Shown: positions 1 through 50,885 of the stretch, piece after piece
Layout: the number at the start of each line of letters is the position of its first letter
How positions within the stretch are numbered: position 1 is the first letter of the stretch
NCBI GenBank assembly: GCA_945874535.1
Contig: CAMCGZ010000017.1
Location: 1-50,885 of the forward strand
Direction of reading: 5' to 3'
DNA: 50,885 nucleotides
Source: Bdellovibrio sp. ZAP7
GTDB taxonomy: Bacteria; Bdellovibrionota; UBA1018; CAIMNF01
Notes under the pieces: generated by a model
The model's database searches: none
What the model was told of the DNA's origin: nothing
Seen by the model: only the letters and a program-made list of their open reading frames with translations
Program-made: the position numbers and the translations under genes

Positions 1-95
1 CTTTGCCCGAGGGTGCGATCCCGGGTGGAATGGGAACCGCAGGCACTCAGGAGCACCATCAGACCGACCATCGATAACAATGAAAACGATTTCAT
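1..95 (-). CDS. lipoprotein, N-terminal fragment (runs off window)
   Basis: Partial gene read leftward off the window edge. The ATG at 95 is preceded on the minus strand by a purine-rich GGGAGAGG ribosome-binding site. The first residues are MKSFSLLSMVG followed by a hydrophobic stretch and a lipobox LLSAC, so the product is expected to be cleaved by signal peptidase II and lipid-anchored. Only 31 codons are visible and the mature part starts G-S-H-S-T, so no function can be given. It is divergent from the TIGR02757 gene, and the roughly 100-bp gap must hold both promoters. Confidence 0.75.
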   Translation of the reverse strand, partial: MKSFSLLSMVGLMVLLSACGSHSTRDRTLGQ

Positions 96-209
96 ATTCC
101 TCTCCCTCTTCTACTCTCACCCATGAAGAAAGCAGGGAGTGTGCCAAGGGGCGTGAGATCCTGCAGGCTTGATTCTGTTAGGAAAATCAATGTTTTCGGT
201 TGGAGAAGG

Positions 210-1091
210 ATGTCGAGGCTTTTCGAGGGTGTCCATTCCTTTTACAGTGGGAACATGGGGCGCATGAATCGCGAAGAACAAAAAAGGGTCATTCTAGATC
301 TCTATTCGCGGTATCACGATGTTTCGTACTTGGAGTGGGATCCCCTCTCGGTGATCCGGGAATTCCGGGGAACTCCCGACCAGGAATACGTCGCACTGGT
401 TTCAGCTCTTTTTGCGTTCGGGGGGGTGAAGCAGATCATTGCCTCAGTTCGCCAGGCGGTGGGGCGAATGAAGCTGGTGGAGTCACCCGGGGTCTTGAAC
501 CAGAGTGAGGAGACACTGACTTCAGTCCTTCGGGGCTTTCGCCACCGGATTTATGTGGATCGGGACCTCATTCACCTGACCCTGCTCTATCAGCGATCCT
601 GTCTGGTATACGGAAGCCTGAAACAGCAATTTCTTCATCATCACCGGCAAGAGGATGACACCATCGAGGCAGGGCTCCGGGGTGTGATTGCCGAGTACCG
701 GAAATGGTCCGAAGCGCTCCATCACATTCCCGGTCCGCACTTCGGGCACATGTTGAATTCTCCCGAGGGCGGGAGCACCTGCAAGCGCTGGCTCATGTTT
801 TTGAAGTGGATGATCCGGCCGGATGACGGAATCGATCTGGGACTCTGGGCTGGTGAACCCTCGCTGGCTCCTAGGCAACTCATGATTCCACTCGACACCC
901 ACCTGTTCAAGATTTCAAAAAAACTCGGGCTCACTCGCAAGAAAACCGCCAACTGGATGACAGCCCTGGAAGTCACGCGGAACTTGGCCCGAATTGATCC
1001 TGAAGACCCCACTCGATTTGATTTCGCCCTCTGTCGTTTTGGAATGCTGAACTATCGAGGACTGTTGGCAAAATCCTCCGTCCTCCCGTAA
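210..1091 (+). CDS. TIGR02757 family protein (DUF2400)
   Basis: Matches the TIGR02757/DUF2400 family as I know it: an N-terminal block resembling YLEWDPLSVIREF, then a DQEYVALVSALFAFGGV block, and a C-terminal part with DTHLFKISKKLGL and a DPTRFDFALCRFGM ending. The family is widespread in Bacteroidetes and delta-type Proteobacteria; its biochemical role is unknown, although the C-terminal helical layout recalls helix-hairpin-helix DNA glycosylases (inference). The start is uncertain. ATG 210 has GGAG four bases upstream. In-frame ATGs at 255 and 264 would fit the family N-terminus better. A start at 123 has no ribosome-binding site. The coding part holds a G7 run near 420. A hairpin with a short T-run follows the stop. 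Confidence 0.85.
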   Translation: MSRLFEGVHSFYSGNMGRMNREEQKRVILDLYSRYHDVSYLEWDPLSVIREFRGTPDQEYVALVSALFAFGGVKQIIASVRQAVGRMKLVESPGVLNQSEETLTSVLRGFRHRIYVDRDLIHLTLLYQRSCLVYGSLKQQFLHHHRQEDDTIEAGLRGVIAEYRKWSEALHHIPGPHFGHMLNSPEGGSTCKRWLMFLKWMIRPDDGIDLGLWAGEPSLAPRQLMIPLDTHLFKISKKLGLTRKKTANWMTALEVTRNLARIDPEDPTRFDFALCRFGMLNYRGLLAKSSVLP

Positions 1092-1107
1092 ACTGGGAAG
1101 AGAAAAA

Positions 1108-1130
1108 GTCGAAAGGAATTCGACGCTTTT
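1108..1130 (+). terminator. hairpin plus T4 between the TIGR02757 and BspA-like genes
   Basis: GTCGAA (1108-1113) and TTCGAC (1119-1124) form a perfect 6-bp stem with loop AGGAA. It is flanked by an A-run on the left and TTTT at 1127-1130 on the right. This looks like a weak intrinsic terminator for the upstream gene. It ends only six bases before the next ATG, so it could also act as a leader structure of the lipoprotein mRNA. Confidence 0.45.
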
Positions 1131-1136
1131 GGTGGA

Positions 1137-3734
1137 ATGATTCAATTACGGAACAGGGGCAAAATGGCCCTGCTTCTGCTGATGTGGGCGGTTGCAGGGT
1201 GTGGTCGAATGTGGCCGGGAAATTTTTCCGGTTCTTCGTCTTCTGTTCAGCCTACGCCTTCGGGTCCGACCGCAACTTTGAGTGTGGTGGCTGGCGAGTT
1301 CATTGCAGGGACTTCTGAGCAGGCGACCCTGAATGTGACCTTGCTCGATGCCTCCGGTAATCCGATGGCCGGGATCACGCCCACGCTCGATATTTCCGGA
1401 GTGGGAAATGTCCAGAGCTGCGGGAGTACCTCCCCGATCGGGTCCACTTCGTGCACCATCACTTCCACTACTGTTGGAATCAAGGCAGTGACCGTGACCA
1501 CGCCGCAGGTGAACTCGAACACGGTGAATGTGACCGGTCTTCCGGGTGAAACCTTCCGGTATGTCTGGAATGCGCAGACCGACGCCACACTCCCCTTGGT
1601 GAGCGGCCGGCCCTACAATTTCACAGTTTATTGGGGAGACGGGACTTCGAGCGAGATCACGAGCGCTGTCGATTCCGATCGCACCCACACCTATGCGAGC
1701 GCGGGCTTGAAGACCATCACCCTGAGCGGAACCTATGATCAGTTCCAGTTCGCCACCCACCCTGAGAGGGTGATGGATGTCACGCGCTGGGGAACCACAG
1801 TCTGGTACTCGATGAGCGCCATGTTCAAGAATGCAGTGAATTTGAATTCATTTACAGCGACCGACACACCCGACACCAGCGCTGTCACCCAATTTTCAGA
1901 GGTGTTCATGGGGGCCATCTTGTTCAACGGAGACGTGACCGAGTGGAACACCAACTCAGCGACGCACATGCAGAGGATGTTCAAGGGAGCGGTGGCTTTC
2001 AATCGGGATATCAGTGAATTGCCGGGTGGGATCTGGAATGTTTCCGGAGTTCTGGATTTTTCTGAAATGTTCAGCGCATCCATCAGCGATTTCACTGTCC
2101 TGAATACCCCGGTCTACACTCCGATGGTCTTCAATCAAAATATTTCCGCTTGGGGAATGAATAGCGCAATCAATACTGAAAAGATGTTTGCAGGGTGTGA
2201 ATCCTTCAATCAGAATCTGAACGGTTGGTTCACCGGGAATATCACCGATATGTCCTTCATGTTCATGCATGCCAAGGCCTTCAATTCCGATATGAGTGCC
2301 TGGGACGTTTCTCGAGTGATTAGCTTCGAAGGCATGTTCCAGGGAGCGACAGATTTCAACGGAAATATCAGCACCTGGAATACCGCTTCAGCGACGACAT
2401 TCAGGCGGATGTTTGCCCAGGCTTCGGTATTCAATCAGGACATCCGGAATTGGAGTACCGGTTCCGTTCAGAGTTTGTACGAGACTTTTTACGGGGCTGC
2501 TCAATTTGATCAGCAAATTGGAATCTGGGACACATCTTCTAATCGGAGCCTTTATCGTACCTTCGCCAATGCGACCGCATTCGCTCGGAGTCTGAATAAT
2601 TGGAATACGAGCGCGGTGACGAGCATGGCGGGCACTTTTCTCGGGGCGACCAATTTTAACAACGGAGGAGATCCATTTAATTGGAACACTTCGAATGTCA
2701 CCACAACCTCCAATATGTTCGGAGGAGCCATTGTTTTCAATCAACCGATGGTGGCAGTGGGGGGGGTGTGGAACTTTGCGAGTACGACCAGCATGGAGGA
2801 GATGTTTCAAAATGCCTCTGCTTTCAACCAAGACCTGAGTAGTTGGAACACATCAAATGTCAACAATATGATTCGGATGTTCAATGGGGCAATCGCATTC
2901 AACCAGAATCTCAGTCCTTGGCACGTGTCTGAAGTGTTATCAATGGCCGGAATGTTTCAGGATGCCAGTACCTTCAATCAGGGGCAGTCGTCTTGCGGGG
3001 TTCCTGATTTGGGTGTTCGAGACTTGATTTGGAATACCCAGAAGCTGACTAATCTATCGCGCATGTTCGAGGGTGCGATTTGCTTCAATCAGCGCCTTCC
3101 GTTCAACACCAGTACTGTGACCAACATGACTTTTATGTTCTATAATGCCACCGCGTTTGATCATGATATCGCGATGTGGGATGTGAGCGCCGTCACGGAT
3201 GCCCGAGCATTTCATGGAGGAACCAACGCCCCGGGCTGGGTGAATACCGAGCGACCGTTCTTTCAGCCAGGAGCGGGGAGCCGGCGGCTGTTCCTGACTT
3301 CCACCATCCGGAATGGAAACCTGGGCGGAGTTGCGGGGGCGGATGCGGTTTGTGCTATCGATTCGAACAAGCCCATGACCGGAAACTACCGTGCCCTTCT
3401 CGTTGCACTGGGGCAGCGCTCGGTTCAGTTGCCGGGGGGGCCGCTCAATTGGCCATTGATGCCATTCATGCAATACACAAGAAGCGATGGAACCTTGATT
3501 GGTGTCACGGGCGCCACCGCTGTTTTTCCACCCATCGGGTTCACAAATCCCATCACACCTGTAGCCAATTCATTCTGGACCGGGATGGATGTCGCTTATT
3601 CAAAGATTGAAAACTGCAGTGATTGGACCGAAGGGGGAGTGGGGGGAGGCGGGACATTAAGCGGTGAGAGCGCCATCACGTCTGTCCCTGAAACCTGCGA
3701 CCAATTCAAGTCACTTTTGTGTGTTGAAGAGTAA
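1137..3734 (+). CDS. BspA-repeat surface lipoprotein with DUF1554 tail
   Basis: A surface lipoprotein of 865 aa. Residues 1-22 are a lipoprotein signal (basic n-region, lipobox AVAGC, Cys22). About 45-135 look like a bacterial Ig-like (invasin-type) domain. About 140-205 look PKD-like, with a YWGDGTSS motif. From about 225 to 700 there are roughly 17 BspA/DUF285 repeats of about 25 residues, each of the form MF..A..FN.D...WNTS.V. The last 150 residues (RLFLTSTIRNGNLGG, FWTGMD, NCSDW) resemble DUF1554, known to me mostly from Leptospira and relatives. BspA repeats usually occur in adhesins and secreted proteins; adhesion here is inferred. The G8 tract at 2759-2766 is a potential slippage site. 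The start at 1137 is preferred because it supplies positive charges; ATG 1164 (M10) has the better ribosome-binding site (AGGGGC). Confidence 0.85.
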   Translation: MIQLRNRGKMALLLLMWAVAGCGRMWPGNFSGSSSSVQPTPSGPTATLSVVAGEFIAGTSEQATLNVTLLDASGNPMAGITPTLDISGVGNVQSCGSTSPIGSTSCTITSTTVGIKAVTVTTPQVNSNTVNVTGLPGETFRYVWNAQTDATLPLVSGRPYNFTVYWGDGTSSEITSAVDSDRTHTYASAGLKTITLSGTYDQFQFATHPERVMDVTRWGTTVWYSMSAMFKNAVNLNSFTATDTPDTSAVTQFSEVFMGAILFNGDVTEWNTNSATHMQRMFKGAVAFNRDISELPGGIWNVSGVLDFSEMFSASISDFTVLNTPVYTPMVFNQNISAWGMNSAINTEKMFAGCESFNQNLNGWFTGNITDMSFMFMHAKAFNSDMSAWDVSRVISFEGMFQGATDFNGNISTWNTASATTFRRMFAQASVFNQDIRNWSTGSVQSLYETFYGAAQFDQQIGIWDTSSNRSLYRTFANATAFARSLNNWNTSAVTSMAGTFLGATNFNNGGDPFNWNTSNVTTTSNMFGGAIVFNQPMVAVGGVWNFASTTSMEEMFQNASAFNQDLSSWNTSNVNNMIRMFNGAIAFNQNLSPWHVSEVLSMAGMFQDASTFNQGQSSCGVPDLGVRDLIWNTQKLTNLSRMFEGAICFNQRLPFNTSTVTNMTFMFYNATAFDHDIAMWDVSAVTDARAFHGGTNAPGWVNTERPFFQPGAGSRRLFLTSTIRNGNLGGVAGADAVCAIDSNKPMTGNYRALLVALGQRSVQLPGGPLNWPLMPFMQYTRSDGTLIGVTGATAVFPPIGFTNPITPVANSFWTGMDVAYSKIENCSDWTEGGVGGGGTLSGESAITSVPETCDQFKSLLCVEE

Positions 3735-3735
3735 A

Positions 3736-3819
3736 TGGTGCCTAGGACTGGATTCGAACCAGCACGCTTTTGGCGCTCGCCCCTGAAACGAGTGCGTCTA
3801 CCAATTCCGCCACCTAGGC
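3736..3819 (-). tRNA. tRNA-Leu (anticodon CAG)
   Basis: The minus strand reads a 7-bp acceptor stem GCCTAGG/CCTAGGC and a D-arm with GGTAGACGC. The anticodon loop TTCAGGG gives CAG. A class-II long variable arm (CGCCAAAAGCG) is followed by a T-loop TTCGAAT. The 3' CCA is encoded. The 3' end lies one base from the TAA of the convergent BspA-like gene. Confidence 0.95.
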
Positions 3820-3867
3820 ACAGCGACTCATATAAATGAGCACACTCAGGGTGAATTGATCAGGAAG

Positions 3868-3943
3868 TGGTGGGTAGGGACGGAATCGAACCGCCGACAC
3901 ATGCCTTTTCAGGGCATTGCTCTACCGACTGAGCTACCTACCC
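3868..3943 (-). tRNA. tRNA-Phe (anticodon GAA)
   Basis: The acceptor stem GGGTAGG/CCTACCC and D-arm TAGCTCAGTCGGTAGAGCA are both present. The anticodon loop CTGAAAA between ATGCC and GGCAT gives GAA. The T-loop is TTCGATT and CCA is encoded. At 76 nt it is a standard class-I tRNA. It lies upstream of tRNA-Leu on the same strand, so the two are probably cotranscribed. Confidence 0.96.
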
Positions 3944-4012
3944 AAAGCCGGATTCCGGATCAAAACGGAACCCTAGAGTTATGCCAGATCCCGGCATTAG
4001 GCAAGGGGCGAA

Positions 4013-4306
4013 TCATTCGGTGGATGAATTTTTGGAAGGATGGAGTCGGCCCACACGCCGCAGGAGCGGGGAACCGATAGATGAGCTGAGGTTTTCGTCT
4101 GGATTCCCGCCTCGGAGGGAAGCACCTTCCTTGCCCTCGACAAAGGGCTCGATCGACTCGGGGATCTCGATCACGGGCTTCTTGAACAGATTCTCCTCGC
4201 TCAACTCCTCGCTCCCCGGAATGGGAGCGGCAGAAGTCCAGGAAGTGCTGATGCCGACCAGTAGGGCGATTATCCGAGTAAAGCGGTCAAAGCGAATGGG
4301 TTTCAT
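4013..4306 (-). CDS. small secreted protein, unknown function
   Basis: A 97-aa product with a clear signal peptide: a basic start (MKPIRFDRFTR), a hydrophobic core IIALLVGIS, and a likely cleavage near SWTSA-A. The mature part is acidic in the middle (PGSEELSEENLFKKP, EIPESIEPF) and basic at the end, with no recognisable domain. A GGAGTG ribosome-binding site lies seven bases before the ATG, which supports a real gene. It is divergent from groES and upstream of the two tRNAs on the same strand, so it could share a transcript with them. I do not recognise a family. Confidence 0.6.
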   Translation of the reverse strand: MKPIRFDRFTRIIALLVGISTSWTSAAPIPGSEELSEENLFKKPVIEIPESIEPFVEGKEGASLRGGNPDENLSSSIGSPLLRRVGRLHPSKNSSTE

Positions 4307-4375
4307 GATTTCACTCCGTGTTCTGTATTGGGTATTCGTTGACTCTTTCGGTAGGAAATTGGGAAATCTTGACCC

Positions 4376-4401
4376 GCATCCGGCAAAAACTTCCCGGATG
4401 C
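4376..4401. repeat. perfect 8-bp inverted repeat in the groES upstream region
   Basis: GCATCCGG (4376-4383) and CCGGATGC (4394-4401) are exact reverse complements separated by 10 bases (CAAAAACTTC). It lies between the divergent small secreted-protein gene and groES. There is no T-run on either side, so an operator or leader hairpin is more likely than a terminator. Confidence 0.5.
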
Positions 4402-4418
4402 CGGAGTTTGTGGGGGAT

Positions 4419-4444
4419 CAGATTTTGACATCGTCAAAAATCTG
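4419..4444. repeat. near-perfect inverted repeat CAGATTTTGAC / GTCAAAAATCTG
   Basis: The arms at 4419-4429 and 4433-4444 are reverse complements except for one extra A in the right arm, with a 3-base centre (ATC). It ends about 40 bp upstream of the predicted groES -35 box. It does not match the CIRCE element. The inner heptamer TTTTGAC/GTCAAAA recurs as a wider-spaced inverted repeat at 30060-30089. Confidence 0.5.
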
Positions 4445-4485
4445 CCCAAAAAAGGCATATTTCTGACTTTTTTTAGGGTTGTCGG

Positions 4486-4515
4486 TTGACAATCAGGGGT
4501 GCGAAACCATTTAAT
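4486..4515 (+). promoter_or_regulatory. sigma-70-type promoter of groES-groEL
   Basis: A perfect -35 TTGACA at 4486-4491 and a -10 TTTAAT at 4510-4515 (five of six matches) are separated by 18 bp. This predicts a start near 4522 and a leader of about 50 nt to the groES ATG. I see no CIRCE inverted repeat or heat-shock sigma-32 consensus. Confidence 0.6.
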
Positions 4516-4570
4516 CCTGCAGAATCGAAACTTTTGGTTTAACCCAATGAAACCTGAGGAGGTCAATGCC

Positions 4571-4858
4571 ATGGAAGTACGTCCGCTGCACGATCGAGTG
4601 CTCGTTAAAAGATTCGTTGAAGAAGAAAAGTCAAAAGGCGGGATCATCATTCCCGACACTGCAAAAGAGAAGCCAATCCAGGGCGAGATCATCGCTGTTG
4701 GAACCGGCCGCGTGACTGATGACGGGAAAGTACGTCCCCTCGAAGTCAAAAAAGGCGACAAGGTCCTGTTCGGGAAGTACTCCGGAACCGAGATCAAGAT
4801 CGAAGGCGAAGAATTCCTGATGATGCGCGAGGAAGACATCCTCGGAATCATCCAATAA
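4571..4858 (+). CDS. groES: co-chaperonin GroES
   Basis: A 95-aa product beginning [14 protein letters not shown], the typical Hsp10 N-terminus. The mobile-loop region has [12 protein letters not shown], and the C-terminal half has [18 protein letters not shown] and ends EDILGIIQ. GroES forms the heptameric lid of the GroEL folding chamber in the cytoplasm. The start at 4571 is chosen because a strong GAGGAGG lies seven bases upstream and it gives the normal family length; the frame stays open upstream, but that is not family sequence. It is followed by groEL after 25 bases, the usual bicistronic operon. Confidence 0.98.
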
Positions 4859-4874
4859 TCATCCCCCAACATAG

Positions 4875-6518
<1,644 letters not shown>

Positions 6519-6557
6519 TCTGCGCCTGAGCGCAAATCATTTAGAAAAATGAATGAG

Positions 6558-6593
6558 CCGCCCGGGACCGATGGTTCCGGGCGGTTTCTTTTT
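6558..6593 (+). terminator. intrinsic terminator of groES-groEL
   Basis: CCGCCCGGGACC and GGTTCCGGGCGG form a 12-bp GC-rich stem (one G-U pair) with a 3-base loop. It is followed by TTTCTTTTT. It ends 12 bases before the stop of the convergent gene. Confidence 0.9.
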
Positions 6594-6605
6594 ACGGGGT
6601 CCGAT

Positions 6606-7712
6606 TCATTCGGTCATTTGAAGATACTGGTTTCTTCCACCGAGATAGATGAGTCCCCAGGTGTATCGATCGCTGATCCGGATCATCTTCGGTCCAAGGG
6701 TGGCTGCGAGCTCGTTCCCCTCGAGGCAGGCATTCAAAAGGAGATTCGGGATCTTGTTCATCAGTGCCCGGTCGAGCACCCGCTTCGGGTAGAATCGGAC
6801 GACGCTGAACCCGGTATCGTAAGGGACGAGTCGTTTTCCAAGGCTTTCCTTTTCGGGGTCCGCCTCCTGACCCTCTTCAGGCCTTGAAAAGGCGTCGTAG
6901 ATGGGGCGCTTCACCAATGCGTTGGTGAGATAGTCCGTGGTGGTTCGTGTGGCAAAGTCCCGGACCGGTCCTGCATTCGACACCACCACCCTCTTGATGA
7001 TCGGACTGGTCACCAGGATGCTCAGGTTGTTGGCCAGAAGGTCCGAATACATCAGTCTTCTTTTTTCGGGGTCGCTCAGCAGGTGATTGCCGGATAGCTC
7101 CTGGGTCACGATTCCCGCTGCAGCGACCGTGTTCGAAGACACGAGGTTGTCGAGGAGAAAGGTTTTTCCGGTCCGGCTTTTCGACATGATCTCGAGACAG
7201 TTCACGGCGACTCCCCGGTCAAGGCGGGGATTTTTATCACGCTGGATCCTGAGGCCGGGGCGGTCCTTCTCGAGCTTCTTCAGCAGGGCTTCGCTTTCTC
7301 CCGGAGTCAGGTCCCATCCGCTCTTCGATTCGAAGCGAAGGGACTTCGTCTTCGGGTCAAAGACCGCCTGCCCGGATTCCTTGATGATCCGGACTCCATC
7401 GGCGCCGGGAGCTTTCAGACTCAAGAATCCGTCTTTACCCCGAATCACCCGGTCGCCTTTCACAAAGTGAATCTCGTCGAGTGTGTCGATGTAATAGGAG
7501 TAGGACTGTCCGGCTTCGATCTCCTTGAGGACTCGCCGGTCCAGGCCCTTCAGATCGGCCGTGATCGGCGTCAGATCGAGTGCAAGCGGAGTTTCGTCAC
7601 TGAGATGCTTCTCGAGTATGGATCGGAAGTCGCAGTCAATCGCAATGGCACCTGCACCCGGAGTCAGCAGGAGTGCGGCGATCATCAGACTGTGTTTTCC
7701 GGAAAACAGCAC
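6606..7712 (-). CDS. secreted protein, unknown function
   Basis: A 368-aa product with an N-terminal signal peptide (core LMIAALLLTPGAGAIA), so probably periplasmic. The mature part contains no domain I recognise. It has charged and helical stretches (GESEALLKKLEKDRPGLR) and a C-terminal part with tyrosines and glycines (YTWGLIYLGGRNQYLQ). The GTG start at 7712 is chosen because GAGGAGG lies seven bases upstream; an ATG ten codons later (MIAALLL) is the alternative. It begins 12 bases after the hslO stop, so the two genes are almost certainly cotranscribed. Confidence 0.8.
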   Translation of the reverse strand: MLFSGKHSLMIAALLLTPGAGAIAIDCDFRSILEKHLSDETPLALDLTPITADLKGLDRRVLKEIEAGQSYSYYIDTLDEIHFVKGDRVIRGKDGFLSLKAPGADGVRIIKESGQAVFDPKTKSLRFESKSGWDLTPGESEALLKKLEKDRPGLRIQRDKNPRLDRGVAVNCLEIMSKSRTGKTFLLDNLVSSNTVAAAGIVTQELSGNHLLSDPEKRRLMYSDLLANNLSILVTSPIIKRVVVSNAGPVRDFATRTTTDYLTNALVKRPIYDAFSRPEEGQEADPEKESLGKRLVPYDTGFSVVRFYPKRVLDRALMNKIPNLLLNACLEGNELAATLGPKMIRISDRYTWGLIYLGGRNQYLQMTE

Positions 7713-7724
7713 GCCGGAGCCTCC

Positions 7725-8609
7725 TCACTTCATTTCACGAAGGAGTTCACCCAGCATGACCGGACTGAACACGTAGGTTTCCGAGCAGAAGTCACAATCG
7801 ATTTCAAAATCCTTGTTTTCAGCAAGCATGGACTCGAGCTCTTCCACCCCGATCAATGTGAGTGAGCGTTTCACCCGATCGAGACTGCAAGGGCATTTGA
7901 GAGATAGAGGCTGTTCCTCGAGGAGTTGAAACGACTGGTTCTCGAGCAAGTAAGAGAGGAGCCGGGTGGGAGTGCTCCGGATTTCCGAGCTCGAATCGAA
8001 GTGGTGGAGTTTTTTCAGATGTTCTTCAATCAGGCTGATGTCGGCTTCGGTGGCGCCCGGCATGGCCTGGATCAGGAATCCCTCGGCGATGGTGATCCGG
8101 TCGTTCTCCATGAAGACTTCAATCCCTACCGCTGAATTCACCTGCTCCGACTGGAGCCAGTAAAAGGTCAGGTCTTTGGCCAGGTGTCCGGTCAGCAGCG
8201 GCACGGTACCGATATAGGGTTGTGCGTCGTCGTGTTTGGTTCTGAGGACAGAAAGGAGTCCGATTCCCCAGGGGCCGATGTTCCGCGCGAGTTGGATATC
8301 GGCCGGGGCCCGCTCCAGCACGTAGCCTCGCACTTCGCCTGTGGAATTGGCGTCGATGATGGTCTGGTGGGACCAGCCCGAGGACTGGATATTCAGGTTC
8401 ACCTTCTCGCCCGATTTGCAGTAGGAGGAGAGGATCAAGCCCGCAACGATCGCTTCGGCCAGCGCTTTACGTCCGGTGGGAGTGAGGTTGTGACGGTCGG
8501 CCAAATGATTTGAAATCTCCGTCGCACTGACTGCGACAGCGCGAATCGTTCCGGTGCCGGAAAGGCATTTGACCCACTTGTCGGTTGCCGATTGGAATGC
8601 GATAGCCAT
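7725..8609 (-). CDS. hslO: redox-regulated chaperone Hsp33
   Basis: A 294-aa Hsp33 family protein, a cytoplasmic holdase switched on by oxidation. The family N-terminal domain is visible (AIRAVAVSATEISNHLADRH, GRKALAEA), followed by the central GSAT-like region and the C-terminal zinc switch. The four cysteines occur as C239-P-C241 and C272-D-F-C275, the expected CxC...CxxC spacing. It is preceded by AGGAGC close to the ATG. It sits between an outer-membrane protein gene and a secreted-protein gene with 12-base gaps on both sides, so it is the middle gene of a three-gene operon. Confidence 0.96.
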   Translation of the reverse strand: MAIAFQSATDKWVKCLSGTGTIRAVAVSATEISNHLADRHNLTPTGRKALAEAIVAGLILSSYCKSGEKVNLNIQSSGWSHQTIIDANSTGEVRGYVLERAPADIQLARNIGPWGIGLLSVLRTKHDDAQPYIGTVPLLTGHLAKDLTFYWLQSEQVNSAVGIEVFMENDRITIAEGFLIQAMPGATEADISLIEEHLKKLHHFDSSSEIRSTPTRLLSYLLENQSFQLLEEQPLSLKCPCSLDRVKRSLTLIGVEELESMLAENKDFEIDCDFCSETYVFSPVMLGELLREMK

Positions 8610-8621
8610 GAACGAAAGCTC

Positions 8622-9302
8622 CTAGAAGGTGAGTCCCGTGTGCACGGTGAATGAGGCGAAGGCTCCGCCCAATGATTGTAAATTGCCTTTCGAATCCCTT
8701 TTCGAGGAGTCGAACATGTTGTGATACATGAGTTTGGCCCCGAAAAACACACGGTTGCTGATCATCAGATCGATACCGGTGCCGAGCTGCATGCCGAAGA
8801 GCAAGCCACTCACCGTCGCGGAATCAGCCAAGGTGAACGAAGGATTGAAGAATCCGAGGCCGACCGAGGCGAACGGCACGAGCTGGTCGAAATACATCAG
8901 ATTGGCTCTCAATCCGGCAGCGAGATTCCATGCGGAAAAATTCCCGCTCGAATGGGAGTGGTATGCAAAGTGGGTCTCGAATGAGAACAGGTCGCTGACC
9001 CCGTAGGTATAGTTGAGCTCGGGCCCGATCGCATTCTCGTAAGTGTTGGCCAGATTCCCAAGCAGAAAGAACTGACCGACCCCGATCGACAGATTGTGGG
9101 TGTCTGGCGCGAACGGCCCCTTGCCGTAGTCCGGCTGGATGTCGCGCTTTTTCTTTTCTGGCAGGTCCCGGGAGGATCGCGAGTAAGTGAGAGACTCGCG
9201 GGAGAAGCGGGTTGCCGCAGTGGAATCTTGAGAAACCGAACACACTCCGATCGTGCTCGAGATGAACAACAGGATGACTCTAAAGCCCGCGTTAACGCGC
9301 AT
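8622..9302 (-). CDS. outer-membrane beta-barrel protein
   Basis: A 226-aa product with signal peptide (MRVNAGFRVILLFISS, cleavage probably near DSTA-A). A short basic linker (PEKKKRD) is followed by alternating hydrophobic/polar strands rich in Gly, Phe and Tyr (GPELNYTYGVSDLFSFETHF, GLGFFNPSF, FFGAKLMYHNMF). It ends in a terminal Phe (HTGLTF), a usual barrel signal for BAM. This fits a small OmpW/OmpA-like eight-strand barrel; the cargo is unknown. A TTG at 9344 in frame also lacks a ribosome-binding site. ATG 9302 has no Shine-Dalgarno but has TACACT six bases upstream, which suggests leaderless transcription. First gene of the hslO operon. Confidence 0.78.
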   Translation of the reverse strand: MRVNAGFRVILLFISSTIGVCSVSQDSTAATRFSRESLTYSRSSRDLPEKKKRDIQPDYGKGPFAPDTHNLSIGVGQFFLLGNLANTYENAIGPELNYTYGVSDLFSFETHFAYHSHSSGNFSAWNLAAGLRANLMYFDQLVPFASVGLGFFNPSFTLADSATVSGLLFGMQLGTGIDLMISNRVFFGAKLMYHNMFDSSKRDSKGNLQSLGGAFASFTVHTGLTF

Positions 9303-9389
9303 GATTAGAGTGTATTCGGTGTCTCGAAAGAAGCAAAGCCTCAAACCGGAATCTCAGTAAAACCCGGTATTTTGGCGGACATCTGGGAG

Positions 9390-9423
9390 AATCAGACCGT
9401 CAGGGAGCTGACGATTGCTGATT
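9390..9423. repeat. nested two-tier hairpin downstream of the PhaR-like gene
   Basis: An inner perfect stem CGTCAG/CTGACG (9398-9403, 9408-9413; loop GGAG) lies inside an outer perfect stem AATCAG/CTGATT (9390-9395, 9418-9423). It is seven bases past the stop of the minus-strand regulator gene. It may terminate that transcript, but no T-run follows. Confidence 0.5.
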
Positions 9424-9430
9424 CAGCCGA

Positions 9431-9967
9431 TCACTGATTCATCAAAGGAGCGTTATTGATGTTGGCAGAAGCGTTTGCTGCGTTGGCAGCGGCTTCAGCT
9501 TCGATCGAAGCGAGTTCGCCCTTGAGCTTTTCTGCGATGAAGCCGGAGAAAGAGCCATCGCCGGAGCGGATGATGGTCTTCAGCAGGTTCACAGAAGGCT
9601 GGGTCTTCGCTTTGCGCTCAGATTCATACAGCAGCTGGGTCAGGGTAGCTGCGGTGATGTCGTTCTTGGTCTTGTTGTCGATCACGCGGATTTCTTCGCC
9701 GGCGCGGATCATTTTCGCGATCTCATCGAGAGTCACATAGCTGGACTCATGAGTGTCGTACAGTTTGCGGTTTTGGTAGCGCTTGATTACTTTTGCTTCT
9801 TTCATACTGCCCCCTACCTCTTGAATTCCGAGGTTGTTAGCTGACGTTATTGTTTCCACTTCGATCGGGGATGCCTGCTCCAGAAAAGCCTCAGTTACCC
9901 CTGCTTTTCCACGAAGATCGGTCCTTCCAACGTTGAAGTGGGCCATCGGTATCACGTCTTTTGACAT
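9431..9967 (-). CDS. PhaR-type DNA-binding regulator (PHB_acc_N domain)
   Basis: The middle of this 178-aa protein (IKRYQNRKLYDTHESSYVTL, then DEIAKMIRAGEEIRVIDNKT) is the PHB/PHA accumulation regulator N-terminal domain, which in PhaR binds DNA and polyhydroxybutyrate. The C-terminus is Ala/Asn-rich and low complexity. No PHA synthase or phasin gene lies nearby, and such proteins are used more widely, so the target is unknown. Two starts are supported. The ATG at 9967 has GAGGTG seven bases upstream. The ATG at 9805 has AGGGGG upstream and gives a 124-aa protein that begins just before the domain. The 54-residue extension is not part of the domain. Divergent from the TPR gene. Confidence 0.85.
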   Translation of the reverse strand: MSKDVIPMAHFNVGRTDLRGKAGVTEAFLEQASPIEVETITSANNLGIQEVGGSMKEAKVIKRYQNRKLYDTHESSYVTLDEIAKMIRAGEEIRVIDNKTKNDITAATLTQLLYESERKAKTQPSVNLLKTIIRSGDGSFSGFIAEKLKGELASIEAEAAANAANASANINNAPLMNQ

Positions 9968-10104
9968 GGCGCAACACCTCTTTGCAAGCTTTTAGGTATC
10001 AACAGGGGGCGATAAAGTCAAGCCTCGGCGCCCGGGTGGCGTGGGCCCAGAGGCTTCAGTTTTCAAGGGTTTCTGACGAAAGGAGGATTAAGGGAGGCCT
10101 ACCT

Positions 10105-11862
10105 ATGGAAGGCTACACAGTCAGGATTCCGGAATCACTGAGGAAAATCGAAAACAGCCCTTGGGCTGTCTTGGGGCTCCTCCTCTGTGCTTCTTGTGCC
10201 ACACCCAGCCGTGGGCCTGAACTGACTGGTGATGACGCGCATGGCAATATTCGCTCTATGGCTCAGGCAGATTGGGAGCGGAGCGGTAAAACTGACGGTG
10301 CAGAGTATCACTTTGTGCTCGGGCAGGCCTATTCACAGGATGGCAAGGTCGATCGGGCCATCGAGGAGTACCGTGCGGCACTGATTCATGACCCGGATTC
10401 AGCATTGATTCATTCCAAGCTCGCCGCGGAGTATCTGAAAAAAGGTTCGGTCTCGTTTGCAATCGAGGAGTGTGAGCGGTCGTTGAAGAGCGACCCCCGA
10501 TCGGTGGATGTCCGTTTGATGCTCGGAGGGATTCATGCATTGAATCACGATCTGGATCGGGCTCTGGTCGAGTACGAAAAGGTGCTGAAGATCGATCCTC
10601 TCAATGACGAGGGCGCTGTTTACAAGACCCAGGTGTTGGCCGAGAAGGAGCGTTTTTCAGAAGCGCTTGCCTTCATTCGCGCATTCACCCGCAAGGTTCC
10701 GGATTCTGCCGCTGCTTGGTTTTACGCAGGGAAGCTCGAGCAAGTCGAGGGGCATCCCGAGGCTGCGCTCCGGGCATTCCGGAAGGCACTCGAAATCCGT
10801 CCCGGATTCGGTCAGGCCACGCTGGCCATCGGACTTTTGCTTGAGACACGGGGAGACAACCGGAAAGCGATCGAGGTGTACGAGGCCCAAATCGAAGAAC
10901 GTTTCGACTCCCAGGTCGCTGGACGGCTGGTGACCCTTTACTTGAGATCGAATCTTTCAGAGCCGGCCTTGAAACTGCTTCAATCCATGGTTGCAGTGGA
11001 TCCCGAGGATCTCAATGCCCGCTTGCGTCTGGGTTTGCTTCACATGCAGCGCGAGAGCTGGGCGGAAGCCAAAGCGGTATTGGGTGCTCTGGCGACCCAG
11101 GTTCCTGACTCCGACAAGGTCCACTATTATCTTTCTGCCGTCCATGAGCAGGAAGGACATTTCGAGTTGGCGATCTCACACTTGCTTCGAGTATCCGGAG
11201 ATTCGAAGTTGTTCGAAGACTCGCGACTTCACGCAGCAGGACTCTGGCGCCGCATAGGCAAGCGGGAGCGTGCCCATGAGGTTCTGGCGGAGGGGCTGAA
11301 GAGCTCACCTGAGAATCCCGGGCTTTACGTGGCCCAGGCTTCGATGTTCGAGGACGAGAAACGTTTGTCCGAGGCGGATCGTGCGCTCCAGGCCGGTCTG
11401 AAGCTGTTTCCGGATCACGAAAAAATGCGCTACTTCCGCGGTGCCTTGCTTGAAAAACAAGGCAAGATGGACGAGGCGGTGGTCGAGATGCAAAAACTGT
11501 TGAAGGTGAATGCTGACCATGCTGACGCCCTCAATTTCGTGGCCTACACCTGGACGACCCAGGGCGTGAGGCTGAAGGATGCGGAAGAGATGCTCAGGCG
11601 TGCCATCCGGCTGAAGCCTGATAATCCTTACATTCTCGACAGTCTCGGATGGAACCAGTTCATCCTTGGAAAGTCGAAGGACGCCTTGATCTACCTGGAG
11701 AAGGCAGCCCGGCTGAAAGGCGACGAAGAGACCATCCTCGAGCATTTGGTCGAGGTGTATTCGCGGAACCAGATGCCGGAAAGGGCCCGCGCTCTGAAGG
11801 CCAAGATCGCCGATCTCCAGTTGCGCACCACTCGGAGTCCCGCTTCGGTTGAAGAAAAGTGA
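10105..11862 (+). CDS. TPR-repeat lipoprotein
   Basis: A 585-aa protein made almost entirely of tetratricopeptide repeats (for example YHFVLGQAYSQDGKVDRAIE and the clear repeats around YLKKGSVSFAIEECERSL). At least a dozen can be read from residue about 65 to the end. The N-terminus has a hydrophobic stretch and a lipobox LCASC, so it should be lipid-anchored, although the n-region is unusually long (about 20 residues). The start is placed at ATG 10105 because GGGAGG lies seven to eight bases upstream; earlier in-frame sequence overlaps the divergent regulator. TPR proteins are scaffolds. In Pseudomonas a TPR gene sits directly before lolB, as here. Confidence 0.88.
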   Translation: MEGYTVRIPESLRKIENSPWAVLGLLLCASCATPSRGPELTGDDAHGNIRSMAQADWERSGKTDGAEYHFVLGQAYSQDGKVDRAIEEYRAALIHDPDSALIHSKLAAEYLKKGSVSFAIEECERSLKSDPRSVDVRLMLGGIHALNHDLDRALVEYEKVLKIDPLNDEGAVYKTQVLAEKERFSEALAFIRAFTRKVPDSAAAWFYAGKLEQVEGHPEAALRAFRKALEIRPGFGQATLAIGLLLETRGDNRKAIEVYEAQIEERFDSQVAGRLVTLYLRSNLSEPALKLLQSMVAVDPEDLNARLRLGLLHMQRESWAEAKAVLGALATQVPDSDKVHYYLSAVHEQEGHFELAISHLLRVSGDSKLFEDSRLHAAGLWRRIGKRERAHEVLAEGLKSSPENPGLYVAQASMFEDEKRLSEADRALQAGLKLFPDHEKMRYFRGALLEKQGKMDEAVVEMQKLLKVNADHADALNFVAYTWTTQGVRLKDAEEMLRRAIRLKPDNPYILDSLGWNQFILGKSKDALIYLEKAARLKGDEETILEHLVEVYSRNQMPERARALKAKIADLQLRTTRSPASVEEK

Positions 11863-11865
11863 TCT

Positions 11866-11885
11866 TTCCTGCACACTTGCAGGAA
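11866..11885 (+). promoter_or_regulatory. hairpin covering the ribosome-binding site of the LolB-like gene
   Basis: TTCCTGC (11866-11872) and GCAGGAA (11879-11885) are exact reverse complements around a 6-base loop. The right arm contains the AGGA Shine-Dalgarno, and the stem ends one base before the ATG at 11887. It is therefore predicted to mask translation start unless opened, for example by ribosomes leaving the TPR gene, whose stop is at 11862. Confidence 0.5.
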
Positions 11886-11886
11886 C

Positions 11887-12579
11887 ATGTCTCACCGGTC
11901 CCTTCTCGGATTTCTGTTCCCGGCGCTCCTGTTGACGGGAGCTTGCGCCGGCACGCCCCAGGTGTCCTTGGATCGTGTCAGTGAGGATCAGGCCAAGGCC
12001 TGGCTCCGACAATACTGCGCCAAGGGGGGGCAGGTCCTCACCGGCGATCTCGTAATGAAGTCGGATTCGGCGGATTTCAAAGGGCAGTTCCCCGCACAAG
12101 TCCGTTTTGAGCGCGACGGGAACTTTGTATTGGAAGTGACTCATTTGCTTGGGGGTACGGTGATGAGGCTTTCGAGTGATTCGAAGACCTTCGCTCTCGA
12201 ATTCCCTTCCAAGCCGGCCCGGAACCGGAGTGGGTTGACCCATTACCTGGGGCTCGAGATTCCGATCCTCGCGCAGCTGTTGCAGGGCGATCTACCCTGT
12301 CCCGATGAGGCCCGGAAGGGGCGCTTCCGTGTGTCGGGCCATGTCATCGAAGTGGCTTCTGGGGAGTGGACCTGGACCTTCATGAAAGCAGAGCCTCCGG
12401 GAGAAGTTCCCGTCCGGGTGATTCTGGCGCCACGCGTTCAAATGCCTGGAGCCGGAAAAGTCGAGCTCGAGGTGGTTTCCTGGAACCAGGAACAACATTT
12501 TGCCGAAAAAGTCATCCTTCGGGGCCCTGAAGGGCTGCTCAAGTGGATTTGGAAAAACCGTCGATCAGGGGTAGAGTGA
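11887..12579 (+). CDS. LolB-like outer-membrane lipoprotein
   Basis: A 230-aa lipoprotein: signal [16 protein letters not shown], lipobox LTGAC, then a small all-beta-looking domain. Its pattern ([42 protein letters not shown]) resembles the LolB/DUF4292-type half-barrel that binds lipoproteins at the outer membrane. The assignment rests on fold-like pattern and on synteny (TPR gene immediately upstream, as for lolB in Pseudomonas). Direct similarity is too low to be sure. The ribosome-binding site lies inside a perfect hairpin. oppD follows after eight bases, so transcription probably continues. Confidence 0.6.
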
Positions 12580-12587
12580 GGGTTCAC

Positions 12588-13589
12588 ATGAGTGACCAAA
12601 AGATTCTCGAAGTCAGGAACCTCCAGACCTCGTTCACTACCGAACGCGGAGTGCTCAAAGCCGTGGACGACGTGAGCTTCGACTTGTATGCCGGGAAGAC
12701 CCTCGGTGTCGTCGGGGAGTCCGGATGCGGAAAGTCGGTGACCTCGCTTTCCATCATGAGGCTCATCCCGAATCCGCCCGGGAAGATCACCGGAGGTCAG
12801 ATTCTTTACAAAGGACGTGATCTGCTTCAGCTCGGCGCGGAAGAGATGCGGAAAATCCGCGGTAACGAGATCTCGATGATCTTCCAGGAACCGATGACCT
12901 CATTGAATCCCGTCTTCACCATCGGGAACCAGCTGATGGAAGCGATCCTCCTTCACCAGGATCTTTCCAAGTCCGAAGCCTTGAACAAAGCGGTCGAAAT
13001 GCTCCGTCTGGTGGGAATTCCCGCTCCCGAAAAACGGGTCCGCGATTATCCCCATCAACTCTCGGGAGGCATGCGCCAACGGGTGATGATTGCCATGGCC
13101 CTTTCTTGCAATCCTAAGATCCTCATCGCCGACGAGCCGACGACTGCACTCGATGTGACCATCCAGGCCCAGATTCTCGACTTGCTTCGGGATCTCCAGC
13201 AAAAGACCGGCCTCGGGCTCCTGTTGATCACGCACGACCTCGGTGTGGTGGCCGAGATGGCCCACGATGTAGTCGTGATGTATGCCGGACGGGTGGTCGA
13301 GCGCGCCCCGGTGAACGAAATTTTCAAATCTCCGAAACACCCCTATACCCGCGGACTTCTGAACAGCATTCCCGTATTGAGCCGTGATCCCACAGGCAAG
13401 GTGAAGAAGAGCCGTCTCGAGCCGATTCCCGGTATCGTTCCCAGTCTCTTCGATCTGCCCGTCGGTTGCCGGTTCCAGGAGCGTTGCTCCCTGGTGGCGG
13501 ATGATTGCCGCACATCCGAGCCGGTGCTTCGTGAGTTGTCCGGAATCCGTTCGGTCCGATGTGTGAAAGCCGAGGAGGGAGGCGCATGA
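12588..13589 (+). CDS. oppD: oligopeptide ABC transporter ATP-binding protein OppD
   Basis: A 333-aa ABC ATPase of the dipeptide/oligopeptide importer family. Walker A is GESGCGKS, the Q-loop is in [12 protein letters not shown], the signature is LSGGMRQRV, Walker B is [12 protein letters not shown] and the H-loop is LLITHDLG. The C-terminal oligopeptide extension has [12 protein letters not shown] and the cysteine-containing GCRFQERC block. It couples ATP hydrolysis to peptide import with OppF and two permeases. ATG 12588 follows GAGGG at good spacing; the previous stop is eight bases upstream. It overlaps oppF by four bases. No OppB/OppC genes occur in the window. Confidence 0.95.
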
Positions 13590-14599
13590 GTCACGATTCA
13601 TCCTCGAGTGAAATCCTGTTGTCGGTCCGGAATCTCGTAAAGCGGTTTCCCGTCAAGGGCGGAATTCTCGGACGGGAAGTGGCCTCGGTGAAAGCCGTTC
13701 AGGACATTTCTTTCGATATCCGCCGCGGCGAGACTCTCGGTCTGGTGGGAGAGTCCGGTTGTGGAAAGTCCACGCTCGGGCGTTGCATCCTCCGGCTCAT
13801 CGAGCCGACCTCGGGCGAGATCTATTTCAAAGGACAGGACATCACCCAGCTCGATTCCGGCGAGATGCGCAAGCTCCGCCGCAACATGCAGATTGTTTTT
13901 CAAGATCCCTACGCATCCCTGAATCCTAGAATGACCATCGAGGAGATTCTGGGAGAGCCCCTGATCATCCACGGACTCTCCGACAGCAAAGAAGACCGTC
14001 GCAAGCAGATTTACGAGCTGCTCGATCTGGTCGGGCTCCGTCGCGAGTCGATCTCGCGATACCCTCACGAGTTCTCGGGCGGGCAGCGCCAGCGGATCTG
14101 CATCGCGCGGGCCTTGTCGGTGAAGCCCGAATTCCTGGTATGCGATGAGCCGGTTTCCGCGCTGGATGTGTCGATTCAGGCGCAGATCGTGAACCTGATG
14201 CAGGATCTCCAGAAAGAGCTCAAGCTCACCTACCTCTTCATCGCGCATGACCTGAAAGTGGTGGAGCACATTTCCAATCGGGTGGCCGTCATGTATCTCG
14301 GAAAGATCGCTGAGATCGCCGAGTCCGAGCAGCTTTACTCGAATCCGAGGCATCCTTATACCCGGGCCTTGTTGTCTGCCATTCCGATCCCGGATCCGAC
14401 CCACAAGAACGAGCGCATCATTCTTCAGGGAGATGTTCCCTCACCGCTCAATCCGCCCGAAGGGTGTTACTTCAATCCTCGTTGCCCATCGGTGCAGGAC
14501 CGTTGCCGCTCCGAACGACCGGTGCTTGAAGGAGTCGACCCCAGCGATCCGCAGCATCAGGCTGCCTGTCATTTTCCGGCAGGAGGAGATCGCTCATGA
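13586..14599 (+). CDS. oppF: oligopeptide ABC transporter ATP-binding protein OppF
   Basis: A 337-aa partner ATPase of OppD. It has the OppF-type N-terminus ([17 protein letters not shown]), Walker [10 protein letters not shown], signature FSGGQRQRI, Walker [14 protein letters not shown] and H-loop LFIAHDLK. The C-terminal block reads [12 protein letters not shown] and [12 protein letters not shown] 13586 overlaps the oppD stop (ATGA) and has GGAGGG upstream. The two ATPases form a heterodimer on the cytoplasmic face of the importer. Translationally coupled to oppD and to phhB. Confidence 0.95.
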
Positions 14600-14898
14600 G
14601 CGAGGTGAAGGCTGCCAAGCTGACGGCATCCCAAATCGATCTCGAACTGAAGCGACTTCCGGATTGGAGGCTGAACGCTTCCGGAGAGATCGAGAAAACC
14701 TTCCAACAGAGCGGTTTTCCCCAGTCATTGATGTTCGTGAGCGCGGTGGGGGTTCTGGCAGAAGCCCGGAATCATCACCCGGATATTTTGATCCAGTGGA
14801 ACAAGGTCAGACTCACTCTGTCCACCCACGATGCTTCGGGTCTCACCATGAAGGATTTCGATCTCGCGAAGGAAATCAATGGACTCCCGCCACTCTGA
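14596..14898 (+). CDS. phhB: pterin-4a-carbinolamine dehydratase
   Basis: A 100-aa protein, the normal family length. The signature is complete: E-ARN-HHPD, the aromatic W in [14 protein letters not shown], and a final Asp in [12 protein letters not shown]. The enzyme dehydrates 4a-hydroxytetrahydropterin formed by aromatic amino-acid hydroxylases. No phenylalanine hydroxylase gene is in the window, and in many bacteria this protein has other or unknown roles. It overlaps oppF by four bases (ATGA) and the SDR gene by 20 bases, so it is tightly embedded in the operon. Confidence 0.93.
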
Positions 14899-15595
14899 TT
14901 CTACCCGCCCTTGGGTGTTGATCACGGGTGCTTCGTCTGGAATCGGAGAGAGCCTCGCGATGGAGTGGGCCAAGCGCGGAACCCATGCATTGGTTCTCGC
15001 GGCCCGGAATACCGAACGATTGAATCGCATTGCCGAATCTTGTGCGGCATGGACCGAGGCCCGCGTGATGCCACTGGATCTCGGAGATCCGTCTTCAATA
15101 GACCGTTTTGCCGACGGGCTCGCGGCCTCGGGAATCCGGCTTTCCGTAGTGGTCCACAATGCCGGAATTTCCCAACGGTCGCGCGTTCTCGACACCGATC
15201 TTTCCGTGGTCCGGAAGATCATGGAGGTGAACTACTTCGGAACCCCGCTTCGCAGCGCCTACTCGGCTTCGAAGCACGCGCTTCACGGATTTTTCGATTC
15301 CCTGAGGGCTGAGCTCGGCAGCCGGGGGATTTGCGTGATGATGGTCTGTCCAGGATTCATTCGCACCGAGATCTCGATCAACGCGCTGACCGGAGCCGGT
15401 GAGCGCCAGGGGATTATGGACGAGGCCCAGGCCCGGGGTATGGATCCCGCGGTGTTTGCCAGGCACCTCCTCCGCCATCGTGATGCCGCCCGCGAAGAAG
15501 TGTGCATCGGGGGCCGTGAGGTCTTCGGTGTCCTTCTCAAACGGTGGTTTCCAAGGGTGTTTTCAAAGATCATTTCACGCGCCAAGGTCACCTGA
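14879..15595 (+). CDS. short-chain dehydrogenase with internal in-frame deletion
   Basis: A 238-aa SDR. The cofactor motif (VLITGASSGIGESL), the adenine region (MPLDLGDPSS), HNAGIS and the active-site YSASK (Y128, K132) are all present. Intact DHRS7-like members have about 30 residues between MEVNYFGT and PLRSAYSASK, comprising helix E and the strand with the catalytic Ser. Here T122 is followed directly by P123. The position 13 residues before Tyr, where the Ser should be, is Met115. The reading frame is otherwise open. The enzyme is probably inactive or altered, unless this is an assembly error. The start ATG overlaps phhB and has AAGGA upstream. Confidence 0.85.
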   Translation: MDSRHSDSTRPWVLITGASSGIGESLAMEWAKRGTHALVLAARNTERLNRIAESCAAWTEARVMPLDLGDPSSIDRFADGLAASGIRLSVVVHNAGISQRSRVLDTDLSVVRKIMEVNYFGTPLRSAYSASKHALHGFFDSLRAELGSRGICVMMVCPGFIRTEISINALTGAGERQGIMDEAQARGMDPAVFARHLLRHRDAAREEVCIGGREVFGVLLKRWFPRVFSKIISRAKVT

Positions 15596-15614
15596 TTTGT
15601 GCTAAGGTGCGTCC

Positions 15615-17246
15615 ATGCACGACACCCGTTTCACTGTTCCCCATCCGGTCAATGAACCCATTCTCGGTTATCTGAAAGGTTCCCGCGAACGTTCCGAGCT
15701 CAAGACAGAGTTGGCGAGGATCGAATCCGAGGTGGTCGAGATTCCTTGTGTCATCGGCGGACGGGAGATTCGGACCGGGAATGTTTTCGAAGTCAGGATG
15801 CCTCACGATCATCGGCACATCATCGCCCGGGTTCATCTTGCCGGTGCGGACGAGCTCCGGATGGCCATCGATGCCGCGCTGGATGCCAAGCGGGAGTGGG
15901 AGGCGCTCCCATGGTTCGAGAGAGCCAAGATCTTCTTGAAAGCGGCCGATCTTCTCGCCGGGCCTTGGCGCGCCCGATTGAACGGGACGACCATGCATGG
16001 ACAATCCAAGAATGCATTTCAGGCCGAAATCGATGCAGCATGCGAGCTTGCGGACTTTCTCCGTTTCAATGCGTCTTTCTACGAGCGTTTGCTCGGGGAT
16101 CAGCCTGATTCGCCATCCGGACTGCACAATTCGGTCGATTATCGCCCGCTCGAAGGATTCGTATTCGCCGTCACTCCGTTCAACTTCACGGCAATCGCAG
16201 GTAATTTGCCGGCAGCTCCCGCACTCGTGGGGAACACCATCGTGTGGAAGCCCTCCGAGCAGCAGTGTCTCTCCGCTTACCGGACCTTTGAACTTTTCCG
16301 TGAAGCAGGGCTACCTCCCGGTGTGATCAATTTCGTGCCGGCGTCCGGCCCCCTCGCCGGAGAAACAGTTCTCCCTCATCCGGAATTGGCAGGCGTGCAC
16401 TTCACCGGTTCGAGTGGAACCTTCAACCACATCTGGAAAACGGTGGGCATGGGAGTGGAGCGCTATCGCAGTTACCCGCGGATTGTGGGTGAAACCGGTG
16501 GCAAGGATTTCGTGTTCGCCCATCCTTCGGCCGATCCAGCAGTGCTCACGACCGCGCTCATTCGCGGCGCATATGAGTACCAGGGGCAGAAATGCTCGGC
16601 GGCTTCCAGGGCTTACGTTCCGGCTTCGGTTTGGCGCGGAATCGAAAAGGATCTGGTGGAGCAGATCCGAGCCATCCGGATGGGCGATGTCCGTGATTTC
16701 CGGAACCTCGTGAACGCTGTGATCGATGAGCGCTCCTTCAAGAAGATTTCCTCTTATCTCGATCATGTGAAACAGGATCGAAGCTGTACCGTGCTCGCAG
16801 GCGGTACTGCTCTGGGAGAGACGGGGTATTTCATCGAGCCCACGCTGGTCCGGACCACCGACCCGAAGGCCAGGACCATGTGTGAGGAGATCTTCGGGCC
16901 TTTGCTGACACTTTACGTTTATGAGGACGCCCGTCTCGAAGAGACCCTCGAACTCGTCAATGGAACCTCGCCTTATGCTCTCACCGGGGCCCTGATCGCA
17001 CAGGATCGGAATGCTCTGGTGAAAATGGGCGAGACCCTCCGCCATGCCGCTGGCAATCTCTATATCAACGACAAGCCGACCGGTGCGGTGGTGGGACAGC
17101 AACCCTTCGGGGGTGCGCGTCGTTCGGGCACGAATGACAAAGCCGGTAGCGCGATGAATCTCCTCCGTTGGATGAGTGCCCGCACCATCAAAGAAAACTT
17201 TGTTCCACCCCGGCAGGTCTTGTATCCTTACATGGATGAAACCTGA
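15615..17246 (+). CDS. pruA: L-glutamate gamma-semialdehyde (P5C) dehydrogenase
   Basis: A 543-aa aldehyde dehydrogenase of the monofunctional P5CDH type (TIGR01236-like, as in Bacteroidetes and mitochondria). It oxidises glutamate semialdehyde to glutamate with NAD, the second step of proline breakdown. The general-base Glu is in GETGGKDF (E293) and the nucleophile in YQGQKCSAASR (C327). The N-terminal VPHPVNEPILGY and the FVFAVTPFNFTAIAGNLP block are typical. AAGGTG lies five bases before the ATG. No proline dehydrogenase gene is nearby. Its 3' end overlaps the M32 peptidase gene and may contain that gene's promoter. Confidence 0.95.
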   Translation: MHDTRFTVPHPVNEPILGYLKGSRERSELKTELARIESEVVEIPCVIGGREIRTGNVFEVRMPHDHRHIIARVHLAGADELRMAIDAALDAKREWEALPWFERAKIFLKAADLLAGPWRARLNGTTMHGQSKNAFQAEIDAACELADFLRFNASFYERLLGDQPDSPSGLHNSVDYRPLEGFVFAVTPFNFTAIAGNLPAAPALVGNTIVWKPSEQQCLSAYRTFELFREAGLPPGVINFVPASGPLAGETVLPHPELAGVHFTGSSGTFNHIWKTVGMGVERYRSYPRIVGETGGKDFVFAHPSADPAVLTTALIRGAYEYQGQKCSAASRAYVPASVWRGIEKDLVEQIRAIRMGDVRDFRNLVNAVIDERSFKKISSYLDHVKQDRSCTVLAGGTALGETGYFIEPTLVRTTDPKARTMCEEIFGPLLTLYVYEDARLEETLELVNGTSPYALTGALIAQDRNALVKMGETLRHAAGNLYINDKPTGAVVGQQPFGGARRSGTNDKAGSAMNLLRWMSARTIKENFVPPRQVLYPYMDET

Positions 17247-18738
17247 ACCCAGTTACGAAAATTACCGCTCTAAACTCGCAAAAATCGCCGATCTCGGATT
17301 CGCCGGGGCGGTGTTGAGCTGGGACCAACAGGTCTACATGCCGAAGAACGGAGCCAAGGCCCGTGGCCGTCAGTTAGCCACACTCTCTACTTTAGGGCAC
17401 GAGTTGTTCACAGGACAAGAGTTCGGAGCCTTGATCGAGCGTCTCGGAGCCGACAATACGCGCAGTCCCGATCAGCGGATCAATGTGGCGCTCACCCGGA
17501 AAGATTTCGAGCGTAAGAAAAAGTATCCGGATTCATTCGTCGAGAAGATGTCCCTCGTGACCTCCGAAGCCTTCGGGGCCTGGCATGAGGCCCGGACCAA
17601 GAAGGACTTTTCGATTTTCAAACCCTTGCTCGAGCAGATTGTCGAGTTGAAGCGTGAAGAAACCCGCCTGGTCGGTTATCAGCATCATCCTTACGAGGCT
17701 CTTCTCGAGGATTACGAGCCCGGGTTGACCGTGGCGAAAATCGACGAAGTGTTCGATCGTGTCCGGAAGGAGCTGTTTCCGTTCATCCGACAGATCCTGT
17801 CTCGTCCCCAGCCGGATCATTCCTTTTTGATGAAGCATTACCCCAAAGCCAAGCAGTGGGCTTTCTCGGAAAAAATGGTCCGCCAAATGGGGTATGATTT
17901 CGATTCCGGCCGGGCGGACGATGCTCCCCATCCGTTCTGTACGACTTTCGGCCCGGGTGATGTGCGGATCACGCTCCGGAGTGATGAGAACGAATTCACC
18001 ATGATGCTCTTTGCCGCCATTCACGAGGCCGGCCACGGGCTTTACGAACTCGGGCTTCCGCTTGAGGAGCATTACGGACTTCCGCTCGGAACGGCCCTGT
18101 CTCTGGCATTCCACGAGTCCCAATCGAGATTCTGGGAAAACAATATCGCCCGTTCGCTTCCGTACTGGAAGGCGAATTACCGGACCCTCCAGGAGGAGTT
18201 TCCTGGCAATCTCGGTGCTGTCGCGCTGGAGGATTTCTATCGGGGCGTCAACCGGATCGAGCCCTCGTTCATCCGTGTGGAGGCCGACGAACTGACCTAC
18301 CACGCACACATTTATATCCGCTACCTGATCGAAAAGGCCCTCATCGAGGGTTCGATCGAGGTGGCAGATGTGCCCCGGGTCTGGAATGACCGCTACGAGG
18401 AGTTTCTTGGGATCCGTCCGTCGAACGATTCGGAAGGCTGTCTCCAGGACATCCATTGGTCTTACGGTTCGTTCGGGTATTTCCCCACTTATTCATTCGG
18501 AAGTTTCTATGCGGCCCAGTTGGCGGCAGCGATGAGAAATCAGATTCCCGGGTTCGACGGGCTCATCGAACAGGGAACTCTGGCCCCGATTCTCGGGTGG
18601 CTCCGGACCAAGGTGCACTCCAAGGGGCGGCGTCTGAATTCCGAGGAATTGCTGATCGAGACGACCGGCAAGGGTCTCGATGTGGGCGATTTCATGAATT
18701 ACGCCCGCTCGAAGTACGGCACGATTTACGGACTCTGA
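17236..18738 (+). CDS. M32 family metallocarboxypeptidase (thermostable carboxypeptidase Taq type)
   Basis: A 500-aa protein, the usual length for M32. The zinc motif is H263-E-A-G-H267 in AAIHEAGHGLYELG. The third ligand region is FHESQSRFWENN, and DYEPGLTVAKIDEVF and the C-terminal FMNYARSKYGTIYGL are also typical. It removes C-terminal residues from peptides in the cytoplasm, which suits a neighbour of an oligopeptide importer. ATG 17236 overlaps the last codons of pruA. No Shine-Dalgarno is seen, but TATCCT lies seven bases before the ATG with TTGTTC 17 bp further up, so a leaderless internal promoter is possible. Confidence 0.95.
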   Translation: MKPEPSYENYRSKLAKIADLGFAGAVLSWDQQVYMPKNGAKARGRQLATLSTLGHELFTGQEFGALIERLGADNTRSPDQRINVALTRKDFERKKKYPDSFVEKMSLVTSEAFGAWHEARTKKDFSIFKPLLEQIVELKREETRLVGYQHHPYEALLEDYEPGLTVAKIDEVFDRVRKELFPFIRQILSRPQPDHSFLMKHYPKAKQWAFSEKMVRQMGYDFDSGRADDAPHPFCTTFGPGDVRITLRSDENEFTMMLFAAIHEAGHGLYELGLPLEEHYGLPLGTALSLAFHESQSRFWENNIARSLPYWKANYRTLQEEFPGNLGAVALEDFYRGVNRIEPSFIRVEADELTYHAHIYIRYLIEKALIEGSIEVADVPRVWNDRYEEFLGIRPSNDSEGCLQDIHWSYGSFGYFPTYSFGSFYAAQLAAAMRNQIPGFDGLIEQGTLAPILGWLRTKVHSKGRRLNSEELLIETTGKGLDVGDFMNYARSKYGTIYGL

Positions 18739-18740
18739 TT

Positions 18741-20138
18741 TCAGTCCTCAGATTCGATTCCGAAGGATTTCATCCGGCGGTGAAGGTAGCTTCTCTCGAT
18801 GCCGAGAGCTTGAGAGGTCTTCGAGACATTCCATCCGTTTTCACGCAACGATTGGATGATGTATTCGCGCTCGAAGTCGGCTTTCGCATCCTTCAGAGAA
18901 CGCCCGGCCGACAAGGCGACGATGCCATGGGTTTCCGTCTCTTCTGTGGATGAGGGAGTGTACCCCTCGTCTCCGAGGTGCATCTTGAGTTCATCCGGTC
19001 CGATGAGATCGGTCTCTTCGGGAGCTTGAAGGATCACAATGCGCTCGATCAGATTCCTGAGTTCCCTGATGTTTCCGGGCCACGAATGCCTCTCGAGGAG
19101 CAGGATGCCTTCTTTGGAGAAGGCCCGTTTGGGTTTCTGATGTGACGCCGAGAACTCCCGCAGAAAATGGTCGCTCAAAAGGGGAATATCCTCTTTGCGA
19201 TCCCGGAGTGCGGGGATGTGGATCCGGATGACGTTGAGCCGGAAATAAAGATCTTCGCGGAAGTTCCCTTTGGCGATTTCCTGTTTGAGGTCCTTGTTCG
19301 TGGCGGCAATCACCCGGACATCCACCGAATGGGTCTCGTGTCCCCCGACCCGCTCGAATTTCTGTTCTTGCAGGATTCGAAGGATCTTGGTCTGGGTTTT
19401 CATCGACATATCGCCGATTTCATCCAGGAAAAGGGTGCCCTGGTCAGCAAGGTCGAATCGTCCGCGACGGAGTTGGGTGGCTCCGGTGAAGGCACCCCGT
19501 TCGTGTCCGAACAGTTCGCTTTCAATCAACTCTTCAGGGATCGCGGCACAGTTGACCTCGATGAACGGTTTCTTGAACCGGTGGGAAAGCGCATGAATGG
19601 TCTGGGCTGCGACTTCTTTACCGGTGCCGTTTTCTCCGGTGATGAGCACCGAGCTGTTGGTCGGCGCCACCCTGCGGATGAGTTCCTGGATTTGTTTCAT
19701 CGAGGGGGCGTCACCGATGAAGGGACGCTTCCCCGAGAGCTGCTTCCGGAGCGCCTGGTTCTCCTCGATCAAATCCCGGGCCGAGAGGGCGTTCCGGATC
19801 AGAACCAGCAAGCGGTCGAGCTCCACCGGTTTTTCCATGAAATCGAAGGCTCCGAGCTTGGTTGCTTTCACGGCGGTTTCGATATTTCCGTGGCCGGACA
19901 TGATGATCACGGGAATCTCGATGCCTTTCGCCTTCATTTCGCCGAGCGCCGCCATGCCGTCGAGGTCCGGCATCCAGATATCGAGCAGGATCAGGTCCGG
20001 ATTATCCTTCATCGCGGTTTCAATACCCTGGCGGGCATTCGGGGCTTTGAGAGTCCGGTAACCTTCGTCCTGGAGTGCACCTGCAAGTGAGTCCCGGATC
20101 GAGGGTTCGTCATCGATGATCAGGATCGTCCGGCTCAT
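18741..20138 (-). CDS. ntrX: NtrX-family sigma-54-dependent response regulator
   Basis: A 465-aa NtrC-class activator. The receiver domain is at about 3-120 with phosphoacceptor D53 (LILLDIWMPDLDG). The AAA+ domain at about 140-380 has Walker A GENGTGKE, the sigma-54 contact loop GAFTGA and GTLFLDEIGDM. The C-terminal Fis-type helix-turn-helix reads NVSKTSQALGIERSYLHRRM. It is encoded four bases overlapping the sensor kinase gene upstream. NtrX proteins control nitrogen, redox or envelope genes depending on lineage, so the regulon here cannot be stated. Convergent with the M32 gene, with two bases between stops. Confidence 0.95.
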   Translation of the reverse strand: MSRTILIIDDEPSIRDSLAGALQDEGYRTLKAPNARQGIETAMKDNPDLILLDIWMPDLDGMAALGEMKAKGIEIPVIIMSGHGNIETAVKATKLGAFDFMEKPVELDRLLVLIRNALSARDLIEENQALRKQLSGKRPFIGDAPSMKQIQELIRRVAPTNSSVLITGENGTGKEVAAQTIHALSHRFKKPFIEVNCAAIPEELIESELFGHERGAFTGATQLRRGRFDLADQGTLFLDEIGDMSMKTQTKILRILQEQKFERVGGHETHSVDVRVIAATNKDLKQEIAKGNFREDLYFRLNVIRIHIPALRDRKEDIPLLSDHFLREFSASHQKPKRAFSKEGILLLERHSWPGNIRELRNLIERIVILQAPEETDLIGPDELKMHLGDEGYTPSSTEETETHGIVALSAGRSLKDAKADFEREYIIQSLRENGWNVSKTSQALGIERSYLHRRMKSFGIESED

Positions 20139-22351
20139 GAGATCAGCTTAGCGGTTTTGAGGGGAAGCTCAATGATAAAAGACGTGCCCGCGTCAAGCTT
20201 CGAAGACAAGCGGATGTAGCCCCCGTGATCGTTGATGATCCTCTTCACGATGGCGAGCCCGAGTCCTGTTCCCTGGGATTTGGTCGAGAAGTACGGCTCG
20301 AATGCCCGTTCCTGGATCTCCTCGTTCATTCCCGGGCCGTTGTCTTTCAGGATCAGTGCCGCCATTTCAAGTGGGGCGTTGTAATGGGTTTCGATTTCGA
20401 TCCTCCCGGGACGTGAAGCCTTCATGGACTGGATCGCAGCGATTCCATTGTCGATCAGGTTCATGAGCACCCGCTTCATCTGGTCGCGATCGAGGTTGAT
20501 GACCGGCAAGCGGGTTTCGAGTCGCGTGATGAAGTGGATCTCGGGATGAGCTGAGTGGTAAAGCTTCAAAGTTTCCTGGATCAGCTCATTGAGCTGTTGG
20601 GGCGTGGGCGAGACTTCCGGAAGGCGCGCGAAGTTCGAGAACTCATTCACCATCTCTTTCAGTTCGTCGGTGTGTTGAATGATCACCTTCGTGCACTCCT
20701 GGACGAGTTGTCCGTCTTTACCCGGCAGTTCGCGAAGACGCCGCTGGAGCCGTTGGGCGGAGAGCTTGATCGGAGTGAGGGGATTCTTGATCTCGTGGGC
20801 GATCCGCTTCGCAACTTCACGCCAAGCCATTTCGCGCTGGCCTTTGACCAAATGGGTGACGTCATCCAGAACAGCAACGGCCCCCCAAATCTTCCCGTTT
20901 TCCTTGAGGGGCGAAGAGATCGCAGTCAGGTTGCGGATCTCGCCCGCCACCTTCCCGCTCCAGGTCGTTTCGAGTTCTGTTCTTGGAGCATCCTCCAGAG
21001 CGGATTCAAGTACTCCGAGGATTCCTGCCAGCGATGCCCCCCTCAAGATGGCGTTCATCGGCCTGCCCGAGTACTCGCCATCTGCGAGGTCGAGCAGGGT
21101 TTTGGCCGCGGAATTCAGGGTCAGGATGCCTCCGCTGCGGTCCACCAGGACCACTCCGGTGGCGATGTTGGACAGAATGGCCTCGAGTTGCTGGGTGCGC
21201 TGACGGATCTCTGCCTGGTTCCGCTTCAGGTCGGAGGTCATTTTGTTGAAGCTCTCGACCAGGGTGGCGATCTCGTCGTCCCCGGTTTTTTCAATGGTGA
21301 TGTCCAAACGGCCCCGTCCCACCTCATGGGCCGCACGCACCAGTCGTTCGACCGGAACAGTGAGTTCCCGTGCCAGGTAAAGTCCGAGCCAGATCTCGGC
21401 GAAAATGATCAGCAGGGTGATCAGAATCAGGATGATGAAATAAGTGGTTTTGATCGGATACTTGAGCGGGTTGATGTCTTTGTATTCTTCGGCTGTGTTG
21501 GCGATCTGTCCCGCCTTCTGAGTCAGGTTCACCGGGATGAGCGTATCCACGAGCACCAGGGCCTTGACCGTACCGGAGGGGTATTCCATGACTGGAATCC
21601 CGGAACGTACCAGATCGGCTCTTCCCACTGACTGGATGAAGGCGATGCGGTTTCCTTGGAATGCCGACTTGAGCCGGTCGAGGCTCGGACGCACATAGGC
21701 ATCCGGATTGTGGGACTTCGAGTGAGGATCCATCACGACCCAGGGTTTGGAGAAGGGGTCGCTGTAGATCTCGACCGCATTCAAGGCATAAAGAGACCGG
21801 AGGTTCTCGAGTTGCTGGATCCAGGCGGCCTCGGCCTTCTTCGAAGCCCCGTACTTCAGGGGCCGCATCTGGTTTGCAATCAGTCCGGCAAAGTGAGCCG
21901 AGAGATTCTCGGCATTCTTGTAGTAGAGACTGGTGATTTCGAGAGAAGACTCGAGGGTGTTCTGGACCTTCAGCGAGAACCACTTGTCAAAGCTCTGGTT
22001 GATATACAGCGCAGAGATGGTGAAAACCGTCAGAGTCGGGATGATCGAGAATCCGATGAATGCAGCCACCAGCTTCGATTTGAGGCGGGACCCGAGAATC
22101 CTGCTTCTGCGCTCGAAGAAGATCTTCCCGACATTCTTGAAGATCAGCCAGAGCAGGCCCACCAGGATCACGATGTTGAAGTTGATGAGCCCGAAGAAGA
22201 AAATCGAATTGACGAAGGGCAGGGTGGAGGAGATTTTCCCGAGACGGAACTCCACGGCGGTCAGTAGGGCGAAAGCGATCGCAAGGCCGAAAATAATGAC
22301 CCTTTCCCGGCGTCTTTTCCGGGCTTCCCGTTGCTCCAAGCGATCCGACAT
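20135..22351 (-). CDS. ntrY: NtrY-family membrane sensor histidine kinase
   Basis: A 738-aa kinase. It has transmembrane segments near residues 17-36, 50-73, 93-113 and 297-322, with a periplasmic sensor part between the third and fourth. A HAMP linker follows ([18 protein letters not shown]), then a PAS domain ([20 protein letters not shown]), a dimerisation domain with the phosphorylated His in [18 protein letters not shown], and an ATP-binding domain ([28 protein letters not shown]). This layout is that of NtrY. It overlaps ntrX by four bases and lies divergent to proS with a gap of about 50 bp. Confidence 0.95.
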
Positions 22352-22402
22352 GGGGCGAGATTATCATGGATTTTGGCCCGAAATCGAACTATTCTACCCC
22401 GC

Positions 22403-23875
22403 ATGGCAGAAAAAATCACACCCCGCAGCGAAAACTTCCCCGAGTGGTATCAGGATGTGGTGCTCCAGGCCCGTCTTGCCGATTACAGTCCGGTCAAAGG
22501 ATGCATGGTCATCCGTCCGAATGGCTATTCGATTTGGGAACGGATCCAGAAGGAAATGAACGATCGGATCAAGGCGGCAGGAGTGAAGAACGCCTATTTC
22601 CCGATGTTCATCCCGGAGAGCTTTATCAAGAAAGAAGCCGATCATGTCGAGGGCTTCGCTCCCCAGGTGGCTGTCGTGACTCATGCAGGAGCCAAGGATC
22701 TGGACGAAAAGCTCGTGGTCCGCCCGACTTCCGAAACCATCATCAATTCGATGTTCGCCAAGTGGATCCAGAGTTACAGGGATCTGCCTTTGCTCATGAA
22801 TCAATGGGCCAACGTCGTCCGGTGGGAGATGCGGACGCGCCTGTTCTTGAGAACCACCGAGTTCCTCTGGCAAGAGGGACACACCTGTCATGCCACGCTC
22901 GACGAAGCCGAAGTTTTCACCCAAAGAATGCTGAAGATGTACCACGAGTTCGCAGAGAACGTGCTCGCGATGCCGGTGGTCCCCGGCATGAAGTCCGAGG
23001 CCGAAAAATTCGCAGGTGCGCTCAGGACTTATTGCATTGAAGCGATGATGCAGGACGGGAAGGCGCTTCAGGCCGGAACCTCGCACAATCTCTCCGACCA
23101 CTTTGCCAAAGCCTTCGATACGATGTTCCTCGACAAGGATGGAAAGCAGAAGCATGTGTTCCAGACCAGTTGGGGTGTCTCCACCCGTCTGATCGGCGGG
23201 ATGATCATGACCCATTCTGACGACAAGGGTCTCGTTCTACCTCCGATGCTGGCCGAAACCCATGTGGTCATCGTACCGATCACACCGAAAGCCGGGACCG
23301 CCCCTGCGATTCATGAGGCTGCCGACCGCCTGGCTGCGTCCATCCGCGAACACGCCGACGCTCAGGCTCTGCCGTACCGGATCGGTGTCACAGTCGACAA
23401 AGACGATACCAAGCAAGCGGGCTGGAAGTTCCATGAATACGAATTGATCGGGATCCCGGTCCGGATCGAAATCGGACCGCGCGATCTTGAAAAATCACAG
23501 GCCGTATTCACCCGGCGCGATGTGGGAGTGAAGGAATTCGTTCCTTTGGCCGATCTTCCTGCGAAGATCGCACGCGAACTCAAATCCATGCAGTCGGAGT
23601 TGCTCGAAAAAGCCCGCACTCATCGCGACCAGAACACCCATGAGGTCGATGATTACACCACCTTTAAAAAGCTTCTCGACGAGAAGGGCGGATTTTACAA
23701 AGTACCCTGGAGTCTGGATCGTGCAGCCGAGGAGCAGATCAAAGAAGAAACCAAAGCGACTCTCCGTTGCATCCTGCTCGACGAGTCTTTCAAGCCTGTC
23801 CAAGCGGGTAAACCTTGTTTCATGACCGGAAAGAAAGACGGGACCGTCATGGCGATCTTCGCCCGGTCGTATTGA
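22403..23875 (+). CDS. proS: prolyl-tRNA synthetase, archaeal/eukaryotic-like (type 3)
   Basis: A 490-aa class-II synthetase charging tRNA-Pro. It starts [18 protein letters not shown] and has no insertion (editing) domain, as in the short type-3 ProRS (TIGR00408-like) rather than the roughly 570-aa bacterial form. Motif 2 is seen in [15 protein letters not shown] with WQEGHT. Motif 3 lies near GVSTRLIGG. It ends with the type-3 C-terminal tail ending in Tyr (MAIFARSY). ATG 22403 fits the family N-terminus. No Shine-Dalgarno is present; TATTCT ends seven bases before the ATG, suggesting a leaderless message. It heads a proS-pyrF-rlmB run. Confidence 0.96.
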
Positions 23876-23888
23876 GAAGGGTTTCCGA

Positions 23889-24617
23889 ATGAAGACCGAA
23901 CTGGTGGTGGCGCTCGATTTCAGTGATCGTTCTGAAGCCGAACAATTGATGGAAAAACTGGAAGGCCTACCGGTGATTTATAAGGTGGGTCTCGAGTTGT
24001 TCCTGGCGACCGGAGCCTCCTGGGTGCAGACGCTGTGTTCACTCGGACACCGGGTGTTTCTCGATCTGAAATTCCACGACATTCCGAATACCGTCGCACA
24101 AGCAGTGGTCCAGGGTGCCAGGACCGGAGCCGAGTTCATCACCGTTCATCTTTCCGGTGGCCGGAGGATGCTCGATGAGATCGATCTGAAACTTTCCGAA
24201 GCTCTCGCCGGCGGACAGATCGGTTCCCGTCCGAAAATTCTCGGAGTGAGCGTTCTGACCTCGTTTCACGAAGAAGAGTGGATCGCAAATGTCTCACACA
24301 TGGCAAAGATCTCGGGGGTCCGTCCGATCTCGGATTCGGTCCAGCATTTCGCAAGTCTTGCCCACGATCATCCTGCGGTTCAAGGCATGGTTTGCTCACC
24401 TAAAGAAATCATGATCGTCCGGACCAAGCATCCGCACCTGTACTTGATGGTGCCCGGAATCCGTCCGGAGGGTGCCCCGATGCACGACCAAAGCCGCGTC
24501 ATGACCCCGAAAGAAGCCCGTGAAGCCGGTGCCTCGGCCGTGGTGGTCGGCAGGCCCATCACCCGTGCACAAGATCCGCGAGCCGCTACCATGGCAATTC
24601 TGGGAGATCTCGAATGA
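23889..24617 (+). CDS. pyrF: orotidine 5'-phosphate decarboxylase
   Basis: A 242-aa OMP decarboxylase that makes UMP in pyrimidine synthesis. Family blocks are LVVALDFSDRSEAEQLM, VGLELFLATG, the catalytic Asp-Lys array FLDLKFHDIPNTVAQ, and the phosphate-binding end VPGIRPEG with GASAVVVGRPIT. It starts 13 bases after proS with GAAGGG upstream, and overlaps the next gene by four bases. Confidence 0.97.
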   Translation: MKTELVVALDFSDRSEAEQLMEKLEGLPVIYKVGLELFLATGASWVQTLCSLGHRVFLDLKFHDIPNTVAQAVVQGARTGAEFITVHLSGGRRMLDEIDLKLSEALAGGQIGSRPKILGVSVLTSFHEEEWIANVSHMAKISGVRPISDSVQHFASLAHDHPAVQGMVCSPKEIMIVRTKHPHLYLMVPGIRPEGAPMHDQSRVMTPKEAREAGASAVVVGRPITRAQDPRAATMAILGDLE

Positions 24618-25369
24618 GTCAGGAATTATTCGTCCGGAACCCGCATAGCATTCTCGAAGCCCTGAAGGGGCGACCCAAAGAGGTGGTGGAGATCACCCTC
24701 CCGCGCGACCGGCTCGAGGGGCCTTGGCTTCAGATCCAGGCTCTGGCCGAGCGTCACCGGATCCGCATGAGTCAGGGATCCAAGGACGCTCCCCGTTCGC
24801 GCGATCGGAACCGCGGTCCGCAAGGCAATCCGGGGCGTGAAAGTGGTCACGGGGCCTTGATCCGCCCCAAATCCCCTGTTTCGATCGAGACTCTTCTGGA
24901 CGGGGTCACTGAGCAGGATCGTGGCGTGTGGATGGCGCTCGATTGTCTGCAGGATCCGCAGAATCTCGGTGCGATTTTCAGGGCCGCTGCTTTTTTCGGG
25001 ATCCGCGGAATCATCATGACCACCGAACGATCGGCACCCATGACCGCCACGGTGTACGACATCGCTGCGGGTGGGGTCGAGCACGTGCCGATGGTCCACG
25101 CGATCAATCTGAAGCAGGCGCTTGAAAAGGCCAAAGAAGCCGGCCTCTGGATTCTGGGAACCTCCGAGCATGCAAAAGAGTCTCTGGCCAAAGTGGACCG
25201 TGACCGGAACTGGCTCGTGGTGGTGGGCAATGAGGAAAAAGGCATCCGGCGCCTGACAGAAGAGAGCTGTGACGTCATTTGCTCCATTCCGCCCACGGGT
25301 GACGGAGTGACTTCACTGAATGTCTCGGTGGCAACCGGAATCCTTTTGTTTCATCTGAGTTCTAATTGA
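24614..25369 (+). CDS. rlmB: TrmH/SpoU family RNA 2'-O-methyltransferase (RlmB-like)
   Basis: A 251-aa SPOUT methyltransferase. An N-terminal substrate-binding domain opens with FVRNPHSILEAL. A low-complexity basic linker (SRDRNRGPQGN) follows, and then the catalytic SPOUT domain with motif 1 (LQDPQNLGAIFRAA), motif 2 (VVVGNEEKGI) and motif 3 (TSLNVSVATGILLF). RlmB methylates G2251 of 23S rRNA in E. coli; the exact target here is inferred. It overlaps pyrF by four bases and overlaps the convergent tatD gene tail to tail by eight bases. Confidence 0.9.
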   Translation: MSQELFVRNPHSILEALKGRPKEVVEITLPRDRLEGPWLQIQALAERHRIRMSQGSKDAPRSRDRNRGPQGNPGRESGHGALIRPKSPVSIETLLDGVTEQDRGVWMALDCLQDPQNLGAIFRAAAFFGIRGIIMTTERSAPMTATVYDIAAGGVEHVPMVHAINLKQALEKAKEAGLWILGTSEHAKESLAKVDRDRNWLVVVGNEEKGIRRLTEESCDVICSIPPTGDGVTSLNVSVATGILLFHLSSN

Positions 25370-26144
25370 GCTGAAAACACCGCATCGAGTTTTCTCGGGT
25401 GATCCGGACAAGCTCCTCAAACGGGATGCCGCGGATCTCCGCCAGCTTCAAAGCGGTGTGTTTGACCATGGAGGGTTCGCACTTTTTCCCACGCAAGGGA
25501 ACGGGTGCCAGGAACGGGGCGTCGGTTTCCACTAGAATCCGGTCGAGCGGAAGTGTTTTAGCCAGCTCTCTCAAAGGCTCCGAATTCTTGAACGTCAGGA
25601 TTCCGGAAAATGAAATGAAAAACCCCAGATCGATGCAGGCTTGGGCGAACCCGTCCGTCCCCGAAAAACAATGGATCACCCCGAGCGAGGGACCTTTCTG
25701 TTTAGCGGCGTATTCGCGAAGCAGGGGCAGGAGGTCTTCCTCCCCGTCGCGGGAATGGATGACCACCGGTTTTTTCGCCTCAACGGCGAGCTCGAGTTGG
25801 GCGGCACACTCGGCTTGTTGTTTCTTCCGATCGGAATGCTCGTAGTAGTAGTCGAGTCCGATTTCTCCGATCGCCACACACTTCGGATGTGCGAGTCGAG
25901 GTCGCATGTCGGCCAGAACCGAGGCATCGACCTTCGAGGCGTCGTGTGGATGGACTCCGATGGTGTGGTACACGTGGGGAAACCGCTCTGAAATCTCGCG
26001 AACCGCATCAAAATTGGCGGGTTCGGTTCCGATGGTGATCAAGGTGTCGACCCCGGAATCGAGTGCCTCTTTTACCAATTGTTCGGGACCCTTCCCGCCA
26101 TCGTATTCGTAATCGAGGTGGCAGTGGGTGTCGATCAGGTTCAT
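25362..26144 (-). CDS. tatD: TatD family metal-dependent hydrolase
   Basis: A 260-aa TIM-barrel hydrolase. The metal-binding HxH is in LIDTHCHLDYEYDG, the Glu in AIGEIGLDYYY, and further ligands in VIHSRDGEED, GVIHCFSG and LVETDAPFLAP. TatD proteins are deoxyribonucleases or exonucleases acting in DNA repair or turnover. It overlaps the VKOR-DsbA gene upstream by four bases and is the last gene of that operon, which is probably a transcriptional rather than a functional link. Confidence 0.95.
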   Translation of the reverse strand: MNLIDTHCHLDYEYDGGKGPEQLVKEALDSGVDTLITIGTEPANFDAVREISERFPHVYHTIGVHPHDASKVDASVLADMRPRLAHPKCVAIGEIGLDYYYEHSDRKKQQAECAAQLELAVEAKKPVVIHSRDGEEDLLPLLREYAAKQKGPSLGVIHCFSGTDGFAQACIDLGFFISFSGILTFKNSEPLRELAKTLPLDRILVETDAPFLAPVPLRGKKCEPSMVKHTALKLAEIRGIPFEELVRITRENSMRCFQLN

Positions 26145-27310
26145 TTGGTGAGCATCCGTTCGATCAAATCGATCCAGACCCGGGTGGGCAGTCCGCCTTC
26201 CACTTTCCGTCCATTGATGAAAAAGGTCGGAGTCGATTGGACCTTGAGTGCCACCCCTGCGGCAGACTCCGCCCGGATCCGCTCACCGGTCGAGGGTTGT
26301 GCCAAGCATTCCTTCAGCTTCCCTGCATCAAGTCCGGAGATATCGGCCAGGACCAGATCCGCGATTCTGTCTTTTTGGAAGTCGCCCTGGTGACTGAACA
26401 GGCTTTCGTAGGCCTCGAGGAATCTACCTTGTTCTCCGGCGCATACCGCCACCGCCGCTGCCTCGCAGGCGAAGGGGTGGATGGTGCGCTTCAAGTTCGG
26501 GTCGGTATTGCACTCGGCGGCGAGCGGGAAATTCATGAACACGAAACGGATTTGTTTCTCATAACGTTTGAAAAGCGGATGAATCGAGTTCGCGCCGAGT
26601 CGGCACGCCGGGCATTCGTAATCGCTGAATTTCACCAGCGTGATCGGAGCATCAGTCGGGCCGACCGAAAACACCGATGCGGGCAGATTCACCGGATTCA
26701 CGGGAGCACTGAGAATGCTCTCGATATGATCCTGGAGATCAGCGGACTTGATCTCTGCCATGGGGTCGAGTCCTTTGGTCAGCAGAAGCGCCACTACGAC
26801 AGAGGCTACGGCCGAACCGGCTACACGCGAAAACGGAAACGGACGATCCGATTTGCCGGCTCCGGGCAATGTCCAGGCAACGACAAATAGGGCACTGTTG
26901 ATGACATCAATGAAAATACAGAGCAGGCAAAGCTTCCCGATCACACCGACCATGATCGCGAGGTAGACGGCTGAAAAAGCCAATGACAAGCCGGTCAGTC
27001 CGATCAACCAGGGGCGCAGGGCTTTCCGGAGGCTGCCATCCAAGGCGAAAAGAGAGAGAATCAGAATCAGCACATACCCTGCGATGGCGAATCCGGAGAG
27101 TGGAATCCCACCAGGCAATTCAGCAAAGCGGCTCATTTCAACAGCTGTGCAGTCGAAAGTCGCGTTGATGTTGCAGAAGCTCTTCATTTCTCCACGACCG
27201 CTACGGGTCAGGTGAAAGAGGCGGGTCTGCCAAATGGAGATTGCGGCACCTACGGTAGCAAGAAGCGCCAACAAAGGGGTCAGTGCGGGCCTGGTTTTCT
27301 CGGTTGTCAT
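26141..27310 (-). CDS. VKOR-DsbA fusion: membrane quinone reductase plus thioredoxin-like oxidase
   Basis: A 389-aa two-part protein. Residues about 10-160 are a vitamin K epoxide reductase-like membrane domain with loop cysteines C46 and C54 and the quinone-side motif C128-L-L-C131. A further membrane segment follows near 155-175. Residues about 205-389 are a DsbA/thioredoxin-like periplasmic domain with C233-P-A-C236 and the cis-Pro loop STPTFFING. Such fusions replace the DsbA-DsbB pair, making disulfides in secreted proteins and passing electrons to quinone. It begins three bases from the ccdA stop (TGATATG) with GGAAAGG upstream, and overlaps tatD by four bases. Confidence 0.93.
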   Translation of the reverse strand: MTTEKTRPALTPLLALLATVGAAISIWQTRLFHLTRSGRGEMKSFCNINATFDCTAVEMSRFAELPGGIPLSGFAIAGYVLILILSLFALDGSLRKALRPWLIGLTGLSLAFSAVYLAIMVGVIGKLCLLCIFIDVINSALFVVAWTLPGAGKSDRPFPFSRVAGSAVASVVVALLLTKGLDPMAEIKSADLQDHIESILSAPVNPVNLPASVFSVGPTDAPITLVKFSDYECPACRLGANSIHPLFKRYEKQIRFVFMNFPLAAECNTDPNLKRTIHPFACEAAAVAVCAGEQGRFLEAYESLFSHQGDFQKDRIADLVLADISGLDAGKLKECLAQPSTGERIRAESAAGVALKVQSTPTFFINGRKVEGGLPTRVWIDLIERMLTK

Positions 27311-27311
27311 A

Positions 27312-28073
27312 TCATTGGACCTTTCCGGCTTTGAACATCAGATATTGTGCGAAAGCGAGGATCATCAATCCACTCAGGATCTTGACCCGGTTCATCCATT
27401 GGCCGGCTCGTGGCAGTTTCTGGAGAGAACCCGCGAAGGCCGCGATCCCGATCAGAATGGTGCCCAGGCCGAGCGCGAAAAAAATCATGAGTCCCAGTCC
27501 GAGAATGACGGATTGGGTTTGCGCGATGAAGGCGAGGATGGCTGAAAGGACCGGAGTGGTGCAGGGAGCGGCAATGAAGCCCGAGGAAGCACCCAAAAAA
27601 AACGCACCGAGCAGGGTGGCCTCTTTTTCTGTGTTCCCGCGGGGACCCGATGCCAGGCCGATCTTCCGCTTGAAGCGATCCAATAGCGCTTGGGGGTCGA
27701 ATGGAATCACATCCATCATCATCAGGGCGGCAAGAGTCATGACCATCGCGAGACCGAGGTACCAACCGGAAGTGTTTGTCATGGCGCCAAAAACCTGACC
27801 GGTCAGTCCGGCCAGTACGCCGAGAAAAGCGTAGATAATCGCCATACCGAGGACGTAAGCGATCCCTCTGAGCAGGATTCCGCGCTTATTGCGCTCTTCA
27901 TGGTGGGTCTGGATTCCGCCGACCACTCCGATCGTGATGGGGATCATCGGATAAATGCACGGCGTGAGACTCGAGAGAATGCCTCCGAGGTAGGCCAGAG
28001 CAAGTGCGAGCAAGGCGCTGCTCCAAGAGCCGGAGCTCAGTAAATTTTGAAGACTTCCAGCGAGTTGATCCAT
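27312..28073 (-). CDS. ccdA: CcdA/DsbD-type transmembrane electron carrier
   Basis: A 253-aa membrane protein equal to the central domain of DsbD. The redox cysteines are C39 in LTPCIYPMIP and C171 in AAPCTTPVL. Six or more transmembrane segments are visible. Neither the N-terminal nor the C-terminal periplasmic domain of DsbD is present. It carries electrons from cytoplasmic thioredoxin to periplasmic partners. The start at 28073 (AGGG eight bases upstream) gives the family length; the frame is open further upstream, but that sequence is the antisense of the divergent peptide-binding protein. First gene of the disulfide operon. Confidence 0.92.
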   Translation of the reverse strand: MDQLAGSLQNLLSSGSWSSALLALALAYLGGILSSLTPCIYPMIPITIGVVGGIQTHHEERNKRGILLRGIAYVLGMAIIYAFLGVLAGLTGQVFGAMTNTSGWYLGLAMVMTLAALMMMDVIPFDPQALLDRFKRKIGLASGPRGNTEKEATLLGAFFLGASSGFIAAPCTTPVLSAILAFIAQTQSVILGLGLMIFFALGLGTILIGIAAFAGSLQKLPRAGQWMNRVKILSGLMILAFAQYLMFKAGKVQ

Positions 28074-28088
28074 GCTACCCTTTTTAAC

Positions 28089-29591
28089 ATGATCCAACGA
28101 TTCGTGACCAGTCTTGTTTTCTTGGGCCTTTGCGCGCAAGCGCTCGACTTTCCGGCGTTTTCCGCGACGCTGAATGTTCAACTTTCTGCAGAGCCGACAC
28201 AGTTCGACCCTCTGCTTCTCGAGGATGGAACCGGTCTCAAGATCGCGGCGAACACCTTCGGCACTCTCTTCGAGTACGATGGAAGAGGGGAGCGCTCGAA
28301 GAGTCTCGTCGAGACCTACGGTGTTTCTCGCGATCGCAAAGTGTATACCTTCAAGTTCAGGAAGGGGCTCATCTGGAGTGACGGAAAACCCTTTCATGCT
28401 TCACACTTTCTTCTTGCGGTGAAGCGTCTGGTCCAGTCGCCGGTACGGGCCGCACTCAGTGAATTGTTTCCGGAGATCGATCTGTCCGGCTCCCGCGTAG
28501 TCGATGCCAAAACCGCGGAGATCCGCCTGAAGCGAGCAGACAACCAGTTCCTGAACTGGCTCACGCTTCCTCCTTTTGCCCCGATCCGGGAGGACCTGAT
28601 CGAGCGTTATGGCAAAGGCCGGAACCCGGTTGCGCCCACGCTCGGGGCTTATGAGATTGTCGAGTACAAGCGGGAGTCGCACTTGCTGCTGAAGCGGAAT
28701 CCGCATTTTCATGCATTCCAGCCCGCCTCGGTTGAAGAAGTGAAAATCCGGTTTCTTGCGGAGGAGTCTTCTTTGCTCCCCTTGTTCAAGTCAGGGGCGA
28801 TCGACATCCTGAACAAGGTCCCTGTGCTGCAAGCCGAGGATATCGCAGAAATCGGAACGGTACGCGATGTGCCGGTCGAGGCGGTCACCTACCTGGCGTT
28901 CAATACCCGGAAGTCACCGTTCAACGAACTGAAGAATCGCCTGGCGATCCGGGATGCCTTGGCCGGGCAGAAAAAAATCGAACTGGCGCGTTTACTCAAG
29001 ACCGGCGAGGTGGCCGCACCCACCTTTCTGCCTTCGATTTTGATTCCGTCGGGAGCCGTTCGACGTGAGCGGATGCCGAACGGACCGAAAGTGAAGAGCG
29101 AAGTTTCGGTCCCGTGGATGATTCAGAGCGACATGAGCTCCCGGAACAAGACGATGCTCGAATATATCCAGAGCGAGATCAAGGATGAGCTCGGGTGGCG
29201 GCCGACTCTCGATCTGGTCGATTGGAAAGCTCACTATGCCCGACTGAAAACAGAGCCCGGCCAGATGTTCCGTTTCGGTTGGCAGAATCCGGTCAGTGAT
29301 CCCTATGTTGTCTACCAGGTCTTGACCTCGAAGAGTCCCAACAATTTCACGGGTTGGTCGAATGCGGAGTTCGATGAACTGGTGGAAGAGTTGAGACAAG
29401 AGATGAGGCAGGTCAAAAAATCAAAATTGATCAGTGATATCGAATTGATTCTCTGGGAGGAGGCACCGGTCGTACCGTTGCTGCATCAAAGATTGAAGTT
29501 CGCATATTCCAAACGGGTTTCAGGCTTCCGTGCGAACCCGTTCGGTGTAGTCATTTTCCGCGAAATCCGTCTCACGGAAGAAAAGAAGTGA
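28089..29591 (+). CDS. peptide ABC transporter substrate-binding protein (SBP_bac_5)
   Basis: A 500-aa periplasmic binding protein with signal peptide MIQRFVTSLVFLGLCAQALD, cleaved near FSA-T. Family features are LNVQLSAEPTQFDPLLLED, GTLFEYDGRGE, YTFKFRKGLIWSDGKPFHA and, near the end, FGWQNPVSDPYVVYQ and NFTGWSNAEFDELV. It would deliver oligopeptides to an Opp-type importer, but no permease is adjacent; oppD-oppF lie about 14 kb away. No Shine-Dalgarno is visible before ATG 28089. An alternative TTG start at 28047 would overlap the divergent ccdA start. Convergent with the DksA/TraR gene. Confidence 0.9.
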   Translation: MIQRFVTSLVFLGLCAQALDFPAFSATLNVQLSAEPTQFDPLLLEDGTGLKIAANTFGTLFEYDGRGERSKSLVETYGVSRDRKVYTFKFRKGLIWSDGKPFHASHFLLAVKRLVQSPVRAALSELFPEIDLSGSRVVDAKTAEIRLKRADNQFLNWLTLPPFAPIREDLIERYGKGRNPVAPTLGAYEIVEYKRESHLLLKRNPHFHAFQPASVEEVKIRFLAEESSLLPLFKSGAIDILNKVPVLQAEDIAEIGTVRDVPVEAVTYLAFNTRKSPFNELKNRLAIRDALAGQKKIELARLLKTGEVAAPTFLPSILIPSGAVRRERMPNGPKVKSEVSVPWMIQSDMSSRNKTMLEYIQSEIKDELGWRPTLDLVDWKAHYARLKTEPGQMFRFGWQNPVSDPYVVYQVLTSKSPNNFTGWSNAEFDELVEELRQEMRQVKKSKLISDIELILWEEAPVVPLLHQRLKFAYSKRVSGFRANPFGVVIFREIRLTEEKK

Positions 29592-29598
29592 CAGCGGA

Positions 29599-29952
29599 TC
29601 AGGCGTAAAAGCGCTTTTTGCGCTCGTTTTGCTCCTGACAAATCACACAATGAGTTGAGGCCGGATTGGCCAGAAGCCGACCCGAGTGGATCGGTTCGTC
29701 GCAGGTTTCGCAAAGTCCGAAAGTTCCGTCGTCGATCTTCCGGAGTGCGGTATCGATCTTGGCGATGCGGATCCTCTCCTGGTGTCTCTGTTTCAGGATC
29801 AGGCTTTGCTGGATTTCGCTTGCGGCGAGGTCGGCTTCATCCGGAAGGTCATCGGAAGAGATGTTGAGTTCATTCTCGATGCTTTTTCTGGAATGAGCGA
29901 GCAGGCGTTCACGTTCGGCAGATAAGGTGCTTTTGAATGTTTGTACGTCCAT
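29599..29952 (-). CDS. DksA/TraR family zinc-finger transcription factor
   Basis: A 117-aa protein with an N-terminal coiled coil (about residues 1-75) that contains DDLPDEADLAASE. The C-terminal four-Cys zinc finger has C81, C84, C102 and C105. DksA-type proteins insert the coiled coil into the RNA polymerase secondary channel and tune transcription with ppGpp. The D-x-x-D-x-A tip (DEADLAA) is present. It is shorter than E. coli DksA (151 aa), so it may be a paralogue. The start at 29952 is chosen because GGGGA precedes it and the coiled coil begins there. Confidence 0.92.
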   Translation of the reverse strand: MDVQTFKSTLSAERERLLAHSRKSIENELNISSDDLPDEADLAASEIQQSLILKQRHQERIRIAKIDTALRKIDDGTFGLCETCDEPIHSGRLLANPASTHCVICQEQNERKKRFYA

Positions 29953-30059
29953 TTTAATTCCCCGGTTAAAACAGTTTCTGTGACAATCCATTCCGGTTCT
30001 GACGCGATACAGCACCCGAGGCATCCGTTTCTAGGGTTGCGCGGGCCCATCCTTGGGCG

Positions 30060-30089
30060 TTTTGACTTTCCCCGTCGGGAGCGTCAAAA
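30060..30089. repeat. inverted repeat TTTTGAC-N16-GTCAAAA in the dksA-glmU divergent region
   Basis: Perfect 7-bp arms at 30060-30066 and 30083-30089 enclose an inner TCCC/GGGA pair (30069-30072, 30077-30080). The element can fold as a two-part hairpin. It lies in the 298-bp gap between the divergent DksA-like gene and glmU. It may be an operator or leader structure. Apart from AT-rich stretches around TATAAG near 30111, I see nothing else definite in the gap. Confidence 0.45.
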
Positions 30090-30250
30090 ATGAGTCGGTG
30101 CACTACGGATATAAGTTTATCTAAGATGGTTCAACTAATTTAGCGTGAAGATTTCCTTGAATGAACCATAAAAGTCGGATTTTGCGCAGCGGGTTGTTCG
30201 GACCAAAAAAGAGCGGAAAAATGATGCAAAATGAGGATAAGGTAGGCGGC

Positions 30251-31690
30251 ATGAAATCCGCTTCAAAACCCCGCACCGCTGTGATCATTCTCGCTGCCGG
30301 CCTTGGAAAGAGAATGGCTTCCTCCTTACCGAAAGTCCTCATTCCGGTCTGCGGTCGGCCGATGCTTTTCCAGATTCTCGACCGCCTTCAAGAGGTCGCC
30401 CCCGGGACTCGGGTGAATCTCGTGGTCGGTCACCAGAAAGAGCGCGTGATCGAGTCGGTGGCGGTGGAGAGGTATGAACTCAAGATCGACTTTACCGAGC
30501 AATCAGAGCAGAAGGGCACGGGTCATGCAGTCCGCTGTGCGATGGAGTCCGATTGGGGTGCAGCCACACTCAAGGCGAAGGAAGATGTTCTCGTTTTACC
30601 GGGTGATCTTCCGCTCATCACCGGAGATTTGATCCGGGACATGCTCGAACCCCTGAAGCGCGGCTCTGCCATGCGACTCCTCACGGCGACTCTGCCCGAT
30701 CCGACCGGATACGGCCGGATTGTCCGGAAGGGCAAAGCGGGTTCCGTTCTCAGGATTGTCGAAGAAAAAGACGCCACTCCACGTGAGAAACTCCTGAACG
30801 AAGTGGGCGTTTCCATCTATACTTTCGCGCCCCAGTTTCTCGCCACCGGCGTCGCATCCCTGAAGAATACCAATGCGCAGAAAGAGTACTACCTCACTGA
30901 CTTGATCGCCCAAGCGGTTTCAAAAAAGCGAACCATCGAGACTCTGAGTTGGGAATCTCCGGACGATGTCCGCGGAGTGAATAATCCTTACGAGCTTTCT
31001 CTGGCGGCAGATCTTCTCAATGCGAGAATCCTGAAAGGGCATGCGCTGAACGGAGTCCGGTTCGTTTCCTTGCACTCCTGTCGCATCGAACCCTGCGTAA
31101 GAATCGAACCCGATGTGACGATTTATCCGGGAGTCATTCTTGAGGGGCAGACCCGGATCGGAAAAGGGACCGTGATCGGGCCGAATTCGCTTCTTAAGAA
31201 TACGACAGTCGGAGAGGGCGTTGAAATCAAGTCGGGAACCGTAGCGGAGGAGTCCGTGATCGGGAATTCAGTGAAGGTGGGGCCCTATGCCCACCTCCGT
31301 CCCGGGAGTGCGGTCCGGCAAGGAGCTAAAATCGGTAATTTCGTCGAGCTCAAAAAAACGGTTATCGGAGAAAACACTTCGGTGGCCCACCTCAGCTATC
31401 TTGGCGATGCCGAAGTCGGCAAAAATGTGAATATCGGATGCGGATTCATCACCTGCAATTTTGACGGCCGGATCATCGATGGGAGTCGAAAACATAAGAC
31501 TGTCATCGAGGATGAAGTGTTCGTCGGCAGTGATTGTCAAACCGTGGCGCCCGTGACGCTCAAGCGAGGTTCCTTCGTTGCCTCTGGGTCAACGATCACC
31601 GAAACGGTCGAAGCGGATGCGCTCGCCATTGCCCGGACCCGCCAGGTAGTGAAGCCAGGATATGCTAAAAAACTGCGCGGTCAGGGATGA
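30251..31690 (+). CDS. glmU: bifunctional N-acetylglucosamine-1-P uridyltransferase / GlcN-1-P acetyltransferase
   Basis: A 479-aa enzyme making UDP-GlcNAc for peptidoglycan and LPS. The N-terminal uridyltransferase has LAAGLGKRMASSLPKVL (the usual GTRM is GKRM here), QKGTGHAV and LPGDLPLI. The C-terminal left-handed beta-helix has hexapeptide repeats (VTIYPGVILEGQTRIGKGTV) and the acetyltransferase blocks GPYAHLRPGS, NFVELKK and GDAEVGKNVNIGCG. ATG 30251 is chosen for the AAGGTAGG just upstream; the frame is open to 30161 but that part is not family sequence. Overlaps pcrA by four bases. Confidence 0.96.
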   Translation: MKSASKPRTAVIILAAGLGKRMASSLPKVLIPVCGRPMLFQILDRLQEVAPGTRVNLVVGHQKERVIESVAVERYELKIDFTEQSEQKGTGHAVRCAMESDWGAATLKAKEDVLVLPGDLPLITGDLIRDMLEPLKRGSAMRLLTATLPDPTGYGRIVRKGKAGSVLRIVEEKDATPREKLLNEVGVSIYTFAPQFLATGVASLKNTNAQKEYYLTDLIAQAVSKKRTIETLSWESPDDVRGVNNPYELSLAADLLNARILKGHALNGVRFVSLHSCRIEPCVRIEPDVTIYPGVILEGQTRIGKGTVIGPNSLLKNTTVGEGVEIKSGTVAEESVIGNSVKVGPYAHLRPGSAVRQGAKIGNFVELKKTVIGENTSVAHLSYLGDAEVGKNVNIGCGFITCNFDGRIIDGSRKHKTVIEDEVFVGSDCQTVAPVTLKRGSFVASGSTITETVEADALAIARTRQVVKPGYAKKLRGQG

Positions 31691-33798
31691 GCATGGATCG
31701 GGAACTTGATTTCGATTTTGATTGGAACCCTGAGGACTTTCAGGCGCGTGAAGAAAACGAGAAGCCGGCTCCTGCGTTTGTGAATCGTTTGAACGATCCC
31801 CAGCGCGAAGCGGTCCTCACTACCGATGGGCCCTTGCTGGTTTTAGCTGGAGCAGGCTCCGGAAAAACCAAAATGCTGACGAGTCGGATTGCCTACTTGA
31901 TCTCCCACCTCGGGGTGCGTCCCTGGCAAATCCTGGCTGTGACCTTCACCAACAAGGCGGCGGGCGAAATGCGGGAGCGCGTGCATACCTTGCTCGAAGA
32001 ACAGGGGATGAATCGTCATGAGGTTCAAGGACCGCTCGATATCGGAACCTTCCATGCCATTTGTGCGCGGATTTTGCGGCGTGAGGCTCAGCGGTTGCCC
32101 TTCACCAAGCCTTTTGTGATTTATGATGACAGCGATCAGTTATCGCTTTTGAAGTCTATCGTGAAACAGATGAATCTCGACGAGAAGATCTACCCTCCGA
32201 AGAGTTTTCAATACGCGATCAACCGGCTCAAGTGCGATGCCTTGGAGCCTTCCGACCCGCTGGCCAAAACGGGGCGAGGGATCGACCGGAAGCTTTCCGA
32301 GGTTTACGAGATTTATCAGAAAGCGATGATCGAGAACAATGCTCTCGATTTCGGCGAAATGATCACTCTCACTTATCGCTTGCTCCGGGATCACGCCGAC
32401 ATCCGGGAGAAGTATCAGCGTCGCTACCGCTACATCCATGTGGATGAGTACCAGGACACCAACCGAGCCCAGTACCTGCTGCTTTCCTTGCTCGGGAGCC
32501 CCAAGCACGGCAGTCACGGGAATATCTGTGTGGTCGGAGATGAGGATCAATCCATCTACGGATGGCGGGGTGCCGACATCAAAAACATTCTCGATTTCGA
32601 ACGGGAGTATCCCGGCGCCCATGTGGTGAAGCTCGAACAGAATTACCGGTCCACCCAGACTATCGTGGAGGCGGCCTCGGCCCTGATTGCGAACAATACC
32701 CAGCGTAAAAACAAGAAACTTTTCAGCGAGCAGGAGGTCGGTTGCCGGATTGCGCGTATCCAGTGTCCGGACGACCGCTTCGAGGCTGAGTGGGTGGTGC
32801 GCGAAATCAAGCGTCTGACCCAGGAGTTTCCCGAATTATCTTTGGATGAATTCGCCGTTTTTTACCGGACTCACGCCCAGTCTCGCTTAGTGGAAGAGTA
32901 CCTCCGTCAGGCGCGACTCCCCTACAAGGTGGTCGGTGGTCTCCGGTTCTTCGATCGGAAAGAGATCAAGGATGTCATGGCCTACCTCAGGCTCGTCTAC
33001 AACAGTTCCGATTCGATCTCTTTCAAACGCATTGTCAACGTTCCTGCTCGGGGGATCGGTAAAACCACTCTCGACAAGCTCGATGCGGCATGGGGTCAGC
33101 AAGGGGCACTCTGGGATTTTTTTGCAAAAGAAATGCGTGAGCCGACGGTTTTCTCCGGCAAGACTCTGAAAAAGCTCCAGGACTTCAAGCGTGCCGTCGA
33201 CTCCTGGATCGACGCCCAGCCATCGATGCTGGTGAGTGAACTGTACCACCGGATTCTCGATGAGACCCGTTACGTCGAGGAGCTCAAGGCCGAAGGCTCG
33301 GATGAGGCACTCGAAAGGGTAGACAACCTCGAGGAGTTCAATTCGGTCGTTCTCGAATTCGAAGAGCGCGAGCTCCAAGGGCTTTCCAAAGAGGAGATCG
33401 AGCGACGGAAGCCGCTCCTCCTCGGGCGGTTTCTCGAGCAGACCACCCTCGCCGAATCCCCCGATACCGACGGAGTGGCGACCAGTGTTCAGCTCATGAC
33501 CTTTCATGCCTGCAAGGGGCTCGAGTTCCCGGTGGTATTCATGCTCGGGGTCGAGGAGGGATTGTTCCCTTCGGTGCATGGAGACGAAACGGAAGAAGAG
33601 CAAGAAGAGGTCGAGGAAGAGCGACGGCTCTGTTACGTGGGAATGACCCGGGCCCGCGAACGCTTGTACATGTCCCACGCCTCGTTCCGGAGGGTGTGGG
33701 GAGATCTCCTGTACCAGTACCCTGCGAGATTCTTCAAGGAGATCCCCGAGAAGTTCGTCGAAGTCCGTGATTTCTCCAAGAACGCCGGCAGGTTCTGA
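31687..33798 (+). CDS. pcrA: UvrD/PcrA-type superfamily 1 DNA helicase
   Basis: A 703-aa 3'-to-5' DNA helicase. The Q-motif LNDPQREAV and Walker A AGAGSGKT (K60) are followed by motif Ia TFTNKAAGEMRERV, motif II VDEYQDTN, motif III GDEDQSIYGWRGA, motif IV NYRSTQ, motif V MTFHACKGLEFPVVF and motif VI YVGMTRARERLYM. It works in repair and in clearing stalled complexes. The first 30 residues are an acidic extension (ELDFDFDWNPEDF) not typical of the family. Start overlaps glmU by four bases. Convergent with the next gene. Confidence 0.95.
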   Translation: MSMDRELDFDFDWNPEDFQAREENEKPAPAFVNRLNDPQREAVLTTDGPLLVLAGAGSGKTKMLTSRIAYLISHLGVRPWQILAVTFTNKAAGEMRERVHTLLEEQGMNRHEVQGPLDIGTFHAICARILRREAQRLPFTKPFVIYDDSDQLSLLKSIVKQMNLDEKIYPPKSFQYAINRLKCDALEPSDPLAKTGRGIDRKLSEVYEIYQKAMIENNALDFGEMITLTYRLLRDHADIREKYQRRYRYIHVDEYQDTNRAQYLLLSLLGSPKHGSHGNICVVGDEDQSIYGWRGADIKNILDFEREYPGAHVVKLEQNYRSTQTIVEAASALIANNTQRKNKKLFSEQEVGCRIARIQCPDDRFEAEWVVREIKRLTQEFPELSLDEFAVFYRTHAQSRLVEEYLRQARLPYKVVGGLRFFDRKEIKDVMAYLRLVYNSSDSISFKRIVNVPARGIGKTTLDKLDAAWGQQGALWDFFAKEMREPTVFSGKTLKKLQDFKRAVDSWIDAQPSMLVSELYHRILDETRYVEELKAEGSDEALERVDNLEEFNSVVLEFEERELQGLSKEEIERRKPLLLGRFLEQTTLAESPDTDGVATSVQLMTFHACKGLEFPVVFMLGVEEGLFPSVHGDETEEEQEEVEEERRLCYVGMTRARERLYMSHASFRRVWGDLLYQYPARFFKEIPEKFVEVRDFSKNAGRF

Positions 33799-33801
33799 TC
33801 G

Positions 33802-34386
33802 TCAATCCACCCGTTTCAGCCAGATGTGGATATCGTGGGGAGCGGTCTCCTGACCCCCGAAATAAGGATAAAGCTTAAAGCCCTGCATCTTGTTTTTCGA
33901 GCAGTTCCGGCTCATGACGACACGCTTACCCTTGTAATAAAAGGCATATTTTCCGGATTCGAGGGCAATGGTGCCTTCCGAAACCTCTCCCGGGTAGGTG
34001 GTTCCGAGGTCCTGAAAAGAGTGAATGCCGTTGTGATCCACAAAGGCCAGGATCTCGATTTTCGAAGTTGCCGGGTTCCAACGCCAGCCGAATCGGGCGC
34101 TGTTTTGTTGGGGGTCGAGGGCATTGCAATCGGTGAACCCGAACAACTTGTTCACATCCCATTGGTTCTCAGGACTTTGGAATTGGTAAATCGCTCCGTC
34201 GTCGAGCTTGAAGCTCACTTTCAGCGTTTTTCCTTTGAAGTAGCCGAGATGGATTCCGCTGCTGTGTTTGCCCTTCTTGATTTTGTAGGTCTTGCCCTGT
34301 TTGCAGTAGGCCTGGCTTTCAGAGCTTGTGGTCAAAGCCAGTAAAGAAGCCAAGAGGAGGGCAGTCAGTCGAAAGGGGGTTCTCAT
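33802..34386 (-). CDS. conserved secreted protein with NSARFGWRW and PYFGG motifs
   Basis: A 194-aa protein with a signal peptide (MRTPFRLTALLLASLLAL, cleavage near SQA-Y). Motifs include GIHLGYFKGKTLKVSFKLD, NKLFGFTDCNALD, NSARFGWRW, KIEILAFVDHNGIHSF and, near the end, LYPYFGGQETAPHDIHIWL. I recall similar uncharacterised proteins in Bacteroidetes sharing these blocks; this is memory, not a search. The pattern of beta strands suggests a jelly-roll or similar fold. Function unknown. It lies downstream of the rhodanese gene on the same strand with a hairpin between them. Confidence 0.85.
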   Translation of the reverse strand: MRTPFRLTALLLASLLALTTSSESQAYCKQGKTYKIKKGKHSSGIHLGYFKGKTLKVSFKLDDGAIYQFQSPENQWDVNKLFGFTDCNALDPQQNSARFGWRWNPATSKIEILAFVDHNGIHSFQDLGTTYPGEVSEGTIALESGKYAFYYKGKRVVMSRNCSKNKMQGFKLYPYFGGQETAPHDIHIWLKRVD

Positions 34387-34455
34387 GACAGGTCATTTTG
34401 CAAGGTTCATGCCCTTAAAAACTCCAATCATTCCAAGATTCCAGATAGGGGAGGG

Positions 34456-34472
34456 TGTCTACTTCGTAGACA
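34456..34472. repeat. perfect 7-bp hairpin TGTCTAC-TTC-GTAGACA
   Basis: The arms at 34456-34462 and 34466-34472 are exact complements around a 3-base loop. It lies 11 bases past the stop of the minus-strand rhodanese gene and about 70 bases before the next gene start. There is no T-run after it, so it could be a processing site, a weak terminator or an operator. Confidence 0.5.
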
Positions 34473-34483
34473 TCTGATCGGAT

Positions 34484-34801
34484 TCAGCGTTCGACCGGGT
34501 AGCCGGCTTCTTGCCAATCGGGGAAGCCACCGTCGTCCACGCAAACCAGGTTTTTGAGCCCCTGGATCTCGAGCATCTGGCCTGCCATTTGGGCTCGCGC
34601 TCCCGCCCGGCAGTAGATGTACACGGTCTGAAAAGGGCGGAGTTCGTCATGATGCCTCATGACCACGTCCACCGGGATATTGCGGGCTCCGGGGATGCGT
34701 CCTTCCGAAAATTCGCCCGGGGTCCGGACATCGAGTACCAGGGTGTTCGGGGTCGGGGATTGCAGGCTGGCATGAAGCTCGGGAATGGTCATGAATTGCA
34801 T
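34484..34801 (-). CDS. rhodanese-like sulfurtransferase domain protein
   Basis: A 105-aa single rhodanese domain: LVLDVRTPGEFSEGRIPGARNIP, then the active-site loop Y-C64-RAGAR, and VDDGGFPDWQEAGYP at the end. The catalytic Cys is present, so sulfur transfer (thiosulfate or persulfide as donor) is possible. The true partner is unknown. Starts at 34801 or 34792 both lack a clear Shine-Dalgarno; an upstream GTG at 34834 is not supported by one either. Divergent from gatC. Confidence 0.9.
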   Translation of the reverse strand: MQFMTIPELHASLQSPTPNTLVLDVRTPGEFSEGRIPGARNIPVDVVMRHHDELRPFQTVYIYCRAGARAQMAGQMLEIQGLKNLVCVDDGGFPDWQEAGYPVER

Positions 34802-34885
34802 ATCTTGATCTCTACATCGTGATGCGCTGCGCACTCAAGGAAAGGGGTCGTCAGGGGGGTGTTTTTATGGCAATTCTAGGGGCTT

Positions 34886-35188
34886 ATGATCGAAGTCAAT
34901 GAAGCCCTGATCCGGAAAGTGGCGGAGCTCTCCCGCCTGGAACTCAACGATGCAGAAATCGCCGAATACGTGAAGTCGATCGGCGACATCCTGAAACACG
35001 TGGACCAGCTCTCGCAGGTGAACACCGAAGGGGTGGAACCGATGGTGTACGGAGTGGATGAGGTCCTGCGACTCCGGCCTGATCAGGCTGAGGATTTCGG
35101 CAAGGATGCCCAAGGGCATCCGAAGGTGCTCTCCTGCGCCCCCGAAGTCATGTACGACGGGTTCAAAGTTCCACAAATCATCGGATAG
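34886..35188 (+). CDS. gatC: Asp/Glu-tRNA(Asn/Gln) amidotransferase subunit C
   Basis: A 100-aa GatC, which ties GatA and GatB together. Family features: RKVAELSRLELNDAEIAEY at the start, the middle HVDQLSQVNTEGVEPM and the end LSCAPEVMYDGFKVPQII. The start has TAGGGG upstream. First gene of gatC-gatA-gatB. Confidence 0.96.
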   Translation: MIEVNEALIRKVAELSRLELNDAEIAEYVKSIGDILKHVDQLSQVNTEGVEPMVYGVDEVLRLRPDQAEDFGKDAQGHPKVLSCAPEVMYDGFKVPQIIG

Positions 35189-35214
35189 CAGTTCATCGGG
35201 TAAACGAGGCAAGC

Positions 35215-36693
35215 ATGCAAACCTATAAGACCATTCGCGAGATTCACGATGCCTTCGATAGCGGAAAGGCCAGTCCGCTATCGCTCACGCAGGAGTACTT
35301 TCAACAGATCGAGTCGAGCCGGCACAACGCCTGGATCACGCTTTGCAAAGAGCGGGCGCTTAGGCAGGCAGAAACCCTGACGGGTGAATTGAAGAGCAAG
35401 CATGGGGGCAAGGTTCCGCGCGCGGCGCAGCCTCTGTACGGAATCCCGCTCGGGATCAAAGACGTCCTGACCATGGACGGAGTGCGCACCACCGCTGCCT
35501 CCAAGATGCTCGACACCTATGTCGCACCTTATACGGCCACCGCTGTGGAGCGCCTCGAACGTGCGGGAGGGATCTCGCTCGGAAAACTCAATCTCGACGA
35601 ATTCGCCATGGGGAGTTCGAACGAGAACTCTGCGTACGGGAATGTGCTCCATCCGACCCATCCGGATCGTGTTCCGGGCGGCTCGAGCGGTGGCTCGGGT
35701 ACCGCAGTTGCGGCAGGTCAGTGTGTTGCCGCTCTCGGCACCGATACGGGCGGATCGATCCGTCTGCCGGCGTCTTTTTGCGGAATTGTCGGCATGAAGC
35801 CCACTTACGGCCGCATCTCCCGCTATGGGCAGATTGCTTTCGCCTCCTCGTTGGACCAAATCGGTCCCATGACCCGCTCTGTGGAAGACGCAGCACTGCT
35901 GTGCCAGGTGATGGCAGGTCTCGATCCGCGCGATTCGACGACTTCTTCTGAACCTGTCGGAAACTGGGTCCAGGTGGTCCGAGAGACTGCGGCCGCTCCC
36001 ACAGCCCGCGGGCTGAAAGTAGGCGTGCCCAAGGAGTACTTCATCGACGGGATTGACTCTGAGGTCCGTGCCGCTGTCGAGGGCATGATCGCCAAGCTCA
36101 AAGAGCAAGGGGCCGAGATCGTACCCGTGAGTTTGCCTCACACCGAGTTCGCAGTGGCCACCTACTATGTGGTGGCCGTGAGCGAGGCTTCTTCCAACCT
36201 TTCCCGTTACGACGGGGTTCGCTTCGGGGTCCGTCCCAAGGAGGCGATGGAAGCCGGTTCGCCCGCCGAGTTCTACAAAAAAGTACGCGCCAATTTCGGA
36301 GCGGAGGTCAAGCGGCGGATCATCCTCGGAACCTTCGCGCTTTCGAGCGGATATTACGACGCCTATTACCGCAAAGCCGGCCAGGTCCGGAGGCTCATGC
36401 GTCAGGATTTCGAGAACGCTTTCAAACAAGTCGACGTGATCGTTTCTCCGGTCGCACCGACCACGGCTTTCAAGATCGGCGAGAAAGCCAAAAATCCGCT
36501 TCAGATGTACCTCACGGACATCTTCACCATTCCGGCTTCGATGGCCGGACTTCCGGCCATGAGTGTGCCGGTCGGTCAGGACCATCAGGGGCTGTCGATC
36601 GGGATGCACCTGATCGCACCACGGTTCCAAGAGGAGAAACTCCTGAAGGCCGCTACCGTGGTCGAAGCGATTGCAGAAAGGAAAGGATCATGA
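35215..36693 (+). CDS. gatA: Asp/Glu-tRNA(Asn/Gln) amidotransferase subunit A
   Basis: A 492-aa amidase that releases ammonia from glutamine for the transamidation reaction. The catalytic triad is complete: K82 in GIKDVLTM, cis-Ser S157 in PGGSSGGSG and nucleophile S181 in DTGGSIRLPA, matching the spacing of S. aureus GatA (79/154/178). It ends with the normal SMAGLPAMSVPVG and IGMHLIAPRFQEEKLL. GAGG lies upstream of the ATG. Overlaps gatB by four bases. Confidence 0.98.
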   Translation: MQTYKTIREIHDAFDSGKASPLSLTQEYFQQIESSRHNAWITLCKERALRQAETLTGELKSKHGGKVPRAAQPLYGIPLGIKDVLTMDGVRTTAASKMLDTYVAPYTATAVERLERAGGISLGKLNLDEFAMGSSNENSAYGNVLHPTHPDRVPGGSSGGSGTAVAAGQCVAALGTDTGGSIRLPASFCGIVGMKPTYGRISRYGQIAFASSLDQIGPMTRSVEDAALLCQVMAGLDPRDSTTSSEPVGNWVQVVRETAAAPTARGLKVGVPKEYFIDGIDSEVRAAVEGMIAKLKEQGAEIVPVSLPHTEFAVATYYVVAVSEASSNLSRYDGVRFGVRPKEAMEAGSPAEFYKKVRANFGAEVKRRIILGTFALSSGYYDAYYRKAGQVRRLMRQDFENAFKQVDVIVSPVAPTTAFKIGEKAKNPLQMYLTDIFTIPASMAGLPAMSVPVGQDHQGLSIGMHLIAPRFQEEKLLKAATVVEAIAERKGS

Positions 36694-38189
36694 GCGTCAC
36701 TCATCTGGGAATTCCCGTCGATGCCAATACCGAGTTCGAGACTGTGATCGGTCTCGAAGTGCACGTCCAGCTCTCGACCGAGTCGAAAGTTTTTTCTCCG
36801 GCACGTTCCCGCCTCGAAGAGGGCAAGTCGGTGGCGGATGAAGCCGTCAATTCCAACACCAACCCGGTCTGCGCGGGTCACCCGGGAACGCTCCCGGCCC
36901 TGAACCAAAAAGCGGTCGAGTACGCCATCAAGGCCGGATTGGCCACCCACTGTAAAATCAATTTGAAGAGTGTGTTCGCCAGGAAGCATTACTTCTACCC
37001 GGATCTCCCCAAGGGGTACCAGATCTCGCAGTTCGACTTGCCACTTTGCCAGCATGGTCACTTGGATATCGAGCTCGGAAAAGAAGGCGAAGTCACGAAG
37101 CGGGTGGGGATCACCCGCATTCACATGGAAGAGGACGCTGGAAAAAACGTGCACCTCTCCGGCTTCAGTCTCGTGAACCTGAACCGCGCCGGGGTGCCGC
37201 TCATCGAGGTGGTCAGTGAGCCCGACATGCGCACAGCCGAAGAAGCGGGAGCTTACCTCCGTAAACTGTATTCGATCGTGACCTGCCTCGGTATTTGTGA
37301 CGGAAACCTCCAGGAAGGGAATTTCCGTTGTGACGCCAACGTTTCGATCCGCCCAAAGGGGGCTGCCGGATTCGGGACGCGTGCCGAAATCAAGAACGTG
37401 AACTCCTTCCGGTTTGTCGAAAAAGCGATCGAGTTCGAAGTGGAACGACAGCGTCAGGTGATCCTCTCAGGCGACAAAGTGGTCCAGGAAACCCGCTTGT
37501 ACGACTCGCAGAAAAACCAGACCTTCTCGATGCGCACCAAAGAGGAGGCCGAGGACTACCGTTATTTCCCGGATCCGGATCTCCCTCCCCTGGTGATCGA
37601 GCAATCCCAAGTGGACACGCTTCGTGCGGCATTGCCTGAGCTTCCCGATCAAATGCGGGATCGCTACGTGAAGGACTTCGGACTCTCCCGTTACGATGCG
37701 GGTGTTTTGACCTCTGTTTCTTCTTTGAGCCGGTTCTTCGAATCGGCCGTGGCCGGAGCCGGTGCGACTCTCGCGAAGGGGCTTGCCAATCTGCTCACAG
37801 GTGAGGCGGCACGTCTGCTGAATGAGTCGGGAATCGAGATCGGAGCGTCGAAATTCGTTCCGGGGCATTTTTCCGATTTGGCGCGTTTCGTAGCCGATAA
37901 AACCATTTCGGTCACCGCGGCGAAACAGATCATTGTCATCCTCTTTGCCGAAGGCGGATCCGTCGGTGCCATCATCGACCGGGAAGGCCTCAAGCAAGTG
38001 AGTGACCTCTCGGCGCTTGAGCCCGTCATTGACCAGATTCTGGCGGCCAATCCGAAGCAACTCGAAGAGTTCCGCTCCGGAAAAGAAAAGCTCCTCGGAT
38101 TTTTTGTCGGGCAGGCCATGAAAGCCACTCAAGGCAAGGCCAATCCGGGATTGCTGCAGGAACTGGTTCTCAAGAAACTGAAAGGCTGA
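36690..38189 (+). CDS. gatB: Asp/Glu-tRNA(Asn/Gln) amidotransferase subunit B
   Basis: A 499-aa kinase/transamidase subunit that activates the misacylated tRNA and binds it. Blocks: FETVIGLEVHVQLST, YFYPDLPKGYQISQFDLP, HMEEDAGK, NLNRAGVPLIEVVSEPD, KNVNSFRFVEKAI and YRYFPDPDLPPL, with the C-terminal YqeY-like helical tail. The intact GatCAB set implies that Gln-tRNA and/or Asn-tRNA is made indirectly in this organism. It is followed by an AsmA-like gene after five bases. Confidence 0.98.
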   Translation: MSVTHLGIPVDANTEFETVIGLEVHVQLSTESKVFSPARSRLEEGKSVADEAVNSNTNPVCAGHPGTLPALNQKAVEYAIKAGLATHCKINLKSVFARKHYFYPDLPKGYQISQFDLPLCQHGHLDIELGKEGEVTKRVGITRIHMEEDAGKNVHLSGFSLVNLNRAGVPLIEVVSEPDMRTAEEAGAYLRKLYSIVTCLGICDGNLQEGNFRCDANVSIRPKGAAGFGTRAEIKNVNSFRFVEKAIEFEVERQRQVILSGDKVVQETRLYDSQKNQTFSMRTKEEAEDYRYFPDPDLPPLVIEQSQVDTLRAALPELPDQMRDRYVKDFGLSRYDAGVLTSVSSLSRFFESAVAGAGATLAKGLANLLTGEAARLLNESGIEIGASKFVPGHFSDLARFVADKTISVTAAKQIIVILFAEGGSVGAIIDREGLKQVSDLSALEPVIDQILAANPKQLEEFRSGKEKLLGFFVGQAMKATQGKANPGLLQELVLKKLKG

Positions 38190-38194
38190 AACTC

Positions 38195-40564
38195 ATGAAG
38201 TCGGTATTGAAATGGATCGGAATCGGAGCCGGACTCCTGGTGGGAGGGCTCGCGATAGCGCCCTTTTTTATTCGAGTGGATCAATTCCGTCCCGAGATCG
38301 TCAAGGCGGTGAATCAGGAGCTGAACGGGACCCTCGAACTCGGAAAGCTCGACTTGAGTCTCTGGGGGAAGGTCCGGATCGCGATCGACGGCCTGAGGGT
38401 GACCGATCTCGCCAAGAAAGAGGTCCTTTCGGTGAAGGATGCCTCTTTTGAAATCCCCTTCACTTCATTCTTTGCCGGCAGTCCCTCGATCACTTTCCAG
38501 ATGAAAGAGCCGGCCATCCAGGTGGTGAAGGACGCTGCGGGTAAGGTCAATCTGCTTTCACTTCCGAAGGGGCTCAAGATCACCGAAGGGTCGGCACCAG
38601 TCTCCCGGGCTCAGGCGACCCCGACTCCTTCTGCTCCAGGAGAGCCTTTGAAGCTCCCGGCTCTGGTTTTAAGTTCCCGGTTCGGACTCTCGATCGTCGA
38701 TGCGAAGCTCACCTACGTCGATCAAAAAACCGCACTCTCCAATACGGTCGATCATCTGAATGTACGGGTGAGGGATCTTTCTCTTTCGCGCAAAACCGAA
38801 ATCGAAATCTGGGCGGATCTCAAAACCAAGATGCAGGATCTGGCGGTTGAAGGGCCACTCAAGCTCACAGCAGAGCTGAATCCCGAGATCCGCGAGGGCG
38901 AGATCCGGGGTGGAAGTTTCAAGTTCTCTTTTTCTGCCGATGACCTCGTGGTCGAAAAGGGAGAGTTGTTCAAGAAAACGAAGGGGGTTCCGACCCGCTT
39001 TTCGGCAACCCTGGCTCTCGATGCAACCCAGTTCAAAATTCAGGAGTCGGAGCTTCGCTTTCACAATGCTGAAGTGAATCTGAGCGGAAAGTTCGAAAAA
39101 ACAGGCACTTTTGATCTCAAATTCGACGCCAAGCCAGTCGACCTCAAGCCCTGGTCCGAATTGGTTCCGATGCTGAAGGAGTATGAACTGGAGGGCAAGC
39201 TCGGCCTGTCGGGCGATGCCGGTGGACGACTCGATGCCCTGAATTATCACGCAAAGGTATCGGTCGACGGGCTTTCGGCAAAAGGTCCGAACCTGAAGGC
39301 CAAACCGATCATCGATGGGAAAATCGATATTTCCACCGACCGGATCGAAAAGTTCCTGTTCAGTCTGAAAGGTCCCGGTAACGAAGTCTCTCTCGAGGGC
39401 CGTCTGATCGGATTCTTCAAACCGCAAATCAGCTTTTCAGTCACTTCATCCAAGGGAATGGATCTCGATCAGTGGATCGAATTCCCAAAAACTGCTGAAG
39501 CTCCGAAGGCCCAGGCACCCGCGGGCAACGCCCAGGTTCCGGCCAAGGGCGCATCCGAGAGCGACCTCGATGCTCTTTTGAATCCCTTGCGTACCAACGA
39601 GATCGCGAAGGCAATGGGGGTCGACGGGACGGTGTCCTTGTCTTTTGTGAAAGCCAAGGGTGTCCGCATCGATGATCTGGGGTGTAAGGTCCAGATGAAG
39701 AATCTGGCGCTTCAGTTGAGTGCCATCCGGATGAAGATTTTCGGCGGGTCTCTGAATGGCAACTTCTCTCTCGACATGCTTCCTGCCGAGCCGAGATATT
39801 CGATGAAATTCGCTCTCAAGGATTTCGATATGCAAAAAGCGGTCGAATCCCAGTTTGCAGCTCTCAAAAACACCCTTGTGGGCAAGTTGAGCGCATCCCT
39901 CGAAGGGAACGGGGCAAGCTTCAATACCCTTCCGGCCAAGAAGAAGCTCCAGCTCAAGGGTGAATTCAAGATCCTCGATGGGGCATTTCAGACGATCGAT
40001 GTCGCAAAGATGGCCAATGAGGCCCTCCAGGGATCGATTGCCAAAATCGCCGAGAAGGTCCCCGTTTTGAAAGGCCAGAACCTCCAGATCGGAACCCGTG
40101 CCGACTCCCGCTATGAGTCGATCAGCGGGCACTTCTCCATTTCCGGTGGAGTGCTCGATGCTCCCGATTTTTACGCAAAAGCGGCGCCCAAGCGCGGCAT
40201 CGATCTGAAAGGTTCGACTAAAATGGGGCTGATCGACGAGTCGATCGACGCCAAGTGGGAGCTGATCGATACCCAACGCATGACCGGGGCGGATCAGATC
40301 AAAGTGAATATCGGGGGTAAGACCGTTTCCAATGTGCTCGCCAAAGGCGAGAACGATCCACTCACCCTGCCTGTGAGTGTCGGGTGCAAGTGGAGTGCTC
40401 CATGTGTGAGTTACACCCAGGTGCCCGAATATCTCGCAGGTGTCGCACTCGCCCGTGTCGGAAAGGGCGCCGAGGAAGCAGCCAAGGATAAGGTCAAAGA
40501 AGCCGTGAAAGGCGCTGTTCAACAGGGTGTCGGCAAGGCCTTGAAGGGCCTGTTCGGGCGCTAA
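38195..40564 (+). CDS. AsmA-family envelope protein
   Basis: A 789-aa protein with one N-terminal membrane segment (IGIGAGLLVGGLAIAPFF), then FRPEIVKAVNQELNGTLELG, the standard AsmA opening, and a long beta-rich body. A Pro/Ala linker splits the body near 430-450. The last 120 residues include the AsmA C-terminal fold (ISGHFSISGGVLDAPDFYAKA, GSTKMGLIDESIDAKWEL). The C-terminal tail is Lys/Ala-rich and helical. AsmA proteins belong to the bridge-like lipid-transfer group linking inner and outer membranes. It is probably cotranscribed with gatB and the following phosphatase gene. Confidence 0.9.
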   Translation: MKSVLKWIGIGAGLLVGGLAIAPFFIRVDQFRPEIVKAVNQELNGTLELGKLDLSLWGKVRIAIDGLRVTDLAKKEVLSVKDASFEIPFTSFFAGSPSITFQMKEPAIQVVKDAAGKVNLLSLPKGLKITEGSAPVSRAQATPTPSAPGEPLKLPALVLSSRFGLSIVDAKLTYVDQKTALSNTVDHLNVRVRDLSLSRKTEIEIWADLKTKMQDLAVEGPLKLTAELNPEIREGEIRGGSFKFSFSADDLVVEKGELFKKTKGVPTRFSATLALDATQFKIQESELRFHNAEVNLSGKFEKTGTFDLKFDAKPVDLKPWSELVPMLKEYELEGKLGLSGDAGGRLDALNYHAKVSVDGLSAKGPNLKAKPIIDGKIDISTDRIEKFLFSLKGPGNEVSLEGRLIGFFKPQISFSVTSSKGMDLDQWIEFPKTAEAPKAQAPAGNAQVPAKGASESDLDALLNPLRTNEIAKAMGVDGTVSLSFVKAKGVRIDDLGCKVQMKNLALQLSAIRMKIFGGSLNGNFSLDMLPAEPRYSMKFALKDFDMQKAVESQFAALKNTLVGKLSASLEGNGASFNTLPAKKKLQLKGEFKILDGAFQTIDVAKMANEALQGSIAKIAEKVPVLKGQNLQIGTRADSRYESISGHFSISGGVLDAPDFYAKAAPKRGIDLKGSTKMGLIDESIDAKWELIDTQRMTGADQIKVNIGGKTVSNVLAKGENDPLTLPVSVGCKWSAPCVSYTQVPEYLAGVALARVGKGAEEAAKDKVKEAVKGAVQQGVGKALKGLFGR

Positions 40565-40573
40565 GGGGATTTC

Positions 40574-41473
40574 ATGATTCGCGCATCGATCGATCTCGGT
40601 ACCAATACCTGCCTCCTCCTTGTGATCGAAGGGGATCGGGTGCTTCACGATGAGTCGCGGGTGGTCCGTCTCGGCCAAGACGTGGCCTGGACCGGCCGTT
40701 TGCATCCGGAAGCCATGGAGCGTGCGCGCAATTGCCTGCAAGATTATGCGCAGATCGCGTCCAGTCTCGGGGTTCCGGCCGGAGATATCCTTGCTGTGGC
40801 CACCGCGCAGGCGCGCGATGCGGCCGATGCCAAGCCATTCTTCAACGATTTGGAACAACAACTCGGATTGCGCTTCCGGATTCTCTCGGGTCAGGAAGAA
40901 GCCCGCGCCACGTTCTTAGGGGCGGCTGTGCCCGGCTCCGATCCTACCCGCATGGTCGTGATGGACATCGGCGGCGGGAGCACCGAGTTGGTGGCCCACA
41001 CCGGGGGCGAGAGTCTTCCGATCGGTGCCGTCAAGATCACCGAGAAGTTTCTGCATTCGGATCCGGTCACGGACGCCGAGTTCTGGGCAGCTGAAGATGC
41101 AATCGATCGCGAGATCTCAAAAATGACCTCCTGGCGTAAAGGGTTGGAAGTGGTGGGAGGGCGGCCTGAATTCACCGCCGTCGCCGGCACGGCCGTCACC
41201 TTGGCCATGCTCCAGATGGGGTTGACCGAATTCAAAGCGAGCGATATCGACGGATTCCTCATCACACGGGGCGATGCCCACCGCCTGGTCGAAGAGTTGA
41301 AGTGGCGAACGGTGGAAGAACGGAAGGCCATGCCCGGCATGGAGCCGAAGCGTGCGGATGTGATCCTGGCCGGAGCCTTGATCTTCTGGCGTGCCCTGGA
41401 AGTCCTCGACTTCCCGGTCGCGAGGATCTCGACTCGCGGTCTCCGCTACGGAGTGCTTAGCGGAGCACTCTGA
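40574..41473 (+). CDS. Ppx/GppA phosphatase family protein
   Basis: A 299-aa ASKHA-fold phosphatase. The first phosphate loop is SIDLGTNTCLLLVIEGD, the second MVVMDIGGGSTELVAH, and FRILSGQEEARATFLG and EVVGGRPEFTAVAGTAVTLAML are family blocks. It corresponds to the minimal two-lobe form (about 300 aa) without the HD or C-terminal extensions of E. coli Ppx/GppA. Such enzymes hydrolyse polyphosphate or pppGpp; which one is not decidable. AGGGG lies before the ATG. Its last 17 bases overlap the convergent small gene. Confidence 0.93.
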   Translation: MIRASIDLGTNTCLLLVIEGDRVLHDESRVVRLGQDVAWTGRLHPEAMERARNCLQDYAQIASSLGVPAGDILAVATAQARDAADAKPFFNDLEQQLGLRFRILSGQEEARATFLGAAVPGSDPTRMVVMDIGGGSTELVAHTGGESLPIGAVKITEKFLHSDPVTDAEFWAAEDAIDREISKMTSWRKGLEVVGGRPEFTAVAGTAVTLAMLQMGLTEFKASDIDGFLITRGDAHRLVEELKWRTVEERKAMPGMEPKRADVILAGALIFWRALEVLDFPVARISTRGLRYGVLSGAL

Positions 41474-41666
41474 GGATCTGCTGGGCCAGCTGCGGATTGC
41501 GCGCGTGGATCCGCTTCAGCATCGATTGGCGGAAGGCCGGATCCGCATGGCGGAGCATCTGGACCACTTGCTCGAGTCCGTTGATCTTGATTCCCTCTTC
41601 CGGAGGCATCATCTCAGGACGGCGGTTGGATTCGAGCTGTTCCATGGATGGATATTTCTGATTCAT
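41457..41666 (-). CDS. small helical protein, FliG-like pattern, unknown function
   Basis: A 69-aa protein. The C-terminal 40 residues (VVQMLRHADPAFRQSMLKRI, then HARNPQLAQQILRVL) have the helix-turn-helix spacing seen in FliG-type ARM-like motifs, where a short helical pair with DP and NPQLAQQI recurs. This is a weak pattern resemblance only. It overlaps the coiled-coil gene upstream by four bases, so the two are translated together. It also overlaps the convergent phosphatase gene. A sigma-28-like promoter upstream of the pair points to motility. Confidence 0.65.
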   Translation of the reverse strand: MNQKYPSMEQLESNRRPEMMPPEEGIKINGLEQVVQMLRHADPAFRQSMLKRIHARNPQLAQQILRVLR

Positions 41667-42121
41667 ACGTTTTTGCTCCTTTGGGCTTTCCGGGCGGCTT
41701 CTTTTTCGAATTGTTTTTCGAGCTCTTCAGAGGCTTTCTTGTAATAAGACTGGAGCCGGGAAATCTGTTCGTCCCCGATTCGCTTTTCTTGCTCGACCCT
41801 GCGTTGGTACTGGGTGTGAATTTTATCGGCTTCGCGCTCGCCTTGTTCGCGGGATTCCTGGACCAGAGTCTGGTTGCGCTCACGCACCAAAGCCAATTTG
41901 CGATCGAGGGATTCGGCTTCTTGTGAAATGCGGACATCGTAGTCCTTGCGCATCTGCTGAAGCTGCTGGTCCTGGTTCTGGACCATGCCGGCGAGTCGGT
42001 CGCGGTGGCCATCTTCTTTGTCCTTCACTGTCGCTTCCTGATCCCGCTCGAGTTGGGTCAGGTACGCCCGGTAGCGGATCTCATCGACGCCATTTCCGGC
42101 TCCATTCATGGAACTTGCCAT
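41663..42121 (-). CDS. coiled-coil protein, FliJ-like in form, unknown function
   Basis: A 152-aa protein, nearly all a charged coiled coil after residue about 15 (for example RYRAYLTQLERDQEATVKDK and RRVEQEKRIGDEQISRLQ), rich in Gln, Glu, Arg and Lys. Length and composition resemble FliJ/YscO-type stalk proteins, but I see no diagnostic motif. A GGAGG lies about five bases before the ATG. It heads a two-gene unit with the 69-aa protein. A possible sigma-28 promoter (42189-42215) lies about 60 nt upstream of the start. Divergent from zapA. Confidence 0.75.
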   Translation of the reverse strand: MASSMNGAGNGVDEIRYRAYLTQLERDQEATVKDKEDGHRDRLAGMVQNQDQQLQQMRKDYDVRISQEAESLDRKLALVRERNQTLVQESREQGEREADKIHTQYQRRVEQEKRIGDEQISRLQSYYKKASEELEKQFEKEAARKAQRSKNV

Positions 42122-42188
42122 AAGGCCTCCAGCCAGCGCGACTTCGTGTCCCGCGTCTCTTCATTTTCGCGCTGTGAAAAGCGCTTCA

Positions 42189-42215
42189 CAATCGGCAAAA
42201 AATGCCTATACTTCG
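42189..42215 (-). promoter_or_regulatory. candidate sigma-28 (FliA) promoter of the coiled-coil gene pair
   Basis: On the minus strand CGAAGTAT (five of eight to TAAAGTTT), exactly 11 bases, then GCCGATTG (six of eight to GCCGATAA). The predicted leader is about 60 nt, similar to that of flagellin in this window. Confidence 0.4.
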
Positions 42216-42237
42216 AGAAAGAGGGAGCGTCAAATTT

Positions 42238-42519
42238 TTGGAGACACGGGAATTCTCGATTTTGGGACAAAAGCTGGTGATTTCCGATCCGGATCAGGCC
42301 GAGCTGGCCTCTCATGCCATCCAGATCGTCAACGCGAAGGTCGACGAGATCCGCGCTCAAAAACCGCTCTGGGGTCCGAATCAAATTTCGGTTCTGGCAC
42401 TCCTTGAAATCGCCGGGAATCTGGTCAGCGAAAGAAAGTCGATCGATGCCTACCGTGAGGAGCTCGATCGCCGGTGTTCGGATCTCATGGGCGAATTATC
42501 CAGCCTCCCGCCCGCATGA
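42238..42519 (+). CDS. zapA: cell division protein ZapA
   Basis: A 93-aa ZapA-like protein that binds and bundles FtsZ filaments. The start region (EFSILGQKLVISDPDQAEL) and VNAKVDEIRAQKP are typical, followed by a long helix ending DRRCSDLM. The TTG at 42238 is preferred: GAGGGAG lies ten bases upstream and it gives the usual short N-terminus. An ATG at 42202 (105 aa) has no Shine-Dalgarno and falls inside the divergent promoter candidate. Overlaps the next gene by four bases, as zapA and the cyclo-ligase gene are neighbours in many bacteria. Confidence 0.85.
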   Translation: METREFSILGQKLVISDPDQAELASHAIQIVNAKVDEIRAQKPLWGPNQISVLALLEIAGNLVSERKSIDAYREELDRRCSDLMGELSSLPPA

Positions 42520-43175
42520 ATGGCCCGATTGCCGCCGAAAAGAAACGCCTGAGGGGCGAGTTCGATCGTCTCCTCGGTCAGAAGGATTTTTTCGATCTCA
42601 TCGGCCGCTCGGCCACGCTTCGGGGGCACTTCGAGAGTTTCATCGAAGAGGTCGCCAGTACGATTTCAGGCCGTTGCTTAGTGAGCTTCATCCCGTTTTC
42701 CACCGAGCCTCAGGTCCAAGTCGAGCGTGAGGCCCAGGACGAGCCTTACCGGGTGGCCTACGTACGGGTCGACGATTGGTCGTCCCGGAGCATGAGTGCG
42801 CGTCTGGCTCGTCGGGATCTTCCGGGTCAGTGGGAGGATATCGAGATCCCGGGCGGGAAGCGGATTTTCCAGCCGATGGATTCCCAACCACGCTGTGCTC
42901 CCGAACAAGTGGGCGTGATTCTGGTCCCGGGTTTGGCATTCGGACGGAACGGGTCCCGACTCGGGAGAGGCGCCGGATTTTACGATCGCTACCTTTCCGC
43001 ACACCCGCAAGCCCTTCGTGCCGGGATCGCCTTCTCGGATCAATTGCTCGATGCGCTTCCTGAAGATCCCCACGATCAGCGAATGGACATCCTTTTGACG
43101 GATGCGGGAATGGTTTGCATGAATTCCTATGGGGAGTGGAAAAAGCACGGTATCATGAAAACAAGGGCCACCTGA
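42516..43175 (+). CDS. fthC: 5-formyltetrahydrofolate cyclo-ligase
   Basis: A 219-aa enzyme that converts 5-formyl-THF to 5,10-methenyl-THF with ATP. The N-terminal basic block is AAEKKRLRGEFDRLL. The diagnostic C-terminal motif is VILVPGLAFGRNGSRLGRG followed by AGFYDRYL, then AGIAFSDQLLDALPEDPHD. ATG 42516 overlaps the zapA stop (ATGA). There is no gap between zapA and this gene, so no 6S RNA gene fits there. Confidence 0.93.
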   Translation: MNGPIAAEKKRLRGEFDRLLGQKDFFDLIGRSATLRGHFESFIEEVASTISGRCLVSFIPFSTEPQVQVEREAQDEPYRVAYVRVDDWSSRSMSARLARRDLPGQWEDIEIPGGKRIFQPMDSQPRCAPEQVGVILVPGLAFGRNGSRLGRGAGFYDRYLSAHPQALRAGIAFSDQLLDALPEDPHDQRMDILLTDAGMVCMNSYGEWKKHGIMKTRAT

Positions 43176-43178
43176 AAC

Positions 43179-44006
43179 ATGATGCGGATTCTGTTCTTCG
43201 GAGACGTTTTTGGGAAGCCGGGCAGGCAAGCTGTGAAGCGCGCCATCCTGAAGCTCATGCCGGATTATTCCCCCGACTTCATCATCGTGAATGGCGAAAA
43301 CGCCTCGCACGGTAAGGGCATCACCGAAAAAATCGCACACGAGTTTTTCGACATGGGCGTGGATCTCATCACCACCGGAAATCACGCTTGGGATCAAGCC
43401 GATTCCATCGATTTCTACGCCAAGTGCGACCGCTTGCTCCGTCCGGCCAATTACGCCGATGCCGACCCTCCGTTGGTCCCGGGAAAGGGCGTGGCGATCA
43501 TCGAGTCGAAGAACCGTCCGAATCTCAGGCTCGGAGTGGTGCTCCTCATGGGTCGGGTTTTCATGGATGCTCTCGAATGCCCGTTTCACCGCGGCAAGCG
43601 CGAGATCGCCAAAATGAAAGCCGCCGGTGTTCGTAATATCCTCGTCGATTTTCATGGTGAGGCCAGCTCCGAAAAACAGGCCTTCACCTGGTTCATGGAC
43701 GGTCAGGTTTCGGCAGTAGTCGGGACTCATTCTCATGTTCAAACCGCCGATGAACGAGTGAGTCCAGCCGGGACTGCCGCCATCACCGATGTCGGCATGA
43801 GCGGTTGCTTTGATTCCGTGATCGGCATGAGGAAGGATCTGGTGATCCGGAAGTTCCTGACCAAGATGCCGGTCCGCTTCGAGCCTGCCGAAGGACCCGG
43901 TGGTTATGGCTGTGTGATCATCGATATCGACGAAAAAACAGGCAAAGCCACAAATATTGTGCGCTTGCGGGAGTCGGTCATTCAGTGGGAGGGGCCCGAG
44001 ATTTGA
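43179..44006 (+). CDS. ymdB: YmdB-family metallophosphoesterase (TIGR00282)
   Basis: A 275-aa two-metal phosphodiesterase. Metal-site blocks are RILFFGDVFGKPGR, VNGENASHGKG, TTGNHAWDQ, LVDFHGEASSEKQ and VVGTHSHVQTADER, all in the expected order. The Bacillus member hydrolyses 2',3'-cyclic nucleotides and affects motility versus biofilm; the role here is inferred at family level. It starts three bases after the cyclo-ligase stop and overlaps the next gene. Confidence 0.95.
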   Translation: MMRILFFGDVFGKPGRQAVKRAILKLMPDYSPDFIIVNGENASHGKGITEKIAHEFFDMGVDLITTGNHAWDQADSIDFYAKCDRLLRPANYADADPPLVPGKGVAIIESKNRPNLRLGVVLLMGRVFMDALECPFHRGKREIAKMKAAGVRNILVDFHGEASSEKQAFTWFMDGQVSAVVGTHSHVQTADERVSPAGTAAITDVGMSGCFDSVIGMRKDLVIRKFLTKMPVRFEPAEGPGGYGCVIIDIDEKTGKATNIVRLRESVIQWEGPEI

Positions 44007-44698
44007 AGCCCGAGCATCACGCCTACCAGAAATTCATCCAGTGGGTCCAAGAAGACTTGAATCAGCACCGGCTCATGGTGAACCGGAAGGTGTTCAGCGT
44101 GGTGTTCTGGTGTCTCGTATTGCCTGCGCTCATGTCGCTGGTGCTTTACGGGCTCAAGAAATTCCAGATCGTGAACGACGTCCGTCAGTTCTCGGTGATT
44201 GTATTCACGCCGCCGTTTCTCTATGCGCTCTACTCCATCTGGCCCACCTTCCGTGAGATCCCCCGGGTTTTCAAAAAGGGCGGAATCGGGGCCACACTCG
44301 AGGAAAGTGTCCGGGAAGTCGAGTGGCGGGAGCAAGTGGTGCAGCGCCTGAGTCAGGAAGTGCGCCTCACTGAGCGCGAATGGCGCCTGGTCGGGTTCCA
44401 TCTGGATCGCGAGATCGATCGGATGCGGATGCAGAATCGACACATGACCCTGCTTTCGGGAGTGGTGCTGTTTTTCATGTTCCAGTTTCTCGATCTTGGC
44501 AGCCTGCCCGAAGAAGTGAACGGGGCGGGTGCTGGGGAATTGGTCAGGTCTTGGGTCGAGCAGCTCTCGCAATGGGGCGGGCAGGTGTTTTCACTCCTGC
44601 TGTTCTCGACTTTGTTTTACCTCTCGGGCACTCAGATTCACCGTCATCTCGAGCGGTACCGGGTGTGTGTGGAGCGTCTCGGACAGAGCTTCGACTGA
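44003..44698 (+). CDS. membrane protein, unknown function
   Basis: A 231-aa protein. It has hydrophobic segments near residues 32-52 (VFSVVFWCLVLPALMSLVLY), 65-85, about 150-170 (LLSGVVLFFMFQFLDL) and 190-215 (VFSLLLFSTLFYLSGTQ), and a charged helical middle (LEESVREVEWREQVVQRL). No family recognised. The TTG start at 44003 overlaps the ymdB stop (TTGA) and has GGAGGGG at good distance, so it is preferred over an upstream GTG at 43985. Convergent with the Cys-rich gene, one base between stops. Confidence 0.75.
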   Translation: MKPEHHAYQKFIQWVQEDLNQHRLMVNRKVFSVVFWCLVLPALMSLVLYGLKKFQIVNDVRQFSVIVFTPPFLYALYSIWPTFREIPRVFKKGGIGATLEESVREVEWREQVVQRLSQEVRLTEREWRLVGFHLDREIDRMRMQNRHMTLLSGVVLFFMFQFLDLGSLPEEVNGAGAGELVRSWVEQLSQWGGQVFSLLLFSTLFYLSGTQIHRHLERYRVCVERLGQSFD

Positions 44699-44699
44699 T

Positions 44700-44996
44700 T
44701 CAGCAGGTTCTTTTTTTTCCGCATCCGCCGTTCTTGCCACAACCGCCCTTGCCGCAATTGCCGCTCCCGCATTTGGAAACCGCCTCGAACACCCATTCGC
44801 GCGGGATTTCGTTCAGAGCACGGATCGCCTCGAATGAGTTGTCGAATTCACGGACTCCGAGAGTCTCACCGGTTGTGTGCCGCACGATGAACGCAGTGAA
44901 GCTTCCCGGATTGGCCTCGCTCTCGGAGATTCCAGCCATGAGTTCTTCGTCGATCAGGAATCCTTTTTTGAAGTTCTCGGCGGTGAATTTTTCCAT
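44700..44996 (-). CDS. small protein with Cys-rich C-terminal tail
   Basis: A 98-aa protein. The first 70 residues look like a small alpha/beta domain (FIVRHTTGETLGVREFD). The tail has five cysteines at four- to six-residue spacing in a Gly/Lys context (KCGSGNCGKGGCGKNGG, then CGKKRTC), which suggests metal binding. No known family. GAGGG precedes the ATG. An A8 run on the coding strand (44711-44718) lies in the last codons, so slippage would alter only the final residues. Divergent from the pseudouridine synthase gene. Confidence 0.75.
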   Translation of the reverse strand: MEKFTAENFKKGFLIDEELMAGISESEANPGSFTAFIVRHTTGETLGVREFDNSFEAIRALNEIPREWVFEAVSKCGSGNCGKGGCGKNGGCGKKRTC

Positions 44997-45054
44997 GCCC
45001 TCACATTAGGGGAGGGTGTCGGAAAAGTCAAAACGAGACTATGATGGATCTGGG

Positions 45055-45789
45055 ATGGCAAATCACCGGAATTCCAAGCAAAAAGGTCGCGTGAGCCTCG
45101 AGCGGGCGCTCTCGAAGCTCGGGCTCTGCTCGCGGACCGAGGCCCGGGAGTGGATCGAGTCGGGAAGGGTCAAGGTGCACGGATCGGTGGAACGGGATCC
45201 GCTCCGGCAGGTGAACCCCGATACCGCCCATGTCGAGATCGACGGACTGAAAGCAGCCCGAGATGAAGGTCGACTCATCCTGCTCCATAAGCCTACGGGC
45301 GTGCTGACCACCAAGCGCGATCCCGAGGGTCGTCCCACCATTTACTCGCTGCTCCCGCCCGAGCTCCATTCGCTCCATCCGGTTGGCAGGCTCGATCTTC
45401 ACACGAGTGGCCTGTTGCTCTTGACCAACCTCACCCGGCTCTCGAGCTTTCTGACCGATCCGGTCCACGCCATTCCGCGCATCTACATCGTGGGCGTGGA
45501 GGGTAAGGTGGTCGAGGATGAGCTCCGTACCATGGAGATGGGGGTCGAGGACGAGGGAGAAGTCCTGAAGGCCCGTTCGGCTACACTGCTGAAAGCGAGC
45601 GGTAAAGAGAGTTTGCTCCGGCTCGAATTGGTGGAGGGGAAGAATCGAGAGGTTCGAAGACTTTGTGGCGGATTGGGCCACGCGGTCCGGAGCCTGAAGC
45701 GAGTCTCCTTTGGCCCATTTGCGCTCGGGGAGCTCGCTCCGGGGAGCTGGCGGGAGGAAGACCCGGCCAAGGTCAATGGTTTCAGTTGA
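45055..45789 (+). CDS. RsuA/RluB-type pseudouridine synthase
   Basis: A 244-aa enzyme with an N-terminal S4 RNA-binding domain (SLERALSKLGLCSRTEAREW, then IESGRVKVHGSV) and a catalytic domain whose Asp is D114 in GRLDLHTSGLLLLTN. KPTGVLTTKRDPEGRPTIY and EGKNREVRRLCGGLGH are typical of the RsuA/RluB/RluE/RluF group, which modify rRNA. The exact target is not decidable. ATG 45055 fits the family; it lacks a Shine-Dalgarno but TATGAT ends nine bases upstream. Confidence 0.92.
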   Translation: MANHRNSKQKGRVSLERALSKLGLCSRTEAREWIESGRVKVHGSVERDPLRQVNPDTAHVEIDGLKAARDEGRLILLHKPTGVLTTKRDPEGRPTIYSLLPPELHSLHPVGRLDLHTSGLLLLTNLTRLSSFLTDPVHAIPRIYIVGVEGKVVEDELRTMEMGVEDEGEVLKARSATLLKASGKESLLRLELVEGKNREVRRLCGGLGHAVRSLKRVSFGPFALGELAPGSWREEDPAKVNGFS

Positions 45790-45803
45790 TTCGCGGGTAG
45801 GGC

Positions 45804-45832
45804 TTGAGATGGTCCGAGCCTCTCGATAGAAT
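45804..45832 (+). promoter_or_regulatory. sigma-70-type promoter of the pseudopilin gene
   Basis: TTGAGA (45804-45809), 17 bp, TAGAAT (45827-45832); each hexamer matches five of six. The predicted transcript starts near 45839, just before the AGGGAG ribosome-binding site. This supports the ATG at 45851 as start and excludes the GTG at 45833. Confidence 0.6.
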
Positions 45833-45850
45833 GTGAGCAGGGAGAAACAC

Positions 45851-46096
45851 ATGAACGCGTTCCTGAAAAGACTGAAGTCGAATGAGGGTTTCACCCTGGT
45901 GGAGATGATGATCGTGGGAGCGATTCTCTCGGTCCTGGTTCTTGCCTTCACGGGGTACATGTACCAGCAAGCCCGTCAGACGAAATCCATGAGTGAGAAG
46001 CAAAGCTACAACCAGCTGAAGGCGAACGTGCTCAATGCCACGACCCAGCCTGACACTCTGACTGCCTCCGAAGCGATCACTTTCGATAAGCTTTAA
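45851..46096 (+). CDS. very short type IV pilin-like (pseudopilin) protein
   Basis: An 81-aa protein with a complete prepilin signal: basic MNAFLKRLKSNEG, cleavage G13-F14, then FTLVEMMIVGAILSVLVL with Glu at mature position 5. After the hydrophobic helix only about 40 residues remain (YQQARQTKSMSEKQSYNQLK and a Thr-rich end), so the usual globular beta domain is missing. No frameshift is visible. It may be a minor pseudopilin or a remnant. AGGGAG lies eight bases before the ATG. Convergent with flagellin, one base between stops. Confidence 0.8.
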   Translation: MNAFLKRLKSNEGFTLVEMMIVGAILSVLVLAFTGYMYQQARQTKSMSEKQSYNQLKANVLNATTQPDTLTASEAITFDKL

Positions 46097-46097
46097 C

Positions 46098-46934
46098 TCA
46101 TCCGATCAGCTTCAGTGCTTGCTGGGGTTGGGTATTGGCTTGAGCCAGAACAGCGGTACCGGCTTCTCTGAGAATTTTGTTGCGCGCGAGATCGCTGGTT
46201 TCAGATGCGACATCCGCATCCTTGATGCGGCTATTGGCAGTGCTCAGGTTCACTTCGCTGGTTCCCAGGCCGGAAGCAATGGTGGTGAATCGGCTTTGAA
46301 GGGCGCCCAGGGTGGCCCGGTACGAGCTGACGCGCTCGAGTGCGAAGTCGAGGTCGGCCAAATGCTCGCGAGCAGATTCCTTGCTCGAAAAATCGAGCCC
46401 GTGCAATCCGAGGTGATCCGAATTGAAATTGAATCTTCTTCGATCGACACCGAGTTGGTTGTGTTCGTCGGCATGGATGCCTACCTGAACGTCAAACCCG
46501 GGCCAAGAACCGCCGCCATTCAGGATTTTCTTGCCGTTGTATTCGGTGGTGCTCACCATGCGGTCGATCTCAGACTTAGTTTGCTGGACTTCGCGGTTGA
46601 TCATTCGGCGCTCGGTATCGCTGATAGTATCTGAAGAGGCTTGAATTCCGAGTTCGCGCATCCGGATGAGACTGTCACTGATGGTTTGGACCGCACCTTC
46701 CGCGACTTGAACCATGGAGATGCCGTCATTGGTATTTCTGAGCGCAGCCTGGGTGGAGCGGATGTTGGCATTCAGAGAAGTGGAGACAGAAAACCCCGCG
46801 GCGTCGTCGCCTGCCTCGGCGATCCGGCTGCCGGTCGACAAATGGCTCATCGTCTTATCTTCAGCGGTTTGGGTCCGCTCAAGATTACGATGGGCATTGA
46901 TCGCTGAGGTGTTGGTACTGATCCGCATTCCCAT
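46098..46934 (-). CDS. fliC: flagellin
   Basis: A 278-aa flagellin with D0/D1 terminal domains conserved: MGMRISTNTSAINAHRNLER, LSTGSRIAEAGDDAAGFSVS, RELGIQASSDTISDTERRMI at the N-side and SSYRATLGALQSRFTTI, VASETSDLARNKI and VLAQANTQPQQALKLIG at the C-side. The surface-exposed centre is very short and His/Arg-containing. Flagellins of similar size occur in Bdellovibrio. It forms the filament outside the cell. A sigma-28-type promoter lies about 75 bp upstream. No other flagellar structural gene is in the window. Confidence 0.95.
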   Translation of the reverse strand: MGMRISTNTSAINAHRNLERTQTAEDKTMSHLSTGSRIAEAGDDAAGFSVSTSLNANIRSTQAALRNTNDGISMVQVAEGAVQTISDSLIRMRELGIQASSDTISDTERRMINREVQQTKSEIDRMVSTTEYNGKKILNGGGSWPGFDVQVGIHADEHNQLGVDRRRFNFNSDHLGLHGLDFSSKESAREHLADLDFALERVSSYRATLGALQSRFTTIASGLGTSEVNLSTANSRIKDADVASETSDLARNKILREAGTAVLAQANTQPQQALKLIG

Positions 46935-47008
46935 AATGACCGCAACTGACCGTTATGGTCAGGTATTCGCGTACTCCTTTCTTGTGGGGATAGACCCCTT
47001 CATCGGGT

Positions 47009-47036
47009 TTATCGGAGGGCTATGGTCAAAACTTGA
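47009..47036 (-). promoter_or_regulatory. sigma-28 (FliA) promoter of flagellin
   Basis: On the minus strand TCAAGTTT (seven of eight to TAAAGTTT), 12 bases, then TCCGATAA (seven of eight to GCCGATAA). It lies in front of flagellin with a leader of about 65 nt. The -35 overlaps a GTCAA-N3-TTGAC palindrome that may be a regulator site. Confidence 0.7.
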
Positions 47037-47075
47037 CACCCACGTTATAAAAATTGACACTTCTTTGGGTTGCCG

Positions 47076-47801
47076 ATGAAAAGACTCATGTTTCCCCTTT
47101 TCGTTTTTGTGCTCTGCGTTAGCAATTCCGCTCATGCCTGGGTGGAGTGGGGCGTCTCAGCAGGGAGTGCTTTTCACTACTTGAGTGCGACCAACAGTCT
47201 CGGATCGAACTTGAAGCTCACGGGCCGACCCACACCAGAGATCCGGCCTTATGCTTGGATCTACCTGAATCCTGAGTTCGATCAGTTGTCCTTTTTCTTA
47301 TCCGGCAGGCAGTACACCTACGAAACCCCAACCGGAGTGACGAGTGTGGTGCACAATGGCGACTATTTCTGGGGGGGCGGGTTCGATTACTCCAGTTATT
47401 CGTCTTTTGGTCATTATCATGTGGGGTTGGACCTTCTTCAGAGGCCATTGGGAATGGCGGTGGATGCCCAGACCCTCCTCTTGAAGAAGGTGATGGCCCT
47501 TTCCGTACCCCTGGAGTACGCCACGAAGTTGATCGTGCTCGAAAAACAATTGATGCGAGCAGGGGCTTATGGAGCCCTGTCCTTACCGTGGTTCGAGAAT
47601 TCAGTCAGCGGGTACAGGGCTGGTGCTTTCGCTGAAATCGAACGGCGCGGGGTGATTCGATTCACACTCCGGGGCTATTACGAAGTCCGTGCCATGGATC
47701 TGTCGTCGAACCACCAGGACGAGGTGGAGATGGGTTTTCAGCTCAAGATCGGCTTCCCGGGTCGTAAAGGGCTCACCCCTCCTCCGGATGAGCGCGAATG
47801 A
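47076..47801 (+). CDS. secreted, probably outer-membrane beta-barrel protein
   Basis: A 241-aa protein with signal peptide (MKRLMFPLFVFVLCVSNSAH, cleavage after AHA). The mature part has alternating strands rich in Tyr, Phe, Trp and Gly (YFWGGGFDYSSYSSFGHYH, FAEIERRGVIRFTLRGYYEV). The end, QLKIGFPGRKGLTPPPDERE, has a charged tail instead of a terminal aromatic residue. No family recognised. ATG 47076 is chosen over the TTG two codons earlier. The gene is divergent from flagellin; the gap of about 140 bp carries the flagellin promoter. Confidence 0.75.
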   Translation: MKRLMFPLFVFVLCVSNSAHAWVEWGVSAGSAFHYLSATNSLGSNLKLTGRPTPEIRPYAWIYLNPEFDQLSFFLSGRQYTYETPTGVTSVVHNGDYFWGGGFDYSSYSSFGHYHVGLDLLQRPLGMAVDAQTLLLKKVMALSVPLEYATKLIVLEKQLMRAGAYGALSLPWFENSVSGYRAGAFAEIERRGVIRFTLRGYYEVRAMDLSSNHQDEVEMGFQLKIGFPGRKGLTPPPDERE

Positions 47802-47847
47802 TTGCGATTTAACGATCTGTTAAATAATTTTTGTTTAATATTTAGGA

Positions 47848-47876
47848 TTTAGCCCTTCCTTCCGATTTGATATCCT
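47848..47876 (+). promoter_or_regulatory. candidate extended -10 promoter for the lipoprotein gene
   Basis: TGATATCCT (47868-47876) is an extended -10 (TGn then TATCCT), 17 bp after TTTAGC (47848-47853), within an AT-rich gap. The gap also has a weak TTTAAC/GTTAAA hairpin (47808-47824) just after the preceding stop, a possible terminator. Confidence 0.4.
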
Positions 47877-47899
47877 GATGGGGAAGGTCTGAGTCATTC

Positions 47900-48361
47900 A
47901 TGTTCACGTACCTGGAGAGCATCTGGAGTCAGGTGGGGTGGGGGGCACGCCAAGTGAGTGTGGCTCTGCTGTCTTACCTCTTCCTCTCCGGCTGCGGACG
48001 TTCTTGGGAATTTCGCGTGTTCAACAGGAGTGATAAATATCGCCTGGAACTTGCGGTGAGTGCGGATGGGGTGACTCAGACGGTCTACCAGTCTGACAGT
48101 GAAGTCAGGTTGGAACTTTGGACTAGCAGTAACAATACCAACTATTATTTCATCGCTACGACCTTTAGTGCTGGGACAGTCAAGTTCTTCAGGATCAAGA
48201 GTAGTTCCACCCAGGTTAAGTCATATAATGCCAGCCGCACCGGTAATTTTGGTCCGTTCATGGGCTCGATGGATGAGGTCTGGATTTCACAAGTGATTCG
48301 GAATATTGGAACAAAGAGCTACCTGAGTGCGGTGAAATCAACACAATTTACGGCGGATTGA
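47900..48361 (+). CDS. lipoprotein, unknown function
   Basis: A 153-aa product. A long n-region with a hydrophobic helix (VALLSYLFLSGC) ends in lipobox LSGC, followed by G-R-S-W. The mature domain of about 120 residues looks all-beta and is rich in Ser, Thr and Val (LELAVSADGVTQTVYQSDSE). No family recognised. The ATG is preceded by GGGGAAGG at a long distance. It stops immediately before the next ATG (stop and start abut), so the two form an operon and may act together at the outer membrane. Confidence 0.75.
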   Translation: MFTYLESIWSQVGWGARQVSVALLSYLFLSGCGRSWEFRVFNRSDKYRLELAVSADGVTQTVYQSDSEVRLELWTSSNNTNYYFIATTFSAGTVKFFRIKSSSTQVKSYNASRTGNFGPFMGSMDEVWISQVIRNIGTKSYLSAVKSTQFTAD

Positions 48362-49402
48362 ATGAAATTTTTGAGTTCTTGGATAGGGTATCTGTTTTTG
48401 GCGACCTCAGTTTTTGAGGGAGACGTCCTAGCTCAGCCTTACGACCCTGGCGAAAAATCCGACATCCAGGCCCTTTGCGGCTCTGGGCCGATTCCCGCAG
48501 GTGTGGTGGTCATCGACACTGGCTTCTGCCACCATTATCTTGAAGCAGAGGCCGAGCGCCTGGGTCAAGGTGTGGTCAGCAGTTTGGAGCCATCCAAGCT
48601 CGGGGCAGCCTGCACACCCACTCCGAGTGCGACACCTAAAGACCGCTGGAAGGTTCGCCTCTATGCGAGTCACTCCTTCACCACCTATTTTAATTCTGAT
48701 GTGAAGTTCGACAGTTCCCGCTATCAGGTCGAGTTCAAGGATTATGAGTGGGCGGAGCGGGGTTCCCGGAGCTACTTCAATCCGAAATATTGGGGTGAGG
48801 AGGGGCGGAACCCCTTCCAGTTCATCGACGAACCTTCGAATACCTTCACAGTGAGCATCGAAAAAAACGGGAATGAGTTTTTTCTGACCTCATTTCATCC
48901 GAAATACCTTCAAAAAGACAATCAAACCAAGGTGGCGATCGGAACCATCGATGGTCAGGCGGTCAATGGTCCCATTGCGGTGCCAATCGTGGAAAACCGG
49001 AACACCTATCGTCAAATCACGCTCGAGGCCGGTTACGGGCACCGCTTCAAGCTTTTGGACTCCAAAGTGGGCAATTTGACCTACGTGCCCAGTGTTTCAG
49101 CAGGGATCATGATTGGCGGAAATGTAAGCCGGGTGAAGGATCCTGAAACAGGGGGTGCTACCGAGGCGGATCAGGATGCCTTCCGGGTTCAGGGGTTCGG
49201 AGGGAGCCTCACCAACCGGGTGGAGTTCAATACGGCCAAGGAACGGTTCGGAATTTTTTATGAGAACAAGTTGAGCATGTTCGATCTAAAGCAAGGCTTT
49301 CAGGACGGGACTCAACAGTACCGTCTGGGTTACATGGGGAACAGTGTGGGCATGAAATTCATGCTCTACAATCCCGCGAACCACAAAAAACGGAAGCCGT
49401 GA
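48362..49402 (+). CDS. secreted, probable outer-membrane beta-barrel protein
   Basis: A 346-aa protein. The signal peptide (MKFLSSWIGYLFLATSVF) is cleaved near VLA-Q. The N-terminal 70 residues contain three cysteines and a Thr/Pro linker (CTPTPSATPKDRW). From about 100 onward, alternating strands dominate (WKVRLYASHSFTTYF, YRQITLEAGYGHRFKLL, RFGIFYENKLSMFDL, GNSVGMKFMLY). After the final strand, an 11-residue basic tail (NPANHKKRKP) extends into the overlap with the convergent LysE gene. It is likely a barrel with a periplasmic N-terminal part. Partner or cargo unknown. Confidence 0.75.
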   Translation: MKFLSSWIGYLFLATSVFEGDVLAQPYDPGEKSDIQALCGSGPIPAGVVVIDTGFCHHYLEAEAERLGQGVVSSLEPSKLGAACTPTPSATPKDRWKVRLYASHSFTTYFNSDVKFDSSRYQVEFKDYEWAERGSRSYFNPKYWGEEGRNPFQFIDEPSNTFTVSIEKNGNEFFLTSFHPKYLQKDNQTKVAIGTIDGQAVNGPIAVPIVENRNTYRQITLEAGYGHRFKLLDSKVGNLTYVPSVSAGIMIGGNVSRVKDPETGGATEADQDAFRVQGFGGSLTNRVEFNTAKERFGIFYENKLSMFDLKQGFQDGTQQYRLGYMGNSVGMKFMLYNPANHKKRKP

Positions 49403-49998
49403 AGCCCGAGTGCGATCAGCACCCATCCCGTGCCACGGATCAATCGGATCAGGGTGGGTTCTTGCAACGCACCGCCTGAGCGCGCGAGCCAGCGGAGCAT
49501 GCCAGTAAACCAAAGCACGATTCCGAACCCGGCGCCGGCTGAAAAGGATAGCGATTCGACTGGGCCGAGCTCGATCACGCGCCAACCATGAACCCAGGCA
49601 AGCACAACCGTCCAGGTGACCATCAGGGTCGGATTCAGAATGCTGACCAAAAATCCGACTCCAAAAGGGCTCCCGTTGCGGGAGGGGGTTTCTGTCCCGG
49701 TGCTCATCAGCCTTTTGGATCTCAGTACAAAGTAGAGCCCTAGTCCGGTCAACAAGAGACTGGCCAGCGTCCGGGCCAATCTGTCCACGAGTGGGAATGC
49801 CTGAAGCAACGTGGCGTAACCCAGGCAGGCTAAAAATACATATAAAGATTCAGCCACTGCGGCCCCCAAGGCCAGGAGTCGACCATCGCGTTCCCTCCCT
49901 TGCAGGCCGAATCGGACAATCAGGGCAGAGATCGGTCCCGCAACAGGTATGGCTCCGAAAAAGCCGAAGAGTGTGCCGATGAGAAGGGCCAGGATCAT
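49366..49998 (-). CDS. LysE-family amino-acid exporter/translocator
   Basis: A 210-aa membrane protein with six hydrophobic segments. LysE/RhtB signs are the opening FFGAIPVAGPISALIVRFGLQ followed by a charged loop (GRERDGRLLALGAAVAES), the FVLRSK loop after the third helix, and FGVGFLVSILNPTLMVTW. It would export amino acids or related compounds across the inner membrane; the substrate cannot be told. Its last 37 bases overlap the convergent barrel gene. Confidence 0.88.
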   Translation of the reverse strand: MILALLIGTLFGFFGAIPVAGPISALIVRFGLQGRERDGRLLALGAAVAESLYVFLACLGYATLLQAFPLVDRLARTLASLLLTGLGLYFVLRSKRLMSTGTETPSRNGSPFGVGFLVSILNPTLMVTWTVVLAWVHGWRVIELGPVESLSFSAGAGFGIVLWFTGMLRWLARSGGALQEPTLIRLIRGTGWVLIALGLHGFRFLWFAGL

Positions 49999-50076
49999 GC
50001 TTCGCCCATCTTACTCACAAGACCATGGACGGTCGAGAGCGTTTCGGAGAAGATCGGGGTCGGACAGGAGGACCGC

Positions 50077-50766
50077 ATGCGGAGTAAACTGGTTTACGAT
50101 TGGCCCACCCGAATTTTTCACTGGGTCTTTGCCTCCGGGTTCTTGATCGCATTCGCGATTGCCAAAACCCAGGATGAAGATTCCTTCCGTTTCCCGATAC
50201 ACATGTTGATCGGTCTGGGTTGGTTGGTATTGATCCTGTTCCGGATCCTTTGGGGTTGGGTCGGGACCCCCCATGCTCGTTTTTCTGGGTTCCAACTCGG
50301 ACTTCCATCTTTGCTTCACTACCTGCGCTCGATCATGAAGGGTACCGGTCGGGAACCTGCGGGTCACAACCCGGCATCGAGCTGGGTGGCGATTCTTATG
50401 CTGACTCTCGGGTCCGGGATCGTGGTGAGCGGACTCATGATGGTGAATGGAATATTTGGCGAGATTGCCGAAGAGATTCACGAATGGTGCGGAAACGGAT
50501 TTCTCATTCTTGCTGGACTTCACGTGGCCGGAGTGCTGTTCCATCTCTTCCGTAAAAAAGACGGAATCGCATTCAGCATGGTGGATGGAAAGAAGATCGA
50601 AACAACAGCAGGAGATGCCATTTCCTCCTCCCGTCCTGTTGCGGGTGGGATGCTGATCATCAGTTTACTGGTCATCGCCGTAGCCATCGCGCGGTCTTAC
50701 GATGTTCCATCGAGGACCTTGAAGCTCGCCGGGATCACATTGAAGCTCGGAGAGGCGGAGGATTAG
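50077..50766 (+). CDS. cytochrome b561-type membrane protein
   Basis: A 229-aa diheme b-type cytochrome of the CybB/COG3658 group. Likely heme-ligand His residues are H15 (TRIFHWVF), H42 (FPIHMLIGLGW) and those in IHEWCGNGFLILAGLHVAGV and LFHLF. Four to five transmembrane helices are visible. Such proteins pass electrons between quinone and periplasmic partners, often next to cytochrome c genes. AGGAGG lies before ATG 50077; the frame is open further upstream, but that sequence is antisense to the LysE gene. The next gene begins six bases after the stop. Confidence 0.93.
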   Translation: MRSKLVYDWPTRIFHWVFASGFLIAFAIAKTQDEDSFRFPIHMLIGLGWLVLILFRILWGWVGTPHARFSGFQLGLPSLLHYLRSIMKGTGREPAGHNPASSWVAILMLTLGSGIVVSGLMMVNGIFGEIAEEIHEWCGNGFLILAGLHVAGVLFHLFRKKDGIAFSMVDGKKIETTAGDAISSSRPVAGGMLIISLLVIAVAIARSYDVPSRTLKLAGITLKLGEAED

Positions 50767-50772
50767 TCGACC

Positions 50773-50885
50773 ATGGGCCACGACCACTCTCATCACCATC
50801 ACGGCCACCTCCACGAAGATTCAGAACATGTGGGCGGCGTCTTTGCCTGGAGCATTGGATTGAATCTTTTTCTCGTTGGGATCCA
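50773..50885 (+). CDS. cation diffusion facilitator (CDF) exporter, N-terminal fragment
   Basis: Only the first 37 codons are in the window. The start MGHDHSHHHHGHLHED is a His-rich metal-binding tail followed by the beginning of a membrane helix (FAWSIGLNLFLVGI). This is the usual opening of CzcD/ZitB-type zinc/cobalt exporters. No Shine-Dalgarno at normal distance; a GGAGG lies about 11 bases upstream inside the preceding gene. The rest runs off the window. Confidence 0.8.
   Translation, partial: MGHDHSHHHHGHLHEDSEHVGGVFAWSIGLNLFLVGI

Follow-up and report, generated by a model that had tools for sequence, protein, structure and literature searches.

What do two small overlapping genes encode when neither product has a recognised family, how are they expressed, and are they connected with the flagellum? 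The genes lie on the minus strand of the window, by which we mean the whole stretch of DNA analysed (50,885 nt; contig C17 of a 2.4-Mb genome). For neither protein was a match above the curated cut-off found in Pfam or NCBIfam, and the literature searched, mostly without subscription papers, held no description of such a pair. An earlier note had described a translationally coupled pair at this place, and two overlapping ORFs sharing ATGA are what we found. The note interpreted the first as a FliJ-like coiled coil and the second as a FliG-like protein, set both under a candidate sigma-28 promoter, and suggested a flagellar or chemotaxis accessory function. Herein, the coiled-coil protein is called CC and the small protein S; the features of the locus are collected in Table 1.

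Table 1. Coordinates of the genes and of the actual or candidate elements of the CC/S locus in the window.
Feature	Position	Strand	Basis or remark
Gene 1, CC: 152-aa coiled-coil protein	41663..42121	minus	ORF
Gene 2, S: 69-aa stand-alone FliG ARM_C-like protein	41457..41666	minus	ORF
ATGA stop-start overlap, CC/S	41663..41666	minus	sequence; four-base overlap in 25/30 loci
S residues 25-67, homologous to FliG ARM_C, three helices	41466..41594	minus	hhalign, AlphaFold2, Foldseek
Candidate sigma-70-like promoter TTGTGA-N17-GAAAAT	42163..42191	minus	conservation; weak -10 here
Palindrome GGCATTTTTTGCC (GGCA-N5-TGCC), candidate operator just 5' of -35	42194..42206	minus	conservation
Sigma-28 candidate of the earlier note, CGAAGTAT-N11-GCCGATTG	42189..42215	minus	11/16 positions, shuffle p 0.10; judged no sigma-28 promoter

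A match to CC was found in 50 out of 58 related genomes. The loci of the best CC matches were fetched (30 loci, L004-L033, the window's own included), and in all 30 an S-like ORF of 59-83 aa lies directly 3' of CC; the S-like frame of L033 is known as an ORF only and gave no tblastn match. Among the three closest loci (L004-L006), dN/dS was 0.02-0.06 for CC and 0.05-0.14 for S, while in comparisons with L007 dS was saturated and yielded no ratio. Besides the start, positions G30, Q33, L38, A41, D42, F45, R46, S48, R52 and L60 of S are invariant in the 30 orthologues. Since CC has a match in most of the related genomes, S stands behind CC in every locus, and dN/dS is low, the two are not chance ORFs. 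By these comparisons, CC and S are a real conserved pair, inherited together and under purifying selection, and the ATGA overlap would couple their translation. Two other families of the window's class also have the short pair, as seen in three loci (L142-L144).

The pair lies outside the flagellar cluster. On its 5' side, zapA, a 5-formyltetrahydrofolate cyclo-ligase gene and ymdB are divergent from it, and on its 3' side ppx/gppA is convergent. Within flanks of 1.5 kb, ppx was in view in 12/30 loci and zapA in 16/30. Paralogues of CC with no S-like neighbour were seen at L155:3956-4381, L156:3981-4406, L158:3993-4424 and L161:1416-1844, in genomes that carry the pair too.

Is CC related to FliJ? 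AlphaFold2 predicted CC as one unbroken helix spanning residues 10-151, with a mean pLDDT of 91.5. The Pfam FliJ profile was absent from the best 25 of the 28 rows obtained for 30 CC members at E up to 0.1, and it gave no match to the window's CC at E up to 1; the true FliJ of the genome matched the same profile at 4.8e-11. An HMM comparison of CC with this FliJ by hhalign returned a probability of 0.1. FliI and FliJ are encoded together on contig C6 (L066:12599-14501), in the flagellar cluster, and the CC gene is not beside fliI. With nothing from Pfam, hhalign or the predicted structure in its favour, a FliJ relation of CC was rejected, and the FliJ-like part of the original interpretation falls with it. 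The Pfam rows for CC included Apolipoprotein, in 14/30 members (best 3.9e-6), and FBF1; these, and a V-type ATP synthase subunit E row below the cut-off, were taken as coiled-coil bias.

The likeness of S to FliG, in contrast, was borne out. A profile of the 30 S orthologues found three places in its own genome, namely S itself, a 141-aa FliG_C paralogue on contig C10 (1.0e-6) and a complete FliG on contig C6 (6.9e-4). FliG-sized frames in other genomes matched this profile at about 2e-6. In the HMM comparison by hhalign, residues 25-67 of S aligned with residues 195-237 of the genome's own FliG (43 residues; probability 85.7, E 5.4e-6), whereas the control, S against the CC profile, reached a probability of 0.2. 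The FliG segment falls in the interval from the GG linker to the MFVF motif, and we take it to be the ARM_C motif. This assignment is in line with the accessible part of PMC7355467. The AlphaFold2 model of S has confident helices at residues 30-40, 43-56 and 58-68, and when it was compared with the PDB by Foldseek, ranks 1-10 were all FliG, at probabilities of 0.91-0.99 but E values of 0.58-1.6.

Domain profiles and sequence-only searches were less specific. A sequence-only search of the PDB placed a designed repeat protein (E 0.042) ahead of FliG (0.47), and no Pfam FliG domain was found in any of the 30 S members at E up to 0.1. The NCBIfam fliG profile matched 11/30 members (best E 0.0058), none of which reached its curated cut-off of 226.7 bits; toxin_SdpC matched 7/30 (0.0081) and rad23 6/30 (0.0024), and all of these matches are weak. 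XPC-binding appeared in 18/30 members, below the Pfam cut-off. XPC-binding/Rad23 was considered as the nearest relative of S and rejected, being below the cut-off and with an XPC-binding structure standing 11th in Foldseek, behind ten FliG chains. The three-domain architecture FliG_N/FliG_M/FliG_C is absent from S, whose 69 aa hold the ARM_C motif alone; S is therefore a FliG-derived fragment protein, not a FliG. Judged by profile alignment and predicted fold, it belongs to the FliG family in shortened form, with nothing but the ARM_C helical motif retained.

The paralogue on contig C10 is a second FliG-derived gene of this genome (L064:1228-1653, minus strand), in which an ARM_C-like start is joined to FliG_C (Pfam 1.5e-26). 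Similar short FliG_C-like genes were seen in L149, L151, L152, L153 and L166.

A longer form of the partner is found in f15, another family of the same phylum. At the ppx locus of this family, a coiled coil of about 140 aa, found by the CC profile, is followed by a protein of about 143 aa. Three of these long partners were tested and all three matched Pfam FliG_C above the curated cut-off (3.9e-15, 8e-16 and 2.6e-13). For one of them the ten best PDB matches were FliG chains, the first at 5.9e-9, and NCBIfam fliG matched at 1.9e-11 over profile positions 198-322, below the cut-off; the long partner of L147 scored 43.9 bits against the cut-off of 226.7. Because the FliG_C match was significant in 3/3, the f15 partner is read as ARM_C plus FliG_C. 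On this domain evidence, ARM_C is followed by a FliG_C-like domain in f15, and ARM_C alone is left in the window's order. In the largest set of f15 loci, ppx was in view beside 32 of the 39 pairs. At L194:5035-5505 a gene with a cyclic-nucleotide-binding domain (Pfam cNMP_binding 6.8e-17) stands between ppx and the pair, and ORFs of similar size occupy that place in several other f15 loci.

Does the pair go with flagella? Genomes were called flagellate when a FliM or FlhA gene was found. FliM was present in 256 out of 290 genomes of the phylum; the remaining 34 included 5 with FlhA. The f15 sample comprised 96 genomes: FliM was found in 89 and FlhA in one more (G274), so that 90 counted as flagellate, and 6 had neither gene. 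The S profile matched 84/90 flagellate and 1/6 non-flagellate f15 genomes (p 4.3e-5). When the six non-flagellate genomes were collapsed to three genera, the comparison became 84/90 versus 1/3 (p 0.019); these p values account only partly for shared descent.

One genus supplies four of the non-flagellate genomes, which are 99, 98, 94 and 88% complete; these were inspected at the ppx locus, where ppx is present with no pair beside it (L188-L191). In G199 (L192) the FliG-like gene is kept and the coiled coil is absent, and G264 (L162; 88% complete) keeps an intact pair; both are without FliM and FlhA. Of the six flagellate genomes missed by the profile, four proved to have the pair on inspection, which added to the 84 gives 88/90. 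In the other two, ppx was not found (G132) or was represented by a distant relative only, without the pair (G254). Among f15 genomes without a profile match, the pair was thus seen on inspection in 4/6 flagellate versus 0/5 non-flagellate ones (p 0.06). In f15, the pair is mostly lost or broken where FliM and FlhA are absent.

Direct inspection of flagellate f15 genomes found the pair in 56/59 (sets of 6/6, 7/8, 4/5 and 39/40), with the FliG-like gene of L146, which runs into the contig end, counted as present. The pair was missing in G254, and in G192 and G163, both of which have the FliG-like gene only. Of the 59, 54 had been picked for their profile match, 40 of them by going down the match list; what the count demonstrates is therefore that a profile match is accompanied by the coiled coil, and it says nothing of the pair's frequency. 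A Fisher test of 56/59 against 1/6 (p 3.9e-5) was discarded as biased by the same selection.

The S profile had no match in 99 of the 256 FliM-positive genomes of the phylum, at least four of which have the pair; the pair is therefore not universal to flagella. Since the profile missed four flagellate genomes that have the pair, a genome with "no match" may still carry the pair somewhere. In the window's class, FliM is present in 56/58 genomes, and the two without it (G037 and G052) have FlhA; with FliM so widespread, its co-occurrence with the pair is uninformative on co-loss. In the family that we take to be the one containing Bdellovibrio, the S profile frames among the matches listed were FliG-sized (about 345 aa), and L172, the one read, is FliG. 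The accessible part of PMC12827227 names FliG among the genes for flagella in a Bdellovibrio and in a Bacteriovorax and mentions no short forms. Beyond f15 and the window's class, the evidence for a flagellar association is thin. Of the accessory function first suggested, flagellar or chemotactic, what stands is a flagellar association in one family, f15.

The promoter region was analysed for the sigma-28 control postulated in the earlier note. The CGAAGTAT-N11-GCCGATTG element is present, but it ends 67 nt before the ATG, not 60. It agrees at 11/16 positions, and since 10% of the shuffles of the 200 nt upstream score as well, the match alone is no better than chance. Its -35 half (AAGT) varies within the window's genus and across the 30 loci; xCCGAT occurs in 9/30 loci, all in the window's genus, and among 21 further loci GCCGATTG is found in L159, from another family. 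Upstream of six of the nine flagellin-like genes, the best sigma-28 scores were 9-14, with 14/16 for the window's flagellin. A strict TAAA-N14-16-GCCGATA pattern had no match anywhere in the genome. With the 30 loci, the six flagellin upstream regions and the genome-wide pattern taken together, sigma-28 control of the pair was rejected. As to the flagellins themselves, the genome has eight strong matches (46098-46934 in the window; contigs C3, C11 and C16), three of them in tandem on C11, plus a weaker one on C1.

A different layout is conserved at the same place. GGCA-N5-TGCC, with at most one mismatch, occurs in 23/30 loci, against 1.1 expected by shuffling, and 17/30 have a -10 that fits NATA[AC]T at 18-45 nt before the start (2.0 expected). 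The distance from the end of the palindrome to the end of the -10 is 31-33 nt in the 14/30 loci with both elements (31-32 in 13). The -10 reads GATAAT or CATAAT in many relatives, while the window's own GAAAAT is weak. Because sigma-70 scores in single loci are mostly not significant, the case for a sigma-70-like promoter rests on conservation; the palindrome was not seen in the f15 loci or in L142-L144. In this comparison of upstream regions, a putative sigma-70-like -10 at a near-fixed distance from the conserved palindrome accounts for the bases of the sigma-28 candidate. The pair is probably expressed from a promoter of the sigma-70 type with a regulator at GGCA-N5-TGCC, not from a sigma-28 promoter.

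A STAS-domain gene on contig C16 (L109:1077-1445, minus strand; Pfam STAS 2.4e-8) has a promoter layout like that of the pair, GGCAAATGTTGCCGATTG followed by TTGTCG-N17-CATCCT, and the two may share a regulator. A large GGCA-N5-TGCC regulon was considered and rejected, as GGYA-N5-TGCC-NN-TTG had 3 matches in the genome versus 2 for the reversed control; a scan of 137,552 bases for the palindrome plus a -10 gave 4 versus 2.6 in shuffles and showed no regulon. The divergent zapA (42202-42519), as its start is placed at 42202, overlaps the conserved promoter block. Judged by eye from the homologous start of its relatives, zapA may begin at a TTG near 42237, in which case the block would read TTCACA-N16-TATACT towards zapA on the plus strand.

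What, then, may the pair do? We propose, with a probability of roughly 0.4, that it is a flagellar-rotor accessory module in which S, as a mimic of ARM_C, docks on the middle domain of FliG. According to the accessible part of PMC7355467, the assembly of FliG rings is attributed to intermolecular stacking between FliG_M and the ARM_C of the neighbour, for which a domain swap is cited, and in some FliG crystals this stacking occurs within one molecule. A free ARM_C fragment is an obvious competitor for the FliG_M site, and S is therefore proposed to dock there. The free motif of S would bind FliG_M of the true FliG, at the surface normally held by the ARM_C of a neighbour. Docked S could cap FliG, control ring assembly or subunit exchange, or tune switching, while the rod-like CC could tether S to another part of the motor or to the pole, or could dimerise it. 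The more specific version is doubtful: a two-protein rotor module of the Bdellovibrionota in which the free ARM_C mimic competes for FliG_M, gating ring polymerisation, exchange or switching, and a rod of about 140 residues fixes it to the motor or pole.

A flagellum-linked accessory need not touch FliG_M at all. The ARM_C-like motif could be a generic helical adaptor, serving polar placement, export-gate chaperoning or stator regulation, with CC as the working part. An association with flagella requires no contact with FliG, CC is both conserved and longer than S, and the invariant residues F45 and R46 of S face T and E in the aligned FliG. However, the best structural matches of S are to the ARM_C of FliG, and in f15 a FliG_C domain is fused to ARM_C, so that we consider a generic adaptor possible but rather unlikely. 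The neighbouring genes raise another question, namely whether the pair acts in cell division or in phosphate or nucleotide metabolism. The divergent zapA and the convergent ppx recur at the frequencies given above, ppx is beside the pair in f15 too, and the pair persists in one genome with neither FliM nor FlhA (L162). Yet zapA was not found beside the f15 pair by phmmer with the window's ZapA, and ppx, being convergent, is not co-transcribed with the pair and stays where the pair is gone (L188-L191). Since, moreover, the pair is present in many flagellate f15 genomes and missing from the non-flagellate genus, we regard a non-flagellar function as improbable.

The original suggestion, read as a late, sigma-28-dependent pair of a FliJ-like export coiled coil with a FliG-like partner, now seems very improbable indeed. 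The flagellar cluster does contain, next to an FlhF-like gene, a gene for a sigma-70-family factor (L067:9477-10490), which we take to be FliA, and the promoter element is present where it was placed. It is opposed by the shuffle result, by the variable -35 half, by the restriction of xCCGAT to one genus and by the sigma-70-like layout; CC showed no relation to FliJ, and the true FliJ is in the flagellar cluster.

If the more specific version is correct, the contrast between ARM_C plus FliG_C in f15 and ARM_C alone here would show how evolution dismantled FliG into a regulator. A naturally occurring ARM_C fragment, expressed on its own and associated with flagella, would offer a direct handle on the control of FliG ring stacking in predatory bacteria and their relatives, and the rotor-accessory reading suggests a function for two genes without a Pfam or NCBIfam match above a curated cut-off.

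How does the pair compare with known systems? CC resembles FliJ (PF02050) in being a short, highly charged helical protein, but no profile links the two, and CC is predicted as one helix. FliJ is a two-helix antiparallel coiled coil. Borrelia FliG1 (PMC7225975) is likewise a second FliG homologue, additional to the FliG on which flagellar synthesis depends; as described in the accessible part of that paper, it is tied to torque generation and is no ARM_C fragment with a coiled coil, and on this description it is set apart. MotV and MotW of Vibrio cholerae (PMC8789113) are, like the proposed module, lineage-restricted motility regulators, of which MotV has a genetic link to FliG and FliM; in the accessible description they differ in being membrane-bound and HubP-targeted. 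The short FliG_C proteins of the phylum, such as that of L064, share the ARM_C-like start and are found by the S profile, but they have kept FliG_C, and no coiled-coil match lies beside the gene in L064 or L151. The closest comparison is with FliG itself (TIGR00207; Pfam FliG_N, FliG_M, FliG_C): S aligns with its ARM_C and the predicted fold matches FliG in the PDB, whereas S has 69 aa instead of 338, is without FliG_N, FliG_M and the torque domain, and is encoded by a gene that is coupled to that of a coiled coil and stands apart from the flagellar cluster.
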